The notes below the pieces were generated by a model, which was not told the DNA's origin, did not search any database, and saw only the letters and a list, made by a program, of their open reading frames with translations. A stretch of 64,000 bases of DNA from Herpetosiphon geysericola. Lineage in GTDB: Bacteria > Chloroflexota > Chloroflexia > Chloroflexales > Herpetosiphonaceae. Made by a program: the position numbers and the translations under genes. Below, piece by piece: positions 1 to 64,000 of this stretch. Location of the stretch: assembly GCF_001306135.1 (NCBI RefSeq), contig NZ_LGKP01000011.1:186001-250000 (forward strand), given 5' to 3'. Numbering within the stretch: position 1 is the first letter of the stretch; the number at the start of each line of letters is the position of its first letter.

Positions 1-1293
1 AGCAACGACAACGCCGATGGTTTTGCTGCTGATCGTAATGATCCACGGCGTTGGCATGGCGGCGATTTTCGCGGCATTATCCAACGCCTCGATTACATCA
101 AAGGTATGGGCTTTGGCGGCATTTGGATCACGCCAGTCAGCAAGCAAAATTCGACCAATGCCTACCATGGCTACTGGCAGTACGACCCCTATCAAATCGA
201 TCCCCATTTTGGCACGCTGGAAGAATTGCGTGAGCTGGTGAGCGAAGCTCACAAACGCGATCTGTTGGTGATGCTCGACGTGGTGCCAAATCATATGGGC
301 GATTTCTTGCCAGGCTCAAACGCTGCGCCGCCGTTCGATGACCCAACGTGGTATCACAACAAGGGCAACATTCAAAATTATGGTAATCAACAAGAGGTTG
401 AAGATGGCGATTTGCTGGGGCTTGATGATTTAGATCAGGATAATCCCACAACTCGAGCTGAATTGCTCAAATGGATTGCTTGGCTCAAAACCGAAACTGG
501 GCTTGATGGTATGCGGGTTGATACGGCCAAACATCTGCCCAAAGATTTTCTGCGCGAGTTCGATCAAGCGGCGAACACTTTTTCATTGGCTGAAGTGTTT
601 AGCAGCGATGCTGGCTATGTTGCGCCCTATACCCAATACAACGATGCAATTTTGGATTATCCATTGCACAGCGCCTTCAAAGAAAGTTTGGTTGGTGGGC
701 GTACTCTGCTGGTGATTCAGCGGGTGCTCGAAAATGCCGACGCGAGCTATCGCAATGTGCATGTCAACGGCACATTTTTGGATAATCACGATAACGAACG
801 CTTCTTATGCGTGGCAACAGGCGGCCCTGACGACCAAAAAACTACCCAATTACAACAGGCTTTGGCGGTGCTTTATAGTTTGCGCGGCATTCCAATCGTC
901 TATTATGGCACTGAGCAAGAGCTGAGCGGCTGCAAAGATCCTTTCAATCGCGAAGATGCCTTTGAATTGGATTCAACCGCTGCGCCGTTGTATCAATGGA
1001 TTAGCCAGCTCAACCAGCTGCGCCAAGCCCACCCAGCCTTGCAACGAGGCAGCCTCGAAAGCCGTTCTACGGCTGATGATGGCTGGGCCTTCCAACGCAC
1101 TGCTGGCAACGATACCGTGGTAGTGTGTATTAACAACACCTGGAAACCGCTGGAAGTGGCGGTAACTGGCCTGACAGAGATTGCCGATGGCGAGGTCTTG
1201 ACCGATGCGCTTGGCGGCGGCCAAATGAGCGTCAAGGGTGGTGCAATGAATTGTGCCTTGCAACCAAAGCAAGTTATGATTTATACCCGTTAA
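1..1293 (+). CDS. Alpha-amylase family glycoside hydrolase (GH13), 5' end missing
   Basis: The frame is open from base 1, so the N-terminus lies outside the window; about 430 residues are present. It is a GH13 (beta/alpha)8-barrel enzyme acting on alpha-glucans. The four conserved GH13 regions are visible: region I as DVVPNHMG near 277-300, region II as GMRVDTAKH near 508-534 (nucleophile Asp), region III as LAEVF near 586-600 (acid/base Glu), and region IV as DNHDNERF near 781-804. The last 80 or so residues look like the usual small C-terminal beta domain. No C-terminal anchor is seen. Substrate and cellular location cannot be decided because any signal peptide is off-window. A perfect palindromic terminator follows 20 bases after the stop. 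Confidence 0.93.
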   Translation, partial: SNDNADGFAADRNDPRRWHGGDFRGIIQRLDYIKGMGFGGIWITPVSKQNSTNAYHGYWQYDPYQIDPHFGTLEELRELVSEAHKRDLLVMLDVVPNHMGDFLPGSNAAPPFDDPTWYHNKGNIQNYGNQQEVEDGDLLGLDDLDQDNPTTRAELLKWIAWLKTETGLDGMRVDTAKHLPKDFLREFDQAANTFSLAEVFSSDAGYVAPYTQYNDAILDYPLHSAFKESLVGGRTLLVIQRVLENADASYRNVHVNGTFLDNHDNERFLCVATGGPDDQKTTQLQQALAVLYSLRGIPIVYYGTEQELSGCKDPFNREDAFELDSTAAPLYQWISQLNQLRQAHPALQRGSLESRSTADDGWAFQRTAGNDTVVVCINNTWKPLEVAVTGLTEIADGEVLTDALGGGQMSVKGGAMNCALQPKQVMIYTR

Positions 1294-1313
1294 ATTGAAA
1301 CCATAACGCCAAG

Positions 1314-1339
1314 AAGAGCCAAGCTAGCTTGGCTCTTTT
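1314..1339 (+). terminator. Rho-independent terminator after the amylase gene
   Basis: A perfect 24-base palindrome (arms AAGAGCCAAGC and GCTTGGCTCTT) is followed by a short T run. It begins 20 bases after the amylase stop. Confidence 0.85.
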
Positions 1340-1377
1340 GATCTAGAGAACACTATCGAAGTTTTCGCTCCTAATTC

Positions 1378-1914
1378 CTAGGATTCAAAATAGACAAAAT
1401 CGAAGAAGAAGCGTGAGCTAGTTGATAATGGATTGTGGGCTGCCATCGTGCGGAATTCATACTTGCCTGGGCCTGGCCCCCAGTAGAATTCAACCGTACA
1501 ATCTCGCTCAAGCGTTGGCGAATAGGCATCAATAATGCCCAATAATTGGCCTTCGTAGAACACGCTAACTTTGCCTGCATCAGGCCGCATTACATAGCCC
1601 ATTGCGAATTTATAGGGAGACGTAACAGCCGTATATGAAACCGTGTAGCCGCCGCCCATCGAGACATGCTGCGTGCCGTTATATGCATTAGCGAGTGGAT
1701 GCCCAGATTCGGCTTTCCAAACCCCAGTATACTTAACTGCTGGGTTGGTATCATCAATCATATAGTCGGTATTGCCAAGCCAAAGCGATGGCGAATCACA
1801 TTGAATATCCATCAATGGAACATCATTGGTTGCAGCTTTGGTGGTTGCTGGGGCAATCAAGCTTGGTGCGATGATGGTGGCTGCCAGCAGCAATGAAGTG
1901 AATATTTTACGCAT
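1378..1914 (-). CDS. Secreted protein of unknown function
   Basis: 178 residues. The ATG at 1914 is preferred over an upstream in-frame start because a GGAAGG ribosome site precedes it and a clean signal peptide begins there: MRK, then a hydrophobic stretch, then an Ala-rich cleavage region around residues 25-30. The mature part is rich in Tyr, Gly and aromatic residues and looks all-beta. It has two Cys residues that could form a disulfide. I do not recognise the family; a small extracellular beta-sandwich or carbohydrate-associated domain is possible. It ends convergently with the amylase, with the amylase terminator lying between them. Confidence 0.75.
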   Translation of the reverse strand: MRKIFTSLLLAATIIAPSLIAPATTKAATNDVPLMDIQCDSPSLWLGNTDYMIDDTNPAVKYTGVWKAESGHPLANAYNGTQHVSMGGGYTVSYTAVTSPYKFAMGYVMRPDAGKVSVFYEGQLLGIIDAYSPTLERDCTVEFYWGPGPGKYEFRTMAAHNPLSTSSRFFFDFVYFES

Positions 1915-2052
1915 CAAAAAAGCCTTCCTACACACTACTAGGTTCTCTAGACAGATAGGTACTTTAGGCGAGATTGCTGCATATTTCAAGCCCTAAATGA
2001 TGAGAATTTGCTGATAAATATCGTTAATTACTTAACATAATTATTTTTCGAT

Positions 2053-3804
2053 TTATAGCGACTCAATTTCGCCACGCAAACGGGCAAGGGCTTGCTCAAC
2101 GCTGGCTAATTCGTTGCGTGCTTGTTGCAGCTGCTCATTTTGATATTTAACAAAACGTGTGTATGGTGCAACTGTTTCAGTCACGCGCTCGATTGATTGA
2201 TCGATTTCTGCGTAAACTTGTTTGCTCAACGAACGCACAATTTTATCGCGTAGCTCGCTGACTTTTTTGTGAAACTCGCGCTTGGCTTGGGCACGTTTGG
2301 CCGGAATCAAATAGGCGCCGCCTGCAACTGCCAATACACTGAGGCTGATGCCAGTAAAATCGAGCAACGCGCCATGAGCCAAAATCACAAACAAGGCCCC
2401 AAAACCAACCGCACCAACCCCAGTTAAAGCTGTCGTGGCAATCGTGCCTTGCAAATCCATGGCCAATTGTTTGGCTTCTGCATCGCGATTGTAGCTTTGG
2501 ACAATTTGGTTGGTGCTCCGACCAACTGAATCGATCAGCGATTGGCGGTTGTAGTTGAAATTTTGGCCAACATTGCCAACCATCTCGCTATTGTGGCGCG
2601 AAAGTTGGCGTCGATCGATATAGGCGTTCACATCTTGCCAAAGCTTAAGATTGCGTTCAATCAGCCAGTCGATAATTTGCTGGGTAATGCGATCGGTATC
2701 AGCGTCGAGGTCACCGACTACTTGGTCGCGAAAGCGTTGTTCAAGCAGATCTTTTTTGAGCAAATCGCGGGCACGACCTAAACGAATTTGCTCATCGAAA
2801 AAGGTATGGCCGCGCTGCTCAAATTCGTGAATCAAATTTTCGAGCTGGGCAATCCGCGGCGTGAAATCACGCTGCATATCAGCTTTATAGACCTGAATTT
2901 GGCCCTCGATATTGTTGATTGCCTTAATATCATCGCTCAAGGTTTGTAAGCGCTCATCGGACGCAGTGCGATAGGTGGTGGCTAGTTTTTGGCCAACGCC
3001 CAAAGGATTGAGCAATTTGAGCCGCACTCGTTCGCCTTCATCAAGCGTGCGCAGCAAATATTCTTCCATGGCGTTGAAGCCACTTTCGGCCCACAATTTA
3101 GGGTCGTCGTTTTCGCGGGCGCGCAAGGCAGAGCGGGCCGAAACTGCAAAAATCATCGGCGTGCTGCCAAGCAAGGTAGTGGCATTGCTGCGCACAAATT
3201 CAAGTACCTCGTTGCGGCCTTTTTCATCGAGAATATCAATTTTATTGACGACCAAGATGATTTTCTTGCCCCATTCGCGAATATGCTCAAGGAAGGTGCG
3301 TTCGCTCTCGGTAAATGGCCGATCTGCCGAGGTAATAAACAACACCAAATCCGAGCGTGGCACAAAGCGCTTGGTCAGCTCCTCGTGGCGGCGAATAATT
3401 GCATTGGTGCCTGGAGTGTCAACGATATTCAAGTCGCCAAGCAAGGGCGCAGGATGGGTGCGCAACAGCAGAAAATCTTCGAGTAATTGCGAATCGGGCT
3501 GCTCGCCAAAGCGCAAAATATTGATCCGGTCGGTGGTTGGGGTTACACCTTCAGGCAAAACCCGATCGCCGAGTAGGGCATTGATAAAGCTCGATTTGCC
3601 AGCATTGAACTCGCCAGCGACCACGAGTAAAAAGAGTTCAGCCAATTGCTCGGTGGCTTCACGCAAGCGCGCAGCATCAGCGGCGGTCACATCGGCCCCA
3701 AATTGCTCCAAAGCGTTATGCAAACGATCAAATAAGCTTTGCTCGGTAGCCCGAAGCTCTGCTTCACGTTCGCCAAGAATTGATTGAGCACCAACATGGG
3801 CCAT
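2053..3804 (-). CDS. Bacterial dynamin-like GTPase
   Basis: 583 residues. It is a large membrane-remodelling GTPase of the bacterial dynamin-like group. G1 is GEFNAGKSS (64-72), the G2 threonines are around 90-91, G3 is DTPG (129-132) and G4 is NKID (187-190). After the GTPase domain comes a long helical region with coiled-coil character. A hydrophobic paddle-like double segment follows at about residues 455-510, then a helical C-terminus, as expected for proteins that tubulate or fuse membranes. The ATG at 3804 has AAGGA upstream. It is transcribed alone. The role (membrane repair, division or stress) cannot be read from the sequence. Confidence 0.88.
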   Translation of the reverse strand: MAHVGAQSILGEREAELRATEQSLFDRLHNALEQFGADVTAADAARLREATEQLAELFLLVVAGEFNAGKSSFINALLGDRVLPEGVTPTTDRINILRFGEQPDSQLLEDFLLLRTHPAPLLGDLNIVDTPGTNAIIRRHEELTKRFVPRSDLVLFITSADRPFTESERTFLEHIREWGKKIILVVNKIDILDEKGRNEVLEFVRSNATTLLGSTPMIFAVSARSALRARENDDPKLWAESGFNAMEEYLLRTLDEGERVRLKLLNPLGVGQKLATTYRTASDERLQTLSDDIKAINNIEGQIQVYKADMQRDFTPRIAQLENLIHEFEQRGHTFFDEQIRLGRARDLLKKDLLEQRFRDQVVGDLDADTDRITQQIIDWLIERNLKLWQDVNAYIDRRQLSRHNSEMVGNVGQNFNYNRQSLIDSVGRSTNQIVQSYNRDAEAKQLAMDLQGTIATTALTGVGAVGFGALFVILAHGALLDFTGISLSVLAVAGGAYLIPAKRAQAKREFHKKVSELRDKIVRSLSKQVYAEIDQSIERVTETVAPYTRFVKYQNEQLQQARNELASVEQALARLRGEIESL

Positions 3805-4188
3805 GGCTGTGTCCTTATCTCTATGAGCAGCGTGCTACTCAATCTGACTCTGATTGTTCGCCTAAAGTTGCAATCCTCTTGTTGATTAATCACAACTCGT
3901 GCCATAAAAATCTGCATACCCCTAGCGCCATCATTTCAAGCGCAGGTCTGAAATTAAGTTTCTGCTTCGAGCCAACGATCTCATAGTTCATGGGTGGATG
4001 GATACCTTTCCCTGATTGCCATTGAGAGGGTGCAGGGGGATTAAAGCCCCCTGCGTTTCCCGCCTTGAGGCGGGACGGAAGGGTGGTGATCACAAATTCA
4101 TGCTGATGGACAATGATTAGTCCTCAAAGCTAGCCCTCGCTCTCGCAAACGAGGCGATGGGAAACCGTAGTACGACTGGTGTCAGTGA
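3805..4188. other. Intergenic region holding a double-hairpin element
   Basis: 384 bases between two minus-strand genes. Apart from the double-hairpin repeat at 4028-4086 and presumable promoter sequence for the dynamin gene, no gene is supported. The small ORFs here have no ribosome site and overlap the hairpins. Confidence 0.6.
4028..4086 (+). repeat. Double-hairpin element, copy 1
   Basis: GGGTGC leads into hairpin 1 (GCAGGGGG/CCCCCTGC), then GTTT, then hairpin 2 (CCCGCC-TTGA-GGCGGG), then the constant tail ACGGAAGGGTGG. The same layout recurs at 40708-40766, with both stems kept although their bases differ. It could be a structured RNA, a REP-like element or the end of a small IS200/IS605-type non-autonomous transposon. 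The strand given is the one on which the description was read. Confidence 0.75.
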
Positions 4189-4845
4189 TTAATCCAAGCT
4201 CAATTTATAGCCAAAACCGCGCACGGTAAGCACAAAACGGGGCGCAGATGGATCGATCTCGATTCGTTGGCGCAAGCGATAGATCAAAGCATCGATGGCG
4301 TTATAATCGTAGACCTCATAATCCCACACGCCACTGGCAATTTGCTCTTTGCTAACAACTTCGCCGCGGCGATTGTAGAGCAACTCCAGCAATTGAAACT
4401 CCTTGGCGGTGAGCTGTGGATCAAGCCGTTTGCCACGAACATAGACTTCCTTGGCAGCGCTATCAACGTGCAATTCAGCCTGATCTTGGCTCGCAATTCG
4501 ATGCATGACGACTGGGGGCGGCGTGCCCTTCATGGTTGCTTCAGGATCGCGAAAAATGATCACCGTATCGGCGACCCACACTTCGTCGTTATTGCGTAAT
4601 GGCGCGAGGCCGTTGACCTTTACGCCATTTAAATAGGTTCCGTTGGTGCTATCGAGATCGCGAATATAACAGCCGGCTTCATCGCGTTCTAAGCGGGCGT
4701 GACGGCGCGAGGCTAAACGATGATCGATGACAATATCGTTGGCTACATCGCGCCCAATGGTGAGAATTGTTTGTTCCCACGGCATGAGCCGAGGTGGGAC
4801 ATCTTGGTTTTTAATTGTCAGCGATGGCACTGGCTGATCGTTCAT
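4189..4845 (-). CDS. FHA domain plus winged-helix transcriptional regulator
   Basis: 218 residues. An N-terminal FHA domain (about 25-105) reads phosphothreonine peptides: GRD at 31-33, SRRH at 46-49 and STNGTYLNG at 66-74. A C-terminal OmpR/PhoB-type winged helix (about 130-218) follows, with LTAKEFQLLELL and the closing VRGFGYKL. The architecture resembles the FHA-linked regulators controlled by Ser/Thr kinases, such as EmbR, but with a PhoB-like DNA-binding part. The ATG at 4845 is chosen over the one ten codons upstream because GAGGAGGAA lies just in front of it. It is divergent from the Ser/Thr kinase at 4998, a plausible partner (inference). Confidence 0.9.
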   Translation of the reverse strand: MNDQPVPSLTIKNQDVPPRLMPWEQTILTIGRDVANDIVIDHRLASRRHARLERDEAGCYIRDLDSTNGTYLNGVKVNGLAPLRNNDEVWVADTVIIFRDPEATMKGTPPPVVMHRIASQDQAELHVDSAAKEVYVRGKRLDPQLTAKEFQLLELLYNRRGEVVSKEQIASGVWDYEVYDYNAIDALIYRLRQRIEIDPSAPRFVLTVRGFGYKLSLD

Positions 4846-4997
4846 AAAAAATTCCTCCTCAAACACACGATGCATGGAGAGGCGTGGTATGGTATGCTAG
4901 AGTCTTAGTCAGAGACAAAGCAAAAGGGCTATGATAGAATGTGACGCGATTCTAACATAGGGCTTCTGAATGCGCTAGAGGCGCAAGGAGCGGGCGT

Positions 4998-6716
4998 TTG
5001 ACTTCTTGGAATGGTCGCCAATTTGGCAAGTATATTTTACACAACGAAGTTGGGCGAGGTGGCATGGCCCGGGTTTTTCGGGCAACCGATACCACCTTGC
5101 AACGCACAGTTGCGTTAAAAATTCTTGCGCCCCAGCTTGCGAGTGATCCCGAATCAAGCCAGCGCTTTGAGCGCGAGGCGATTACGGCGGGCAACCTGCA
5201 TCATCCCAATATCGTCACCATTTTCGATGTTGGCGAGGCTGAAGGCTTGCCCTACATCGCCATGGAATATATTGCTGGTCGTTCGCTGCAAGCGGTGATC
5301 GATGAACAAGGTGCGATGGGCCTTGGCTATGCCGTAGCATTGTTGATGCCAGTGGCCGAGGCGCTGGATTATGCCCATTCGCAACAGGCAGTTCATCGCG
5401 ATGTCAAACCCCACAATATTTTGCTTAATGCAGATGGTCGGGTTTTGTTGACCGACTTCGGCATTGCTCAAGCTCCTGTTGTCAATGAAAAGCGTCTAAC
5501 CCGCGCCGGAATGTTTATGGGCACGCCAGAATATATCGCGCCCGAACAAGCTTCGGCGCAGTTGGTTGATGGCCGCTCCGATTTATACTCCTTAGGGATT
5601 GTGGCGTTTGAAGTGATCACTGGCCAAGTTCCCTTTACTGGAACGGTTCCAGAGTTGCTGGTTGCTCACACCTATACGCCGCCGCCAGCCATCACGAGCC
5701 TTGTGCCTGGTTTGCCAACAGCTTTTGATAAAGTTTTTGAACGAGCGTTGGCCAAACAACCAAGCGAGCGTCCACCCTCGGCAGTCGCGTTTATCGATGC
5801 CTTGCGCACGCTCTCCAGCAGGGTTGGAATTACGATTCCAAGCAAGGACGAATTAAAGGGCTTGGCGGTTCCAGCTGGCTCGTCGGCTGGCAAAGCAACG
5901 GTGGCGATCAATGCGCTGCCTGCGTTGCAACGCCAAAGCGACCCCAGCGCTCAAACCGATGTTGGGGCGATTCAGCCGCAAGCGCGTCCGGCTACACCCG
6001 TGCCGCAACCAGTGCCACGCCCAAGTAATCCTAACCCAACTGCCCGAGTTGCGCCGAGCGCGCAAGAGCCGCAAGCTAAGCCGCAAGCTGCATCATCCCA
6101 GCCACGGCCACGCCAAGCAGCGCCAAGCAATAGTAACGCTGCTCGGCCTCGCATGCGCACGCGGCCAGTCTTGCGCACGGCCACAACCAGCGATCCTTTA
6201 AAAGTAATTTATCCGGTGGCGATCATTATAACCCTTGCTGTTTTGGGCATCGTTTTTTGGCAACGCATGGGCCAAGGTACGCGTGGCTTGGTTTCGTTGC
6301 CAACTGCAACCCAAACCAGCAGCTTATCAGGGCCGTTTGTGCCCGAATCGACGCGGATTCCGACCGCGATTCCCACTAACACGCCTGAGCCAACCCCAAC
6401 CGATGTGCCAACTGAGGAGCCAAGCGTCACGCCTGAGCCAAGCGCAACCGTGCCTAGCCCAATCCCAACTAGAACGCGGATTCCAACGCGAACAGTGCCG
6501 CCAACGCGAACTACAGCGCCACCCACGGTTGTACCATCGGCTACGCTAGTTGTGCCAACTGATGTGCCTGCTACGCCAACTGATGTGCCACCCCCAACCC
6601 CAACTAATGGCCCAACCGAGCAGCCAACCCAAGACTTGCCAACCGTGACCAATACCGGAGTTGAGCCGACGGTCGTGTATCCTTTGCCACGGCCTGAGCC
6701 GTCGCCAATTTCCTGA
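4998..6716 (+). CDS. Transmembrane Ser/Thr protein kinase with Pro/Thr-rich tail
   Basis: 572 residues, starting at a TTG with AAGGAG six bases upstream. The Hanks-type kinase domain spans about 11-275: glycine loop GRGGMARV (19-26), Lys41, Glu60, catalytic HRDVKPHN (133-140), DFG (153-155) and APE. A Pro/Gln/Ala-rich linker runs to one transmembrane helix at about 402-425. The outer tail is almost entirely Pro/Thr/Val/Ala repeats, with no PASTA or other sensor domain visible. It is followed ten bases later by selA, so the two may be co-transcribed, and it is divergent from the FHA regulator. Confidence 0.92.
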   Translation: MTSWNGRQFGKYILHNEVGRGGMARVFRATDTTLQRTVALKILAPQLASDPESSQRFEREAITAGNLHHPNIVTIFDVGEAEGLPYIAMEYIAGRSLQAVIDEQGAMGLGYAVALLMPVAEALDYAHSQQAVHRDVKPHNILLNADGRVLLTDFGIAQAPVVNEKRLTRAGMFMGTPEYIAPEQASAQLVDGRSDLYSLGIVAFEVITGQVPFTGTVPELLVAHTYTPPPAITSLVPGLPTAFDKVFERALAKQPSERPPSAVAFIDALRTLSSRVGITIPSKDELKGLAVPAGSSAGKATVAINALPALQRQSDPSAQTDVGAIQPQARPATPVPQPVPRPSNPNPTARVAPSAQEPQAKPQAASSQPRPRQAAPSNSNAARPRMRTRPVLRTATTSDPLKVIYPVAIIITLAVLGIVFWQRMGQGTRGLVSLPTATQTSSLSGPFVPESTRIPTAIPTNTPEPTPTDVPTEEPSVTPEPSATVPSPIPTRTRIPTRTVPPTRTTAPPTVVPSATLVVPTDVPATPTDVPPPTPTNGPTEQPTQDLPTVTNTGVEPTVVYPLPRPEPSPIS

Positions 6717-6725
6717 GGTTGGCCG

Positions 6726-8066
6726 ATGGGCTTGCGCGATTTACCAGCGGTGCATCGGCTGATTGGTTTGCTTGCAGAAGTCTTCCCCGATGTGCCTGCC
6801 CAATGGTTGCTTGAGGCAGCACGAGCCAGCCTTGAGCAGGCCCGTCAAACGTTGCGGGCTGGCAATGCCCAGCCATCAATCGCCCAGATTGTGGCTCATG
6901 CTGAGCACTTACTTCGCCAACGCCAACAGCTGCCATTGCGCCCGGTTATCAACGCGACTGGCGTGATTGTGCATACCAATCTTGGGCGGGCGCCACTGAG
7001 TGCTGCCGCGCAACAAGCAATCATCAGCGCCAGCGCTGGCTATAGCAACCTCGAATACGATCTGGCACAAGGCGAACGTGGCTCGCGCAATAGCTTGTTG
7101 GAGCCGCAACTGCAACGCTTGACTGGGGCTGAAGCGGCGTTGGTGGTTAATAATGCGGCGGCGGCCATGCTGCTTTGTTTGAGTTGTTTTGCCCAAGGCC
7201 GCGAGGTGATCGTGAGTCGCGGCCATGCGGTTGAAATTGGCGGTGGCTTTCGGATTCCCGATATTTTGCGCCAAAGTGGCTGCACGTTGGTTGATGTTGG
7301 CACGACCAATCGCAGCTATTTGCACGATTACACAGCGGCGATCACCAACCAAACCGCAGTGTTACTCCATGTGCATGCCTCGAATTTTCAAGTGCTTGGC
7401 TTTACCCACGAGCCAAGCGTGGCCGAATTGGCCCAAGCCGCCCATGCGCAGCAAAAACTCTTGATTTGCGATCTTGGTAGTGGTGCATTGCTAGATACCC
7501 AAGCCTTTGGCTTGGCAGCTGAACCAACTGTTCAGCAACTGATTAACGATCAAGCAGATTTAGTGGTATTTAGCGGCGATAAATTGCTTGGCGGCCCGCA
7601 AGCAGGCCTAATTGTGGGCAAACGCAGCCTGATCGATCAATTGCGCAAACATCCCTTGCTGCGAGCACTACGAGTTGATAAATTGACGATTGCCGCCTTG
7701 AGCGCAACCCTCATGGCCTATGAAACCCAGCGTGCTAGCCACGAAATACCAATTTGGCGCATGCTTGGCTGTTCGCTTGCTGAACTTGAACAGCGTGCAC
7801 TCCCGATGCTGGCCGAGTATCCTGCTGCCCAACTTGTGGCAACTCATGCTACCATTGGCGGAGGTTCGCTGCCTGGCTCAAGCCTGCCAAGCCGAGGGCT
7901 TGCGCTTGACGGCGCTGCTGAGGCTTTGAGCGCCCACCTTCGTGCCAACGACCCACCCATTGTTGGCCGAATCCATGCGCAGCGCCTAATCCTTGATCTG
8001 CGGACTGTGCTACCAGAGCAGGATGCAGTGATCGTGGCGGCGTTAGCAGCCCTCAATTCAGCTTAA
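6726..8066 (+). CDS. selA: L-seryl-tRNA(Sec) selenium transferase SelA
   Basis: 446 residues, close to the usual SelA length. It is a PLP enzyme that converts seryl-tRNA(Sec) to selenocysteyl-tRNA(Sec) with selenophosphate. The N-terminal helical tRNA-binding part is followed by the signature NATGVIVHTNLGRAPLS, then YSNLEYDLAQGERGSR, and the PLP lysine in SGDKLLGGPQAG (Lys near residue 285). The start follows TGAGG, ten bases after the kinase stop. No selB, selD or selC is in the window, so the rest of the selenocysteine pathway must lie elsewhere or be absent. A SelA-like PLP enzyme with another role is a less likely alternative. Confidence 0.93.
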   Translation: MGLRDLPAVHRLIGLLAEVFPDVPAQWLLEAARASLEQARQTLRAGNAQPSIAQIVAHAEHLLRQRQQLPLRPVINATGVIVHTNLGRAPLSAAAQQAIISASAGYSNLEYDLAQGERGSRNSLLEPQLQRLTGAEAALVVNNAAAAMLLCLSCFAQGREVIVSRGHAVEIGGGFRIPDILRQSGCTLVDVGTTNRSYLHDYTAAITNQTAVLLHVHASNFQVLGFTHEPSVAELAQAAHAQQKLLICDLGSGALLDTQAFGLAAEPTVQQLINDQADLVVFSGDKLLGGPQAGLIVGKRSLIDQLRKHPLLRALRVDKLTIAALSATLMAYETQRASHEIPIWRMLGCSLAELEQRALPMLAEYPAAQLVATHATIGGGSLPGSSLPSRGLALDGAAEALSAHLRANDPPIVGRIHAQRLILDLRTVLPEQDAVIVAALAALNSA

Positions 8067-8091
8067 CCCGTCATAGAGAGGGACGCAATCG

Positions 8092-8607
8092 ATGACTTCT
8101 GATCAAGCTGCAACGTTGTTAGAGACAGCGGTGGCGGCGTTATATGCTGGCGACCGACGCAGCGCACGTATTTACCTGACCCAAGTTTTAGCGCTTGAAC
8201 CCTATCACGAGCAAGCCTTGCTTTGGTTGAGTGGCGCGGTGGAGCTGCCGGCCCAACAAATTGCCTGCTTAGAGCGGGTTTTGGCGATTAATCCCTATAA
8301 TCATGTGGCGATTCGTGGTTTGGCCCAGTTGCGCGCTAGCGTTGATGCGCCAGTTGTTGCCGAGCCAGAACGCGCGCCTTGGCAGCCGCCCGAGCCATTG
8401 AGTTTAAGCCAACTGGCCGAGTTGCCAGTTGCCTGTTATGCCTGCGATGCCCAATTATATGCCAGTGCTACCTTTTGTTGGCGTTGCCATGTGGCAGTGC
8501 GCTGCTGTGCCAACTGTGTTTTTCGGCCCTACACCGAATGCAAAGTAGAGCAAGCAATTCAATCGGAGCAAAGCCCCAATTGCTGCCCGTGGTGGCGGCC
8601 AATTTAA
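8092..8607 (+). CDS. TPR-like protein with C-terminal zinc-ribbon-like Cys cluster
   Basis: 171 residues, starting after GAGAGGGA, 25 bases downstream of selA. The N-terminal half (about 5-85) has two tetratricopeptide-like helical repeats: alternating LYAGDRRSARIYL and LALEPYHEQALLWL segments, then LAINPYNHVA. The C-terminal 60 residues hold many cysteines in CYAC, CWRC, CCANC and terminal CC arrangements, suggesting bound zinc. The exact family is not recognised. Adaptor or protein-protein roles fit the architecture. It may be the last gene of the kinase-selA unit. Confidence 0.7.
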   Translation: MTSDQAATLLETAVAALYAGDRRSARIYLTQVLALEPYHEQALLWLSGAVELPAQQIACLERVLAINPYNHVAIRGLAQLRASVDAPVVAEPERAPWQPPEPLSLSQLAELPVACYACDAQLYASATFCWRCHVAVRCCANCVFRPYTECKVEQAIQSEQSPNCCPWWRPI

Positions 8608-8617
8608 AGCATGGCTT

Positions 8618-8646
8618 TTGACTTCTCTGGTTCATAATGCTAGCAT
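8618..8646 (+). promoter_or_regulatory. Sigma-70-type promoter for the Rrf2 gene
   Basis: TTGACT (8618-8623), a 17-base spacer and TAGCAT (8641-8646) stand 44 bases before the Rrf2 start. This is pattern only. Confidence 0.4.
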
Positions 8647-8689
8647 GGCGGCTATCTGAAATGATTGTTTATAGCAGCAATGAGGCAGA

Positions 8690-9118
8690 ATGCGATTATC
8701 AACCAAAGGTGAATATGGCGTGCGCGCATTATTTGATTTGGCTCAACACTATGGCGAGGGCTTGGTGCAAAGCCACGATATTGCTGAACGCCAAGCAATC
8801 TCCGAAAATTATCTCAATCAATTATTAATCGCATTGCGCAAGGCTGGCCTCATTACCAGTGTGCGTGGCCCGCAAGGTGGTCATCAATTGGCGCGACCAC
8901 CCCAAGCGATTAGCTTGCTTGATGCCATTTTGGTGTTGGAAGGCCCACTCTTGCCAACCCCCGAAGGTGCTAGCCTCGATACCTTCGATGCAGGTTTGCT
9001 GGGCGAAGTTTGGGGCGAATTACGCGCCGTGATCGAAGCACATCTTAGCGAAATGACGATTGCTGATCTCTGCCAACGCAAACACCAGCAACTCGATTCA
9101 CCGATGTATTATATTTAG
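8690..9118 (+). CDS. Rrf2-family transcriptional regulator
   Basis: 142 residues. The N-terminal winged helix is typical of Rrf2 proteins: MRLSTKGEYGVRALFDLA, SENYLNQLLIALRKAGLI and the wing VRGPQGGHQLAR. Only one cysteine (Cys128) is present, so the three-Cys iron-sulfur ligand set of IscR and NsrR is missing. It may therefore sense something other than an Fe-S cluster, as CymR-like members do. There is no cysteine or iron-sulfur gene beside it, so the target is unknown. Its own upstream promoter suggests separate transcription. Confidence 0.9.
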   Translation: MRLSTKGEYGVRALFDLAQHYGEGLVQSHDIAERQAISENYLNQLLIALRKAGLITSVRGPQGGHQLARPPQAISLLDAILVLEGPLLPTPEGASLDTFDAGLLGEVWGELRAVIEAHLSEMTIADLCQRKHQQLDSPMYYI

Positions 9119-9290
9119 GGGCCGGTTGGTGGGGATCGGGGGTCGGAAGATTGGTGCAGAACCAGCAATTCTTTGTATTTATTGATGTGCTCAATCATGC
9201 GATTGCGCAATAATTCTAGGCTGGACCAAACTAGACATACCAATCCCCAGCCCCCAAACCCCGATCCCCATTTAGTTTTAGGGAGCGTTC
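9119..9290. repeat. Mosaic repeat with inverted GATCGGGG-type ends, upstream of trpE
   Basis: 172 bases with no gene. The left end (about 9120-9146) is GGGGATCGGGGGTCGG-like. The right end (about 9238-9272) is the complementary CCAATCCCC/CCCCGATCCCC type, so the segment could fold back on itself. No trp leader peptide or T-box is seen. Confidence 0.65.
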
Positions 9291-10808
9291 ATGGCTTCGC
9301 CAACATTTGAACAAGTGCAAGCATGGGCTGCGGCTGGCTACACCCAATGTGCAGTCTACCGTGAGTTAGTCGCCGATTTGGAAACGCCAGTTTCGGCCTA
9401 TTTGAAGGTCGCTCAGGGCCACTATAGTTTCTTGCTTGAAAGTGTTGAGGGTGGCGAGCAAATTGGCCGCTATTCGTTTATTGGTTGCGAGCCGCATTTA
9501 ATTATTCGTGGTCTCGGCCAACAAAGTATTATCGAAACTGCCAACGGCGAGCGCACCAGCTACGACGATCTGACGACACTTGATCAATTAGAGCGCTTGG
9601 TGGTTGGTTCGCAAAAGGCCAACCCCGCGCCGCAACCCGATTTGCCACGCTTTACTGGCGGGGCAGTTGGCTTTTTAGGCTATGAAACGGTGCGGACGTT
9701 TGAACGCTTGCCAGCGCCAACCATGCGCCCTTTGCAAATTCCCGATGGCGTGTGGATGGTGGTCAAAACGGTTTTGGCCTTTGACCATGTGCGCCACACA
9801 ATCAAAATTATGAGCACCCTGGTGTTTGATCCGGCACATGATTTGGCAACCCAATTTGCCGAAGCGAATAGCGCTATCGAAGCCATGACCAAGAAATTGG
9901 TGCGCCCATTGGCTCCCGAAGTCTATAGCTCAAGCGCGGCTTCGCCCAGTTTGCCCGAACTGAACGAAGAATTGCAATCCAATCAATCGTTTGGCGAATT
10001 TAGCGCAGCAATTGAAAAGGCGCGTGAATATATTCGCGCTGGCGATATTTTTCAAGTAGTGTTATCGCAGCGCTTTCAGCGTGAAACCGATGCTGAGCCA
10101 TTCGCGGTCTATCGGGCTTTGCGCACGGTCAACCCATCGCCCTACATGTTCTTTTTGAATGTGCCCGATGCGGCGATTATTGGGGCATCGCCTGAAATGT
10201 TGGTGCGGGTTGAAGATGGCATTATTGAAACCCACCCGATTGCTGGCACCCGTCGCCGTGGCCGCGATGCAGATGACGAAGCGCGGATGCAGGCCGAATT
10301 GTTGGCCGACGAAAAAGAACGCGCCGAGCATTTGATGTTAGTCGATCTTGGGCGCAACGATGTGGGGCGGGTTTCGTTGCCCGGCAGCGTGCACGTGCCC
10401 AAATTTATGCAAATTGAAAAATATTCGCATGTGATGCACTTGGTTTCGGTGGTTAAAGGCACGCTCGATACTGCCCGCTACTCGCCGTTGCACGCCTTGC
10501 GCGCCTGTTTCCCCGCTGGCACCTTGACTGGCGCGCCCAAAGTGCGGGCCATGGAGATTATCGCCGAGCTAGAAACAAGCCAACGCGGGCCGTATGGCGG
10601 TTGTGTTGGCTACGTTTCGTTTGGCGGTTTATCGCTTGACACAGCGATTACTATTCGCACAATGGTGATTAAAGATGGCGTGGCCTATATGCAGGCTGGC
10701 GCTGGGATTGTCGCCGATAGTGATGTTAAATTAGAAGATCTCGAAACGCGCAATAAAGCCGGTTCACTCATCCGCGCTTTGCACGTTGCCGAAATGTTGG
10801 AGTTGTAA
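9291..10808 (+). CDS. trpE: Anthranilate synthase component I
   Basis: 505 residues, the normal TrpE length. It makes anthranilate from chorismate with ammonia from a TrpG subunit, the first committed step of tryptophan synthesis. The chorismate-binding signatures are present: GSPEMLVR, HPIAGTRRRG, EHLMLVDLGRNDVGRV, GTLTGAPKVRAMEII and RGPYGGCVGY. The N-terminal Trp-feedback region is also present. AGGGAG precedes the ATG. No trpG, trpD or other trp gene is in the window, so the pathway is dispersed in this genome. PabB is a weaker alternative because the closest motifs and length are TrpE-like. Confidence 0.92.
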   Translation: MASPTFEQVQAWAAAGYTQCAVYRELVADLETPVSAYLKVAQGHYSFLLESVEGGEQIGRYSFIGCEPHLIIRGLGQQSIIETANGERTSYDDLTTLDQLERLVVGSQKANPAPQPDLPRFTGGAVGFLGYETVRTFERLPAPTMRPLQIPDGVWMVVKTVLAFDHVRHTIKIMSTLVFDPAHDLATQFAEANSAIEAMTKKLVRPLAPEVYSSSAASPSLPELNEELQSNQSFGEFSAAIEKAREYIRAGDIFQVVLSQRFQRETDAEPFAVYRALRTVNPSPYMFFLNVPDAAIIGASPEMLVRVEDGIIETHPIAGTRRRGRDADDEARMQAELLADEKERAEHLMLVDLGRNDVGRVSLPGSVHVPKFMQIEKYSHVMHLVSVVKGTLDTARYSPLHALRACFPAGTLTGAPKVRAMEIIAELETSQRGPYGGCVGYVSFGGLSLDTAITIRTMVIKDGVAYMQAGAGIVADSDVKLEDLETRNKAGSLIRALHVAEMLEL

Positions 10809-10952
10809 TGTTGGGGATCGGGGATTGGTTGTTGGAGGTCGGGTTAATGTCAAAGTCATTTTAGCCAGTTTGGAAATATTGATTTAAGCTATAAATGACT
10901 ACTTAATATTGAACCCGATCCCCGATCCCCAATCCCCGATCCCTACGAAACT
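10809..10952. repeat. Mosaic repeat with inverted ends, downstream of trpE
   Basis: 144 bases. The left arm (about 10810-10843, GGGGATCGGGGATTGG then GGTCGGGTT) and the right arm (about 10911-10943, AACCCGATCCCCGATCC onward) are near complements around an AT-rich core of about 65 bases. The layout is like a small MITE, or a long hairpin in trpE mRNA. Confidence 0.7.
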
Positions 10953-11501
10953 ATGGACGCATACCTTGATATTGAAACAACATGGCAACGCACGATTAGC
11001 GTGATTGGCATTTACTTGCCGCAGCGAGGCACGATTCAATTGGTCGGCGCTGGGGTTAGTGATGTTAATTTGTACGCGGCGTTGGCAGGGGTCGAGACGA
11101 TCTTTACCTTTAACGGTGCCAGCTTTGATTTGCCAATTATTTACAAGGCCTTGGGTGCAGATTTGAAACGCGAGTTTGTGCATTGCGATTTGTTGCGCGA
11201 ATGTCGGCGCCAGAATTTGCGCGGTGGCCTGAAAATTGTTGAACAAAAGATTGGCATTGCGCGTTCTACGCATGGGCTTGATGGCCGCGATGCCTTGCGG
11301 CTGTGGCAAGCATATGAAAGCTATAACGATCAAGCAGCGTTAGATTTACTCTTACGCTACAATCGCGACGATATTATTAACTTGCCACGCTTGCGTTGTT
11401 ATTTACATAAAGTTAAAGAGCCTGATTTGCACCCGCATGTTACGATTTGGCATGCGTCCGAGCAGTCGTTGCTGTCGCCATTGAGCGACGAGGAGCAGTA
11501 G
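10953..11501 (+). CDS. DEDD-type 3'-5' exonuclease-like protein (YprB ribonuclease H-like)
   Basis: 182 residues. It has the RNase H-like exonuclease motifs in order: Asp6 and Glu8 in LDIET, Asp59 in FNGASFDLP, and Tyr136 with Asp140 in YNRDDI. This matches a DEDDy nuclease that degrades DNA or RNA from the 3' end. The overall form fits the YprB-like ribonuclease H-fold family rather than PolA or RNase D. No clear ribosome site precedes the start, which directly follows the GATCCCC repeat. The start is kept because the first catalytic motif is at residue 6. The next gene, a kinase, begins seven bases after the stop. Confidence 0.78.
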   Translation: MDAYLDIETTWQRTISVIGIYLPQRGTIQLVGAGVSDVNLYAALAGVETIFTFNGASFDLPIIYKALGADLKREFVHCDLLRECRRQNLRGGLKIVEQKIGIARSTHGLDGRDALRLWQAYESYNDQAALDLLLRYNRDDIINLPRLRCYLHKVKEPDLHPHVTIWHASEQSLLSPLSDEEQ

Positions 11502-11508
11502 TGGGGCG

Positions 11509-13320
11509 ATGAGCGAACAACCACGAATTCTCAATAATCGCTATCAATTAGAGCGAAAATTAGGCCAAGGCGGCATGGCAACGGTGTATCTTGGGCGCGA
11601 TTTGCGGCTCAATCGACCAGTTGCAATTAAAGTGTTACACGGCCAATATGCCAGTGACGAACAATTTTTACGCCGCTTTAAGCACGAAGCCGATGCCGCC
11701 GCTCAGTTGGGTCACCCCAATATTGTGCGGGTTTACGATATTGGAGCCGAGGGCGATTTTCATTATATTGTGATGGAATACGTCCAAGGTACTGACCTCA
11801 AAGAGATTATTGAGTTGCAAGCGCCGTTGCCTGTGCCGCGCACGTTGGCGATTGTGCGCCAAATTGCCGAGGCTTTGCAGGCTGCCCACGATAGCGGCTT
11901 GGTGCACCGCGATGTTAAACCGCAAAACGTGCTGATCGATTCCAACGATTATGCGCGCTTGAGCGATTTTGGCATCGCTAAAAGCAAGCAATCATCTGCA
12001 TTAACCGACCCAGGCACGACCTTTGGTACTGCCGATTATTTGGCACCAGAACAGGCGCAAGGCTTGGGTGCAACTCCGCTTTCCGATGTCTATGCCTTGG
12101 GCGTATTGACCTACGAGATGTTGACTGGGCGTTTGCCATTCAGCGGCGATTCGCCGTTGGCAGTGGCCTTGCAACATATTCAAGCAACGCCGCCAGCCTT
12201 GCGCAATTACAACCCTTCGATTCCGCCGCAGCTTGAGGCAATTGTGCTCCAAGCAATGGCTAAAGATCCTGCCCAGCGGCCTCAATCGGCGCGGGCATTT
12301 GCCGAATTACTGCGACTCTATCGCGAGCGCGGCAATCAAGCAACCATGGCGGTTCCGTCGGCAAATGTAGGCCGTTTGCCTACTACCCAAGAGCCTGCTG
12401 ATGTGCGCCCACCACGCCAACAACCAGCGCCGCAAGCACGTCCGCGCCAAAACTATGCCCCACCATTGGCTGCCCAACAGCCAGTACCAATGAATCCAAG
12501 CACTGAAAAACGCCAGTCGTCTGGCTGTGGCTTGTGGGTTGTGGCAATTTTATTGTTGGTCGGGATTGGCGCCTTGGTCTATGTATTGATGTTTACCGAT
12601 GTGATGGACTCGATAACCCAAGCTTTTGGTGGCAAGCAAGCGACTCAGGTTGTGCCAACCGGCGAGCCAACACCCGCCCCAGAAATGGTCGAAGTGCCAC
12701 CATTGGTTGGTAAAAGCGAGAGCGAAGTGCTTGAACTGCTCAAATCGCTCGAATTGGGTGAGCAACGCAAAGCGCCACGCAACGATCTTGCACCTGCTGC
12801 AACGGTGATTGAGCAAGATATTGCGCCTGGAACCAAAGTTGCCAAAGGCACAGTTATTCCGTTTACCTTAAGTTTAGGCCCGGCCCAAGTCGAAATTGAC
12901 GATGTGACGCGCCAACAATTTGAGGTTGCTTCGGATACGCTGACCCGCGCTGGCTTTAAGGTGATCCGCAAAGATGCGCCGAATCAGACAATTCCTGCTG
13001 GCTTTGTGTTGAGCCAAAATCCCCCAGCCGGGTTGAAATTGGCTCAAGGCAGCGAGATCGAATTGGTCGTTAGCATTGGCGATATGGTGACATTCCCCGA
13101 TATTATTGGCCGTAAGCGGGCCGATGCTGAGGCGATTTTGGCTGGGCGTAGCGATTTACGTTTGGATATTGTCGATGAGCAAGGCCCAGATTTGATTCCA
13201 AATTTCGATAGTTTGGAGCCTAATACGGTGGTCAGTGCAACCGCCAATGGTCAGCCAGTCGAAAATGGCAATTTTATTCCCCGTAATAGTGTGATTGTGA
13301 TTGGGGTGCGCCGTCCATAG
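11509..13320 (+). CDS. PASTA-domain Ser/Thr protein kinase (PknB/PrkC type)
   Basis: 603 residues. Kinase domain about 12-270: GQGGMATV (19-26), Lys41, HRDVKPQN near 132-139 and DFG near 152. A Pro/Gln-rich linker leads to one transmembrane helix at about 338-362. Three PASTA repeats lie outside at about 393-455, 458-525 and 526-600, each with a VPPLVGKS- or FPDIIGRK-like start. PASTA repeats bind muropeptides or lipid II in known PknB/PrkC proteins, so a link to cell-wall status is likely. Chloroflexota have a thin, atypical envelope, so the ligand is uncertain. It is possibly co-transcribed with the exonuclease before it. Confidence 0.94.
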   Translation: MSEQPRILNNRYQLERKLGQGGMATVYLGRDLRLNRPVAIKVLHGQYASDEQFLRRFKHEADAAAQLGHPNIVRVYDIGAEGDFHYIVMEYVQGTDLKEIIELQAPLPVPRTLAIVRQIAEALQAAHDSGLVHRDVKPQNVLIDSNDYARLSDFGIAKSKQSSALTDPGTTFGTADYLAPEQAQGLGATPLSDVYALGVLTYEMLTGRLPFSGDSPLAVALQHIQATPPALRNYNPSIPPQLEAIVLQAMAKDPAQRPQSARAFAELLRLYRERGNQATMAVPSANVGRLPTTQEPADVRPPRQQPAPQARPRQNYAPPLAAQQPVPMNPSTEKRQSSGCGLWVVAILLLVGIGALVYVLMFTDVMDSITQAFGGKQATQVVPTGEPTPAPEMVEVPPLVGKSESEVLELLKSLELGEQRKAPRNDLAPAATVIEQDIAPGTKVAKGTVIPFTLSLGPAQVEIDDVTRQQFEVASDTLTRAGFKVIRKDAPNQTIPAGFVLSQNPPAGLKLAQGSEIELVVSIGDMVTFPDIIGRKRADAEAILAGRSDLRLDIVDEQGPDLIPNFDSLEPNTVVSATANGQPVENGNFIPRNSVIVIGVRRP

Positions 13321-13371
13321 CACGTTTATCCGCAGTTGCGGCCGTCTACGCTACGCCAAAGGAGAATTCCT

Positions 13372-13866
13372 ATGAGTCTTGAACGATTAGCAGCTTTCGA
13401 GCGCCTTGCCAACAACGAGCGTTTGACCGACAACTTGACTGATACAACTGCCAAGGCGCTGTTACGTTGGGCTGAGCAGCAACTTCAGGCTGGAGTTGCC
13501 GAAGATGCTGTGCTGCAAGCGGCTCACCAAGCCAATCGCGATGATCTTGTTGATGTGAGTGGGGTTTTGGCGGCGGCGAATGCTGCATTAAATAAAGCTC
13601 ATACGGCAGTAGTTGCCCATATGATGCCTGCGCCTGATCCTGCTGCCCAAGCTGGTCAGGCTGCCGCCAATGCCTTAAATCAATCAGCGGCAACGATTGC
13701 CAGCCAAATGAGTAAACTTGGTCAAAGCGTGCTCAATAGCGCTGGTCAAGCTGCCAGCGACCAAAGCACCATTACCAGCAAACTTAATCGCATTGGCGCA
13801 ACCTTGGGCGCTAATGCCCGCCCGCGTTCGCATCGGATCAAGCGGCGGCGTGGCTGGCGCGGCTAA
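13372..13866 (+). CDS. Ala/Gln-rich small protein, function unknown
   Basis: 164 residues. The ATG at 13372 follows a good AAAGGAGA site; an upstream in-frame TTG at 13336 has none. The protein is helical and rich in Ala, Gln, Asn and Leu, with a very basic Arg/Lys tail (RIKRRRGWRG). No transmembrane helix or known motif is visible. It sits 51 bases after the PASTA kinase, so it may share its transcript and could be a substrate or accessory protein (inference only). Confidence 0.65.
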   Translation: MSLERLAAFERLANNERLTDNLTDTTAKALLRWAEQQLQAGVAEDAVLQAAHQANRDDLVDVSGVLAAANAALNKAHTAVVAHMMPAPDPAAQAGQAAANALNQSAATIASQMSKLGQSVLNSAGQAASDQSTITSKLNRIGATLGANARPRSHRIKRRRGWRG

Positions 13867-14060
13867 TTTTGAAGTATGAAGTATGAGGGATGAAGGATGA
13901 CCCAATTAGGCTATCGGCTATCGGCACATGGAGTGGTATTTCAAACGCTCTAATTGCTTAATGCCAATCGCTAATAGCCTTTTCCATCTCCTTCATGGAG
14001 AAAACTCCCGATCCCCAACCCCCAACGACCGATCCCCGATCTCTACTGAAAGGCTGATCT
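13867..14060. repeat. Mosaic word repeats
   Basis: 194 bases made of ATGAAGGATGAGG-type words (about 13873-13902), GGCTATCGGC words (about 13908-13924) and CCGATCCCCAACC words (about 14010-14042). No gene is seen. Confidence 0.7.
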
Positions 14061-15266
14061 ATGGCGCGTAGCAAATCAACGACGAAGCTCAAGCCTTGGC
14101 AAATTATCCTGATTCTGCTGATTGCAGGATTGGTGTATTGCTACCAAGAGGGCTATTTTGATCGCTGGCTTGGGCGCACCAGCGATCAGCCGACCAGCGT
14201 GGCCCAGCCAACCTTTCCCGCTAATCAGCCTGATGCCAATGCTGTGGCGGCGGCGATTGACCCGAATAAAGCTTCTGTGGCTCAAGGCGCGTGGTATCAG
14301 GTTTTCTTCACCCGCCCAAGCTACCCAGAAAAAGCTGCTGGGCGCAAAGGTGGGGTTGATGCAGGCATCATTGCCGATATTGATGCTGCCAAAAGTACGA
14401 TTTATATTGCTTCATTCGATTTTGATTTGGATTTGATGACCAATGCATTGATTCGAGCCAAAAAACGCAAGGTAAAAGTGCAATTGGTCGTTGATGACGA
14501 AAACTTGGTTGCTCCAGAAGTTGCTGAAACGACAGGTCGTTTGGAAGCTGCTAAAATTCCGATTACGTGGGATGAACGCTCAGCTTTTATGCACAATAAA
14601 ATCGTTGTTATCGACGATTCGATTGTCTGGACTGGCTCGATGAATTTAGTTGTGAACGATGTCTATCGCAATAACAATAATATGCTTCGTTCGCGGGTGC
14701 CAGAATTGGTTGCCAATTATCGCCAGCGCTTTCTTGATTTGTTTGCAGGCAAAATGGGCGGCAAAGCACCCAAAAACACGCCGCATCCAGTGATTAAACT
14801 TGCTGGTGGCGTGCAAATTGAAACCTATTTCTCGCCAGTTGATAAACCACGCGCCAAAATTGTCAACTATATCAAAAACGCCAAACAATCGGTTAATGTG
14901 CTGGCATTTTCGTTTACCGACGACGATACCGCCCAAGCGTTGATCAATCGCCATAAAGCAGGCTTAGAGGTTCAAGTGGTGATGGAAGCGCGGAATGCTG
15001 ATGGCACTGGCTCGGAATTTGGTATTTTGGAAAAAGCAGGCATTCCAATTTTTCGCGACGCTAATTGTTATATTTTACATAATAAAACAATGGTCATTGA
15101 TGAAAAAATCGTGATTACCGGTTCGTATAATTTTACTGCTGCTGCTGAAAATAATAACGACGAAAATTTATTAATTATCACTGATCCTGATTTGGCGCGG
15201 CATTATTTGGCCGAATTCGATCGGTTGTATGCCCAAGCCAAAAATCCTGCTGGTTGTGGCCGTTAG
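14061..15266 (+). CDS. Membrane-anchored phospholipase D-like protein with two HKD motifs
   Basis: 401 residues. A single N-terminal hydrophobic segment (about 12-28) acts as an anchor or uncleaved signal. A short linker follows, then two PLD repeats with catalytic HxK(x)4D motifs: H178, K180, D185 in MHNKIVVIDD, and a second near residue 340 in LHNKTMVIDE. Each is followed by the usual GSxN segment (TGSMN, TGSYN). The family includes cardiolipin synthases, phospholipases and nucleases such as Nuc. The lack of a double transmembrane hairpin argues against classical cardiolipin synthase. Extracytoplasmic action is likely. The next gene begins nine bases later. Confidence 0.88.
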   Translation: MARSKSTTKLKPWQIILILLIAGLVYCYQEGYFDRWLGRTSDQPTSVAQPTFPANQPDANAVAAAIDPNKASVAQGAWYQVFFTRPSYPEKAAGRKGGVDAGIIADIDAAKSTIYIASFDFDLDLMTNALIRAKKRKVKVQLVVDDENLVAPEVAETTGRLEAAKIPITWDERSAFMHNKIVVIDDSIVWTGSMNLVVNDVYRNNNNMLRSRVPELVANYRQRFLDLFAGKMGGKAPKNTPHPVIKLAGGVQIETYFSPVDKPRAKIVNYIKNAKQSVNVLAFSFTDDDTAQALINRHKAGLEVQVVMEARNADGTGSEFGILEKAGIPIFRDANCYILHNKTMVIDEKIVITGSYNFTAAAENNNDENLLIITDPDLARHYLAEFDRLYAQAKNPAGCGR

Positions 15267-15275
15267 CGAGTATTC

Positions 15276-16529
15276 ATGCGGATTTTACAAGTTATTCAGC
15301 GCTATTACCCCTATATTGGTGGGTCGGAGCAGGTTTGCCAAGTGATTGCTGAACGCTTGGCTGCCGAAGGTCATAAGGTCGATGTTTGGACGAGCAATGC
15401 CTGGGATCTTGACCATTTTTGGGCCAGCGGGCGGCGCACCATTGATCAGCCAAACGAACAACACAATGGGGTAGCGATTCGACGCTTTCCAGTGGTTCGC
15501 GCGCCTGGCCCAGCCTTGGTCTACCCAATTTTGCGCCGTGCAATGTTGGAATTGGGGCGCTTGCCAGCAACCAGCAACCTGTTGATGGCGCTCAGCCAAA
15601 TCACGCCGCGCTTGCCAGCCTTCAACCGTGCGCTTAGCCAAATGATCGATCAATTCGACTTGGTTCATGCTGCTAATATTACCTTGGATTTTATGCTGAT
15701 TCCGGCCTTGAAATATGCCAAGCAAGCCAAGGTGCCGTTTGTGCTCTCGCCCTATGTGCATTTAGGCGTGCCAGGCGATCGCTCGTTAGTGCGCTATTAC
15801 ACGATGCCGCATCACGTTAAATTGATGCAACAAGCAGATCGGGTGATTGTGCAAACGCCGCTCGAAGCCGATTATTTGGCCGATTGCGGGATTCCACGGG
15901 CAACACTGCGTTGCATTGGTGTGGGTGTTGAGCCAAGCGAATTAGCTGGCGGCGATGCTGAGCGTTTTCGCCAAGAAACAGGGATTCAACAGCCATTTGT
16001 GCTGTATATCGGCACGTTGGCCAAAGAAAAAGGCGCATTTGACCTGATTCGCGCGATGGAGCAGCTTTGGGCCAGTGGCCGCGACGAACATTTGGTGATG
16101 GTTGGCACGCCGATGGCCCATTTTGAGCAGCTTTGGGAGACGCTCGATCCTGCCAGCAAGCAACGGATTCATGTCTTTGCCCGGGCGCCGCAACAACGCA
16201 AACGTGATGCATTAGCGGCGGCAAGCCTGTTTGCCATGCCATCGCGCACCGATTCGTTTGGCATTGTCTACCTTGAGGCGTGGTTGTATCGCTTGCCCGT
16301 AATTGGGGCACGGGCTGGCGGCGTTCCGGCGGTGATTCGTGACGGCGAAACCGGCTTATTGGTCGACTATGGCAATGTTGCTCAATTAACCAGCAGCTTA
16401 ACCAAACTCCTGAACGAGCCAGCCCTTGCCCAGCAGCTTGGCCAACGCGGCTATGCGCAAACCCTAGCCGAGCTAACCTGGGAGCATAAATATGCCCAAA
16501 TTCGCGCGGTCTACGAAGAATTAATTTAG
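15276..16529 (+). CDS. GT4-family glycosyltransferase
   Basis: 417 residues with a GT-B fold. The N-terminal acceptor domain starts MRILQVIQRYYPYIGGSEQV, with the glycine-rich loop typical of family 4. The C-terminal donor domain has VLYIGTLAKEKGAFDLIRA and the EX7E-type region near SRTDSFGIVYLEAWLYRLPVIGA, followed by GGVPAVIRDGETGLLV. It transfers a sugar from a nucleotide donor, probably to a lipid or polysaccharide. The acceptor cannot be told. It lies nine bases after the PLD gene and is likely co-transcribed. Confidence 0.9.
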   Translation: MRILQVIQRYYPYIGGSEQVCQVIAERLAAEGHKVDVWTSNAWDLDHFWASGRRTIDQPNEQHNGVAIRRFPVVRAPGPALVYPILRRAMLELGRLPATSNLLMALSQITPRLPAFNRALSQMIDQFDLVHAANITLDFMLIPALKYAKQAKVPFVLSPYVHLGVPGDRSLVRYYTMPHHVKLMQQADRVIVQTPLEADYLADCGIPRATLRCIGVGVEPSELAGGDAERFRQETGIQQPFVLYIGTLAKEKGAFDLIRAMEQLWASGRDEHLVMVGTPMAHFEQLWETLDPASKQRIHVFARAPQQRKRDALAAASLFAMPSRTDSFGIVYLEAWLYRLPVIGARAGGVPAVIRDGETGLLVDYGNVAQLTSSLTKLLNEPALAQQLGQRGYAQTLAELTWEHKYAQIRAVYEELI

Positions 16530-16834
16530 AACAGAGAGCATAGAACATAGGATGTAGTGGTTATGAATCAGTAGTCAGGATTCAGGGATGAGGTTTAACG
16601 CAGAGGCGCAGAGCAAATAATTATGAAGGATGAGGGATGAAGATAGTTTTAACCACGAAGAGCACGAAGAGCACGAATGTTGAGTTTGTTGGAAACTTAG
16701 AATGTATTTAATTTCAGAAAACTGCTTAACGGAATCTTAGTGATCTTCGTGCTCTTCGCGGTTGCATGCTTCGTGGCTTTTGGAGATCAAAACTGATCCC
16801 CGACAACCGATCCCTAAAAAAGAAAGGCATATCA
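16530..16834. repeat. Mosaic word repeats
   Basis: 305 bases with no gene. Words run in the order ACAGAGAGCATAGAACATAGG (split copy at 16531-16551), CGCAGAGGCGCAGAG (about 16600), GAAGGATGAGGGATGAAG (about 16622-16640) and CCACGAAGAGCACGAAG (about 16652-16678). The complementary CTTCGTGCTCTTCGCGG follows (about 16744-16763), then CCCGACAACCGATCCC (about 16798-16814). Confidence 0.75.
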
Positions 16835-17668
16835 ATGGAACATACAACCGCAACGTTTACTGGGGTGCACAACACCACAATTTTTTATCAAACATGGCGC
16901 CCAGCTACGCCTAAGGCAACGGTGGTGGTGGTGCATGGCTATGCAGAGCACAGCGGGCGCTATCGGCATGTGGCCGAGGCTTTAGTTGCTGCCAACTACA
17001 GCGTTTGGGCGCTCGATCATCGTGGTCATGGCCAATCGCAAGGCAATCGGGCGACCGTCAAACATTTTGAGGAGTTTGTCAACGATTTGGCGAGTTTTGT
17101 GCGTTTGGTGCGCGATAAAGAGCCAAATGGGCCGTTATTTATGCTTGGCCATAGCATGGGTGGCTTGATTAGCACGCTCTATACTTTGGAATATGGCCAC
17201 AATCTGCATGGCTTGGTACTGACTGGCCCAGCTTTCAAAGTCGATGCTAAAACACCAAAAGCTGTGGTTAAAGTTGGTGCGTTTATTAGCAAATTCCTGC
17301 CTCAACTGCCAGTTGCGCCGTTTGATCCCCAATGGAACAGCCGCGATCCGCAGGTTGTCGAGGCCTTCAAAGCAGATGCGTTAAATTATAAAGGTGGGAT
17401 CAAAGCCCAAATGGGCACAGCGATGATTAACGCAACACGGGTGATCGATCAACGGGCTAGCGAAATTAGCTTGCCAGTGCTGATGTTGCAAGGCTTAGAT
17501 GATCGTTTGGTTAGCCCTGAGGCGGCAATTCACGCCTTTGGCCTGTTTAAATCGCAGGATAAAACCTTGCACACCTACCCAGGCTTGTATCACGAAGTGC
17601 TGAACGAGCCAGAACAAACCACATTAATTCCCTTGATTGTCGAATGGCTTGATGCGCATATTGGCTAA
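16835..17668 (+). CDS. Monoacylglycerol lipase-like alpha/beta hydrolase
   Basis: 277 residues. The ATG at 16835 follows GAAAGG; the longer frame would start in repeat sequence. Alpha/beta hydrolase features: oxyanion HGYAEHSGRY (34-43), DHRGHGQSQG (61-70), nucleophile Ser107 in GHSMGG, acid Asp223 in LDDRLVSP and His253 in YHEVLNE. The whole pattern is close to the MGL/lysophospholipase family that cleaves monoacylglycerols or lysolipids. The stop overlaps the stop of the convergent TetR gene by two bases. Confidence 0.9.
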   Translation: MEHTTATFTGVHNTTIFYQTWRPATPKATVVVVHGYAEHSGRYRHVAEALVAANYSVWALDHRGHGQSQGNRATVKHFEEFVNDLASFVRLVRDKEPNGPLFMLGHSMGGLISTLYTLEYGHNLHGLVLTGPAFKVDAKTPKAVVKVGAFISKFLPQLPVAPFDPQWNSRDPQVVEAFKADALNYKGGIKAQMGTAMINATRVIDQRASEISLPVLMLQGLDDRLVSPEAAIHAFGLFKSQDKTLHTYPGLYHEVLNEPEQTTLIPLIVEWLDAHIG

Positions 17669-18279
17669 GTTTGGCCATATTTCAAGCCATTCCAAAGTAG
17701 CTTTGCGCTGTTGCGAACTAAGCGCTCCGAATCAATTGCGCCTTGTTGCGAGGTAATTTGATCTTGGAGCGCGAGAGTTGCCAAGCCATGCACCGCCGCC
17801 CACGCCGTGAATGCTAATTGCCGCAGCTCGCCTGCGCCAATCAGGCCTGCTGCTTGGCCGCGTTGAATTGTGCCTACCAACACCCCAAAGCTGGCTTGGG
17901 CTGCCGCATGGGTTGCTGGATAGTGCAAGCGATCAACCCCAGAAACCCCAAACATTACCCGAAATAAGGGCGCATTGTGCAGGGCAAATTGCACATACGC
18001 AATCCCACATTGAAAAAATTGCTCGCGTGGATCTGCACTGTGCTGCATCACCTCAGCTTCCACAAAGGCCTTCAATTGCTCAAACCCGGCGCAGGCTAAG
18101 GCCGCCACCAAGGCCTCTTTATTGGGGAAATGGCGATAGGCCGCCGCATGGCTTACCCCCGCCTCACGACTAATCGCCCGTAAACTGAGCGTTTCAAAGC
18201 CTTGGCTGGTCAGCTGTTGCTTGGCAATGGCCAACAGCGCTTGGCGCAAATCGCCATGATGATAGCGTTCTTCAAGCAT
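17665..18279 (-). CDS. TetR-family transcriptional regulator
   Basis: 204 residues. The N-terminal helix-turn-helix has the TetR pattern: ISREAGVSHAAAYRHFPNKEALVAAL. The C-terminal ligand domain resembles the WHG subgroup (AWAAVHGLATLAL near residues 170-182). The ATG at 18279 follows AGAGG. It is divergent from the alpha/beta hydrolase at 18374, with an inverted repeat in the shared 94-base gap. It probably represses that gene and itself (inference). Confidence 0.92.
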   Translation of the reverse strand: MLEERYHHGDLRQALLAIAKQQLTSQGFETLSLRAISREAGVSHAAAYRHFPNKEALVAALACAGFEQLKAFVEAEVMQHSADPREQFFQCGIAYVQFALHNAPLFRVMFGVSGVDRLHYPATHAAAQASFGVLVGTIQRGQAAGLIGAGELRQLAFTAWAAVHGLATLALQDQITSQQGAIDSERLVRNSAKLLWNGLKYGQT

Positions 18280-18293
18280 TCAATACCTCTATG

Positions 18294-18339
18294 TTGACAG
18301 TGGTAACATTGCTGATTACACTACTTGATAGTGATGTAA
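18294..18339 (+). promoter_or_regulatory. Promoter with overlapping candidate TetR operator
   Basis: TTGACA (18294-18299), 17 bases and TACACT (18317-18322) form a promoter toward the hydrolase gene. The imperfect palindrome TTACACTAC-N6-GTGATGTAA (18316-18339) overlaps its -10 box. A second TTGACAG occurs at 18351. Confidence 0.5.
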
Positions 18340-18373
18340 ACAGCGGTACGTTGACAGTTTTTAGGGGGAACAT

Positions 18374-19240
18374 ATGCCAACTCAAACAATCAAACTTCCA
18401 TGGCAAGCGCGCTTGCTGCGCAATGGGCTTGGCGGCCTGAGCTATGTTGCGCCACAGCTTGCAGGGCGCATGGTGCTTAAGCTTTTTCTCCAACCACGGC
18501 GGGCGGCCGCCAACAAAAGCTCCAAATTTCTCCAATCGGCTCAGCGCTTGCAGGTTGAGCATAAGGCGCTACGCTTGCAGGCTTATCGCTGGGGTGTTGG
18601 GCCGCGCAAAGCCCTGCTAGTGCATGGCTGGGAGCACGACGCACGGCGCTGGCATGCCTTGGCTCCGCGTTTGGTTGCGCTTGGCTACGAAGTTACCGCA
18701 ATCGATGGCCCAGCCCACGGTGCTTCCGAAGGCACAACCACCAGCATTCCCGATTTTAGTGCAGCGTTGGCCGCAACCGTGCAGCAACTTGGCCCCTTCG
18801 ATCTACTTATTGCACACTCGTTTGGGGCAGCTTGTAGCGCATGGATGCTTGGCATGCTGGGCGTTCCACAGCCGCAACGGGTTGTGCTGATGGGCGCGCC
18901 GACCAGTGGCGAATATATGACTGGCGCATTTGCCGATGGCTTTGGCCTATCGCAACGCCTAAAACGCTTATTCAACCAAGCCTTACAGCACGAATTTGGC
19001 CAGCCAGCAAGCTATTATGCCATGAAATCGATGCCAACCGAGCATTTACCGCCAGCCTTAATTGTGCACGATCGCGATGATCTGCGGGTTGATTTTCGTT
19101 ATGGTCAAGAATTGCAGCAGCATTGGCCCAACTCAGAACTTTTGGCTACCAGCAAACTAGGACATAGCGGCATCCTGCATTCGACAGAAGTACTAGATAA
19201 GATCGTGACCTTTGTGGGAGGCGCAGATCACCCTAGATAG
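18374..19240 (+). CDS. Alpha/beta hydrolase, TetR-linked
   Basis: 288 residues. It has HGWEHDARRWHALAPRL near the oxyanion region, DGPAHGASEG, the nucleophile elbow AHSFGAA (Ser inside an A-H-S-F-G variant of GxSxG), an acidic loop HDRDDLRVDF and a late His in KLGHSGILHS. Substrate unknown. AGGGGGA precedes the ATG. It is divergent from the TetR gene, and the shared operator suggests induction by a TetR ligand, possibly a hydrophobic compound or ester (inference). Confidence 0.85.
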   Translation: MPTQTIKLPWQARLLRNGLGGLSYVAPQLAGRMVLKLFLQPRRAAANKSSKFLQSAQRLQVEHKALRLQAYRWGVGPRKALLVHGWEHDARRWHALAPRLVALGYEVTAIDGPAHGASEGTTTSIPDFSAALAATVQQLGPFDLLIAHSFGAACSAWMLGMLGVPQPQRVVLMGAPTSGEYMTGAFADGFGLSQRLKRLFNQALQHEFGQPASYYAMKSMPTEHLPPALIVHDRDDLRVDFRYGQELQQHWPNSELLATSKLGHSGILHSTEVLDKIVTFVGGADHPR

Positions 19241-19285
19241 CGGACACTAAAGCGATCAGCAAATACTAAACCGAGGAGGCACGGA

Positions 19286-20935
19286 ATGGGCACAGATGTG
19301 TATGTGGATCAGGATGAAACGACCAGTGACCTACAGCAAAAAATCATCGCCTTGCGTGCCCAGATCTCCATTTATGAACAAATTTTGGATACGATTCCAG
19401 ATTTGATTCTCTACAAAGGCCCTGGCTCGCACATTCGCTACGCCAATCGGGCCTTTCGCGAATATTATGGGATGAATGAGCAGCAGCTGCAAGATGTGAT
19501 TGATGCTGAATTCAACCAACCAAGCTATACCGAGCAATATGTGCGCGATGATGCTCAGGTTTTTGAAACTGGTGAGCCGTTGCTGATTAGTTCCGAGCCA
19601 GTCACGCGGCATAATGGCGAGGTGCATCTTTTTTCGACGACCAAGCATCCAATTCGTAACCAAACAGGCGAAATTATTGGCACGGTTGGCATCTCACATG
19701 ATCTCAGTAGCGATGTTGCTGCTTCGGCAGCCTTGACAGAAAACGAAGCCCGTTTGCAACGAATTATTCAAAATGTGCCCGGCATGGTTTATCAATTTTT
19801 GCTCGAACCAGACCACACCATGCACTTTCCCTTTGTCAGCACTGGTAGCCGCGATATTTATGGCCTTGAGCCAGAAGCGATTATGCGCGATGCTAGCATT
19901 GTGACTGAGGCGGTCAATCCAAGCGATCGGGTTCGCTTCCAAGAAGCTATTATGGAATCGGCGCGCACGCTCGAACCATGGCGTTGGGAAGGTCGGGTGT
20001 ATATCGATGGGCGAGAAAATTGGCTGCAAGGGGCGTCGCGGCCAACTCGCTTGATCAACGGGGCAATTCTGTGGGATGGCTTGTTGCTGAATATTACTGA
20101 GCAAAAGCAGGCCGAAGCTTTGTTGGGGCGCTTTGATACGATTTTGAGTTCGACAAACGATATTGTGGCAATTGCTGATCTTGCTGGCAAGATGCAATAT
20201 CTCAATCCAGCGGCGCGCCGTTTATTAGCCATTGAGCCAACAGATCCCGTCGATCAATTAACTTGGCACGATCTGCACCCAGCCAAAGCCGAGCAGCAAT
20301 GGCTGGCCAAAACCTTGCAACATGCTCAAGTTCATGGCTCGTGGATGGGCGAGCATGAGCTTAAACCAGCCCATGGTCAACGCTTGCCAGTGATGTATCA
20401 AATGCTTTGCCACTATGATGTTGATCAACAGCCAAGCTTCTTTTCGATAATTGCCCACGACATTAGCGACCAAAAACAGGCAGAGGCTGAGCGTCAACGC
20501 TTGCACGAAGAAATTATTCGGACCCAACAACAAGCCCTGATTGAACTCTCGACGCCGCTGATTCCAATTGCCGACACGGTGGTGCTGTTGCCCTTAGTTG
20601 GCAGCGTGGATACTGCCCGCGCCCAGCAATTTATGGAAACCTTGCTCGAAGGTGTGCATATCAACAAAGCCCAAATTGCCATTGTTGATGTGACTGGCGT
20701 TCCAGTGATGGATACTCAAGTGGCGGGCTTATTGATTCGGGCAGCTAACAGCGTTCAACTACTAGGTGCCCGCGTAATTATCACGGGCATTCGGCCTGAA
20801 TTGGCCCAAACTCTGGTTACTTTGGGGATTGATTTCCGCTCGATTATGACGCATAGTAGCCTGCAACAAGGAATTACCTATGCGATCAATGTGACTCGTG
20901 GGCAGCAACTCAATGTGAGGCATCGCGGCAATTGA
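19286..20935 (+). CDS. PAS-domain sensor with C-terminal RsbR-type STAS domain
   Basis: 549 residues, GAGGAGG upstream. A short coiled coil (15-40) leads to three PAS/PAC modules at about 35-150, 155-275 and 278-405, then a linker helix and a STAS domain (about 425-545). The STAS part carries DVTGVPVMDT and GIRPELAQT, the two segments that hold the phosphorylatable threonines of RsbR proteins. It has no kinase or phosphatase domain, so its output should be partner switching through a stressosome-like complex. A second STAS protein is at 54205-55020 and an RsbU-like phosphatase at 38508-40439. Confidence 0.88.
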   Translation: MGTDVYVDQDETTSDLQQKIIALRAQISIYEQILDTIPDLILYKGPGSHIRYANRAFREYYGMNEQQLQDVIDAEFNQPSYTEQYVRDDAQVFETGEPLLISSEPVTRHNGEVHLFSTTKHPIRNQTGEIIGTVGISHDLSSDVAASAALTENEARLQRIIQNVPGMVYQFLLEPDHTMHFPFVSTGSRDIYGLEPEAIMRDASIVTEAVNPSDRVRFQEAIMESARTLEPWRWEGRVYIDGRENWLQGASRPTRLINGAILWDGLLLNITEQKQAEALLGRFDTILSSTNDIVAIADLAGKMQYLNPAARRLLAIEPTDPVDQLTWHDLHPAKAEQQWLAKTLQHAQVHGSWMGEHELKPAHGQRLPVMYQMLCHYDVDQQPSFFSIIAHDISDQKQAEAERQRLHEEIIRTQQQALIELSTPLIPIADTVVLLPLVGSVDTARAQQFMETLLEGVHINKAQIAIVDVTGVPVMDTQVAGLLIRAANSVQLLGARVIITGIRPELAQTLVTLGIDFRSIMTHSSLQQGITYAINVTRGQQLNVRHRGN

Positions 20936-20958
20936 TCGTCAGCTGCTAAGGAGCGATC

Positions 20959-22044
20959 ATGCGCGTACTCCATTCGTTGAGCGACCTCTCGTTGGCGTGG
21001 CTGATTGAGCACCTACAGCCGTGGTTGGGCGCTGGCACGATTCGCCATTTTCAGCTGATCGAGGAACATACAGCCAATTCACAAATTGGCCATATTCAAT
21101 TGCAATTGTTTCGCACGCCGCTCAAAGCGCCACGCCAACTTGTGCTCAAAATTACCCATGATCACCATGGTGCGCATGAAGTCGCAATTTATGAGTATGC
21201 GAAAAACAATGATCTGTTGCATTTGCCATTTGTGGCTTGCTATGCTGCTGGCTACGAGGCTGCCTCTGGGGTTGCCAATTGTTTGCTCGCTGATTTGAGC
21301 GAAACCCATGAGCCTGCGATTGAGCGTAAAGCCTTAATTGCTGGCGAGAGCGTGCCGAAAGAGCAGCGCCGCTTTATGTGTATTGATGCCTTGGCCCAAT
21401 TGCATTCCTCGTGGTGGGAAGCAGCACCCCTCGGCCAAGCAGCTTCTGCCTTCGCGCTACGCTGGTGGTATAGCGATGCAATGGCGCATGCTCAGCACGT
21501 TCAACGTCGGCAGGACGAATGGCAGCAATTTCTCTCCCGCCATGGCTCAATTCTCAACGGCGCGTTACATGATCGTCTAACTACAACGTTAAATGCCTTG
21601 CCAACCCTTTGGCAACGCTGGCTTGAGCCACGAGTTGGCAGTTCTAAGCAATTAACCCTTTCGCAAGGTAATTGCTCCTTCAACCAATTTTTCTGCCCCA
21701 AAGACCCGCATGCAGAAGATGCTTATCTGTTGGATTTTGGTGCTGCTTCGGCCAACTTGCCAACCTACGATTTGGTCTATCTGCTGGCCACGTTTTGGAA
21801 TCCAACTCAACGTGCTTTGGCTGAAGAGCAATTGTTGCGGCGTTATTTGGCAGGCTTGATTGGCGCGGGGATTAATTATTCGTGGCAGCAGCTGTGCAAC
21901 GATTATCGCTTGATGTTGGCCTATATGCTGTTTGACCCAATTTGGAATGCAGTCGCTGGCGCTGATCAGGCCTATTGGTGGCCGAAACTGCAATGCCTCG
22001 CCGCTGCCAATGATGAATGGCAGTGCGAGCAGTTGTGGCAGTAG
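20959..22044 (+). CDS. APH/ecdysteroid-kinase-like protein with altered catalytic loop
   Basis: 361 residues, AAGGAG upstream. The fold appears to be that of aminoglycoside/choline-type small-molecule kinases: LVLKI with a likely ATP-binding Lys, a following Glu in HEVAIYEYA, a catalytic loop and the metal motif LLDFG (Asp259). The loop reads SQGNCSFNQ (235-243) where the family has HGDxxxxN. The expected His is Gln236 and the catalytic Asp is Asn238, while Asn242 is kept. It may be a pseudokinase or use a different base. It lies 24 bases after the PAS-STAS gene, so co-expression is likely. Confidence 0.72.
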   Translation: MRVLHSLSDLSLAWLIEHLQPWLGAGTIRHFQLIEEHTANSQIGHIQLQLFRTPLKAPRQLVLKITHDHHGAHEVAIYEYAKNNDLLHLPFVACYAAGYEAASGVANCLLADLSETHEPAIERKALIAGESVPKEQRRFMCIDALAQLHSSWWEAAPLGQAASAFALRWWYSDAMAHAQHVQRRQDEWQQFLSRHGSILNGALHDRLTTTLNALPTLWQRWLEPRVGSSKQLTLSQGNCSFNQFFCPKDPHAEDAYLLDFGAASANLPTYDLVYLLATFWNPTQRALAEEQLLRRYLAGLIGAGINYSWQQLCNDYRLMLAYMLFDPIWNAVAGADQAYWWPKLQCLAAANDEWQCEQLWQ

Positions 22045-22381
22045 CCAAGAACAGAGAGCAAAGAGCATAGAACATAGGGGTAAAATCAAAAGTCAGAAGT
22101 CAGAAGTCAGAAATCAATAGCCAATAGCCTGATAGTCTCTGCATCGCTGCGTTAAAAATATTCTAGAAAGCTTTTTTAGCCACGAATTGCACGAATTGCA
22201 CGAAGGCTCTATTTTCGCCACAGATTACACAGATTATGTGGATGATGTTCCAATAAGCAATAGCCTGATCTCTGATCACTGACGTTATGTTCTATGCTCT
22301 TTGTTCTCTGTTCTTTTTGGCCATAGATTGCACAGATGTTGAGGATTGGGCTTTGAGCTTTCATCCTTCATCTCTCATGCT
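22045..22381. repeat. Mosaic repeats framed by a perfect 30-bp inverted repeat
   Basis: 337 bases with no gene. Bases 22047-22076 and 22286-22315 are exact reverse complements (30 of 30), built of AGAGAGCAAAGAGCATAG words and 209 bases apart. Between them are GTCAGAAGTC words, CCACGAATTGCACGAA (about 22180) and CCACAGATTACACAGATT (about 22217). Confidence 0.85.
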
Positions 22382-23872
22382 TCATAATTTTGCTATGTTC
22401 TCTGCTCTTTTTTGCTCTCCGTTCAATAGTTTTGCCAATAAATTTGGCTTCAAGGCTTGTTCAACGTGGTCGGCGAGTCGCTCGAAGGGATCGCTTGCTG
22501 GCTGCCCGGCTTGCGCTTGCCAGCCGAGGCTGCCTAACCATGCATAGCGAAAAGCACGGTTGGCAAAAATTCCATGCAAATAACAGCCCCAAATCTTACC
22601 ATCAGCCCGCATACAGCCATCGGCGTGGTTGGCTCCAGCCACTTCAATCGTTAATGCTGGCTGATCGGCGAGGAGTTCGCTGCGACCTAAGTGAATTTCA
22701 TAGCCTGTCAGCGGGCAATCCTTGGCCCATGGCAAGTGGCTGGTGGCCTGCACTTGGCGGGTTTGTTTTTCGGCGCTAAACACGGTTGTGATGGGCAATA
22801 AGCCTAAGCCTCCCATCGTGCCGCCGTTCCCCTCAAGCGCCTGTGGATCATCAATCTGCTGGCCGAGCAGCTGGTAGCCACCGCAAATGCCGACGATTGG
22901 CCCTTGAAATTGTTGAATTGGCTGATCGAAGCCCTGCTCGCTAAGCCATTGGCGAGCGGCAAGCGTGTGCTTGGTGCCAGGCAAAATTAACGCTTGGCAA
23001 TCGGCTAATTCATGCGGCTGCTTGATATAGCGTACTGCCACGCCATGCTCCTGCGCCAACGGATCAAAATCGTCGAAGTTGGCAATTGCAGGTAGTTGAA
23101 TGACCCCAATTGTTAATCCCGCCGTGGTAGCCATTTGCGCAGGCCGTTCTAAGGCCACCGCATCTTCTTCGGGCAGGCCAAGCTGCGGCAACCACGGCAC
23201 AACGCCCAACACTGGCTTGTTACTGCGCTGTTCGAGTATTGCAATGCCATCGGTAAATAAAGCTGGATCGCCGCGAAACCGATTGACAATCAGTCCTGCG
23301 ATTAATTGGCGTTCCGCTGGCTCAAGCAACATAAGCGTGCCCAGCATGGCCGCAAAAATCCCACCAACATCAATATCGCCAACCAACAAGGTTTGGGCTT
23401 GAGCATAGGTTGCGACCCGCATATTGGTGATGTCGTGGGCTTTGAGATTTAGTTCAACTGGGCTGCCAGCGCCTTCAGCAATCACCAAATCATATTCTTG
23501 GCGCAAACTATCGAGGCTGCTGCTAACAATATCCCAAAGCATTTGCTTGCGCTGCCAATAATCGATTGCATCAAGGGTGCGCCAAGGTCGGCCTTGCACA
23601 ATAATTTGGCTGCGGCGCTGGCCTTCTGGCTTGATCAAAATCGGATTCATCTGCACGCTGGGCGCAAGCTTGGCTGCTGCTGCTTGAACGGCAATGCTGC
23701 GAGCAATTTCTTCGCCATTGGCTGTGACGGCAGCATTGTTGCTCATATTTTGGGCTTTAAAAGGCGCAACCCGAATACCACGGCGGGCGGCGATGCGACA
23801 CAACGCACTAACCAAGGTACTTTTGCCAACCGATGAAGCGGTTCCAACAACCATCAAAACTGGGGCGAGCAT
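22382..23872 (-). CDS. cobQ: Cobyric acid synthase CobQ
   Basis: 496 residues. It amidates four side chains of adenosylcobyrinate diamide to give adenosylcobyric acid, using glutamine and ATP. The N-terminal dethiobiotin-synthetase-like P-loop is TASSVGKST, followed by [10 protein letters not shown]. The C-terminal class I glutamine amidotransferase has the nucleophile Cys in [10 protein letters not shown] and His in CYLHGIFAN. The ATG at 23872 (GGAG in front) is preferred to an upstream TTG. Its first 19 bases overlap the end of cobC. The last dozen residues ([13 protein letters not shown]) are encoded by intergenic repeat sequence, so the natural end may have been replaced. Confidence 0.93.
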
Positions 23873-24999
23873 AAGGTTCTCCAAGCTGCAAGCAAACGCT
23901 GATTTTGGTGTGGCTGGCGTGGGGCAATCCGAATGAAGCTGGGCAAGCCAAACGAGCTACAATCGCGCACCAAACAGGCGTGCTGCAATAACGCGCTGCG
24001 GGTTTGGGCAGCGTTCTGCACTTCCACCAAGAAAAATGGCAAGCAACTTGGCAAAACCCGCAGCCCGAGTTGGCCTAATTCAACCCGCAGTTGATCGCTC
24101 CATGTCCACCATTGGCCCAGATTTTGCGCGAGCCACGTTGGATTTGCCATAATTGCCAAGCCCGCTGCCTGCGCCAAACTATTAACGCTCCACTGTGGCT
24201 GCCAGTGCCGCAAGGCAGTGATGATGTTTGGCTCGGCCACGACATAGCCCAAGCGCAAGCCCGCCAAGGCATAGCTTTTGGTCAATGAGTAGAGGTAAAT
24301 TGTGTAGTGGTTGGGGGCTGGGGACTGGGGGCTGGATAATGATTTCTCAACCCCAATCGCCGATTCCCAATCTCCAATCTCCGTTTCCCGATCCCCAATC
24401 CCCGATCCCCGATCCCCAACCACCAAATCGGCATAGGCCAAATCGAGCACCAAATAGCCCTGCACTGCGGCACAGGCTGCTTGGAGTCGCTCAATTGCTT
24501 GGGCTGGCAAATAGCTGCCAGTTGGATTATTGGGGTTGCACAGCCAAACCAAGCGTGGACGATATTGGGCAATTAATCGGCAGCAGGCTACAACATCAAC
24601 CTGAAAGTCAGTTTCAGCGCTTGCTTGATAGCGAATGAGCTGAGCGCCGACCAAACTACTTGCATAGGCATATTCGCCAAAGGTTGGCTCGATCACCACA
24701 ACATAATCGTTGGCTTGCAGCAACGCACGGGCAATTAAGTGAATTAACTCATTGCTGCCATTGCCAATCAGCAACTGTGCTGGCTCGCAAGCGTGATGGT
24801 TGGCAAGTGCTGCCCGCAACGCCAAACATTGGCGATCAGGATAATGGGCCAAATCAACGTTTGCGAGCGTTGCGCGAATAAAATTTGGCGTACCAAGCGG
24901 ATTAACATTGCTGCTGAAATCGTAGATTTGGCTTGGCGCAAGCCCGTGTTGTTGCAATTCTGCATAATCGATTGCGCCATGAATTGGCTGTTGCATCAT
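23854..24999 (-). CDS. cobC: CobC/CobD-type threonine-phosphate decarboxylase-like aminotransferase
   Basis: 381 residues. It is a fold-type I PLP protein of the histidinol-phosphate aminotransferase group. In cobalamin synthesis the group supplies the aminopropanol phosphate arm by decarboxylating threonine phosphate. Visible features: [11 protein letters not shown] at the start, [24 protein letters not shown] and the PLP lysine in [16 protein letters not shown]. The ATG at 24999 overlaps the cobU stop as ATGA; a GTG at 25008 is possible. Between YADL and YSLTK there is an extra in-frame stretch of about 38 residues encoded by GATCGGGG-type repeat (24307-24420). It falls close to the active-site lysine, so activity needs testing. 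Confidence 0.9.
24307..24420 (-). repeat. Repeat array inserted in frame inside cobC
   Basis: The segment is built of GGGGATCGGGGATTGG-type words, the same family seen between genes at 9120, 10810, 14010 and 60990. It adds a Gly/Asp/Glu/Ser/Pro-rich loop to CobC without breaking the frame. Confidence 0.85.
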
Positions 25000-25541
25000 T
25001 TGGCCCACGCTGGCTGCAATTGGCGAATTTCGATTGGCATGCCTGCGACAACCAAATAAACCTCGTTGGCCGCCGCCGCAATTTGCTGGTTGGCACGGCC
25101 AATCAGGTCGCGATAGACGCGGCCCAAGGCATAGGCGGGCACAATGCCCATGCCAACTTCATTGGTCACAACAACTAAATGTAAATCGCGGGCTTGCTGA
25201 GCGGCTAACATTGCGGCAATTTCAGTTTGAATCACAGGTTCGGGCTGGGCTTCGTTGGCTAACAACAGGTTGCTCACCAATAAGGTCAGACAATCGAGCA
25301 AGACCACGCTGCCACTTGGCAGTTGGCCTAATGCTTGGCTGGCAGCAAGCGGCGCTTCGATAGTTTGCCAATGGCTAGGCCGTTGAGCTTGGTGTAGGCC
25401 AATCCGCTGCTGCATTTCGCTATCGCCAGCTTGGGCTGTAGCCAAATAATACACGTGGGCTGCGTGCTGGCTGGCATATTGCTCGGCGCGCCAACTTTTG
25501 CCGCTACGTGCGCCGCCAGTAAATAAAACTAAACGAGCCAT
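24996..25541 (-). CDS. cobU: Adenosylcobinamide kinase / adenosylcobinamide-phosphate guanylyltransferase
   Basis: 181 residues, standard for CobU/CobP. It phosphorylates adenosylcobinamide and then forms GDP-cobinamide for nucleotide-loop assembly. It starts MARLVLFTGGARSGKS, with the P-loop at 9-16. The family segments VVLLDCLTLLVSNLL and VTNEVGMGIVPAYALGRVYRDLIGRANQ are present. AAGGA precedes the ATG. The start overlaps the end of btuD by 13 bases and its TGA overlaps the cobC ATG, so translation of btuD-cobU-cobC-cobQ is probably coupled. Confidence 0.95.
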   Translation of the reverse strand: MARLVLFTGGARSGKSWRAEQYASQHAAHVYYLATAQAGDSEMQQRIGLHQAQRPSHWQTIEAPLAASQALGQLPSGSVVLLDCLTLLVSNLLLANEAQPEPVIQTEIAAMLAAQQARDLHLVVVTNEVGMGIVPAYALGRVYRDLIGRANQQIAAAANEVYLVVAGMPIEIRQLQPAWAK

Positions 25542-26338
25542 GATCGTTCCTTAGGTTGTGGTTGAAGCATCACTAACGGCAGGCCATGGCTGGGATGTTC
25601 GATCAATTGAACTGGCACATCGTAGGCCGCCTCGATCAATTCGCTGCGCAACACGCTGTTTGGCGGGCCAACTGCTTGCAAACGGCCATGAGCCAAGAGT
25701 GCAATCCGGTCGGCGCAAAGGCTGGCTTGATTCAGATCGTGCAAGGTCAAAATCACACAGACCCCATCGCTATGCGCCAGCTCGCTGACCAATTGCATAA
25801 TTTCAAGTTGATATTTTAAATCAAGATGGGCGGTTGGCTCATCGAGCAACAAGATGCTTGGTTGCTGGGCCAAGGCGCGAGCGATAATCACCCGCCGTTG
25901 TTCGCCGCCCGAAAGCTCGGCCAAGCTCTGGCGTCGATACTGGGCCAAATTAAAGCGCTCAAGTAATTGTTCAACGATTGCGCGATCGGCTTTGCTCATC
26001 GGCAAGAGCCAACCGCGATGCGGTGTGCGCCCAAGCAGCAGCATTTGCTCAACCGTCAGGTCGCTATTGAGGCCATGGTTTTGGGGTGCAAAGGCAATTT
26101 GTTGGGCTGCCAAGCGCTGCTTAATCTGCCACAATGGCTGATTATTCAGCCAAATTTTGCCCAGTTGCGGCTGTTGCAGCCGTGCCAAACAGCGTAATAA
26201 CGTGCTTTTGCCAGCGCCATTTGGCCCAAGCAAGGCCAGCACTTCGCCTTGGGCAGCATCTAAATCAAGCTGGGCAAAAACCTCACGCGCCCCATAACGA
26301 CAACTCAGTTGTTCAACCTTGATGATTGGGTTTGACAT
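25529..26338 (-). CDS. btuD: Corrinoid ABC transporter ATP-binding protein
   Basis: 269 residues. Walker A LLGPNGAGKST, the Q-loop region AFAPQNHGLN, signature LSGGEQRR, Walker B ILLLDEPTAHLD and H-loop LTLHDLN. It is of the FecE/BtuD type that works with BtuC-like permeases. The ATG at 26338 begins right before the conserved IIKVEQLSCRYG strand. The longer frame upstream only translates CACGAA-type repeat and is rejected. No strong ribosome site is seen. Placement with cobU, cobC and cobQ and close to btuC/btuF supports B12 or cobinamide uptake rather than iron. Confidence 0.9.
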   Translation of the reverse strand: MSNPIIKVEQLSCRYGAREVFAQLDLDAAQGEVLALLGPNGAGKSTLLRCLARLQQPQLGKIWLNNQPLWQIKQRLAAQQIAFAPQNHGLNSDLTVEQMLLLGRTPHRGWLLPMSKADRAIVEQLLERFNLAQYRRQSLAELSGGEQRRVIIARALAQQPSILLLDEPTAHLDLKYQLEIMQLVSELAHSDGVCVILTLHDLNQASLCADRIALLAHGRLQAVGPPNSVLRSELIEAAYDVPVQLIEHPSHGLPLVMLQPQPKERSWLV

Positions 26339-26829
26339 TGATTGCGGCTTTCTACGAATTTGATCCACGAAGCGCACGAAGGACACGAAGATTAATTTTT
26401 TGGCCACGAATTGCCCGAATTGCACGAATGATTCTTTTTTAGCCACAGATTGCACAGATTATGATGATTTGATTCCTACTCTCCCATAGCCTAGAGCCAA
26501 TAGCCATCTTTCTCTGCGCCGCTGCGTTAAGAATTGATCCACGACGCGCGCGAAGGTTAAGTTTTGATCCACGAAGGACACGAAGAGACACGAATGATTA
26601 TTTTTGGCCACAGATTGCCCAGATTGACCCAAATTATTATTCCTTTAGCCAATAGCCATATCTTTTCTGCGCCGCTGCGTTAAGCATTGATCCACGAAGC
26701 GTGCGAAAGACACGAAGATTAATTTTTTGGCCACAGATTGCCCAGATTATGTTGATTATTGGTCTATCTCTCGTGCTGCCTGATCCCTAAACTTCTGATT
26801 TTTGATTTTTGACTTCTGGTTTTCATCCT
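26339..26829. repeat. Mosaic repeats between btuD and btuC
   Basis: 491 bases with no gene. A compound unit appears twice in the same word order (about 26488-26630 and 26640-26752): AGCCAATAGCCAT, TCTGCGCCGCTGCGTTAAG, TTGATCCACGA, then GGCCACAGATTGCCCAGATT. The right end carries CTTCATCCTTCATCC-type words next to the btuC stop. Confidence 0.75.
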
Positions 26830-27861
26830 TCATCCTTCCCCACGTGAGCGCTTGAGCACATACAAAAAGAATGGGCCGCCGAGCATGGCCGTCAAGATGC
26901 CGACTGGTAATTCCAACGGCGCGGCGATGGTGCGGGCGGTTGTGTCGGCCAACACCAGCAGCATCGCCCCAATTAGGCCGCTTGCCGGAATCAAACGGGC
27001 GTGGTTGGCGCCAAACAGCAAGCGGGCAATGTGCGGCGCAATTAGGCCAATAAAGCCGATAATGCCGCCATTGGCGACGGTTGCGGCAGTGGTGATGCTG
27101 GCGGCGGCAATCACGGCGCTCCTACTGCGCCACAGCGATAAGCCTAAACTTTGGGCCACTTCATCGCCACAACTCAGGGCATCGATTCGACGCGCCATCA
27201 GCCATAGCCAAGCAATGCCAAGCATTACAAACGGCAAACTGCTGGCTACATTGTTCCAGCTGCGGCCTGATAACCCACCAAGCAACCAGGCAAAAACTTC
27301 GTACAACGGCTGTTCGTTCATTAATAACAATAATGACACGGTTGCTGAAAGCATCGTGCTGAGCGCTGCTCCTGCTAAGAGCAAGGCAGTGCGCGGGGCT
27401 TGGCCGCCAACTTCGGCAATGCTATACACCACCGCAACCGCCAGCAATGCGCCGATAAAGGCACACAGCGCAATCGCATTAAAACCCAACCATTGCCATT
27501 GCACTTGCAAGACAATCGCTAAGGTTGCGCCCAAGGCCGCGCCTCCAGAGGCACCAATCGAGAACGGATCGGCGAGCGGATTTTGAAACAGCCCTTGGAA
27601 GGCCGCCCCAGCACTGGCCAACCCAGCGCCGATCAGGGCTGCCAGCAGCATGCGTGCCAGCCGAAAATCCCACACGATCGTCACGGCGGTGCTGTTGGTG
27701 CTGGCATGATTGGGTTGAACAATCGCTTGCAGCACCGTACTAGGGCTGAATTTTACTGCCCCAATGCCAAGGCTCACAACCATCATTAATAACAAAAGGC
27801 CAAGCATGCCGCCAAAGGCCAGCAGATCGCGCCAATAGGGCTTGGAGAATAAGCGTGCCAA
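26830..27861 (-). CDS. btuC: Corrinoid ABC transporter permease
   Basis: 343 residues with about ten hydrophobic helices, of the FecCD/BtuC family. Motifs include LRLARMLLAALIGAGLASAGAAFQGLFQNPLADP with the GASGGAALGA that follows, and the cytoplasmic GGIIGFIGLIAPHIARLLFG loop that contacts BtuD (long stretches given here only by their key parts). There is no ATG. A TTG at 27861 is chosen because GAAGGG stands six bases in front, while the TTG at 27867 abuts that site. It follows btuF by about 75 bases and is on the same strand. Confidence 0.88.
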   Translation of the reverse strand: MARLFSKPYWRDLLAFGGMLGLLLLMMVVSLGIGAVKFSPSTVLQAIVQPNHASTNSTAVTIVWDFRLARMLLAALIGAGLASAGAAFQGLFQNPLADPFSIGASGGAALGATLAIVLQVQWQWLGFNAIALCAFIGALLAVAVVYSIAEVGGQAPRTALLLAGAALSTMLSATVSLLLLMNEQPLYEVFAWLLGGLSGRSWNNVASSLPFVMLGIAWLWLMARRIDALSCGDEVAQSLGLSLWRSRSAVIAAASITTAATVANGGIIGFIGLIAPHIARLLFGANHARLIPASGLIGAMLLVLADTTARTIAAPLELPVGILTAMLGGPFFLYVLKRSRGEG

Positions 27862-27886
27862 AACCAACCCTTCAAAACTGAATTAA

Positions 27887-27909
27887 GCAGAGCCATCGCT
27901 GACTCTGCT
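27887..27909 (-). other. Hairpin between btuF and btuC
   Basis: A perfect 7-bp stem (AGCAGAG/CTCTGCT) with a 9-base loop and no T run. Such intercistronic hairpins can stabilise the binding-protein part of ABC-transporter mRNA (inference). Confidence 0.4.
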
Positions 27910-27936
27910 GTGGTAACCAGCATTGCGAAAGAGGCG

Positions 27937-29016
27937 TTATTTGAACAATTCTGGATACAAGGCTTGGCTGATCGCTTCTAAGGCAGAGGCCAAACGTGGG
28001 CCTGGGCGCGAAAGAATATCACCATTCAACATAAAGACCTTGCCATCCCTGACAGCTTTGATTTCGCTCCAACCTGGGCGTTGGGCAAGCAGCTCAGCAG
28101 TGAATTTATCGCCGCGTGAGTCAGGCCCAATAATGACCGCTGGTTGGCGATTCAGCACTTCTTCGGCGCTAATTTCTGGATACTCTTCGCTGAGTTCAGC
28201 AAAAATATTGCTCCCGCCTGCAAGCTCAATCAGCTGGCCAATGAAGGTTTGCGGGCCAGCAGTCATCAACGGCTCATCGTACACTTCGTAGAACACGCTC
28301 AATTTATCGGTTGCGGCAAGCGTGCTGGTTTTCGTAGTTACTGCTTCAATTCGTGCTTGCATAGCAGCCACAACTTGAGCTGCTTCAGTAGGATGATTGG
28401 TTGCTTTACCAATCAGATTAATGTTTTCGTAGACTGCCTCAATGGTCTCAGCTTTAATTGCAATCACCGGAATATTGGCTTGGGCAAGGGCATCGATCAC
28501 TGTTTGTTGGCTTTCGTCGCCCGAAAATACCACATCGGGCTTGAGCGCTACAATCGTTTCGAGGCTGATCGATTTGGCCGAAAAGCCGCCAATTTGATCG
28601 ATGCTTTTGGCTGCTTCGGGATAGTTGCAATACTTTGTCACGCCAACCAAAGCATCACCCGCGCCAACCGCAAACAGGATTTCGGTGTTCGATGGCGCTA
28701 ACGAGATGATGCGGCTGGGCGCTGCTTGCAAGGTCACTTCACGGCCAAGGCTATCCTTGATCGTCAAGGGATAGCTGACGCTGCTAGTGCTGCTGACCAC
28801 AGCGGTTGGGCTGATCGTTGTAGTTGGAGTTAATGCGGCGGTTACGCTGACTGCCGTGGTGGTGGTTGGCGCTACGGCGGCACTAGCGGTTGTTGCAGTT
28901 GCTGGCACAGTTGTCGCTGGAATTTGGGTAAGGCTACTTTCGGCAGTGCCACAGGCCACAAGGCTGCTCAACAACAAGAAAACGCTCAAAAATCGGCTAA
29001 ATCGAACCTTGGTCAT
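27937..29016 (-). CDS. btuF: Corrinoid-binding lipoprotein BtuF-like
   Basis: 359 residues. A lipoprotein signal (about 1-22, lipobox LVAC) is followed by a Thr/Ala/Val-rich linker of about 65 residues. The helical-backbone metal-receptor domain has LGREVTLQAAPSRIISLAPSNTEILFAVGAGDALVGVTKYCNYP (only landmarks: SLAPSNTE and GVTKYCNYP), as in BtuF. It should hand corrinoid to BtuC outside the membrane. The linker is typical for surface lipoproteins in this group. Neighbours btuC and cbiB support a corrinoid over an iron-siderophore ligand. Confidence 0.88.
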   Translation of the reverse strand: MTKVRFSRFLSVFLLLSSLVACGTAESSLTQIPATTVPATATTASAAVAPTTTTAVSVTAALTPTTTISPTAVVSSTSSVSYPLTIKDSLGREVTLQAAPSRIISLAPSNTEILFAVGAGDALVGVTKYCNYPEAAKSIDQIGGFSAKSISLETIVALKPDVVFSGDESQQTVIDALAQANIPVIAIKAETIEAVYENINLIGKATNHPTEAAQVVAAMQARIEAVTTKTSTLAATDKLSVFYEVYDEPLMTAGPQTFIGQLIELAGGSNIFAELSEEYPEISAEEVLNRQPAVIIGPDSRGDKFTAELLAQRPGWSEIKAVRDGKVFMLNGDILSRPGPRLASALEAISQALYPELFK

Positions 29017-29114
29017 TTGAACCTCATTTTTATAAAGGATGAAGTATGAGGGATGAAGGATGAAATTATTACTTCTGCTCCTTCGTGCCCTTCGCGATCT
29101 TCGCGGTTATAGCT
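29017..29114. repeat. Mosaic repeats between cbiB and btuF
   Basis: 98 bases: GATGAAGTATGAGGGATGAAGGATG (split, about 29038-29062), then CTTCGTGCCCTTCGCGATCTTCGCGG words (about 29083-29107). The array continues into the 3' end of cbiB. Confidence 0.7.
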
Positions 29115-30053
29115 TTAATCACTAATTCTTAGTTTCAGCTCCCCAGTCCCTATGCTCTCTGTTCTCTGTTCTTTCATACTCCCAACAACTAAGCCTGCCA
29201 CAACCAGATAGATTACGCGGCGGGCTAGCTGGCGAGCAGTTTGCATCAGGGCTGGGTCGGGCTGGGTTGGGCCGTCGCCAAGCACATAATGCCCAATTTT
29301 GATCAGCTGGGTATCCAATGCCCCAGCCATGGCCGCCATTGGCCAACCAGCGTTTGGCGAAGCAGTTTTGCCATGATCGCGCCAAGCCACTTGCCATGTT
29401 TGTTGGCGTTGACCATGGGTAACCAACCAAAGCAGGCCTGCCGTCAAGCGCGCCGGAATCAGATTCAGTGCATCATCGCAACGGGCGGCAACTTTGCCGA
29501 GATATTCAAAGCGCTGATTGCGATAGCCCCACATCGCATCGAAGGTATTGCTCATGCGATAGGCCGCCAAGCCCGGCAAGCCTGCTGCCAAATACCAAAA
29601 CAAGGGCGCAATCACGCTATCTGAGAGATTTTCGGCCAGCGATTCAATTGCAGCGGCGGCAACCTCGCTTGAGCTTAGCTCCGCCGTATCGCGACTGACC
29701 AAATGCCAGCTTAATAAGCGCCGCGCTTCAGCCAAATCATCGGCTACCAATGCGGTTTGCACCTCGCCAACTGCCTGATCGAGCGCTCGATAGGCCAACA
29801 AACTTTGGGCAACCAAAGCTTGAGCCAATGGATGTTTGGGAATTCGGGCAGCCAAGCCTGCGCTCAAGCCCAAGCCCGCGCCGAGCCAGATTGCACCCCA
29901 AGCCAAACGCGCCGCATTGTTGTTTGGCGCGAAACGCTCACCCTGCTTGATCCATTTGCCCATCCAGACCACGGGATGGATGTGGTTGGGCAACTCTGGT
30001 AGCAGCGCATCGCAAGCCAAGGCGATTAAAGCACTTAATGCCCGTTTAGCCAT
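29115..30053 (-). CDS. cbiB: Adenosylcobinamide-phosphate synthase CbiB/CobD
   Basis: 312 residues. It is an integral membrane enzyme that attaches aminopropanol phosphate to adenosylcobyric acid. Family landmarks: ALIALACDALLPELPNHIHPVVWMG at the start (key part HPVVWMG), ESLAENLSDSVIAPLFWY and YRMSNTFDAMWGYRN. The ATG at 30053 overlaps the methyltransferase stop (ATGGCTAA) and places the conserved start at residue 1; the longer ORF is less likely. The last 20 or so residues (MKEQRTESIGTGELK and on) are encoded by AGAACAGAGAGCATAG-type repeat, so the C-terminus looks acquired. Confidence 0.9.
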   Translation of the reverse strand: MAKRALSALIALACDALLPELPNHIHPVVWMGKWIKQGERFAPNNNAARLAWGAIWLGAGLGLSAGLAARIPKHPLAQALVAQSLLAYRALDQAVGEVQTALVADDLAEARRLLSWHLVSRDTAELSSSEVAAAAIESLAENLSDSVIAPLFWYLAAGLPGLAAYRMSNTFDAMWGYRNQRFEYLGKVAARCDDALNLIPARLTAGLLWLVTHGQRQQTWQVAWRDHGKTASPNAGWPMAAMAGALDTQLIKIGHYVLGDGPTQPDPALMQTARQLARRVIYLVVAGLVVGSMKEQRTESIGTGELKLRISD

Positions 30054-30810
30054 TGTTTGCTCGCTGGGCGAAAATAAACAGGCCATTGCTGCCATCGCCA
30101 TACGCTCGATTTTGGTCTAAGCGATGCCACGCGCTGACCAAACGCAAGCCAGCATTGCCAAGCAAGCGCTGCAATTCAGGCAAATAATAATGGCGACGGG
30201 TCAATTCGTAGCTCGTGCGCTGGCCTGCATTCAGCATCGTCAAACGATCGGTGCAGGTCATGGCGCTGCGATTAGGAATCACTTCGTATAACTCCAAGCC
30301 TTGTTCAGTTTCAGCCCAGCGTTGGCTAGCTTCAGGCAGCGCAAACGGCCAATCGTTGATGCCGAAAATCAGCCAGCCGTTTGGTTGCAGCAAATTGGCT
30401 AAATGCTGCAAGCTTTGGGCATCGGCGGCCTCGCTGGGGTAGCCACAACAGCTACGGTCGTACAACGAAAAAATCGCATCAAACGGCTGATCGTTAATTT
30501 CGATAAAATCTTGTTGGCGAAATTGGCAGGTTTGGCCGCGTTGCAGAGCAAAGGCTTGGGCCGCTTGCAGCAATTCTGGCGCAATGTCGATGCTCACAAC
30601 ATGCTCAAAGCCCCGTTCTGCCAAGGCCACGCTATGCCGACCCCAGCCGCAACCAATTTCCAAAATGCTGGCGTTTGGCTCAAGCCCAATTTGGCCGAGC
30701 ACAAAATCGAGATCGTACTGGGCGGCAGCATAATCTGCTTGTTGACGTTCGGAGCTGAGCGTGGCAAATTGGCGCGGCGCAAAATAGCGATACCAATCGT
30801 TGTTGTTCAT
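30046..30810 (-). CDS. Class I SAM-dependent methyltransferase in the cobalamin operon
   Basis: 254 residues. Rossmann methyltransferase with motif I LEIGCGWGRHS, an acidic strand-2 end VSIDIAPELL and a post-motif region DAIFSLYDRSC. The ATG overlaps the cobN stop as ATGA, and the end overlaps cbiB, so it is translated within the cob operon. It does not resemble the corrin-ring methylases (CobA, CbiF, CbiH and others), which have a different fold. A small-molecule or corrinoid-related substrate is possible but not shown. Confidence 0.8.
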   Translation of the reverse strand: MNNNDWYRYFAPRQFATLSSERQQADYAAAQYDLDFVLGQIGLEPNASILEIGCGWGRHSVALAERGFEHVVSIDIAPELLQAAQAFALQRGQTCQFRQQDFIEINDQPFDAIFSLYDRSCCGYPSEAADAQSLQHLANLLQPNGWLIFGINDWPFALPEASQRWAETEQGLELYEVIPNRSAMTCTDRLTMLNAGQRTSYELTRRHYYLPELQRLLGNAGLRLVSAWHRLDQNRAYGDGSNGLFIFAQRANNG

Positions 30811-33800
30811 AGCTGACCTCGTTGTTGTAAATTGCTCAAACCCAACGATTGGGCAGCTTTGAGCAGATCGATATCGTGTTGTTCAGGGTCGTGCCATAAA
30901 TCGCGATCGATCGCTTCGAGCAGGCGTTCAGCAATCGCTTGCCAAGCCCAAGGGTTGCTATCGGCAAAAAATTGCTGCATCTCCTCATCGCGCAAATAGT
31001 GCTCAGCAATCGAGTGATACATCCAATCATCAACAACTTGGGCGGTAGCATCGTAACCAAAGAGATAATCGACGGTGGCGGCTAGCTCCAACGCGCCTTT
31101 GTAGCCATGGCGGCGCATGCTTTCGATCCATTTGGGATTGACCACCCGACTGCGAAATACCCGCCGCGCTTCTTCGCGCAGATCGCGGGTTTGCGGGCGT
31201 TGCGGGTTGCTTGAATCGCCAAAGTAGCGGCGTGGGTTGCGTCCAGTCAAAGCGCGAATCGTAGCGATCATGCCGCCGTGATATTGCATGTAGTCGTCGC
31301 TATCAAAAATATCGTGTTCGCGATTATCTTGGTTTTTGGTAGCAATTTGAACTTCACTCAAGGCTGTGCCAAAGGCATTGGCGGCCTCAATCCCATATTC
31401 ATCGCTGGTGTAGGCATAGCCGCCCCAAGCGATGTAGGCTCGGGCAAAATCTGCGTCATCTTGCCAATTTTGGCTATCAATCAAAGGCAAAATGCCTGCG
31501 CCATAACTACCTGGCTTGCAGCCCCAAACCCGATAACGCGCTTGTTGTTGGGCAATTTCAGGCGCTAGCCCAATTTTGATCAGCTGTTCGGTGGCGGCAA
31601 AGGCTTGTTGCCGAGCAAAATTTTGATCAAGTGGTTCGTCAAGTTCAATCACGGTTTGGGCAGCTTGATCCAGCAAACTAACCAAATGCGGGAAGGCATC
31701 GCGAAAGAAGCCGCTAATTCGACACACCACATTAATCCGTGGGCGGCCAAGTTCGGCCAACGGAATCACTGCAACGCCCGTGATGCGGCGATTTTCTGCC
31801 TGCCAGACTGGCCGCACGCCCAACAAGGCCAGCACTTGAGCAATATCATCGCCATACGTGCGCATCGCGCTAGTGCCCCAAATGCTGATGCCAACGCTGC
31901 GTGGGTAGCTACCCTCTTCACGTTGATAGCGCCGAATCAGATCATCGGCCAAGTGTTGGCCAACTTGCCACGCCGCCGCGCTGGGCAACGAGCGCGGATC
32001 AACCGCATAAAAATTACGGCCCGTCGGCAATACATGGGCCATTCCGCGCGTTGGTGCGCCGCTTGGCCCTGCTGGAATGTAGCCGCCATTTAATGCATGC
32101 AGCAAACTGGCAATTTCGGCGCGCGCACTTTCGTGCAAATTGGGAATTAATTGGGTGGCGATAAATTCCAATGGCGCGACCAGCGTTTGATCCCACGCTG
32201 ATGCACTTGGCAACAAGCTCGTTTGCAAGACGGCTAGAATGGCATCAATCTGCCAGTTTTGGTGTTCTAAATTTTGCAAGATTGTTTTGCAATGCTGTTC
32301 GAGCCATGCCGCCACATCGCCGTTGCTGTAGAGGGTTTGTTCGCCTAATTGCAACGGCTGAGCTAAGCGTTCGCCCAAATTGGCTTGCAAAGTATTCCAA
32401 TCCAAGCCATAGAGCTTGCCAACCGCCACGGGTAAACTTGGCACCTCAAGATTGGGCAATTTGGTCAGGTGAAAGAGCAATTCTGGCAGTTGGTCGCCCT
32501 CGGCCAGAGTGCCTAAAATATGCAAGCCATCGCGAATTTGTGCTCCGGTCAGCTCGCACAAATAGCCTTCAATATCTTCGAGCAAGTGAGCAACTTGGCG
32601 ACCTTCCATCTCTGCAAAGGCGGTTGGTGTGCCATCGTCAAGGAACGAGCCATCCCAATCGTGGGTGTGGTCGCCGTGATTGGCCTTGAGAATAAATTGC
32701 AAATCATCACTAAGATTGCTAGTTTGCAGCAGGTTCCAAATTTGGCGCTGCAACAAGGGCAATTTATTGGGGTCGAGTTGCTCAACTTGATAATATTCAT
32801 TGACCAACTGCGCCAATTCGGCCAACTGGCCATAGGCTCCCGCGCTGGTCATCGGTGGAGTCATATGGTCGATAATTACGGCGTGGCTGCGGCGTTTGGC
32901 CTGATTGCCCTCGCCTGGATCGTTGATAATAAACGGATAAATCACTGGCAAATCAGCAATTAATGCATCGGGGAAGCACTCGCGACTAAGGCCAACGCTC
33001 TTGCCCGGTAGCCATTCGAGCGTGCCGTGTTTGCCCATATGCACCAAGGCATCGGCCTGCCAACCATCGCGCAGCCAGCGGTAGAGCGCATAATAGCTGT
33101 GCGGCGGCGGCAAATCGGGCATGTGGTAAATTGCGTTGGGGTCCATGCCATAGCCACGCGGCGGCTGCAAAGCCACAAACACATTGCCAAACTCTAAGCC
33201 CGCCAAAGCTAAACCATGCTCGCTCAAATAGGCTGTGCCTGGCGCTTCGCCCCATTGTTTGATCATGCTGGCTTGTAAATTGGCGGGCAATTCTGCAAAC
33301 CATTGTTGATATTGATCGACTGGCACATGCACCGCTTGATTTAATTGCTGCTCGGTCAGCCAAGTTTCATCATACGAACAGCGATCGATCAAATCAAGCA
33401 ACAATTGGTCGCTGCTTGCTGGCAAATTGCCAACCTGATAGCCCTCTGCTTGCATGGCGTGGAGCAAGGTCAATAATGAGGCTGGGGCATCCAAGCCAAC
33501 CGCGTTGCCAACTCGCGAGGCCTTGGCGCTGCTGTTGGTAAACACAAAAGCGATCCGTTTTTCGGCATTTGGTTTGTGGCGCAAATTGACTAAGCGCCGC
33601 GTAATCCCCACCACCCGCTCAACCCGTTCGTGATCTGGCACGTAGCGCACAATACCAGAATTGGGGTCTTGCTCCTTGAACGAGATTGGCACGGTGATAA
33701 TCCGGCCATCAAATTCAGGAATCGCCACATTAATTGCCGTATCCAACGAGCTTAATCCACGGCCTGCTCGTTGCCATTGCTCACGCGAGCGGCCACTAGC

Positions 33801-35114
33801 AATCGCTTGGATAATTGGCACATTCAGCTGTTGCAGCATATCGATTTCCCAGCCTGCGAGGGTTGGGCCTTCGGTATTGACATTGCCCAAAGCAAACGAC
33901 AAACTGCAAATCAAGGCATCGATCGGCCCTTCAGCTTGCAAACACTCTAAGGCAGCGGGCAGATTGTTGGTTCCGCCTTCCTTGAGCGAGTGGCTATAAA
34001 CCGCCCGTGGTTGCATGCCCTGGGCATCGATTGCCTGACAAATTGCATCAACAAACTCGGTATTGCCGCTGAGCATATGCGCTCGATAGAACAGCACGCC
34101 CACAGTTGGCTTGGTGGGCTGAACACTGGTGTGGCATTGCGAGCCAGTGCAGCCTTCGCAGCGATTGAGCGCTGGCGTGTAGCTGCCATGACGTGGTAAC
34201 TCTCGCGGCGCGTCGTAGCCCCAACCTGTCAGCAATAAGTGGTCGCTCAAGCAAGCCAAAGCATTGACCACATTGTCCAAGCCGCCTTGCATAAAATAGC
34301 TGCTGATCAGGTGCGCCAGCGGCACGCCAACATTTGAAAGTGCCATCAACTCTGGGTCAAGCGCCTCGAACCCAGGCAAATACAGCACAAAACCATTGGT
34401 TTGTTGTGTCCATTGTTGCAAGCGCTCGATGCCATGCTCAAAGCCACGGCTCCCAGAAATTAAGCGCACAACCACAATTTCTGCCTGTGGTAACAACCGA
34501 TCAAGCAAACTATCAAGCGCGTTTTGATCTTCGGCCTCGCCCACGTTGGCGGTTTGGAGGCTAGTAAAATCGCTTGGCAATTGGCGACGTGCCTGCTCAA
34601 TCAGCAGAATATCGGTATCAGCTTGAGTCAAAAATACGATGCCATTGCCAAGGCTGGGCTGGCTGGCTGGCAAGGCTGGCACTTGGCTGATTGCGGCTGG
34701 TGCTTGGCCATCCCATTTGAAGCCATTAAAAACATGCGGCTTGAGCTTGGCTGGCGCAGGCAGTACTTGATCGGCCTGAATCATGGCTTCGATGTAGTCG
34801 TAGAGCGCCACAACCAACTCTGGCTGGTTAAGCGAATGAAACCAAATCGGCTGGCCATCGAACATCAACATTGCCACGTTGGCCAATGGGCATGGCCCCA
34901 AACAGCCACCCATATTCAGGTGCACAAGGTTACGTAGTTTGCGGCTTTCCCATTCGTGCTGATGAATTTCGGGCCAAACCGGGGCAAAGCCACGTTCGGT
35001 AATCCCGCAGCAGCAGCCATGAGCGCAGATAAACAACATGCCGCGTTTATAGCCAGCGTTGACCATGCGCCCATCGATGCGCTCGACCATATTGCGTTGC
35101 AAACGTTCAGTCAT
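30807..35114 (-). CDS. cobN: Cobaltochelatase subunit CobN with N-terminal ferredoxin-like domain
   Basis: 1435 residues, longer than typical CobN. Residues about 25-110 form a thioredoxin-like [2Fe-2S] ferredoxin domain: Cys30, Cys34-36, Cys71 and Cys75 (FICAHGCCCG and GGCLGPCPL). The rest, from about 330 on, is the CobN/BchH chelatase body, with landmarks KHGTLEWLPGKSVGLS, NDPGEGNQAKRRSHA, PTGRNFYAVDPRSLPS and RVNVV-type segments. It inserts cobalt into hydrogenobyrinate diamide with ATPase partners (CobS/CobT or ChlI/D type), none of which is in the window. Its ATG overlaps the cobO TAA by one base. Confidence 0.93.
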   Translation of the reverse strand: MTERLQRNMVERIDGRMVNAGYKRGMLFICAHGCCCGITERGFAPVWPEIHQHEWESRKLRNLVHLNMGGCLGPCPLANVAMLMFDGQPIWFHSLNQPELVVALYDYIEAMIQADQVLPAPAKLKPHVFNGFKWDGQAPAAISQVPALPASQPSLGNGIVFLTQADTDILLIEQARRQLPSDFTSLQTANVGEAEDQNALDSLLDRLLPQAEIVVVRLISGSRGFEHGIERLQQWTQQTNGFVLYLPGFEALDPELMALSNVGVPLAHLISSYFMQGGLDNVVNALACLSDHLLLTGWGYDAPRELPRHGSYTPALNRCEGCTGSQCHTSVQPTKPTVGVLFYRAHMLSGNTEFVDAICQAIDAQGMQPRAVYSHSLKEGGTNNLPAALECLQAEGPIDALICSLSFALGNVNTEGPTLAGWEIDMLQQLNVPIIQAIASGRSREQWQRAGRGLSSLDTAINVAIPEFDGRIITVPISFKEQDPNSGIVRYVPDHERVERVVGITRRLVNLRHKPNAEKRIAFVFTNSSAKASRVGNAVGLDAPASLLTLLHAMQAEGYQVGNLPASSDQLLLDLIDRCSYDETWLTEQQLNQAVHVPVDQYQQWFAELPANLQASMIKQWGEAPGTAYLSEHGLALAGLEFGNVFVALQPPRGYGMDPNAIYHMPDLPPPHSYYALYRWLRDGWQADALVHMGKHGTLEWLPGKSVGLSRECFPDALIADLPVIYPFIINDPGEGNQAKRRSHAVIIDHMTPPMTSAGAYGQLAELAQLVNEYYQVEQLDPNKLPLLQRQIWNLLQTSNLSDDLQFILKANHGDHTHDWDGSFLDDGTPTAFAEMEGRQVAHLLEDIEGYLCELTGAQIRDGLHILGTLAEGDQLPELLFHLTKLPNLEVPSLPVAVGKLYGLDWNTLQANLGERLAQPLQLGEQTLYSNGDVAAWLEQHCKTILQNLEHQNWQIDAILAVLQTSLLPSASAWDQTLVAPLEFIATQLIPNLHESARAEIASLLHALNGGYIPAGPSGAPTRGMAHVLPTGRNFYAVDPRSLPSAAAWQVGQHLADDLIRRYQREEGSYPRSVGISIWGTSAMRTYGDDIAQVLALLGVRPVWQAENRRITGVAVIPLAELGRPRINVVCRISGFFRDAFPHLVSLLDQAAQTVIELDEPLDQNFARQQAFAATEQLIKIGLAPEIAQQQARYRVWGCKPGSYGAGILPLIDSQNWQDDADFARAYIAWGGYAYTSDEYGIEAANAFGTALSEVQIATKNQDNREHDIFDSDDYMQYHGGMIATIRALTGRNPRRYFGDSSNPQRPQTRDLREEARRVFRSRVVNPKWIESMRRHGYKGALELAATVDYLFGYDATAQVVDDWMYHSIAEHYLRDEEMQQFFADSNPWAWQAIAERLLEAIDRDLWHDPEQHDIDLLKAAQSLGLSNLQQRGQL

Positions 35115-36145
35115 TAGAAGTCAATCCCGATCTGGGCACGAATGCCTTGGGTTGTAAACGGATGTTTGATCTCGCGCATCTCGGTCACGAGGTCGGCGTG
35201 CTCAATCAGGGCGGCTGGGGCATCGCGGCCCGTAATAATCACATGCAGCAATTCGGGCTTGTTGGCCGCCAACCAAGCCACAACCTCGTTGACATCAAGC
35301 CAACCAAAGGCCAACACATAGGTAAATTCATCGAGAATGACGATCTGATATTGATTCGAGCTAATCGCAGTTTTGGCCAGTTCCCAGCCATGCAAGGCTT
35401 TGGCTTTGGTCGTATCAAGATCTTTCGATGTCCAAGTAAAGCCATCGCCAGTGCCACCAAACTCAATCTCCATCTTGGCGGCTGCCCGCGATTCGCCAAA
35501 CTTGGCATTTTCGTGTTTGAGAAATTGAATCACGCGCACCTTGAGATCGCGACCCCACGCGCGGGTCATCACGCCCAAAGCAGCCGAGGTTTTGCCCTTG
35601 CCATTGCCTGTATTGACAATCACCAAGCCTTTTTTGCCCTTGCGCAATTTGCGCACTTGCTCGCGATAGCGCTGTTTTTCCTCGGTCGAATGCAGTTGGG
35701 TGCCAGCAACAACGATTGGCTCCAATTGCTCAACTGCATCATCGTGTTGCAATTCAATTGGATTAAATTCTTGATCGCCACGCACTGCCGGAGCGTATTT
35801 TGGCTCTTGGCCCGCTGGATACAGCCGATGAAATATCGCTGCTTCAACTGGCTCGCCATTGATCAGATGCTCTTGAACGATTTGTTCAACTAATTCTTCA
35901 TCAAGCTGGTGATACCAAATGCCTTCGGGATAGACCACCGCAATCGGGCCGCGCTGGCAGACGCCCAAACAGCTGACGGTCGAGCATTTAACCCGTTCAG
36001 GATTGCGCAATTTGCGCCGATCGCCGAGTTGTTCAAGCGTGTGTTGGGCCAACGCCGCGCCATCAGCATCGCCGTTGCATTGATCACCAGTGCAAATAAA
36101 TAAATGGCGGCCATAGGCACGCATTGTCAGTGGGGAATCGCTCAT
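35114..36145 (-). CDS. cobO: Corrinoid adenosyltransferase CobO with N-terminal ferredoxin-like domain
   Basis: 343 residues, about 150 more than usual CobO/BtuR. Residues 10-105 are a thioredoxin-like [2Fe-2S] ferredoxin domain with Cys18, Cys23, Cys54, Cys59 and Cys63 (FICTGDQC and [10 protein letters not shown]). A linker follows, then CobO proper with P-loop GNGKGKTS (180-187), [27 protein letters not shown] and the C-terminal EMREIKHPF. It adenosylates Co(I) corrinoids with ATP. The ATG at 36145 (GGAG in front) is chosen because the upstream frame reads through the terminator hairpin. It is first in the operon, behind the riboswitch. Confidence 0.93.
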
Positions 36146-36186
36146 GCTGGCTCCGTTGGACGACACACCAGCATGCAAACAGCCAA

Positions 36187-36217
36187 GAAAAAACCTCTTC
36201 GGCTCATGCCAAAGAGG
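36187..36217 (-). terminator. Riboswitch-controlled terminator before cobO
   Basis: On the minus strand, CCTCTTTGGC-ATGA-GCCGAAGAGG is a 10-bp stem with one G-U pair, followed by six T. It lies between the B12 riboswitch and the cobO start, so ligand binding probably stops transcription here. Confidence 0.85.
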
Positions 36218-36295
36218 AAAAGAGGCGCTAAACCCAGCAGGGTCTAGCAACTCCTTCCCTGATCCGCGAGGGAAATGTTGGAGTGTCGATGAGTT

Positions 36296-36405
36296 CGTGG
36301 CGGGTTATCGGGCTTGAAGCAAAGCTTCCTACCGTTGCGGGACAGCGCCAGACTTAGACTGGCTTCCCCCATTGCGCGTGTGTCATCCGGGACAGCAACG
36401 CACCA
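36296..36405 (-). promoter_or_regulatory. Adenosylcobalamin riboswitch
   Basis: The minus strand shows the conserved core in order: GGTGCG, GGGGGAAGCCAG, the strongly conserved CTGTCCCGCAACGGT and the B12 box AAGCCCGATAACCCGCC. It precedes an intrinsic terminator and cobO, matching transcriptional control of B12 genes. Confidence 0.93.
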
Positions 36406-36439
36406 CAAACAAACTTGTAAATTGCAGTCGTGATTATAC

Positions 36440-36936
36440 GGGCAACCCCTAGTTAAAGTCAAAAGGCCAATGAAAGGATGAAGGATGAAGGATGAGGGAT
36501 GAAAGGCCAAGTCAGAAGTCAGAAGGCAGAAATCAAAAGTCAAAATGCAGCGGCACAGAGAACTTTGGCTATGGGCTGTTGGCTTTGGGCTAGCAAGAAG
36601 ATAATCATAAAAATCTGTGGAATCTGTGGCTAAAAACGTTCTTCGTGTGCTTCGTGGATCAATTGCTTAACGCAGAGGAGCAGAGAAAAAGAAAGTATGC
36701 GGGATGAAAGCAAAAGTCAAAAGTCAAAAGTCAGAAAGCAAAAATATTTAATGCAGCGGCGCAGAGCGATGAAAGGATGAAGGATGAAAATGTTAACCGC
36801 GAAGAGCGCGAAGGACACGAAGTTACATTGGATGAATGTCTGAATTGCGTTCAAATCCTATAGAATTCAGAACCCAGCATTCGTGCGCTTCGTGTCCTTC
36901 GTGGTTACAAATAACTAATCGACTGACCCCTCGTTC
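36440..36936. repeat. Mosaic repeats upstream of the cobalamin operon
   Basis: About 500 bases with no gene. Words include AAAGGATGAAGGATGAAGG (about 36472-36503), GTCAGAAGTCAGAAGGCAG (about 36510-36532), GCAGCGGCGCAGAG (about 36546, 36752), AATCTGTGGAATCTGTGGC (about 36612-36630), CTTCGTGTGCTTCGTGG (about 36641-36657) and AAAGTCAAAAGTCAAAAGTC (about 36714-36733). A promoter for the riboswitch transcript should be near 36410-36450. Confidence 0.7.
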
Positions 36937-38211
36937 TCAATCGACTAAAAAGCGTTCGATGACTTGATTGCCGACCATGCGCCCGCGCGGCGTAAAGCGA
37001 ATGGCATTTGCAGTTTGTTCGAGCATGCCTTGTTCAACTAATTTATCAATTACTGGTTGATACTGCTCAAGCAAATCGTGGCCGGTGCGTTGCTGAAAAT
37101 GGGCAAAGCCTAAGCCACAATTGAGCCGCAAGCCCATCATAATCGTTTCAAAATTACGGTCGGTTGGCTCGCTTGCTTGGGCATCAACCAATGGTGCTTG
37201 GCCGCGTTCAACCTGCTGAGCGAATGGTTCCAACACCCGTTGATCAACCCAGCGCCAGCCGCGCCAATGGCTATGTGCGCCAGCGCCAACGCCCAAGTAA
37301 TCGGCATTGAGCCAATAGGCGACGTTGTGGCGCGAAGCATAGGCTGGCAAGCGTTCGCTGGGGTTGAAATGTGGGCTTTTGGTTTTGGCCCAATTAGAAA
37401 TCTCATAATGGCCATAGCCTGCTGCACCCAAAATCTCCATCGCTACCTCATACATCTCGCCAGTTGCATCATCGTTGGGGATGCTCACGCGGCCAGCGGT
37501 CACTTGCGCTGCCAGTGGCGTGCTTGGCTCGACAATCAGCGAATAGAGGGCAAAATGTTCGGTATCCCAGCTGACAATTTCTTTGAGCATCGAGCGCCAT
37601 TGGGCAATATCTTGGCCCGGCAAGCCAAACATAAAATCAAGATTGATATTGTCAAAGCCAACTTTTCGTGCTGCCTGATACGAAGTAAAGGCCTCGCTTG
37701 CAGTATGAATCCGGCCCAATACCCGTAAAGTTGGGTCATGCAGGGTTTGGACGCCCATGCTTAGGCGATTGATGCCCATTGAACGCATAGCCCGCAAATA
37801 CTCATGATCAAGCACCGTGCCTGGGTTGGCCTCACTGGTCACTTCTGCTTGCGCAAGCGGAATAATTCGCCCAACGGTTTGCATCAGTTGTTCAAGCAAG
37901 GGCAAGGGGAGTGCGGTTGGCGTGCCGCCACCCAAAAAGACGGTGGCTGGTAAATCGGCCTGCTGCAACGGCCCTGTGAGATCCTGCAGCTCATAGCTGG
38001 CCCACGGAATTGTTTGGGTTGCTGTTTTTGGCCAACTTGGGTCAACGCTCGTTTCGCCGCTGGCCATGCGTTCGAGATGCAAGCACAGCGCATCAACATA
38101 ACGCTGCATAAAATCTTCGCGGTTGGCAAAGGTATTGAAATCGCAATAGGCACAACGGGTTTGGCAAAATGGGATATGAATGTAGAGATGTTTTAAATCG
38201 TGTGTTGTCAT
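36937..38211 (-). CDS. hemW: Heme chaperone HemW (radical SAM, coproporphyrinogen dehydrogenase-like)
   Basis: 424 residues. The radical SAM cluster motif CQTRCAYCDF near residue 21 is followed by the HemN-like region FLGGGTPTALP and EANPGTV. The extra cysteine of true HemN (CxxxCxxCxC) is missing and the protein is shorter than HemN, so HemW, which delivers heme to respiratory enzymes, fits better. The C-terminal HemN domain is present (RNFETIMMGLRLNCGL). The ATG at 38211 is chosen; the 12 codons upstream lack support. It is separated from the cob operon by repeats. Confidence 0.88.
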   Translation of the reverse strand: MTTHDLKHLYIHIPFCQTRCAYCDFNTFANREDFMQRYVDALCLHLERMASGETSVDPSWPKTATQTIPWASYELQDLTGPLQQADLPATVFLGGGTPTALPLPLLEQLMQTVGRIIPLAQAEVTSEANPGTVLDHEYLRAMRSMGINRLSMGVQTLHDPTLRVLGRIHTASEAFTSYQAARKVGFDNINLDFMFGLPGQDIAQWRSMLKEIVSWDTEHFALYSLIVEPSTPLAAQVTAGRVSIPNDDATGEMYEVAMEILGAAGYGHYEISNWAKTKSPHFNPSERLPAYASRHNVAYWLNADYLGVGAGAHSHWRGWRWVDQRVLEPFAQQVERGQAPLVDAQASEPTDRNFETIMMGLRLNCGLGFAHFQQRTGHDLLEQYQPVIDKLVEQGMLEQTANAIRFTPRGRMVGNQVIERFLVD

Positions 38212-38247
38212 GGCACTATTGTAGTGCGATTTGAGCCTTTGCGCCAT

Positions 38248-38460
38248 GAAGCAGCAGTTTGATCCACGAAGTGCACGAAGCTTGAAACCGCGAAGAGCAC
38301 GAAGAGCACGAAGGGGAATGAGGCTATTGGCTATAGGCGTTGAGCTATCGGAACAATTGTTGCCATTTCAACAAATCTCCCATAGCCAAAAGCCATCAGC
38401 CTATAGCCCAATCCCTATGTTCTATGTTCTTTGCTCTATGTTCTCCTGCGTTCTATTTAC
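38248..38460. repeat. Mosaic word repeats
   Basis: Bases 38262-38313 carry GATCCACGAAGTGCACGAAG and CGCGAAGAGCACGAAGAGCACG words. Bases 38325-38408 carry GGCTATTGGCTATAGG and its complement. Bases 38416-38446 carry CTATGTTCTATGTTCTTTGC words. The promoter of the phosphatase gene should follow; a TACAAT box is at 38464. Confidence 0.7.
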
Positions 38461-38507
38461 TGCTACAATGGGGCCGATGCGCGAGCTAGCTATGGTGCGC
38501 GAGGTTT

Positions 38508-40439
38508 ATGGTGCGGCGCTTAATTAAACGTAGCTTAGTTGCCCGCTTAGTGGCAATGTTTTGTTTGGTAGCTACACTCGCTGTAAGTCTCTTAGGCTTG
38601 ACGGCCTATTGGCTTGGCCGCCGCGTTATCGAGCAATCGGTAATTGAACGGCTGAGCATTGCCACCTCGCTCAAAGAACAAGAAATCGAGCGCTGGGTCG
38701 ACGATCAGCGCAAAGAGGTGCAGTTGTTGGCGGGCTTGCCTTTGGTGCGCAGCAACGCAAGCATGCTTGCCAACGCCAAGCTGGTCAGCCCCGAAGCCAA
38801 TAGCGCCTACGATACGCTTTCGACCTACCTGCGCTCAGTGGTGAAAAATCAAACCAAATTCGACGAGATTTTTGTGCTCAATCAAGTTGGGCGAGTCATT
38901 TTCTCAACTGATCCGCTCCACGAAGGTACGATTATTACTGGCCTTCAATATACCAGTGTCGCCCAATTTGGCTTATACATTGAAAATATCTACCCCAACG
39001 ATGCAGATATTCCCACGATGACGATTGCTAGCCCGCTCTTTGACCGCGATAACAATGTCTATGCAATTTTGGCTGCGAACGTGAATTTATCGCGGCTTGA
39101 TGATATTTTAGTTCAACGGGTTGGCTTAGGCCGTAGCAGCGAAACCTATTTGGTCGATAGCAAGCAACGCTTTGTTTCAAGTAAACGCTTTGGCCGACCT
39201 GGCATGCCAATCGTCGTCGATTCATATGGCATTCAGCAGGCGCTGGCGCGCCAAAATGGCGTTGCCAAATATCAAAACTACGCTGGCGAAGCAGTGGTTG
39301 GGGTCTACCATTGGCTCGAAGGCCGCGATCTGATTTTGTTGAGCGAAGTTACTCAAGCTGAGGCCTTTGCTCCTGCCCGCGAACTCAGTATTGTAATTGT
39401 TACAATTGGCCTGGTTTTAGAGGGCTTGGCGCTGTTGGCGGTGTTTGCCTTGATGCGGCAGGTCGTTGTGCCTGTGGCCCAATTAACCGAAGCTGCGGTT
39501 CAAGTTGCCGAAGGTAATTTGCAACAAGCAGATTTGCCCGCGCGTGATGATGAATTGGGCTTGTTAATTCGCAGTTTTACTCGGATGACCAAGCAGCTGC
39601 GTGCTAACCGTGAGCAACTCGAAGACCAAGTTGCGTTGCGCACCAACGAATTGCGCCTAGCCTATCAACAATTGGTGCAACTCACTGATCAACTCCAAGA
39701 GAAGAATGATTATTTGCAGCAAGGGCTTAAACTCGCCCACGATATTCAAATTGGCTTGCTCTCGCAGCGTCCGCCGTGGAACCCCGATATTTTGCGTGCT
39801 AATGCCTATTCGTTGCCATCAGCAGAAGTTGGCGGTGATTTCTATAGCTTTGTCGATCTTGGCAATGGTCGGGTTGGCATGGCGATTGGCGATATTTCGG
39901 GCAAGGGTGTTGGTGCAGCCTTGATGATGGCGCTGGTTTCAAGCACCTTGGAAGAACGCGCTCGCGAAGGCAGTTCACCAGCTGTTTTGCTGCAAACCCT
40001 CAACACATTGTTGATCGAACGGCTCAAAGCTAATCGCATGAATGCTGCGGTGCTATATGCGGTTTATGATCAAGCCAATGCACGCTTGGAGATTGCCAAT
40101 GCTGGCATGGTTATGCCTTACTTACTCCGCGCTGGGTTGCTTGAGGAAATTGAGGTTGTTGGCTTGCCCATTGGCTCGCGCCCCGATGTTCGTTATCACG
40201 AAATAAGCATTCAGCTCAAACCTGATGATCATGTGGTTTTTGTGAGCGATGGCGTGGTCGAAGCCCGCAACCCCACTAACCAAATGCTCGGCTTCGAGTT
40301 GCTCACAACGATGTTGGCTGGCTATCGCCACTGGCCAGCTATCGAGCCATATCACGAGCATTTATTCAAACAAATTAGCAATTTTATGGCTGAACGCACG
40401 CCCGTCGATGATATTACAATTTTGTGGCTGCAAAGGTAG
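38508..40439 (+). CDS. Membrane sensor with HAMP and SpoIIE-type PP2C phosphatase domain
   Basis: 643 residues. Transmembrane helix about 13-35, an extracellular dCache-like sensor about 36-295, a second transmembrane helix about 298-320, HAMP about 321-375, a coiled coil about 375-415 and a SpoIIE/RsbU phosphatase about 425-640. The metal-binding segments are PSAEVGGDFYSF, GDISGKGVGAALMM, FVSDGVVEARN and DDITILWL. It should dephosphorylate an anti-sigma-factor antagonist or STAS protein in response to an outside signal. Start: ATG at 38508 or the next codon, GTG, which is better spaced from GAGG. The two RsbR-like proteins in this window are plausible partners of the same network. Confidence 0.9.
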   Translation: MVRRLIKRSLVARLVAMFCLVATLAVSLLGLTAYWLGRRVIEQSVIERLSIATSLKEQEIERWVDDQRKEVQLLAGLPLVRSNASMLANAKLVSPEANSAYDTLSTYLRSVVKNQTKFDEIFVLNQVGRVIFSTDPLHEGTIITGLQYTSVAQFGLYIENIYPNDADIPTMTIASPLFDRDNNVYAILAANVNLSRLDDILVQRVGLGRSSETYLVDSKQRFVSSKRFGRPGMPIVVDSYGIQQALARQNGVAKYQNYAGEAVVGVYHWLEGRDLILLSEVTQAEAFAPARELSIVIVTIGLVLEGLALLAVFALMRQVVVPVAQLTEAAVQVAEGNLQQADLPARDDELGLLIRSFTRMTKQLRANREQLEDQVALRTNELRLAYQQLVQLTDQLQEKNDYLQQGLKLAHDIQIGLLSQRPPWNPDILRANAYSLPSAEVGGDFYSFVDLGNGRVGMAIGDISGKGVGAALMMALVSSTLEERAREGSSPAVLLQTLNTLLIERLKANRMNAAVLYAVYDQANARLEIANAGMVMPYLLRAGLLEEIEVVGLPIGSRPDVRYHEISIQLKPDDHVVFVSDGVVEARNPTNQMLGFELLTTMLAGYRHWPAIEPYHEHLFKQISNFMAERTPVDDITILWLQR

Positions 40440-41045
40440 GGATTGGGGATCGGTTGTTGGGGGGCAGAGATCAGGAGTTTGCTGATCGAAACCGCGAAGC
40501 ACGCGAAGATCGCGAAGATTGATCCACGAAGCGCACAAAGGACACGAAGGTTAAGTTTTTTGGCTTAGATTCATAGTCCCAAAAGCCCATAGCCCGTAGC
40601 CATGTATCCTCTGCGTTAACCATCATGCTCCACGTCGATTGAAACCACAAAGAATGCAAAGGTGGGAAATTTCTCAAACACATAACAATCCACAACATAA
40701 ACATTAGGGGGTGCTGGGGGATGAAAACCCCCGGCGTTTCCCTCCGGTGGAGGGACGGAAGGGTGGCGAAACGCTGATTGGGGATCGGTTGTTGGGGGTC
40801 AGAGATCAGGAGTTTGCTGATCGAAACCACGAAGATCGCGAAGATCGCGAAGGTCGATCCACGAAGAGCACGAAGAACGTTTTTTCGCCACAGATTCCAC
40901 AGATTCGCTTGATTCTATTCCAATAGCCAAGAGCCTATAGCCTGATCCTCAGCCCCCGACCCCTGATCCCCAAATGCTATGCTCTATGTTCTTCTTTTTT
41001 GACTTCATCCCTCATAATTCATCCTTCATTCTTATGAAATAAGCC
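40440..41045. repeat. Mosaic repeats with a 59-bp direct duplication
   Basis: About 600 bases with no gene. Bases 40441-40499 and 40776-40834 match at 57 of 59 positions (GATTGGGGATCGGTTGTTGG onward). Between them lie CCACGAAGCGCACAAAGG words and the double-hairpin element at 40708. Bases 40860-41035 carry CCACAGATTCCACAGATTC, CCAATAGCC and CCCCGACCCCTGATCC words. Confidence 0.8.
40708..40766 (+). repeat. Double-hairpin element, copy 2
   Basis: Same order as at 4028: GGGTGC-type lead, hairpin GCTGGGGG/CCCCCGGC, GTTT, hairpin CCCTCC-GGT-GGAGGG and tail ACGGAAGGGTGG. Compared with copy 1, a G-C pair in stem 2 has become T-A with both sides changed. Confidence 0.75.
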
Positions 41046-41113
41046 TTAGGCCACATGCACAATCGGCGTTTTTTCGGTAAACTGCACATATGTTTTGTTG
41101 TAGGAGGAAGCCC

Positions 41114-42163
41114 ATGCTGAAAACCCAAGCCTATGCTGCATTTAATCACGTTGCGCCGTTTGCCCCCTTCGAATTCGAGCGCCGCGATTTAACGCCTACT
41201 GATGTTCAAATTGAGATTTTATACTGTGGCATTTGCCATTCTGATTTGCATCAAGCACGTAGCGAATGGGATGGCACCGTCTACCCAATTGTGCCTGGCC
41301 ACGAAATTGTTGGCCGCGTGCTGGCCGTTGGCTCAGAGGTACGCAAATTTCAGGTTGGCGATACGGTTGGCGTAGGCTGTATGGTCGATTCATGTGGCCA
41401 ATGTGCCGATTGCCACGATCAGCAAGAGCAATTTTGCCCCAAAACCACTTATACCTACAATAGTCCAGATGCGCACACTGGCGGCGTGACCTATGGCGGC
41501 TATTCAAGCCAGATTGTGGTTACTGAGAATTTTGTGTTGCGCATCGCCGATCATTTGGATTTGGCTCGGGTTGCCCCATTGCTCTGCGCTGGCATCACCA
41601 CCTACTCGCCATTGCGCCATTGGAATGTGCAGCCAGGCCAGAAAGTTGGCGTAGTTGGCTTAGGCGGCCTTGGCCATATCGGGGTCAAAATTGCCAAAGC
41701 TATGGGTGCTGAAGTCGTGCTCTTCACCACTTCGGCGCATAAAGCTGCCGATGCTGAGCGCCTAGGCGCGACGGTGGTTATCTCCAAAGATCCTGCTGCG
41801 ATGCGCAGCCAACGCAATAGCTTTGATTTTATCCTCAATACCGTCTCAGCTTCACATAATCTTGATGATTATTTGAACCTTTTGAAACGCGATGGGACGC
41901 TTTGCCTCGTGGGCGTTCCCGAAAATCCCCATCCAACCCCGAGCTATCCCAACCTGATTTTTCGCCGCCGTCAGTTATCTGGCTCATTGATCGGTGGGAT
42001 CGCTGAAACCCAAGAGATGCTTGATTTTTGTGCTGAACACAATATTTTGGCCGATATCGAGCTGATTGGCGTGCAACAGATCGACCAAGCCTACGACCGC
42101 ATGCTCAAAAGTGATGTCAAATATCGCTTTGTGATCGACCTCGCTAGCTTGAAAGCAGAATAA
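41114..42163 (+). CDS. Zinc-dependent NAD(P)H alcohol dehydrogenase (CAD/YahK type)
   Basis: 349 residues. The ATG at 41114 has AGGAGGAA in front; a start eight codons earlier would overlap that site. Medium-chain dehydrogenase: catalytic zinc Cys in CGICHSDLHQ, GHEIVG, and the structural-zinc cysteines in DSCGQCADCHDQQEQFC. The Rossmann GLGGLGHIGVKIAKAMGAEVV (motif GLGGLG) is also present. The CHSDLHQAR and TYGGYS segments match the cinnamyl-alcohol/aldehyde reductase subgroup, which usually prefers NADPH. It probably reduces aldehydes to alcohols. It is transcribed alone. Confidence 0.92.
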   Translation: MLKTQAYAAFNHVAPFAPFEFERRDLTPTDVQIEILYCGICHSDLHQARSEWDGTVYPIVPGHEIVGRVLAVGSEVRKFQVGDTVGVGCMVDSCGQCADCHDQQEQFCPKTTYTYNSPDAHTGGVTYGGYSSQIVVTENFVLRIADHLDLARVAPLLCAGITTYSPLRHWNVQPGQKVGVVGLGGLGHIGVKIAKAMGAEVVLFTTSAHKAADAERLGATVVISKDPAAMRSQRNSFDFILNTVSASHNLDDYLNLLKRDGTLCLVGVPENPHPTPSYPNLIFRRRQLSGSLIGGIAETQEMLDFCAEHNILADIELIGVQQIDQAYDRMLKSDVKYRFVIDLASLKAE

Positions 42164-42229
42164 GCAGTTGCTTGTTGCCAACAGTTGCAAATACACTGCG
42201 GCTGTTGGCGCTTGGATTAAGGATGATTC

Positions 42230-43438
42230 ATGACACCCACTATTTCGCTTGATCAAGCCCGGGCAATTGCGATTGCCGCCCAAGGCTTAGATCGCCGCCC
42301 AAGCGTTGTTGATCAAGCAACCTTGCACCAAACCATCAAGCGCATGCAAATAGTCCAAATCGATACGATCAATGTTGTGGCGCGTGCGCCCTATTTTGTG
42401 CTCTGGAGCCGTTTGGGCAATTATGATCCAGACTGGTTTGATCAGTTGCAGTTTCCGGCAGGCCAATTATTTGAATATTGGGCCCATGCAGCCTCATTCT
42501 TGCCGATCGAATTATTTCCTTTGCTGCGTCCGGCGATGTTGCGCTATACCACCCACGGCTGGCCCAAGGCGCGGCAATGGCTTGAAGAACATAAAGAGGT
42601 TGTTGATCATGTGCTTGCGACGATTCGTGAGCGTGGCCCATTGCGCTCGGCGCATTTTGAAGCGCCTGTTGATCACGCTGGCGGCGGCTGGTGGAATTGG
42701 AAGCCTGCCAAATCGGCGCTCGACTTGTTGTGGAGCATGGGCGAGTTAATGATTATCCGCCGCGAAAAATTCCAGCGCGTTTATGAGCTGACCGAGCGGG
42801 TTATGCCCAATTGGGATGATCGCGACACCCCGAGCTTCGAGGATGCAGCCGAGCAGCTCAGCGAGCGCGGCTTGCGCGCAATGGGCATTGCCAGCGAGCG
42901 CCATCTGCCCGATTACTTTCGCCAACGCCGCCCAGGCATCAAGGAACGTCTGCAAACATGGGCCGCCGAAGGCAAAGCAATCGAGGTCAACGTCGAAGGT
43001 TGGAGTGCGCCAGCCTATATCCATCATGATCAGCGCCATTTGCTGGAGCAAACGCCAACCCCAAGCCTCACCACCATGCTTTCGCCCTTCGATAACCTAA
43101 TTTGGGATCGCCAGCGCACCATGGATTTTTGGCAGTTTGATTATAAAATCGAATGCTATACCCCAGCACCCAAGCGCCGTTATGGCTACTTCACCTTGCC
43201 AATTCTCTGGAAGGATCGAGTGATTGGGCGGATTGATGCCAAGGCTGAACGTAGTGCAGACATTTTTCGCGTCCATGCTTTGCATTTGGAGCCAAACATC
43301 ACACCAAGCCCAGCCTTGTATGACGATTTGGCCGTGATGCTGCGCGATTGTGCCAACTGGCATCGCACGCCAACGATCAGCATCACCATGAGCGACCCGC
43401 CGCAGGTTGCCGCCGAAGTTCAAGCGCGAATTAGCTAG
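42230..43438 (+). CDS. AlkZ/YcaQ-like DNA glycosylase (winged-helix HTH_42 family)
   Basis: 402 residues, AAGGA upstream. It belongs to the winged-helix family that includes AlkZ and E. coli YcaQ, glycosylases that excise bulky or crosslinked alkylated purines. The catalytic QxD motif is Gln43-Ile44-Asp45 in IVQIDTINVVARAPYFVLWSRLG (key part only). SRLG and the later DNLIWDRQR and IGRIDAK segments also match. In antibiotic producers the family gives self-resistance to DNA-alkylating compounds. No biosynthetic cluster is seen here, so a general repair role is likely. Confidence 0.85.
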   Translation: MTPTISLDQARAIAIAAQGLDRRPSVVDQATLHQTIKRMQIVQIDTINVVARAPYFVLWSRLGNYDPDWFDQLQFPAGQLFEYWAHAASFLPIELFPLLRPAMLRYTTHGWPKARQWLEEHKEVVDHVLATIRERGPLRSAHFEAPVDHAGGGWWNWKPAKSALDLLWSMGELMIIRREKFQRVYELTERVMPNWDDRDTPSFEDAAEQLSERGLRAMGIASERHLPDYFRQRRPGIKERLQTWAAEGKAIEVNVEGWSAPAYIHHDQRHLLEQTPTPSLTTMLSPFDNLIWDRQRTMDFWQFDYKIECYTPAPKRRYGYFTLPILWKDRVIGRIDAKAERSADIFRVHALHLEPNITPSPALYDDLAVMLRDCANWHRTPTISITMSDPPQVAAEVQARIS

Positions 43439-43458
43439 GCCACGCTGTGGCATTTTTT
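43439..43458 (+). terminator. Terminator after the AlkZ-like gene
   Basis: GCCAC-GCT-GTGGC followed by ATTTTTT starts directly after the stop codon. Confidence 0.7.
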
Positions 43459-43500
43459 GGATTTTATTGACATAATTAAATTTGTGATTTAGTTTTACGC

Positions 43501-44079
43501 TTATTTGCTTCCATTTGGCAGTACCCGACCGTTGGGCAGAATATAGGGCGTAGGAATTGAAGGATCAAGCGTTTCGATCATAGGAGACATAGGGATTGGT
43601 TCATGGATGGGATTGGTATAGAGTGCATACTCATGATTGGTGAGCGAAAGATACTGCCGCATCTCTATGTCATTAATCCACGTCGCACTTGATTGGCCAT
43701 TCAGCACAATCATAATTTTGTTATCGGGTTGCAAGCGGCTACGATCAACCGAGAGATCAACAATGAATGGTACATTCGGTACAATCGCCGTTGTGGCAAG
43801 CGGTTGCAATTGGGTATCAATCTGGTGACCTGTACTGATGACCGCCGTCACGTGCTCAAACCAGAGCGAATGATAGAGGGTAATTCTGATATCAATCCGT
43901 GCTGGATCGGCTAATGGTTGAAGCTGCCAATCAGCATAGTAGCCAAATTCTTCATAATGAGGAATATGCGGCGGGACTGTTGGAAAGTCGAAGGGTATAT
44001 TATTCGTTTGCCCAAACTCGACAACCCTGCCACAACCAACAAGTAGCAAGGCAAACACTGCCAATCGTTTGAAAATCAT
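43501..44079 (-). CDS. Lipoprotein of unknown function
   Basis: 192 residues. The ATG at 44079 has GGAGGAAA in front and begins a lipoprotein signal with lipobox LLVGC near residue 16. The mature protein is Pro/Tyr/Asp-rich and predicted mostly beta, with no known motif. It is likely anchored on the outer face of the membrane. No operon partner. An upstream in-frame ATG eight codons earlier overlaps the ribosome site and is rejected. Confidence 0.72.
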   Translation of the reverse strand: MIFKRLAVFALLLVGCGRVVEFGQTNNIPFDFPTVPPHIPHYEEFGYYADWQLQPLADPARIDIRITLYHSLWFEHVTAVISTGHQIDTQLQPLATTAIVPNVPFIVDLSVDRSRLQPDNKIMIVLNGQSSATWINDIEMRQYLSLTNHEYALYTNPIHEPIPMSPMIETLDPSIPTPYILPNGRVLPNGSK

Positions 44080-44267
44080 GCGCTTTCCTCCAAATAAACT
44101 CAATTAGGATGTTGACGACATCTTAGTTGAGTCCTTTTGTTGATCCAGTGTTAGCATATGGAAATTGGGGTGGAGTGTGGAGCAGCATAACAGCAGGTTG
44201 CTTGCAGCTTCAGTGCAGCTAACCCATTCAAGGGTAGCATCCTAGTAATGTATTCCGAAGGAATTGT

Positions 44268-44735
44268 ATGCAACCCATTCAACTGCGGCCAATTTTGATT
44301 GAGCATCAAGCCCAATTAGCAGCGTTGCTTGCAGATTATCTGGCCGAGCTTGATCCTGCGTCAGGGCCAGCGTATCCCTATTTGGCGAGCTATTGGGCAG
44401 ATCCTGAGCGCGTGCCGTTGTGGATTGTGCAAGAAGAGCAGCGAATTGGCTTTGTGCTGTTGAATCGTTATGCTTTGTTGCCCCAAACTAGCTTGGCGAT
44501 TGCTGAATTCTACATTGAGCCAACTGTTCGACGTCAAGGTGCTGCACGCCAAACCGCGTGGCTCTTGTTCGATCGCTTTCCGGCGACGTGGGAAATTCGC
44601 TGTTTAGCGAGCAATGCTGCTGGCCTCGCCTTTTGGCAAACTACCCTCGATCAGTATCTTGGCCATGCCTGCCCAGCCTTGGATGGTACGACTTATGGCT
44701 GGGATGGAACGATCTGGAGTTTTGTGAGCCGCTAA
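44268..44735 (+). CDS. GNAT-family N-acetyltransferase
   Basis: 155 residues. The central GNAT core is IAEFYIEPTVRRQGAARQTAWLLF, where the acetyl-CoA loop is the degenerate RRQGAA. The strand pattern before it (WIVQEEQRIGFVLLNRY) and a C-terminal YGWDGTIWSFV are also present. Substrate unknown. GAAGGAATT is upstream. A terminator palindrome follows at 44759. A second GNAT gene lies downstream, but the terminator makes separate transcription likely. Confidence 0.8.
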   Translation: MQPIQLRPILIEHQAQLAALLADYLAELDPASGPAYPYLASYWADPERVPLWIVQEEQRIGFVLLNRYALLPQTSLAIAEFYIEPTVRRQGAARQTAWLLFDRFPATWEIRCLASNAAGLAFWQTTLDQYLGHACPALDGTTYGWDGTIWSFVSR

Positions 44736-44758
44736 AAAGCGTCGTTGCTGGTATACTG

Positions 44759-44790
44759 ATAGGTCATTCCAATTTGGAATGGCCTATTTT
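44759..44790 (+). terminator. Terminator after the GNAT gene
   Basis: A 13-bp stem ATAGGTCATTCCA/TGGAATGGCCTAT with one T-G pair is followed by TTTTG. Confidence 0.75.
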
Positions 44791-44878
44791 GTGCTGAGTG
44801 CTGCACTATCCAATTGCTGGATGAACCTAGTAGAATCAATGCTGATTATTTGCAGGCATAAAGGATATCGTAGCCACT

Positions 44879-45415
44879 ATGAAGATTGCTTTTGAAATTC
44901 GCCCAGTGCAGGCAGACGAAGAATGGGCGGTTGCTCACTTGTTTGAAGCCTTACACCACTATAACACATTGCTTGACCCCTACTTTGGCTTAGCCGAAGA
45001 TTGGCGCGAGCTGTTACATGATTTTTTAGTCAACCAAGTGCTGGATACCAGTGGGATAACGATGCTAGCATGGCATGGTAACAGGCCAATTGGCCTGTTG
45101 ATCGTCACTGGTCAACAAGATTCAGCCTTATTTAAACGCCGCCGTTGGGCCGAGTTACTGGCATTGTATGTTGAGCAAGATTATCGTAGCCAAGGCGTGG
45201 CGCAAAGCTTGCTCAAGCTAGCCCAAGCATGGGCTAGCAAGCAAGGGTATCAACGCATCCAGTTGTATGTAACTGCGAGCAATCATCGCGCCAAACGCTT
45301 CTATCAAGCGCAAGGCTGGCAGTGTGTGCAAGAAATTTGGCGCTTAGGCCTCGATCAATCCCAGCAACCAGATGATTTTGCCGATCAGTTGATCATGTGT
45401 TCGAGTAATGAATGA
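44879..45415 (+). CDS. GNAT-family N-acetyltransferase
   Basis: 178 residues. Acetyl-CoA binding motif A is YVEQDYRSQGVAQSLLKLAQAWASKQGYQRIQLYV, with the RSQGVAQ loop. Motif B is ASNHRAKRFYQAQGWQ, the standard ending of a GNAT domain. Substrate unknown; it resembles the ribosomal-protein/amino-acid acetyltransferase group in general form. It is followed by a gap with its own promoter for the next small gene. Confidence 0.88.
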   Translation: MKIAFEIRPVQADEEWAVAHLFEALHHYNTLLDPYFGLAEDWRELLHDFLVNQVLDTSGITMLAWHGNRPIGLLIVTGQQDSALFKRRRWAELLALYVEQDYRSQGVAQSLLKLAQAWASKQGYQRIQLYVTASNHRAKRFYQAQGWQCVQEIWRLGLDQSQQPDDFADQLIMCSSNE

Positions 45416-45527
45416 GCATAAGCGAAATTGATTAAAAATTAAGCTTGATTAAGCTGGATATATAGCTATACTGCCAAGGGGTGAGAAAGTACTACTCGTT
45501 GCTCACCATAATCTAGGATCAAAGGGC

Positions 45528-45556
45528 TTGAAATCTTGGGCAAAGCTTGCTACACT
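45528..45556 (+). promoter_or_regulatory. Promoter for the 81-aa gene
   Basis: TTGAAA (45528-45533), a 17-base spacer and TACACT (45551-45556), 69 bases before the start codon. Confidence 0.5.
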
Positions 45557-45624
45557 GCGTCGTTACAATCGCCAAAACATCTGTCCTATACCACATGGGT
45601 GATTCTACCCAAAGGAGGTTCGGC

Positions 45625-45870
45625 ATGGCCGTTGATTCGAGTGCCTTTATTGTAGTACCAGTGGAAGCGACCGTTCCGGTTTTATGGCGAGCAATGCGCA
45701 GTATTCGCACCAGCCTCAACATTACCAGGATCTATTGGCATCCAGATGAACATGTTCGTGATGGCTGTCATTTTCGGTTAGAAGTGCCTGTTGCCCAACT
45801 TCACGATCCCGCTACCGCCCGTGGGCGCATTCAGTCGATTTTGGTTGACCATGGAGCAGCCTTATTGTAA
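45625..45870 (+). CDS. Small protein of unknown function (81 aa)
   Basis: The ATG at 45625 follows a perfect AAAGGAGG site, and the gene has its own promoter (45528) and terminator (45899), so it is very likely real. The protein is soluble, mixed alpha/beta, with FIVVPVEATVPVLWRAMRSIR and a central WHPDEHV. No cysteine cluster or membrane helix, and no family recognised. The pattern resembles a small binding or effector domain, but nothing more can be said. Confidence 0.8.
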   Translation: MAVDSSAFIVVPVEATVPVLWRAMRSIRTSLNITRIYWHPDEHVRDGCHFRLEVPVAQLHDPATARGRIQSILVDHGAALL

Positions 45871-45898
45871 TGAAGCATAGAACACGATGGGCGATTGG

Positions 45899-45933
45899 AC
45901 AGCGTATCAATGGCGATACGCTGTTGTTTTTTT
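45899..45933 (+). terminator. Terminator after the 81-aa gene
   Basis: A 10-bp stem ACAGCGTATC/GATACGCTGT is followed by a run of seven T. Confidence 0.88.
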
Positions 45934-45986
45934 AGGGTGGCTCGTTTAAGCTAGCCCAAGCATAACTATCTGATGAGGTATTTTGC

Positions 45987-46478
45987 ATGCCAGCATTTCA
46001 GCATTGCCATTGGTGTGGGGCGGCATTCGATCGGTTGCAAGGCTTTCCGCGCAACTGTCGCGTTTGTGGCAATTCCACCTATCGAAACCCAATTCCGGTC
46101 AGCGTTATTTTAGTGCCAGTTGATAATGGCTTGTTGACGGTACGCCGTGCAATCGAGCCACGCAAAGGCCAATTAGCCTTGCCTGGTGGCTTTGTCAATT
46201 TCGATGAGAGTTGGCAGGCAGCAGGCGTGCGTGAGGTGTTCGAGGAAACCAATATTCAGCTTGCGGTGCAAAGCATTCGCGATTGGTGGACGCGTAGCAC
46301 ACCTGATGGCATGATTTTGATTTTTGGCTTGGCCGAGCCAATCAGCCGCGCCGCGATTCCAACTGATTTTGATCGCAGCGAAACCGAAGAATTAGTCGTG
46401 ATTGATCGCCCGCAAGTGTTGGCGTTTCCGTTGCACAACGAGGCTATGCAGGCCTATTTTGAGCGCTTGCAAGCTTGA
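45987..46478 (+). CDS. Nudix hydrolase with N-terminal zinc ribbon
   Basis: 163 residues. The zinc ribbon has Cys7, Cys10, Cys24 and Cys27 (CHWC and CRVC). The Nudix fold with box GGFVNFDESWQAAGVREVFEE ends TNI (68-90; the usual final Gly is Asn). This layout occurs in NADH pyrophosphatase-like and ADP-ribose-type Nudix proteins. The short length and lack of the SQPWPFP motif argue against NudC. It hydrolyses a nucleoside diphosphate derivative that cannot be specified. A terminator follows. Confidence 0.9.
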   Translation: MPAFQHCHWCGAAFDRLQGFPRNCRVCGNSTYRNPIPVSVILVPVDNGLLTVRRAIEPRKGQLALPGGFVNFDESWQAAGVREVFEETNIQLAVQSIRDWWTRSTPDGMILIFGLAEPISRAAIPTDFDRSETEELVVIDRPQVLAFPLHNEAMQAYFERLQA

Positions 46479-46493
46479 ACTTGGCAACATAGT

Positions 46494-46528
46494 GGCTGCT
46501 TCCAATAATGCCAGAAGCAGCCAGTTTT
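46494..46528 (+). terminator. Terminator after the Nudix gene
   Basis: A 9-bp stem GGCTGCTTC/GAAGCAGCC is followed by AGTTTTC. Confidence 0.7.
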
Positions 46529-46559
46529 CATAATCAATTGAGGGTTGAATTGCCAACGC

Positions 46560-46847
46560 TTAGCGTTGCATCGTCAGTTGATATGGCCCCAAGAGCGCGC
46601 TAGGAATTTCAAGTGGTTGGTGTGCGGCAGCGTGAATGCCACTAGCTCCATGATCAATGATTTGATATAACGCGACGTTGGCCGCTGTGTGGTGAAGGCG
46701 AAGCGTGAATGTCTGAGCGGCTTGGTGTGCCTCAATCGTCTGTGCTTGGGCTTGCTCTACCCCGGCCAATGATTGTGCCGTTAATAGCGCAACCACCAGC
46801 AGCATCGTAAAGCAAATGCTTAAACTGCTAACAACCAATGCCCGCAT
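46560..46847 (-). CDS. Small secreted or membrane-anchored protein
   Basis: 95 residues. It begins with a signal peptide or single transmembrane helix (about 1-25, ending LLTAQSLA), then an AQAQ-rich cleavage region. A short mature part follows with HHTAANVALYQIIDHGASG. No family recognised. Ribosome site AAGGA lies before the ATG at 46847. It might be a peptide-like exported factor or an unimportant small lipobox-free exported protein; no neighbour suggests a role. Confidence 0.6.
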   Translation of the reverse strand: MRALVVSSLSICFTMLLVVALLTAQSLAGVEQAQAQTIEAHQAAQTFTLRLHHTAANVALYQIIDHGASGIHAAAHQPLEIPSALLGPYQLTMQR

Positions 46848-46942
46848 AGATGCGTGTCCTTAAAAAAGTTAACGATTATGCTGCAATGTAGTAGATTTTG
46901 TTGCATTTGCCTATAGTGCAACAGTCCTACTTTGCTATAGTT

Positions 46943-47500
46943 TCACTGCGAATCAGGCGCTTGCTCAGCATCATCTTGGGCACGAATTGCTGCCGTATAT
47001 TCAGGGTGCTGCACAAAGTGACCATCCTGCAAAATTTCGCTATCCCATGGGTTCATAATCAATTGATCTGAGAGTAGCCCAACATAATCGGGCCGTGGGC
47101 TAGCCCAGGTATGGGCATATAAGGCAGCAGTTTTGACATCAGCAGCACCCATATCGCGCACAACCAAGCCAGCAACCAACAGCGTTTGGCCCGAATCAGC
47201 CATCTCATCGACAATCAGCACCCGCCGATTGCGCACTTTTGCTGGTGGTTTGACCAACCACGATGGATCTCGGCGCACAACTTGATCTTCAAAGCGCCTG
47301 GTTAAGCGAATTGGGTAGAGTTCGCGGCGCAAGGCGTAAGAAAGCAAGGTTGCTGGAAATAAGCCACCTCGCGCAATCCCCAAGATCAATTCTGGTCCCC
47401 ATGGGGCAATTTGCATGGCTAGTTGGCGAGTTATTTCCTCGAACCGCTGCCAACTAATCGGGTCAACGCCGCGACGGGTGCGATAATCATACGATGCCAT
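46943..47500 (-). CDS. Phosphoribosyltransferase
   Basis: 185 residues. The ATG at 47500 follows GGAGC; the longer frame is not supported. Type I PRTase fold with the PRPP loop VLIVDEMADSGQTLL near residue 92, preceded by LILGIARGGLFPATLL. It fits the hypoxanthine/xanthine-type purine salvage group (also used for uncharacterised PRTases with the same layout). Base specificity cannot be read. It lies 73 bases ahead of the aldolase gene's end, on the same strand. Confidence 0.87.
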   Translation of the reverse strand: MASYDYRTRRGVDPISWQRFEEITRQLAMQIAPWGPELILGIARGGLFPATLLSYALRRELYPIRLTRRFEDQVVRRDPSWLVKPPAKVRNRRVLIVDEMADSGQTLLVAGLVVRDMGAADVKTAALYAHTWASPRPDYVGLLSDQLIMNPWDSEILQDGHFVQHPEYTAAIRAQDDAEQAPDSQ

Positions 47501-47573
47501 AAAGTGTGCTCCATTGAAAAACGAGCGCATAGCGTGGCTATGCACTCGCTCGATTTGGCTGATTCAGCGCGGT

Positions 47574-48644
47574 TTAGGCGATGGTAACGTCTTCGCACAA
47601 GTACACATCTTGGATGGCTTGCAACAAGGCTGCACCTTCGGCTATTGGGCGTTGGAAGGCTTTGCGGCCTGAGATCAAGCCAGCCCCACCACCACGCTTG
47701 TTGATGACGGCGGTGCGGATTGCTTCGGCGGTGTCGCTTTCGCCGCTTGAAGCCCCACCTGAGTTTATCAAGCTAGCGCGGCCCATATAGCAGTTGGCAA
47801 CTTGATAGCGTACCAAGTCGATTGGGTGATCGCTGGTCAATTCGCTATAGATCCGCTTGTCGGTTTTGCCATAGGGGTTGTCTTTTGAGGTAACTGCGTT
47901 GTAGCCGCCGTTGTTTTCAGGCAATTTTTGCTTGATAATGTCGGCTTCGAGCGTTACTCCCAAGTGATTGGCTTGGCCAGTCAAGTCTGCTGAAACGTGG
48001 AAATCGGTGGTTTCGTTTTTGAAGGCATTGTTGCGCAAGTAGCACCACAAAATTGTGGCCATGCCCAACTCGTGGGCCATTTTGAAGGCTTGGGCAACTT
48101 CGACGATTTGGCGGCCAGATTCTGCTGAGCCAAAGTAGATCGTTGCGCCAACTGCAACCGCGCCCATTTCGTGAGCTTCTTTGATCGTGCCAAACAAGAT
48201 TTGGTCGAACTTGTTGGGATATGACAAAAATTCGTTGTGGTTGATTTTGACCACAAACGGAATTTTGTGGGCATATTTACGGGCAACTGCGCCCAATACA
48301 CCAAAGGTTGAGGCAACGGCGTTACAGCCACCTTCGATGCCAAGTTTGACAATATTTTCTGGGTCAAAATAGGCAGGGTTGGGAGCAAATGAAGCACCAG
48401 CTGAGTGTTCGATGCCTTGGTCGACTGGCAAAATTGAAAGATAGCCAGTGTTGGCCAAGCGGCCTGTGCCATAGAGGCTTTGCAAGCTGCGCAATACTGG
48501 AATACTGCGATCTGAGGCCGTCCAGACCCGATCAACAAAATCTGGCCCTGGTTGATGGATCAAATCTTTGCTAATCGTTTTCGATTGATGTTCTAAGAGT
48601 GACGATGCTTCATCGCCTAATAATGCTGCAATACGGTCAATCAT
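47574..48644 (-). CDS. Class I fructose-bisphosphate aldolase (FbaB/DhnA type)
   Basis: 356 residues. It is the archaeal/FbaB-type class I aldolase that forms a Schiff base and cleaves fructose-1,6-bisphosphate in glycolysis and gluconeogenesis. Visible landmarks: [44 protein letters not shown] (candidate Schiff-base lysine region), GATIYFGS and [12 protein letters not shown]. The length matches the family. AAGGAG precedes the ATG. It is close to the PRTase gene but has a 73-base gap. Confidence 0.93.
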
Positions 48645-48730
48645 TGAGAATGCTCCTTATGGCTGACAACGCGCCCATTATAGCATGCCGCGCGCAACCA
48701 CTGGGGTGAGGAAACACTACCCATAGTGAC

Positions 48731-49276
48731 CTATTCGCTACTAGGCTGAGCATTGCGCATGCGAATCATCGAAAATTGCAATGTTGATTGGGCTACTGCC
48801 TGCTGCAAGCGCCATAAATTTGGCATAATATGCAATTCAACTCCCAAACCCACTAGTTGCCCCAATAAATCGTCAATTGGATGCAGTGCTCCTGGCCTGA
48901 CCGTGCGCAAGCTGATCCAATAGCCTGCCGCTGGATCTGATTGCTGAAAATCAGCCTGCGAAAATTCATAGGCATACAGCTTGGTTGAACGAATCCGTTC
49001 GAGCCAAATATGCTCAACTGCAATAATCGTGGGGGCGGTGCTTAGCCCAAAGAAACGCGTTTGATCCGCTGGGCTGGTGTGCTGATCGCAGCGAATACAG
49101 ATCCGTGGGCAATCACGTGGCAACAAATAGTTGACCACATGACTGCCTTGAATTGCCCACACTAAATCTGGATGTTCAGCTTGGCGCGGATGCGGACGTG
49201 GCGTAAATTGACTAATCGTGGCATCTTCGCTGAGATGATAGAGCGCCTCAGATTGTGGCTGCCACAATTTAGCCAT
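48731..49276 (-). CDS. Protein of unknown function next to a GNAT gene
   Basis: 181 residues. The ATG at 49276 follows AGGAG and overlaps the GNAT stop (ATGGCTAA), so translation is coupled. The protein has mixed alpha/beta composition with PRICIRCDQHTSPADQTRFFG and WISLRTVRPGALHPIDDLL. No known catalytic motif is seen. The coupling suggests a function shared with the acetyltransferase, but nature unknown. Confidence 0.7.
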   Translation of the reverse strand: MAKLWQPQSEALYHLSEDATISQFTPRPHPRQAEHPDLVWAIQGSHVVNYLLPRDCPRICIRCDQHTSPADQTRFFGLSTAPTIIAVEHIWLERIRSTKLYAYEFSQADFQQSDPAAGYWISLRTVRPGALHPIDDLLGQLVGLGVELHIMPNLWRLQQAVAQSTLQFSMIRMRNAQPSSE

Positions 49277-49865
49277 GATTCGCTCCTGGCACAAGCATGC
49301 TCATAGTCCGCAAATCAACGTCATCGCGCACAATATCCATCAAAATTTCGTCGTAGCGTTGATTGCCAAGCGGAATCGCGCCGCGTACCCGACCTGCCTC
49401 GCGAAAGCCAGCCCGTTCGTAAGCGCGGCCAGCGCGCGTATTGTAGCCGTAATACCAAAGCTTAATATTGTACAAATTGAGGAAGAAAAAGCCATATTCG
49501 GCCATCAAGCGCACAGCCTCGGTACCATAGCCTTTGCTGCGTTGGCTCGATTCGCCAATCAAAATGCCCAGCGCAGCGCTTTGGCGCCGATGATTGATTT
49601 CAAACAAACTAATGTTGCCAATCGGCTGGTGAGTTTCTTTGATATGAATCGCGAAGGTAATCCGTTCAGCATTTTGCTTGGACGCTTGTTGATACCAGGC
49701 TTCTTCATCTTCGAGCGTGGCGGCAAAACCGATTGCGCCCAAATTGGCGGTCATGCCAAGGTCGCTAAACCACCGCACATACAGCGGAACATGCTCATGG
49801 CGTAGGGTCGCAAAATAAATTTGTTGGCCCGTTACCACTGGATAAACTGGATTTTCACTGCTCAT
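49269..49865 (-). CDS. RimJ/RimL-type N-acetyltransferase
   Basis: 198 residues. The ATG at 49865 follows GAAGGG. GNAT_3-type domain: YFATLRHEHVPLYVRWFSD at the start, ISLFEINHRRQSAALGILIGE, the acetyl-CoA loop QRSKGYGTEAVRLMAEYGF and YNTRAGRAYERAGFREAGRVRGA. These are typical of RimJ/RimL and spermidine-type enzymes. Substrate unknown. Its end overlaps the next gene by eight bases. Confidence 0.88.
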   Translation of the reverse strand: MSSENPVYPVVTGQQIYFATLRHEHVPLYVRWFSDLGMTANLGAIGFAATLEDEEAWYQQASKQNAERITFAIHIKETHQPIGNISLFEINHRRQSAALGILIGESSQRSKGYGTEAVRLMAEYGFFFLNLYNIKLWYYGYNTRAGRAYERAGFREAGRVRGAIPLGNQRYDEILMDIVRDDVDLRTMSMLVPGANHG

Positions 49866-50146
49866 AACGACCCTTCTACAAGGCTGCAATTGTGATTATT
49901 GATTATAGGCCTTGCAGGCGCGCAAGCATCGGTTTTGCGACTGAGTTTTGGCGTAGCCTCAAAGCCCTGGGTTGCCAGCGTTTGGGCGTTTTCAGCCAAT
50001 TTGAGGATTCAGACTATTGATGGTAGTTTTCGCACTTGAATCACAGTATAATCAAGCGAACAACCCACATCGTAGCCATGCAACGCGCTTAAAACGCATG
50101 GATTGACCTTACAACGCTGATAAAAAAGCTCTGAAAGGAACCCAAA

Positions 50147-50638
50147 ATGCAGCTCCCAAATCAACCGTATGTGGTAATTGTTGACGATCAGCCAGCCGCA
50201 GCCTTGGGCTTACAAGCAGCGATTGCCGACCAACAACTAAGCTTGTTACGCAACCTTAGTTATAGTTGCGATCGCGTTAGTTCGGTGGGCGATCTCGAAC
50301 GCCAATTAGGTTTGTATCCGCCGCAAAGTATTCGTTTGATGGTGGTTGATTATGCGATGGTTGGGCGCACGCCGCTGCACATTATTTATCGCTTGCGTAC
50401 CAGCCGCAGCTTGCACCCAGCCTTGCATCCCGAAGCCTTGCTGATTGGCTGGAGCGCCTATGAAGATGTTGATTCGTTGTTTCGTTCGGTCGGCTTCGAT
50501 GGTTTTATTAGCAAGCATTTAGATCAACGTGATGTTGTCCAAGCGATCGAATGGATGTATCAGCAACGTTTGCATGGCGCTGGCTGGACGAGCGTTGGTT
50601 TGCCTTTGCCATGGGCTACGTCATCGTTAATTGCTTGA
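50147..50638 (+). CDS. Stand-alone receiver-domain response regulator
   Basis: 163 residues, AAAGGAAC upstream and a TATAAT box at 50047-50052. Receiver fold: acidic pair Asp13-Asp14 in IVDDQ, phospho-acceptor Asp68 in VVDYAM, Ser103 in GWSAY and Lys123 in SKH. No output domain follows; the last 30 residues are a helical tail. It may act by protein contact or pass phosphate on. The 3' end overlaps the convergent histidine kinase gene by 79 bases, which makes the two a likely signalling pair. Confidence 0.85.
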   Translation: MQLPNQPYVVIVDDQPAAALGLQAAIADQQLSLLRNLSYSCDRVSSVGDLERQLGLYPPQSIRLMVVDYAMVGRTPLHIIYRLRTSRSLHPALHPEALLIGWSAYEDVDSLFRSVGFDGFISKHLDQRDVVQAIEWMYQQRLHGAGWTSVGLPLPWATSSLIA

Positions 50639-51900
50639 ATGCATGGCAGGGCGAGGCTCGTACATGCGCCGCCATGGGCGTGATTTTCAAAGCTAACCCA
50701 GCCTTGATGTAAGCGTGCAACTTGCATAATTAATGCTAAGCCCAAGCCGTTGCCGCCGAGCTTGCCGCTCCAGCCAAGCACTGCTGGAATTTGATTGGTA
50801 GCGAGGCGTTGCAGCAATTCTTTGGGGTAGCCTGTGCCATGATCGCTAATCGTAATAATCACCATCGCTTGCTTAACGCTACATTCAAGTTTAATCTGCT
50901 GCTCGCTGATCAGGCTGGCTTCGATGGAATTTTGAATAATCGTGCGCAACGCCAAGCTCAGAAACAAATCATTGCCTTTGATTAAGATTGGGGCTTGGTT
51001 GCAGCCCGCTAGCTGCAAATAATTTTGATCAAACTGATGGGCGGCGCGCACCTCATTGACGATTTTGTGCAACAGCTCGGCTACATTCAGCGTTTGCAGT
51101 TGTTGTGGTTGCAACACTCCCTCGCGGGTCAAAATTAATAATTGGCTCGTTAATTGCTTAAGCTGGTGGGTTGTGGTTTGTAATGCTGCCAAGGCTTCGC
51201 TGCTGCTAATGCCTGCATTCTGCTGGGGCACATTGGCCAAAAAGCGCTCGAACATTGGCACTAAGCCTTCTAAGCCGCTGCTATAGCCGCGCAGTTCGTG
51301 CTGAAAAAAGCGAATAAATTGGCGCGCTTGTTGTTCTTGTTCCAGCTGGGCTTCGGCCTGCACCTGAATTTGAGTGGCACGGCTGGCCGAACTGCGCAAT
51401 TGCCACATGGTCAAAAATAAAAGCAAGTTGAAGACAATCACCGCTGGATTAATTAAACTCCAGCCTGCTGGATGCAAGATGCTGGCGATCACCAGAAAAA
51501 GCGGATAGCTGAAGATTGGCCATAAGCGCCCAGTTGTAATAATTGCCAGCAAAATCGGCACGGTGATTAAGATAACCGCTGCGCTTTCTAGCTTAACAAT
51601 ACTCAGCGCAATTAAACAGGTTGAGGTCATGCTGAGCACAATTAACCAGCGTGGCCAAGCCAATTGTGGGCGGCGATAGACCAACCAACCAAGCCAAAAT
51701 AGATACAATGCCAGGCTAAAATCGATCCAAATTAAGCTCTTTGAGGTGGTTTGATCGAGGCCAGCTAGCCCTAAACTGCCCACGCCAACGCTAAAGCAGG
51801 CAATTAACCATGTGATCCACGGCAATGGATCAAGTTCTTGGCCAATGCGTTGATAGGCCTTAAGCCACGATCGGAATACATTGCCCCATACATCCTTCAT
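50560..51900 (-). CDS. Membrane sensor histidine kinase
   Basis: 446 residues. The ATG at 51900 has GGAG in front. About six transmembrane helices (27-165) with almost no extracytoplasmic loop are followed by a coiled coil. The H-box has His201 in FFQHELRG, then come the N-box TIIQNSIEAS, G1 SDHGTGYP and G2 GGNGLGLALIMQVARLHQGW (key part GNGLGLAL). The many-helix, loop-free sensor resembles kinases that detect lipophilic or membrane signals (inference). It is 61 bases downstream of a polyprenyl-synthase-like gene and convergent with a receiver gene, overlapping it by 79 bases. Confidence 0.9.
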   Translation of the reverse strand: MKDVWGNVFRSWLKAYQRIGQELDPLPWITWLIACFSVGVGSLGLAGLDQTTSKSLIWIDFSLALYLFWLGWLVYRRPQLAWPRWLIVLSMTSTCLIALSIVKLESAAVILITVPILLAIITTGRLWPIFSYPLFLVIASILHPAGWSLINPAVIVFNLLLFLTMWQLRSSASRATQIQVQAEAQLEQEQQARQFIRFFQHELRGYSSGLEGLVPMFERFLANVPQQNAGISSSEALAALQTTTHQLKQLTSQLLILTREGVLQPQQLQTLNVAELLHKIVNEVRAAHQFDQNYLQLAGCNQAPILIKGNDLFLSLALRTIIQNSIEASLISEQQIKLECSVKQAMVIITISDHGTGYPKELLQRLATNQIPAVLGWSGKLGGNGLGLALIMQVARLHQGWVSFENHAHGGACTSLALPCIQAINDDVAHGKGKPTLVQPAPCKRC

Positions 51901-51961
51901 GATTGCTCCACGGATAGCTGTGGCTACCGATTGTTGGCGATCAGTGGTTGGGCCATGCTGC

Positions 51962-52984
51962 TTAGGCTTCGTGGGTTTGGGCAAGGCCAACACCGCTGAG
52001 GCGCGCCATAAATGTGCAAATCACGTCACGCATCCACGATTGCAGGGCTGGCGGCGTTTGTTCTTCGCACGCTATTGCAATCTGGTTCAAGCGATCAAGG
52101 GTTGTGGCTAATCCTGCTTCAAGCACATGCTGGTTAAGTTGCTGGAGCGTTGGCTGGTGGGTATCGCTCAACAAGGCTTGTTTTTTGCGCCAAAGTTGGC
52201 TAATGAAGCTCGCTAACTGAAGATTATTATCACATGCATCAGCAAGCGGAGCAATAACCCGACCGCGCTGAAGATCGCATCCTTCGCCAAATTGCACCCG
52301 TTGTTCTAAAAGGCCCACCACATCGTCAATATCTTGCATTATTTGGGCAAAGAAATAGGCTGAAGTTGCAGGAAAGAGCGGTTGTCGATGGTACATCAGC
52401 GCCAAATTGAGCGCAAATTCGGTCGCAATTTGGCCTTGGCGATAGCGCTGTTGCATCCATTCTTCCCAATGGGCTTGCTCGGGGTAGCTATGCTCAACTT
52501 CCCAAATTTGCAGCGCGCCTAATTCACGTAAAAAGTTCATGGTTGGCTGCACTAAGCGCGGGTCGATTTGCACCGCTAATTCTGCAACGGTGGCAGTGAG
52601 GCTGGTGGCAATTGGCGTGGCTTGGGTTACGCCAAAACGGGCGGGAACTGTTGCCCGTTCCGAGCGTCTGCTGGCAATATCAACCGTATCATCCATTACC
52701 GCCACTGCTTCCATGGTTAACATAATCACTGGTAATGCACGTTGATGGGCTGGCGTGATGCCACCTAATTGCTCGGCCAAACTTAAATAGAGCAAAGGCA
52801 GCAAAATAAACGATGGCTGTGGATTATCCACGACCACATAATCCCAAACATGTTGCAAAGGAGCTGGGATATTGAGCTGGTTGAGCAAACGCCGCGCGAC
52901 CTGTAGGTGCGGAGCGAAGCTTGCTTGAGAACGTTGAAAGATGCCTTGAAACTTTTGTGGGAAACGGATCGTGGTCTCTGACAT
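51962..52984 (-). CDS. Polyprenyl-synthase-like protein with degenerate second Asp motif (ComQ-like?)
   Basis: 340 residues. The ATG at 52984 follows GCGAGG. All-helical isoprenyl synthase fold: first Asp-rich motif DDTVD (98-102) and second site QDIDDVVG (217-224), where the last Asp of DDxxD is Gly. Lysine and arginine contacts of typical farnesyl synthases (GGKR motif) are not obvious. This is closer in style to divergent synthases such as ComQ, which prenylates a peptide pheromone. It stands directly upstream of a membrane histidine kinase, as comQ does relative to comP. An ordinary prenyl diphosphate synthase or terpene-type enzyme remains possible. Confidence 0.72.
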   Translation of the reverse strand: MSETTIRFPQKFQGIFQRSQASFAPHLQVARRLLNQLNIPAPLQHVWDYVVVDNPQPSFILLPLLYLSLAEQLGGITPAHQRALPVIMLTMEAVAVMDDTVDIASRRSERATVPARFGVTQATPIATSLTATVAELAVQIDPRLVQPTMNFLRELGALQIWEVEHSYPEQAHWEEWMQQRYRQGQIATEFALNLALMYHRQPLFPATSAYFFAQIMQDIDDVVGLLEQRVQFGEGCDLQRGRVIAPLADACDNNLQLASFISQLWRKKQALLSDTHQPTLQQLNQHVLEAGLATTLDRLNQIAIACEEQTPPALQSWMRDVICTFMARLSGVGLAQTHEA

Positions 52985-53063
52985 ACAAACCTCGCGCAAT
53001 CGCTGAAGGTTCGCGAGTTACGGTGTAAGATTGTAATGCTGCTGCTCACCGAACCAATTAAAT

Positions 53064-53092
53064 AATTTAGGATCTTTATTCTTTATTAACAA
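53064..53092 (-). promoter_or_regulatory. Candidate promoter of the polyprenyl-synthase-like gene
   Basis: On the minus strand TTGTTA, 17 bases, TAAATT; about 80 bases before the start codon. Confidence 0.4.
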
Positions 53093-53153
53093 TGGAGTTA
53101 ATACAATCGCTCAAAATGTTCACGTTTTGTCGTACTTCTGTAAGAATATGGCT

Positions 53154-53173
53154 AGTACTTCTAGTCAAGTACT
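53154..53173. other. Palindrome upstream of the synthase-like gene
   Basis: AGTACTT-N6-AAGTACT, a perfect 7-bp inverted repeat. The octamer AAGTACTT recurs near 53260 and an AAGTACT near 45487. A possible regulator site. Confidence 0.45.
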
Positions 53174-53191
53174 TTTATCCTTAGGAAAACT

Positions 53192-53217
53192 AAAAAAGAC
53201 TAGGCCAAAGCCTAGTC
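53192..53217 (-). terminator. Terminator between the peptide gene and the synthase gene
   Basis: An 8-bp stem GACTAGGC/GCCTAGTC is followed on the minus strand by six T. It closes the transcript of the 61-aa gene, 150 bases past its stop. Confidence 0.85.
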
Positions 53218-53366
53218 ATTGTTTGGGACGTGCTTAATAGTTAATCACAGAGTAGGAGTGAAGTACTTGCTCGATCTGTAAGGATTGGCAATAAAAGCTT
53301 AAACGTGCTCTTTTTTGCTTAATTGTCGCTAAAGAGCGTATTTTATTAAGGATAATTAATTATTAT

Positions 53367-53552
53367 TTACTCACTCGTGATTATTTTGCATAAATAATGA
53401 CATTGTACTGCTGAATAGGCTTGATTGAAATGGTTGGGGGCTGAATAAGCCAATTGATGGCCTAAGTGCAGGCCAATTAACAATAAAAGCATACACAGAC
53501 CAACCAACAAAAGATTACCTTGGCGTTGCGATTTTATGAGTGTTGCGTCCAT
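53367..53552 (-). CDS. Small membrane peptide, 61 aa
   Basis: The ATG at 53552 follows AGGAG. Residues about 12-32 are a strong hydrophobic helix, then a short tail ending with two cysteines (VQCHYLCK). It has a terminator downstream, so expression is likely. The next gene on the strand is the polyprenyl-synthase-like gene. A secreted or processed signal peptide is a possible reading, but it lacks the Trp that ComX pheromones carry; a plain small membrane protein is equally possible. Confidence 0.55.
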   Translation of the reverse strand: MDATLIKSQRQGNLLLVGLCMLLLLIGLHLGHQLAYSAPNHFNQAYSAVQCHYLCKIITSE

Positions 53553-53644
53553 CTGCTTGCTCCTAGGGTTCAATTGTGGCCTTTTAGGCTTGATAGTAGC
53601 AGTATGGCAAGCCAACATAACCGAAAAGTTAACGAGTAACCCGC

Positions 53645-54181
53645 TTATTCAGTGCGCTCGCGCAAAATTTGATTGAGCAACTGTATTTGTTCTTGTTGTA
53701 ATTGTACGAGTTCGCGCCATTGAGCTTCGCGTAAATCATCGATTTTGTTATGCAGGCGTTGAATTTCCAATTCGGACTTGAGGTTAATTTCGTAATCGTG
53801 GGTTGCGTCAAGCCGATCTTTGGCTGCCTGCCTGCTTTGCGACATCATAATAATTGGGGCTTGGAGCGCCGCAACGCTCGATAAAACCAAGTTCAGCAAA
53901 ATAAACGGATAAGGATCAAACGGGTGGGCCAGAAAAAGCCCGTTGATCAGCATCCATGCTAATAATGCTGTTGAGAAGCCAATTAAAAAAGGCCATGAGC
54001 CACCAAAGGACGCCACTTTATCCGCCACCCGATCGCCAAAGCTTTGGGTTTGCTCAAATTGATGATTGGTATTTTTGCTAATGGTTGGGTGTTCGATAAA
54101 ATGCTTGATTAATTCGCGTTCACGCTCGGCTAGCGCATTTAATGCTGCATTTTGATCGGCATCAGGCATCTGGTCGGCCAT
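53645..54181 (-). CDS. DUF1003 membrane protein
   Basis: 178 residues. The ATG at 54181 follows TAGGAAA. Soluble N-terminus, then two transmembrane helices (about 62-82 and 90-112) around the family motif SWPFLIGFSTALLAWMLIN and DPYPFILLNLVLS. PIIMMSQSRQAAKDR follows, then a long helical, coiled-coil-like tail. DUF1003 proteins have no settled function; several are near transporters or stress genes. It lies 23 bases after the RsbR-like gene and may be co-transcribed. Confidence 0.88.
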   Translation of the reverse strand: MADQMPDADQNAALNALAERERELIKHFIEHPTISKNTNHQFEQTQSFGDRVADKVASFGGSWPFLIGFSTALLAWMLINGLFLAHPFDPYPFILLNLVLSSVAALQAPIIMMSQSRQAAKDRLDATHDYEINLKSELEIQRLHNKIDDLREAQWRELVQLQQEQIQLLNQILRERTE

Positions 54182-54204
54182 ACGTGTGTTTCCTACATGA
54201 TTGG

Positions 54205-55020
54205 CTATAAAGGCCGAATTGCAACGCCACTGCAAGCCAGCGCATATTCTAGGCCTGCTTGGAGATTGGCGCGGGTAATAATTTCGCTCAAATCAATGCC
54301 CAAATGCACCATGGTTTGGGCAATTTCGCTGCGAATCCCCACTATAATCACTTGCGCCCCAAGCAAGCGGGCTGCATTCACTGTTTTAAGCAGATGATGT
54401 GCCACGCCAGTATCAATTAATGGCACCCCAGTCAGATCGAGAATAACCATTTGGGCCTTGAGATTGGTAATCTCTTCAAGTAGGCGCTCGATCATCTGCT
54501 GAGCACGGCTGCTATCAATGACCCCAATCAGCGGCACTGCCAAAATTTGCTTGTAGACGGGAATAATCGGCAAGGCCAGTTCGCTCAAAATCGCTTGTTG
54601 GCGGTCAAGCTGGCCAATTCGTGCTCGATCATAGCCGCGATACAAACCAGCGAGGCCTGATTGAATAACTTTGAGCGCTTGGCGCAACAGGGCAATTTTA
54701 TCGCTGGGCTGATCGAATTTTTCCAGCAACATTTCAACCCCACGTTGATGCCAAAGCAGGACTAATTGCTCAAAATCGTCGATTGGTAGTCCTTGCATGG
54801 CTCGTTGGTAGGCCCCTTCTTCGAGGTGGGTGCGATAAAAATGGGGTTCTGGCTCATCCAAATCCAAGCCAAAGGCGTGGACGGTGATTAGCACCCGTTG
54901 GGTTAATTGCTGTTTTGTCAGTGGAATTTTGCGATAGCCTGGAATCTCCACCAAGGCCCGATCAACTAATTGATGGCTCATGGATTCTTCCATGGCAATA
55001 AAAACACTGCCGAAGGACAT
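54205..55020 (-). CDS. RsbR-type STAS-domain protein
   Basis: 271 residues. The ATG at 55020 follows TAGGAGC. The N-terminal half (about 20-150) is a helical sensor-like domain of the RsbR_N/globin-like type, with many Leu, Gln and His. The C-terminal STAS domain (about 160-265) contains DLTGVPLIDT and GIRSEIAQT. The threonines (Thr204 and Thr236) are those phosphorylated in RsbR proteins. It should work in a stressosome with RsbS/RsbT partners that are not in the window. Confidence 0.88.
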   Translation of the reverse strand: MSFGSVFIAMEESMSHQLVDRALVEIPGYRKIPLTKQQLTQRVLITVHAFGLDLDEPEPHFYRTHLEEGAYQRAMQGLPIDDFEQLVLLWHQRGVEMLLEKFDQPSDKIALLRQALKVIQSGLAGLYRGYDRARIGQLDRQQAILSELALPIIPVYKQILAVPLIGVIDSSRAQQMIERLLEEITNLKAQMVILDLTGVPLIDTGVAHHLLKTVNAARLLGAQVIIVGIRSEIAQTMVHLGIDLSEIITRANLQAGLEYALACSGVAIRPL

Positions 55021-55341
55021 TATATGCTCCTAACCCACATGATTGCTGGTGGCAATGAGCGTAGTGTTTTAGTAGGATGTGGCATTCGATAATACCATAC
55101 AACCTTGGGCTAGCGTGCAATTTTAACGAGGCTGGGTTGCAACTCCCGAAGCTAAATGCTTGAACACATTCAATTGTGCCGAATTGATGGCGTAGTCTGG
55201 GTTCGCTCGCCGCATGCATTGGCTGACTATCTGCCCACGCTTCAGCCCGAAATATACACTGAATTCATTTGGATTCAACACTTGACAAATGGTGCTGATT
55301 TTGCTATAGTCATGTCAAACCTTCTCCTCTCTCTTCTCTCC

Positions 55342-55378
55342 CACAAGCGGCTCCATTTTGCGAGCCGTTTGTGGTTTT
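55342..55378 (+). terminator. Strong hairpin with T run
   Basis: A 12-bp stem CACAAGCGGCTC/GAGCCGTTTGTG (one G-T pair), loop CATTTTGC, then GTTTT. No gene is recognised directly before it on the plus strand, so it may end a small RNA. Confidence 0.65.
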
Positions 55379-55389
55379 AGGCGTTTTTT

Positions 55390-55690
55390 GCCTTTATGCC
55401 GTATTCATCAACCCTCCTTTGGGTGAGCTAGCGCCCCGCAACGAGGGAGCAAATTGCCTGATTTTATCGATTGGTAGTAATCCTTTTGGTAAGGCTGAAC
55501 CACTACACTAGCATTTGTCGGTAACCCAACCAAGCCTAGTACTACGGGATGTGATCGGCCAAATATCCCCCCAATAGGTTAGCATCCAAGGATTAACCCT
55601 TTGGCGTATGGTTGGCACTGAGACTATTAAGCTAGAGCTGTGTTCATTCCCGCATGGTCATAGCATTCACGCGACCTCCTGAACCGTTGC
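55390..55690 (+). ncRNA. Candidate structured RNA of unknown type
   Basis: This is the longest non-repeat gap (about 690 bases from 55021 to 55711). It contains nested stems: CCCTC/GAGGG (55412-55416 with 55443-55447) around GGGTG/CGCCC (55421-55425 with 55432-55436). A further hairpin is GGTTA-GC-ATCC-AA-GGAT-TAACC (55577-55598). It does not match RNase P, SRP, 6S or tmRNA as far as I can see, and no ORF with a ribosome site fits. Strand is assumed from the gene that follows. Confidence 0.35.
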
Positions 55691-55711
55691 ATTACTTAAA
55701 GGAGCACCACG

Positions 55712-56224
55712 ATGATTCTTGCACTTGATATTTCAGCCGCCAATTTGGGGATGGTTATCTTCGAGCGGGCAACAGCCCGAGTTGTTGAACATGCCCATCT
55801 TGACCTTGATGCCCGTCGTTGTACCCCCAAGCAACGAATTATCCTCGCAGTTCAATCATGCCAACAATGGTTACGGGATTACCCGAAATTGGTTGAATGT
55901 GTGATTAACGCCCCAGTGCCCAAAACTCATCCTGCTGATTTGATTGCATGTCAACGGATTGTGGGCGCGCTGATTGGGCTGATTTATGGCACCGGCTTGC
56001 CTGTAACCGAAATTTCGCTGGCAACCGCTAAGCGTCAATTGATCGGCCATCAATACACCGATCGCGCTAGCCTCATGCAGGCTGCTGCCATGTATTTTGA
56101 TACAGACTACAGCGAATACGAAGCTAGCGCTTTGGCGTTGATTGTGGGCTACAATCAAGAATTGTTCAAACGCAACAAGCAACAAGTGGCCGATATGCGT
56201 CATTTTGCCTTGCTTAAGGCTTAA
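55712..56224 (+). CDS. RuvC-like nuclease-fold protein
   Basis: 170 residues, AAAGGAGC upstream. RNase H-fold resolvase-like pattern: first acidic residue in MILALDISAANLGMVIFE, a middle strand LVECVINAPV, and a C-terminal acidic helix DTDYSEYEASALALIVGY (like the DEADALAL end of RuvC). Length fits RuvC (about 170), but sequence is divergent, as in phage-type or orphan RuvC proteins. No ruvA/ruvB nearby. It may resolve DNA junctions or be a related nuclease. Its stop overlaps that of the convergent lectin gene by two bases. Confidence 0.65.
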   Translation: MILALDISAANLGMVIFERATARVVEHAHLDLDARRCTPKQRIILAVQSCQQWLRDYPKLVECVINAPVPKTHPADLIACQRIVGALIGLIYGTGLPVTEISLATAKRQLIGHQYTDRASLMQAAAMYFDTDYSEYEASALALIVGYNQELFKRNKQQVADMRHFALLKA

Positions 56225-57243
56225 TTGGGTTTTTGAGCGATGGGGATAAAGATTTGAAGATCTTGCGGGCGACCATCGTCGATCCAACTTGTCCAAGCGC
56301 TTGTCGCATCATTGCGAAACGTTCGATAGAGTTTGCCATTGCTTGCATTGGCAATCACCATGGTTCCAGTATCAAGATAATGCGCAATCGCAACTCCAGT
56401 GGCGGCTGAAGGCAATTCTGCCAACATCATAAAACTACTCCATCCGCCACTCTCCCATGTGCGAACCCAAACAGCGCCAGCGGTATCGCTAAATGTACAG
56501 CTTAGGGCATTGCTTGCTTGGCGATGACAACTTGTCTGATGCAACAAACTCGAACTTGGATTGCCATCATCAACCCAATCGAACCAAGTTCCGCCTTCAT
56601 AGAAGCGACGATAAGCATGGCCATCGCTGCCAATCGCATAGATCATGACATTATCTGAGCCATAGTTGACCGCAGCCAAGCCTTTGAAGGGACCCACGCT
56701 GATAAAAGCCCCAAGATCACTCCAAACTGTCCAGGTGCTGCCATTCCAGACTTTTTGCCATAAATGGTTATCGCTCGTGCGCGCAAAACACTGGATAGAG
56801 GTTGCTGAAGCCGACGTACAGCTTGTTTCGTAAATATCGGCTGTGCCCGGCCCGCCAAGGCTGTTCCAACTACTCCAGCTTGTACCATCCCATGTGCGTT
56901 GATATAGATTAATGAACGAGCCTTGCTTGCCACTAACAAAAATATCGAGGCTTGTGCTGCTGCGCGTAATCGCGCTTACCCCACCACCTAGGTCAAGGCT
57001 GAATTGGCTTAATCCTAAGCCTTGCCAATTGCCCCAGCCTGCACTACTTTGCCACGAACGCTGCCAAACTTGCTTATCATCACCAAGCACAAAGCAGTCG
57101 ATCCGTTCGCTACTTGGGGTAGCACAACTGATCGAGCCACTCGGCGCAATCGTTAAATCGTGTGGGCTAGCAGCACTTACTGTAAATGGCAGGAACATTA
57201 ATCCGCTGACCAACCAGCCAAGCAATCGCCATCGTGCAATCAT
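56221..57243 (-). CDS. Secreted beta-propeller (PLL-like) lectin
   Basis: 340 residues. The ATG at 57243 follows AGGAGG and starts a signal peptide (about 1-24, ending VSAAS). The mature part has about six to seven blades with a repeated pattern of W-x-x-W and short GG or GN turns (for example WGNWQGLG, WSSWNSLGG, WTVWSDLG, WFDWVDDG, WTSWIDDG), as in Photorhabdus-type PLL fucose-binding lectins. Conserved Cys pairs sit in each second blade. The end IFIPIAQKPN resembles a short C-terminal tag seen in secreted proteins of this phylum (from memory). It may bind sugars on prey or host surfaces. Confidence 0.8.
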   Translation of the reverse strand: MIARWRLLGWLVSGLMFLPFTVSAASPHDLTIAPSGSISCATPSSERIDCFVLGDDKQVWQRSWQSSAGWGNWQGLGLSQFSLDLGGGVSAITRSSTSLDIFVSGKQGSFINLYQRTWDGTSWSSWNSLGGPGTADIYETSCTSASATSIQCFARTSDNHLWQKVWNGSTWTVWSDLGAFISVGPFKGLAAVNYGSDNVMIYAIGSDGHAYRRFYEGGTWFDWVDDGNPSSSLLHQTSCHRQASNALSCTFSDTAGAVWVRTWESGGWSSFMMLAELPSAATGVAIAHYLDTGTMVIANASNGKLYRTFRNDATSAWTSWIDDGRPQDLQIFIPIAQKPN

Positions 57244-57301
57244 CGTCAATCCTCCTAAAATCAATATCGATCGATTCATTGCTAGCATAGCAATTTGGGG
57301 C

Positions 57302-57330
57302 TTGACACAATATGCCAAAAATTGTCAAAT
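57302..57330 (+). promoter_or_regulatory. Promoter for the TMEM175-type gene
   Basis: TTGACA (57302-57307), a 17-base spacer and TCAAAT (57325-57330). TTGACA and the downstream TTGTCAA form an inverted repeat that could be an operator. Confidence 0.5.
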
Positions 57331-57360
57331 AGAGCGGTTCCAGCAAGATCAGGAGTGTGT

Positions 57361-57954
57361 ATGAAGACCCAGCGCTTAGAGGCGTTCAGTGACGGTGTGC
57401 TCGCAATTATTTTGACGATTATGGTGTTGGAGTTGAAGATTCCCCATGGCGATACATGGGCCGATATTAAGCCGCTCGTGCCGATTTTGCTGTCGTATAT
57501 CTTGAGTTTTGTCTACATCGGCATTTATTGGAACAACCATCACCATATGTTGCATGTGACCAACCGCACCACTGGCGCAATGTTATGGGCCAATTTACAC
57601 TTGCTGTTTTGGCTCTCGCTGATTCCGTTCACCACCGGCTGGATGGGCGAAAACCACTTTGCCGCAATTCCAACGGCAGCCTATGGGTTTGTGATGCTGG
57701 GTTCGGGGGTGGCCTATTGGATTTTGCAGCGCACGATTATTCGTAGCCAAGGCTCTAACTCAGCGCTTGCCAAGCTCGTTGGACGCGATCTTAAAGGCAA
57801 GCTTTCGCCATTGCTGTATACCTTGGCAATTGCGGGGGCGTTTATTCATCCAGCCATAGCGGGCTTTTTATATGTGGTAGTTGCGGCGATCTGGTTGTTG
57901 CCAGACCGCCGGATCGAGTTGCATCTCGCTGAGGTTGAGCAGGCAGAAGCTTAA
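57361..57954 (+). CDS. TMEM175-family potassium channel-like protein (DUF1211)
   Basis: 197 residues. The ATG at 57361 follows AGGAG; the longer frame would include the promoter. About six transmembrane helices begin with the family signature RLEAFSDGVLAIILTIMVLEL (the FSD motif is a selectivity-filter/helix feature). The family includes bacterial relatives of the lysosomal K+ channel TMEM175. Stops almost abut the convergent SDR gene (57955). Confidence 0.88.
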   Translation: MKTQRLEAFSDGVLAIILTIMVLELKIPHGDTWADIKPLVPILLSYILSFVYIGIYWNNHHHMLHVTNRTTGAMLWANLHLLFWLSLIPFTTGWMGENHFAAIPTAAYGFVMLGSGVAYWILQRTIIRSQGSNSALAKLVGRDLKGKLSPLLYTLAIAGAFIHPAIAGFLYVVVAAIWLLPDRRIELHLAEVEQAEA

Positions 57955-58851
57955 TTAACTGGCAACCGTTTGGCTGCGCAAGAGCATTGGCTCCATATTC
58001 ATCATACTTATTAATCCTGCTTGGAGTGGCTCAAGCTGTTGATTCAGCTCGTTGAGGCCTTGCGAGCCTGTGCCCATGCTATATTTGCGTGGGCGCAGCT
58101 CGCTGGGCAAGCCCAAAATTTCGTGAATTTTATTGCCAACATCGACCGGATTATCAGCATGTTCAAGCCCAGTGACGATGCCAGTGCTAATCGCTTGGGC
58201 ATAGTGACCAGCCACGCCATAGTCTGCATTCAAGCCTTGATTGGCAGCGACTTGGATATTGGCGCCAAACTTCGTCGCATACCCACCTAATTGTAAAATC
58301 ACGCTATCGATGCCAAGCGCAGTCAGTTCGTAGGCCATGCCCTGGGCCAAATTTTCTTCAGCAGCTTTGCTGGCCCCATACGCTGCCAACAAGGGCACGA
58401 CGATTTGGGTACTGGTACTAGAGATTGTAATCAAAACGCCAGCTTGTTGTTGGCGCATCAAGGGCAAAACAGCCTTGGTAACTCGAAAGGCCCCAAACAC
58501 ATTAATCTCAAACAATTGCTGCACTTGCTCGATGCTACAGGCCTCGGCCAAGCCTGCCAAACCAGCACCAGCATTGTTGACCAAGCAATCGAGCCGCCCA
58601 GCTTTGGCCTGAATTGTGGCAAGCGCTTGATCGACCGAGGCTTGATTGGTTACATCAAGCTCGATTGGCTCGATGGTTAAGCCACGTTGGCTGGCAAAAT
58701 CACGTAATTCTTGCGCTGCTTGAGCATTTTTGGCATTAATGCCCCGCATCGAGGCAAAAACCATATGGCCATGTTGAGCCAAGGTTTCAACAATTGCCCG
58801 ACCTAACCCACTGCTACTGCCAGTAACCAAAATTGTTTGCACGGATGGCAT
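57955..58851 (-). CDS. Short-chain dehydrogenase/reductase
   Basis: 298 residues. The N-terminal Rossmann motif is TGSSSGLGRAI, the NNAG motif is LVNNAGAGLAG, and the catalytic Ser (around 140) and YGASKAAEE give the Tyr-x3-Lys pair. AGGA precedes the ATG. It resembles the classical SDR reductases that act on small carbonyl compounds; the NADP/NAD choice and substrate are open. It is divergent from the NMT1-type gene at 59108. Confidence 0.9.
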   Translation of the reverse strand: MPSVQTILVTGSSSGLGRAIVETLAQHGHMVFASMRGINAKNAQAAQELRDFASQRGLTIEPIELDVTNQASVDQALATIQAKAGRLDCLVNNAGAGLAGLAEACSIEQVQQLFEINVFGAFRVTKAVLPLMRQQQAGVLITISSTSTQIVVPLLAAYGASKAAEENLAQGMAYELTALGIDSVILQLGGYATKFGANIQVAANQGLNADYGVAGHYAQAISTGIVTGLEHADNPVDVGNKIHEILGLPSELRPRKYSMGTGSQGLNELNQQLEPLQAGLISMMNMEPMLLRSQTVAS

Positions 58852-59014
58852 AAAAATCCTTTCTATTTGTACACACTATAAACTAGCTATATAGATTAAT
58901 TCGCCTTATAGAGAGGGCCAAACAGCAGCAAAATCTGACACTTTTTTTGCCTTGCCTGCCACATTGCGCGCCGAGCGGGGTATACGCCTAGCGCTTGCTT
59001 AGGACTTATAGACC

Positions 59015-59043
59015 TTGACAAGGGCTTTTGGCGTGCTGATAAT
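59015..59043 (+). promoter_or_regulatory. Sigma-70-type promoter for the NMT1-type gene
   Basis: TTGACA (59015-59020), a 17-base spacer and GATAAT (59038-59043), 65 bases before the chosen start. It shows that the longer ORF starting at 59015 cannot be the real protein. Confidence 0.7.
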
Positions 59044-59107
59044 GGCATATCAGCCAATCGCGGAAATCGTATTTGCCATTATTTCTTTTTGTTCATGGAG
59101 GTTGCCC

Positions 59108-60142
59108 ATGGTTCAGCGTTTACCCCATCGAGGAGCTAGGTTGCGTCGATTAAGCTATTTCAATGTCGTCTTGCTGCTGCTTCTCGCTGCTTGTAGCACC
59201 GGCCAAGCAACCCCTACGCCAGCCCCCAAAGATTCGGTTAAGCTTCAGCTCAACTGGGTCTACGATTATTCGTCAGCAGGATTTTTTGCAGCTGAAAAGA
59301 ATGGGCGTTTTAGCGAGCAAAACTTGAATGTCGAATTGATTGCTGGTGGTTTTGATGATAAGGGCTATATCGATGGTACTGAACAAGTCAGTAGCGGCGC
59401 TGCTGATTTTGGGGTGGCCAGCGCCGATAGCGTGATTCAAGCTCGCGCCAATGGCAAGTCTGTCGTTGGAATTGCAGTGCTAACCCAAAATAGCCCGCTG
59501 GCGATTCTTTCGTTGCCTGCTGCCAATATTCGTACTCCCCAAGATTTGGTGGGCAAAAAAGTCTTGGTTTCGGAAGGTGGCGCAACCCAGCTGTACAACA
59601 CCTTGCTCACCGCCCAAGGCATTGATTTGGCTAGTGCTAAGCCCTTGCCGCGCTTCGACTCGGGGATTGAGCAACTCATCAAAGGCGAGATTGATGCCTT
59701 GGTGGCCTGGAATATCAACGAAGCAATTGAATTGAGCGAACGTGGCTCGCCACCTTCAATTATGTTGTTCAGCGATTATGGTATCAATAGCTACGAGTTA
59801 GTGTTAATTACAACTGAGAAAATGGCGACCGAAAATCCCGATCTGGTCACGCGCTTTCTTAAGGCGACGTTTAAAGGCTGGAATGATGTGATTGCGAATC
59901 CCAATCAGGCTGTTGATTATGTGGTCAGCTACGATTCCAAGCTCAACCGCGATGCGCAACTGCGCCGTTTGAACGAGTTAACTAAATTGGTCAAGCCCGC
60001 AAATACCAAAGTTGGCGATATGCGGCCTGACCTGTGGTCGTTTACCCATCAAATGTTGCAAACCCAAGGCGCACTCGATGGCCCAATTGAGTTGGGTCGC
60101 GCCTACTCAACCTTGTTTCTTGATGTGATTCCTGATCGCTAG
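59108..60142 (+). CDS. NMT1/THI5-type substrate-binding lipoprotein
   Basis: 344 residues. The ATG at 59108 follows GGAGG. Lipoprotein signal with lipobox LLAACSTG near residue 30, then a Pro/Thr linker and an NMT1-like domain. Landmarks are LQLNWVYDYSSAGFFAAEKNG, GAADFGVASADSVI, LVGKKVLVSEGGATQLY and DALVAWNINEAI. Such proteins bind thiamine precursors, riboflavin, or nitrate/taurine-like ligands for an ABC importer. The permease and ATPase genes are not adjacent. A terminator follows. Confidence 0.9.
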   Translation: MVQRLPHRGARLRRLSYFNVVLLLLLAACSTGQATPTPAPKDSVKLQLNWVYDYSSAGFFAAEKNGRFSEQNLNVELIAGGFDDKGYIDGTEQVSSGAADFGVASADSVIQARANGKSVVGIAVLTQNSPLAILSLPAANIRTPQDLVGKKVLVSEGGATQLYNTLLTAQGIDLASAKPLPRFDSGIEQLIKGEIDALVAWNINEAIELSERGSPPSIMLFSDYGINSYELVLITTEKMATENPDLVTRFLKATFKGWNDVIANPNQAVDYVVSYDSKLNRDAQLRRLNELTKLVKPANTKVGDMRPDLWSFTHQMLQTQGALDGPIELGRAYSTLFLDVIPDR

Positions 60143-60156
60143 AACCAAAAACCACG

Positions 60157-60193
60157 AAAACCCCTGATCGCACCTACAGCGATTGGGGGTTTT
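60157..60193 (+). terminator. Terminator after the NMT1-type gene
   Basis: AAAACCCC and GGGGTTTT arms with an inner GATCGC/GCGATT stem make a long hairpin ending in TTTT. Confidence 0.75.
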
Positions 60194-60279
60194 GCTTTGA
60201 GCAACGTATCAGTTGGTTATCATCAACCAACAGTTTTATTTTGATTATGCTTAGCTTCTTGATCGATCAAGGAGATTTG

Positions 60280-60876
60280 ATGGCTACGCGAACGATTTAT
60301 TTAGTCCGTCATGGACAATATTACAATCAAGCGCTTGCATCGGCTATGCCCGACGGTAGTTTGAGTAAATTGGGCCAGCAGCAAGCCCAAGCGTTGGCTA
60401 CTCGCCTCGCAGCGTTACCAATTGAGCACATTTTGCATAGCCCAAGCATTCGTGCTCGTGAAACTGCCGCTTGGATTCAGCAACAGCACCCGCGGCTGCA
60501 ACTTCAGCCAGAGCCACTGTTGCTCGAATTGATTCCATCGATTCCAAGCGAACCAGCCTTGTCGGAATCGACGCAAGCTTTTTTTGCTCAAATCGAGCCA
60601 CCGCTCATTGACGCTAGTGCGGCCCAGTTTGCTCAGCTTTGGCAACGCTATTTTGGCCCAGCCCAAACTGATGATCATATGTTGCTCGTCAGTCATGGTA
60701 ATTTGATTAGTGCCGTGGTGGCGGCAATTTTTGGCGCAGCCAGCACCCATTGGATCAATGCTGATATTCAACATTGCGGCTTAACCGAATTAACGATTAC
60801 TGCCCAAGGCTGGCGACGCTTAATTCGCCATGGCGATGTTGGCCATTTACCATTGGCTCAACAGACCTTTGTTTAA
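60280..60876 (+). CDS. Histidine phosphatase superfamily protein (phosphoglycerate mutase-like)
   Basis: 198 residues. The ATG at 60280 follows AAGGAG. Catalytic RHG motif in [20 protein letters not shown] with the second-site Arg, Glu in LLLELIPS and His in [10 protein letters not shown]. These are the active-site parts of the branch-1 histidine phosphatases. It could be a PGAM5/SixA/CobC-like phosphatase; a role in cobalamin synthesis (CobC-type, alpha-ribazole phosphatase) is possible but it is far from the cob block. A tandem repeat starts five bases after the stop. Confidence 0.88.
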
Positions 60877-60880
60877 AGGA

Positions 60881-60964
60881 AGGCAGAAGGCAAAAGGCAG
60901 AAGGCAAAAGGCAGAAGGCAAAAGGCAGAAGGCAAAAGGCAGAAGGCAAAAGGCAGAAGGCAAA
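60881..60964. repeat. Six tandem copies of a 14-bp unit
   Basis: The unit AGGCAGAAGGCAAA is repeated exactly six times, beginning right after the phosphatase stop. It is the most regular of the word families. Confidence 0.95.
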
Positions 60965-61340
60965 AAGAAGAACAGAGAGCATAGTATTTGGGGATCAGGG
61001 GTCGGGGACTGGGGATCAGGCTATAGGCTCTTGGCTATTGGAATATAATCAAGCGAATCTGTGGAATCTGTGGCCAAAAACATTCTTCGTGAGCTTAGTA
61101 GATCGGAAATTTAACGCAGCGGGGCAGAGGAACGATGGCTTTGGGTATTGGCTAACGGAACATGCTTCGTGAAATTCGTGGAATTCGTGGCGAAAAACGT
61201 GTTGCTATGGGCTGTTGGATATTGGGTCTGCTAAAACATAATCATAAAAATCTGTGTCAAGCTGTGGCTAAAATAATTATTCGTGGCTAAAAATCGTGCT
61301 TCGCGAGCTTCGTGCTCTTGGCGGTTTCTGGCGTGTGCAA
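60965..61340. repeat. Mosaic word repeats before the tRNA gene
   Basis: About 375 bases with no gene: AACAGAGAGCATAG (60970), GGGGATCAGGGGTCGGGG (60989), GGCTATAGGCTCTTGGC (61018), AATCTGTGGAATCTGTGG (61056), CGCAGCGGGGCAGAGG (61115), GAAATTCGTGGAATTCGTGG (61151) and CTTCGCGAGCTTCGTGC (61298). Confidence 0.75.
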
Positions 61341-61399
61341 GCTTGGCTGATTTCATAAACTGGCGCCTGAACCCTTGCCCCTGAACTCTTCATTACAAT

Positions 61400-61428
61400 T
61401 TGACAAAAAAGCCCTGACTCGGTATACT
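61400..61428 (+). promoter_or_regulatory. Promoter of tRNA-Lys
   Basis: TTGACA (61400-61405), a 17-base spacer and TATACT (61423-61428), 15 bases before the tRNA. A consensus-like promoter. Confidence 0.85.
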
Positions 61429-61442
61429 TGGAGACGCTGTTT

Positions 61443-61517
61443 GGGCCGGTAGCTCAATGGTCGAGCATCTGACTCTTAATCAGCTGGTTGTGGGTTCGAG
61501 TCCCACCCGGCTCACCA
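61443..61517 (+). tRNA. tRNA-Lys (anticodon CTT)
   Basis: 75 bases, including an encoded CCA. The acceptor stem GGGCCGG pairs with CCGGCTC, the D-arm is GCTC-AATGGTC-GAGC, the anticodon loop CTCTTAA has CTT at 61475-61477, and the T-arm is GTGGG-TTCGAGT-CCCAC. Reads the AAG lysine codon. Confidence 0.97.
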
Positions 61518-61524
61518 AACACCT

Positions 61525-61556
61525 AGGACGTAGCATCAACGCTACGTCCTATTTTT
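61525..61556 (+). terminator. Terminator of tRNA-Lys
   Basis: A 10-bp stem AGGACGTAGC/GCTACGTCCT is followed by ATTTTT, 8 bases after the tRNA. Confidence 0.88.
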
Positions 61557-61564
61557 GTGTTCCT

Positions 61565-64000
61565 TCACAGCTTTTTATCGATCACAATTTGGGCCATGGT
61601 GGCAACACAGCGCAGCCAAACGAGCATTTCGCGCCAAGCCTCGGCTGGGTCGTCGATCCGTTGCTCAATATGGGCAATGCGGGTATTGCGGATTTGGTTG
61701 ACGCGATTGAGATCGGTGTACAGTTGGCGCATGGTTTTGTTGTCGAATTCATCATGCACGTCTTTCCACACGCCGCCAAGCCGCTCACGCCCGTTGAAGG
61801 TGTAATCGAGACAAAAGAGCAAATTACCCAGCTTTTGAATTGATTTTTTCTCCACGAGATTCATTTTGAGATAGCGCCCATTGCGCTCAAAGGCACTGCG
61901 CTTGCCCGGGTTATAAACATTATTCAGCGCTGGAAAGAAATAGCTGTCATAATCAAGCGCGTTGCTTGGGAGATACGGGTTAATGCCTTCTTCAAGAATT
62001 CGCAAGGCGTAAATGTCCAATGGGCCTAGCAAGGGCTGAAACGCATGGGCCAAATCGCGCATGTGCTGTTGCTCTGCATATTCAAGCAAGCCAATTGCTT
62101 GGCGCATGACGTTCACTAAGCCAGTTGGCGGGGTTTTGCTAATTCCTGCTTCCTTCAATAAACGCTCAAAACTATCTGGTTGTGGCTCAAGCGGGGTAAC
62201 TGGCAGCACAAGTTGCGCATCGCCGAGCAAGGTGCTCAACGATGGTTCACTGGCGCGGGCTAGTTGCTCCAAGGTATCGGGCGCTTGCTGTTGGAAAAGA
62301 TGATACGGCACATAGATATAGCGCCATTTGCTGCCGCTTTGGCTGGCAACAGCACACCATTCGATCGCTGCTTTGCCCTTAATTGGCACAAGCAGATCTT
62401 CGCGGCCTTTAAGTTCCACGAGGCTGTAATTGCCATTTTTTTGGCGAATGAAAAAATCGGGAATGTAATGTGCTCGTTGGCCATCTGGGCGAATGTAATC
62501 GATCATCAGCCGCTGCGGGCCGGTATTTTTGGCAAAGGCTGCAATATCATCAGCGTAATTGCAAAAATCGACAAACTCTTGTTCAAATTCATTGTCGCAG
62601 GGCACAAGGTTGAACATGGTGCGATTGGCGGTTACAACTGGGCGCTTGTCGGTGTTGCTTGCTTGAAATGGCTTCCAACCCGAAAGCAACAGGCTGCTGT
62701 TTTGGTTGCGCCGCTCAACTTTATGCACTAGTTTTTGCAAAATTAATGGCACAAAGGTCGCACGAATATGCTCATGCACATCAAGGTCGCGCATGCGATG
62801 GTCGATTTCGCCATTAAAGCGGTTGACTGGCCGCTCAAACAGCACGCTGCTGATAAAATCTTCGATTAACGGCACAAGGCTCTGATAGCTGGCTAAATGA
62901 CAAGCACGCCCGATCATTTGGGCAAAGTAGTTGCTGGCGGTGTAGGCAGTTTCGAGCAAGCCCATATCGATTTTGTAGCTCGCGATTTGTTCGGCGGTAA
63001 AGAGATGGCGTTCTTTATAATCGATTTGGCCATGGCGCGGTTTGCCAATTGGTAATGGCGCAAAGCGTTGGCGAAAATAGCTTTGAATTTCTTCAAAGGG
63101 AATTGGCGGCAGTTCGCTCAGTGTTTCAACTGCGTCGCTGACTTGGGGAATGCTAATTTCGAGATTGCTAACGGGCTTGCGCTCGTGATCAACAAAGATC
63201 GTGACGCTTTGATTAACGGCTGCACTCAGCGGCATAATCGCTACATCGAGGCCTTCTTGGGCTAATTCATCGGCGTAGAGCCTGCTAAACGCTGGGTGAT
63301 GTACCACCGTCACTGTTTCAGGCAAATCGCCTTGCGGCACCATGCGCCGTAAACCGCGCCCAAGGGTTTGCTCGGGCAAGATATTGGCTTTAGAGGTATA
63401 GGGACGCAACGGCACAATCGTGGTTACGTTGCGCACATCCCAGCCTTCACGCAACATCATCACTGAAACCACACAGCGATAGGGGCTATCAGCTTGATCA
63501 AGCTCGCGCGAGAGTGTGCGCAAGGCTTGCAGATCGTCAGCGCTCATTTTATTTTCGTTTTCGACAAATTCTTTGTATTCTTTGCCGTTGCGTTTGACCG
63601 TTTTGATGCTGCCTGTCAGTTTGGTGTGAATGTTGAGCACCCGCCCTTTGAGCAAGGGAAATTGATCGCTGTTGAGATAATCGCTGATTTCATTGGCCGA
63701 TTTGGCATCTTCGGTCATGACAAACAGAATTGGCTTGCGGGTGGCTTGCCATTCGTCGTAGGAACGGCGGTAGCGCTCGTAGCCTAGTTGCAGGTGAATC
63801 GCAAAGCGTTGTTGGGCTGGCGTGTTTTTATCGCCTTGTTCAACGAGATCGTTGGATTCGCCGAGTACTGGCACTTTGATAATGCCGCCATCAACTGCCT
63901 CGCCCAGCGGTGTATCGCAGATGATATGCCGAAAAAGGCTGCCATCGTTGTGCTTGGGCGTTGCCGTCAAATCAATTTGCATGCTGATGCCTGCATTCCC
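61565..64000 (-). CDS. Type III restriction-like helicase/nuclease with C-terminal HEPN-like motif, N-terminus missing
   Basis: More than 810 residues; the frame stays open to base 64000, so the Walker A and DECH motifs are off-window. Visible helicase parts: motif III-like DLTATPK, MLREGWDVRNV (motif V) and QTLGRGLRR (motif VI). Then a PD-(D/E)xK-like nuclease region with YIPDFF and LVELKG (about 62400-62470). The last 150 residues are helical and carry RNTRIAH (about 61670-61695), an R-x(5)-H pattern as in HEPN ribonucleases. It resembles the Res subunit of type III restriction systems and related phage-defence proteins. It sits next to tRNA-Lys, a common integration site. Confidence 0.85.
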   Translation of the reverse strand, partial: GNAGISMQIDLTATPKHNDGSLFRHIICDTPLGEAVDGGIIKVPVLGESNDLVEQGDKNTPAQQRFAIHLQLGYERYRRSYDEWQATRKPILFVMTEDAKSANEISDYLNSDQFPLLKGRVLNIHTKLTGSIKTVKRNGKEYKEFVENENKMSADDLQALRTLSRELDQADSPYRCVVSVMMLREGWDVRNVTTIVPLRPYTSKANILPEQTLGRGLRRMVPQGDLPETVTVVHHPAFSRLYADELAQEGLDVAIMPLSAAVNQSVTIFVDHERKPVSNLEISIPQVSDAVETLSELPPIPFEEIQSYFRQRFAPLPIGKPRHGQIDYKERHLFTAEQIASYKIDMGLLETAYTASNYFAQMIGRACHLASYQSLVPLIEDFISSVLFERPVNRFNGEIDHRMRDLDVHEHIRATFVPLILQKLVHKVERRNQNSSLLLSGWKPFQASNTDKRPVVTANRTMFNLVPCDNEFEQEFVDFCNYADDIAAFAKNTGPQRLMIDYIRPDGQRAHYIPDFFIRQKNGNYSLVELKGREDLLVPIKGKAAIEWCAVASQSGSKWRYIYVPYHLFQQQAPDTLEQLARASEPSLSTLLGDAQLVLPVTPLEPQPDSFERLLKEAGISKTPPTGLVNVMRQAIGLLEYAEQQHMRDLAHAFQPLLGPLDIYALRILEEGINPYLPSNALDYDSYFFPALNNVYNPGKRSAFERNGRYLKMNLVEKKSIQKLGNLLFCLDYTFNGRERLGGVWKDVHDEFDNKTMRQLYTDLNRVNQIRNTRIAHIEQRIDDPAEAWREMLVWLRCVATMAQIVIDKKL

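Follow-up and report, generated by a model that had tools for sequence, protein, structure and literature searches.

CobO-type corrinoid adenosyltransferases need Co(I), and the known suppliers are CobR, flavodoxin and free or reduced flavin (PMC7242693, PMC2982820). Beyond flavodoxin in Salmonella, CobR in Brucella and free flavin, the reductant that provides these enzymes with Co(I) from Co(II) corrinoids is poorly settled. The PduS-PduO and CobR-CobO pairs share one task, in which corrinoid cobalt is reduced to Co(I) and trapped by adenosylation. We analyzed a stretch of 64,000 nucleotides of the Herpetosiphon geysericola genome (contig NZ_LGKP01000011.1, positions 186,001 to 250,000; here called the window), in which one uninterrupted reading frame encodes a ferredoxin, a linker and a complete CobO (Table 1). 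Our preferred reading, to which we assign a probability of about 0.6, is that the product is an adenosyltransferase of corrinoid salvage with an attached electron donor, which would reduce Co(II) to Co(I) in cis.

TABLE 1. Features of the fusion gene and the surrounding operon, with positions counted in the window.
Feature	Position	Strand	Remarks
Promoter-like site TTGACT-18-TATAAT	36433..36462	(-)	11/12 match
Cobalamin riboswitch RF00174	36282..36422	(-)	51.3 bits
Intrinsic-terminator-like hairpin	36194..36217	(-)	between riboswitch and ATG
Ferredoxin-CobO fusion gene	35114..36145	(-)	343 aa; ATG at 36145; stop overlaps cobN start (TAATG)
Thioredoxin-like [2Fe-2S] ferredoxin domain	35822..36118	(-)	residues 10-108; ligands C18, C23, C59, C63; C54 extra
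Linker	35639..35821	(-)	residues 109-169; partly disordered (residues 120-150 pLDDT <50)
CobO/CobA ATP:corrinoid adenosyltransferase domain	35117..35638	(-)	residues 170-343; Walker A GNGKGKT; GFTW
CobN, cobaltochelatase large subunit	30807..35114	(-)	1435 aa; profile matches
Probable N-terminal thioredoxin-ferredoxin-like domain of CobN	34779..35045	(-)	C30, C34-36, C71, C75
SAM-dependent class I methyltransferase	30046..30810	(-)	same operon, between CobN and CbiB
CbiB/CobD adenosylcobinamide-phosphate synthase	29115..30101	(-)	profile match
BtuF-like substrate-binding protein, B12 ABC transporter	27937..29016	(-)	read from sequence; homologues adjoin BtuC elsewhere
BtuC-like permease	26830..27867	(-)	read from sequence; homologues in related loci
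BtuD-like ATPase	25529..26455	(-)	read from sequence; homologues in related loci
CobU cobinamide kinase/guanylyltransferase	24996..25541	(-)	profile match
Class I aminotransferase fold (PF00155)	23854..25008	(-)	family by profile
CobQ/CbiP cobyric acid synthase	22382..23884	(-)	profile match

The C-terminal part of the protein matched PF02572 with 205 bits (cut-off 25.7) and TIGR00708 with 189 bits (cut-off 167.75), and its matches in the PDB were CobA structures (4hut, 1g5r). Alignment with Salmonella CobA showed that the P-loop and the GFTW motif are conserved; the latter holds the Phe and Trp residues creating four-coordinate Co(II) in the Salmonella enzyme. This part is a complete domain predicted to act as a corrinoid adenosyltransferase. 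For the N-terminal part, the score with PF01257 (2Fe-2S_thioredx) was 25.5 bits, barely above the cut-off of 24.8, and that with the NCBIfam model fdxn_Clost was 62 bits (E 6e-17), which is under the equivalog cut-off of 150 bits. The isolated domain matched the thioredoxin-like [2Fe-2S] ferredoxin of Aquifex (PDB 1f37) with an E-value of 6.6e-16. DUF1636 was discarded as the family of this domain, its match being weak and under the cut-off. The first-pass annotation had proposed a CobO preceded by a thioredoxin-like ferredoxin domain, and these profile searches bore out both halves of that assignment. The fused domain is a predicted binder of a [2Fe-2S] cluster, and we infer the presence of the cluster itself. 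In the AlphaFold2 model of the whole protein, both folds were present and joined by the disordered segment, and Foldseek matched CobA and, separately, the Aquifex ferredoxin (1f37, E 7.5e-8). Because the linker is disordered, the model does not fix the placement of the ferredoxin relative to CobO or that of the cluster relative to the corrin site (pTM 0.48, linker pLDDT <50).

Residues C18, C23, C59 and C63 form the canonical CX4C...CX3C ligand pattern, and a comparison of 92 homologous ferredoxin domains revealed both cysteine pairs in every one, so that the loss of cysteines in relatives, for which we checked, did not occur. Columns 18, 59 and 63 were invariant; column 23 was Cys in 87 of the 92 sequences, the remaining ones placing the second cysteine at a different spacing. 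In one fusion protein (G322), in which ferredoxin and linker are shorter, the first pair is CX2C. The first-pass annotation had also counted C54 in the ferredoxin spacing; the other four cysteines were correctly placed, whereas C54 is Cys in only six of the 92 domains, five of them from fused proteins. Of the 17 fused proteins, 15 have this cysteine, which closely precedes the second cluster pair. A role as fifth ligand was rejected, since C54 is unconserved outside the fused lineage; judged by the alignment, this residue marks that lineage and is no standard ligand.

The fusion gene is preceded by a promoter-like site and a cobalamin riboswitch, and the terminator-like hairpin between the latter and the start codon is likely the expression platform of the riboswitch. 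Related operons have the order BtuF-BtuC-BtuD-[Fd-CobO]-[Fd-CobN], with CbiB downstream in several of them, and a methyltransferase homologue of 61% identity is likewise located between CobN and CbiB in another locus (L153). The aminotransferase is, from its place in the operon, probably a threonine-phosphate decarboxylase of the CobC/CobD type. A genome search found no CbiC and only three TP_methylases, the two markers by which we judged the absence of the de novo corrin-ring pathway. Since CbiC is absent, the operon of the window most likely serves corrinoid salvage. In agreement with this, H. aurantiacus was independently described to be without B12 biosynthetic genes and probably to rely on extracellular B12 (PMC3766115). 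The presence of the late cobaltochelatase CobN in a salvage operon of a genome without CbiC is a puzzle; in haloarchaea, a salvage role was suggested for a cobaltochelatase (PMC8305020). ChlI/ChlD-like proteins, possible partners of CobN, are encoded elsewhere in the genome, which additionally encodes a PduO-type adenosyltransferase.

The fusion is real and not confined to this strain. In total, we count 17 fused genes, which are distributed over Herpetosiphon, other Chloroflexales, Caldilineaceae and Anaerolineales. A search of the phylum detected the entire fusion in each of the six genomes belonging to the genus and in two others (G014, G214). In the five congeneric genomes it was intact with 95-97% identity, which argues against a sequencing artefact. 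A scan of named genomes (80 loci), in which Herpetosiphon giganteus (L049) was the closest named record, showed it also in an Anaerolineales and a Caldilineaceae MAG (L050, L051), and a search at the order level yielded 14 of 82 genomes, adding G318, G313, G316, G315, G330, G311 and G322. The reading frame of the G311 copy is broken, possibly through an error of assembly. Outside the genus, identity was 61-75% for CobO, 40-57% for the ferredoxin and 21-44% for the linker; that the fusion persists in 17 genes despite a diverging linker is as expected of a tether. Other long CobO reading frames (L036-L045) were dismissed as fusions as they are without the ferredoxin part and their extra length looks like upstream read-through. 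The same applies to an ORF of 467 amino acids (L088), which showed no Pfam family and probably has a spurious N-terminal extension. None of the plasmid records searched covers the fusion.

Many Chloroflexales possess a CobO without fused ferredoxin, and a ferredoxin in cis is therefore dispensable for CobO. In the ferredoxin tree, which is based on 115 columns and has many unresolved forks, the six fused domains required one change in 200 of 200 bootstrap trees, the branch support being modest (66/91). In the CobO tree, stand-alone CobOs of Chloroflexales nested among the fused ones, and well-supported branches forced at least two changes. A single fusion event as judged from CobO alone was rejected, since the fused CobOs form no single clade. 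Both trees would fit an ancient fusion followed by losses, and domain exchange is a possible alternative history.

The same ferredoxin lineage occurs outside CobO. In other Chloroflexales, a separate ferredoxin of about 110 amino acids with about 50% identity adjoins btuC in btuFCD operons, and in complete loci its gene sits between btuF and btuC. A BtuD-like ATPase of G311 carries the ferredoxin at its C-terminus (L158:1990-3144 (-)); its gene is directly followed by Fd-CobO and then by the start of Fd-CobN, so that in one operon BtuD, CobO and probably CobN have such a domain. In Proteobacteria, a homologue is encoded 5′ of cobN and a ChlID-type gene, and in one of these loci (L067) it is preceded by a protein read as CbtA. 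The separate ferredoxin in btuFCD operons, the BtuD fusion of G311 and the proteobacterial homologue before cobN constitute a Rosetta-stone pattern. Riboswitches were found at 14 further ferredoxin loci (L053, L034, L035, L135, L051, L060 and eight proteobacterial ones) and upstream of the separate CobO of L055; the search reported none in L050, L031, L032, L033 and L057, some of which are incomplete loci. For 67 of the 92 ferredoxin domains compared, which are more distant homologues, no recognised cob or btu gene was nearby, and the wider ferredoxin family is therefore not devoted to B12. The H. geysericola genome encodes another ferredoxin-like protein of 95 amino acids (L048:1456-1743 (-), G000:C23), adjoining a gene for an MBL-fold hydrolase-like protein.

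A second and divergent ferredoxin-like domain is probably part of CobN. Within its residues ~24-112, the cysteines C30, C34-36, C71 and C75 (CX3CCC...CX3C) were invariant in four sequences. This N-terminus gave no match in Pfam and an E-value of 0.013 in NCBIfam, whereas comparison with the ferredoxin profile by hhalign gave a probability of 69% (E 4.5e-5). In its structural model, strands and helices followed each other as in ferredoxins, with moderate confidence, and Foldseek matches in the PDB were mainly thioredoxin-like ferredoxins, the best with an E-value of 3e-3 and none below 1e-3. L050, L051 and several Chloroflexales have retained the domain, which is missing from the CobN of G316.

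In the relay that we propose, imported corrinoid would be bound in CobO as Co(II) together with ATP. The flexibly tethered [2Fe-2S] ferredoxin would be recharged by a cellular reductase and pass one electron to the corrin, giving Co(I), which would attack ATP; the resulting adenosyl-corrinoid would then be used by CobQ, CbiB and CobU. Of this scheme, we infer the reductase and the electron path; the neighbourhood of the fusion gene showed no recognisable ferredoxin reductase. The genomic context, namely the riboswitch, the salvage operon, the btuFCD-associated ferredoxin and the Chloroflexota-wide fusion, points to an electron-donating role in cis. The sole Flavodoxin_1 match of the genome lies inside an open frame of 1084 amino acids (L160, G000:C11:35796-36194), perhaps a fusion of the P450-reductase type, which fits the absence of a small flavodoxin of the Flavodoxin_1 family. 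The reducing power of a [2Fe-2S] centre is only marginal for the Co(II)/Co(I) couple, and the relay would depend on an upward shift of that potential by CobO. As a tentative and rather doubtful extension, the ferredoxin lineage on BtuD, CobO and CobN might form an electron-coupled hand-over chain for corrinoid reduction from import to activation.

The ferredoxin might also act at an earlier step, reducing or stripping a Co(III) corrinoid, e.g., a cyano- or aquo-corrinoid, as it leaves BtuFCD, with CobO fused for hand-over and a reduced flavin giving the electron for Co(I). The location of the separate ferredoxin beside btuC, away from cobO, would agree with this, as would the BtuD-ferredoxin fusion of a single genome. 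The recurrent fusion partner, however, is CobO, whose chemistry requires a low-potential electron, whereas general reductants readily suffice for the step from Co(III) to Co(II), and we regard this explanation as unlikely. We consider it clearly less probable that the ferredoxin serves CobN, pairing with the ferredoxin-like domain of the latter for a redox reaction during cobalt insertion or the handling of the corrin. This could account for the position of cobN directly 3′ of the fusion in most loci, for the proteobacterial homologue preceding cobN and for the probable ferredoxin-like domain of CobN itself; in G214, however, the fusion is flanked by btuD and cbiB, and the 19-kb stretch showed no cobN, which links the ferredoxin with CobO rather than with CobN. 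Moreover, no redox step is known in cobalt insertion by CobN-type chelatases.

Slightly more improbable still is a cluster that functions as a sensor of oxygen or iron or as a structural element, e.g., for dimer stabilisation, instead of carrying electrons to the corrin. Known thioredoxin-like ferredoxins form dimers, and the occurrence of C54, next to the cluster motif, follows that of the fused form, both of which would be in accord with such a function. On the other hand, the nearest relatives by sequence and fold (1f37, HydB, NuoE) are electron carriers or electron-transfer domains, and corrinoid operons also contain this domain in unfused form.

A search of mainly open-access literature gave no description of a CobO-ferredoxin fusion, an absence that is weak evidence given this coverage. 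Electron transfer in cis is a plausible mechanism for the fusion protein. If true, a natural donor in cis would directly reveal which electron carrier is used and provide a single-protein system for measuring the transfer from Co(II) to Co(I). One ferredoxin lineage is repeatedly linked to BtuFCD, CobO and CobN, which also points to a redox partner of B12 salvage for which we found no description. With the CobA/CobO/BtuR enzymes (PF02572; PDB 1g5t, 1g64, 4hut), the protein of the window has the catalytic domain, the Walker A motif and GFTW in common, but known members receive electrons from a separate flavodoxin, CobR or free flavin, whereas here a ferredoxin is fused to the N-terminus. Fold and four-cysteine motif are shared with the thioredoxin-like ferredoxins (PF01257; Aquifex Fd 1f37, Azotobacter FeSI 5abr, the NuoE/HydB domains); unlike these, the domain is fused to CobO in a B12 operon, has a CX4C first pair and the extra C54, and scores under the equivalog cut-offs of the named ferredoxins. 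PduS and CobR are separate flavoproteins, PduS with [4Fe-4S] centres, whereas the fusion protein would place a [2Fe-2S] cluster in cis and has no flavin domain.
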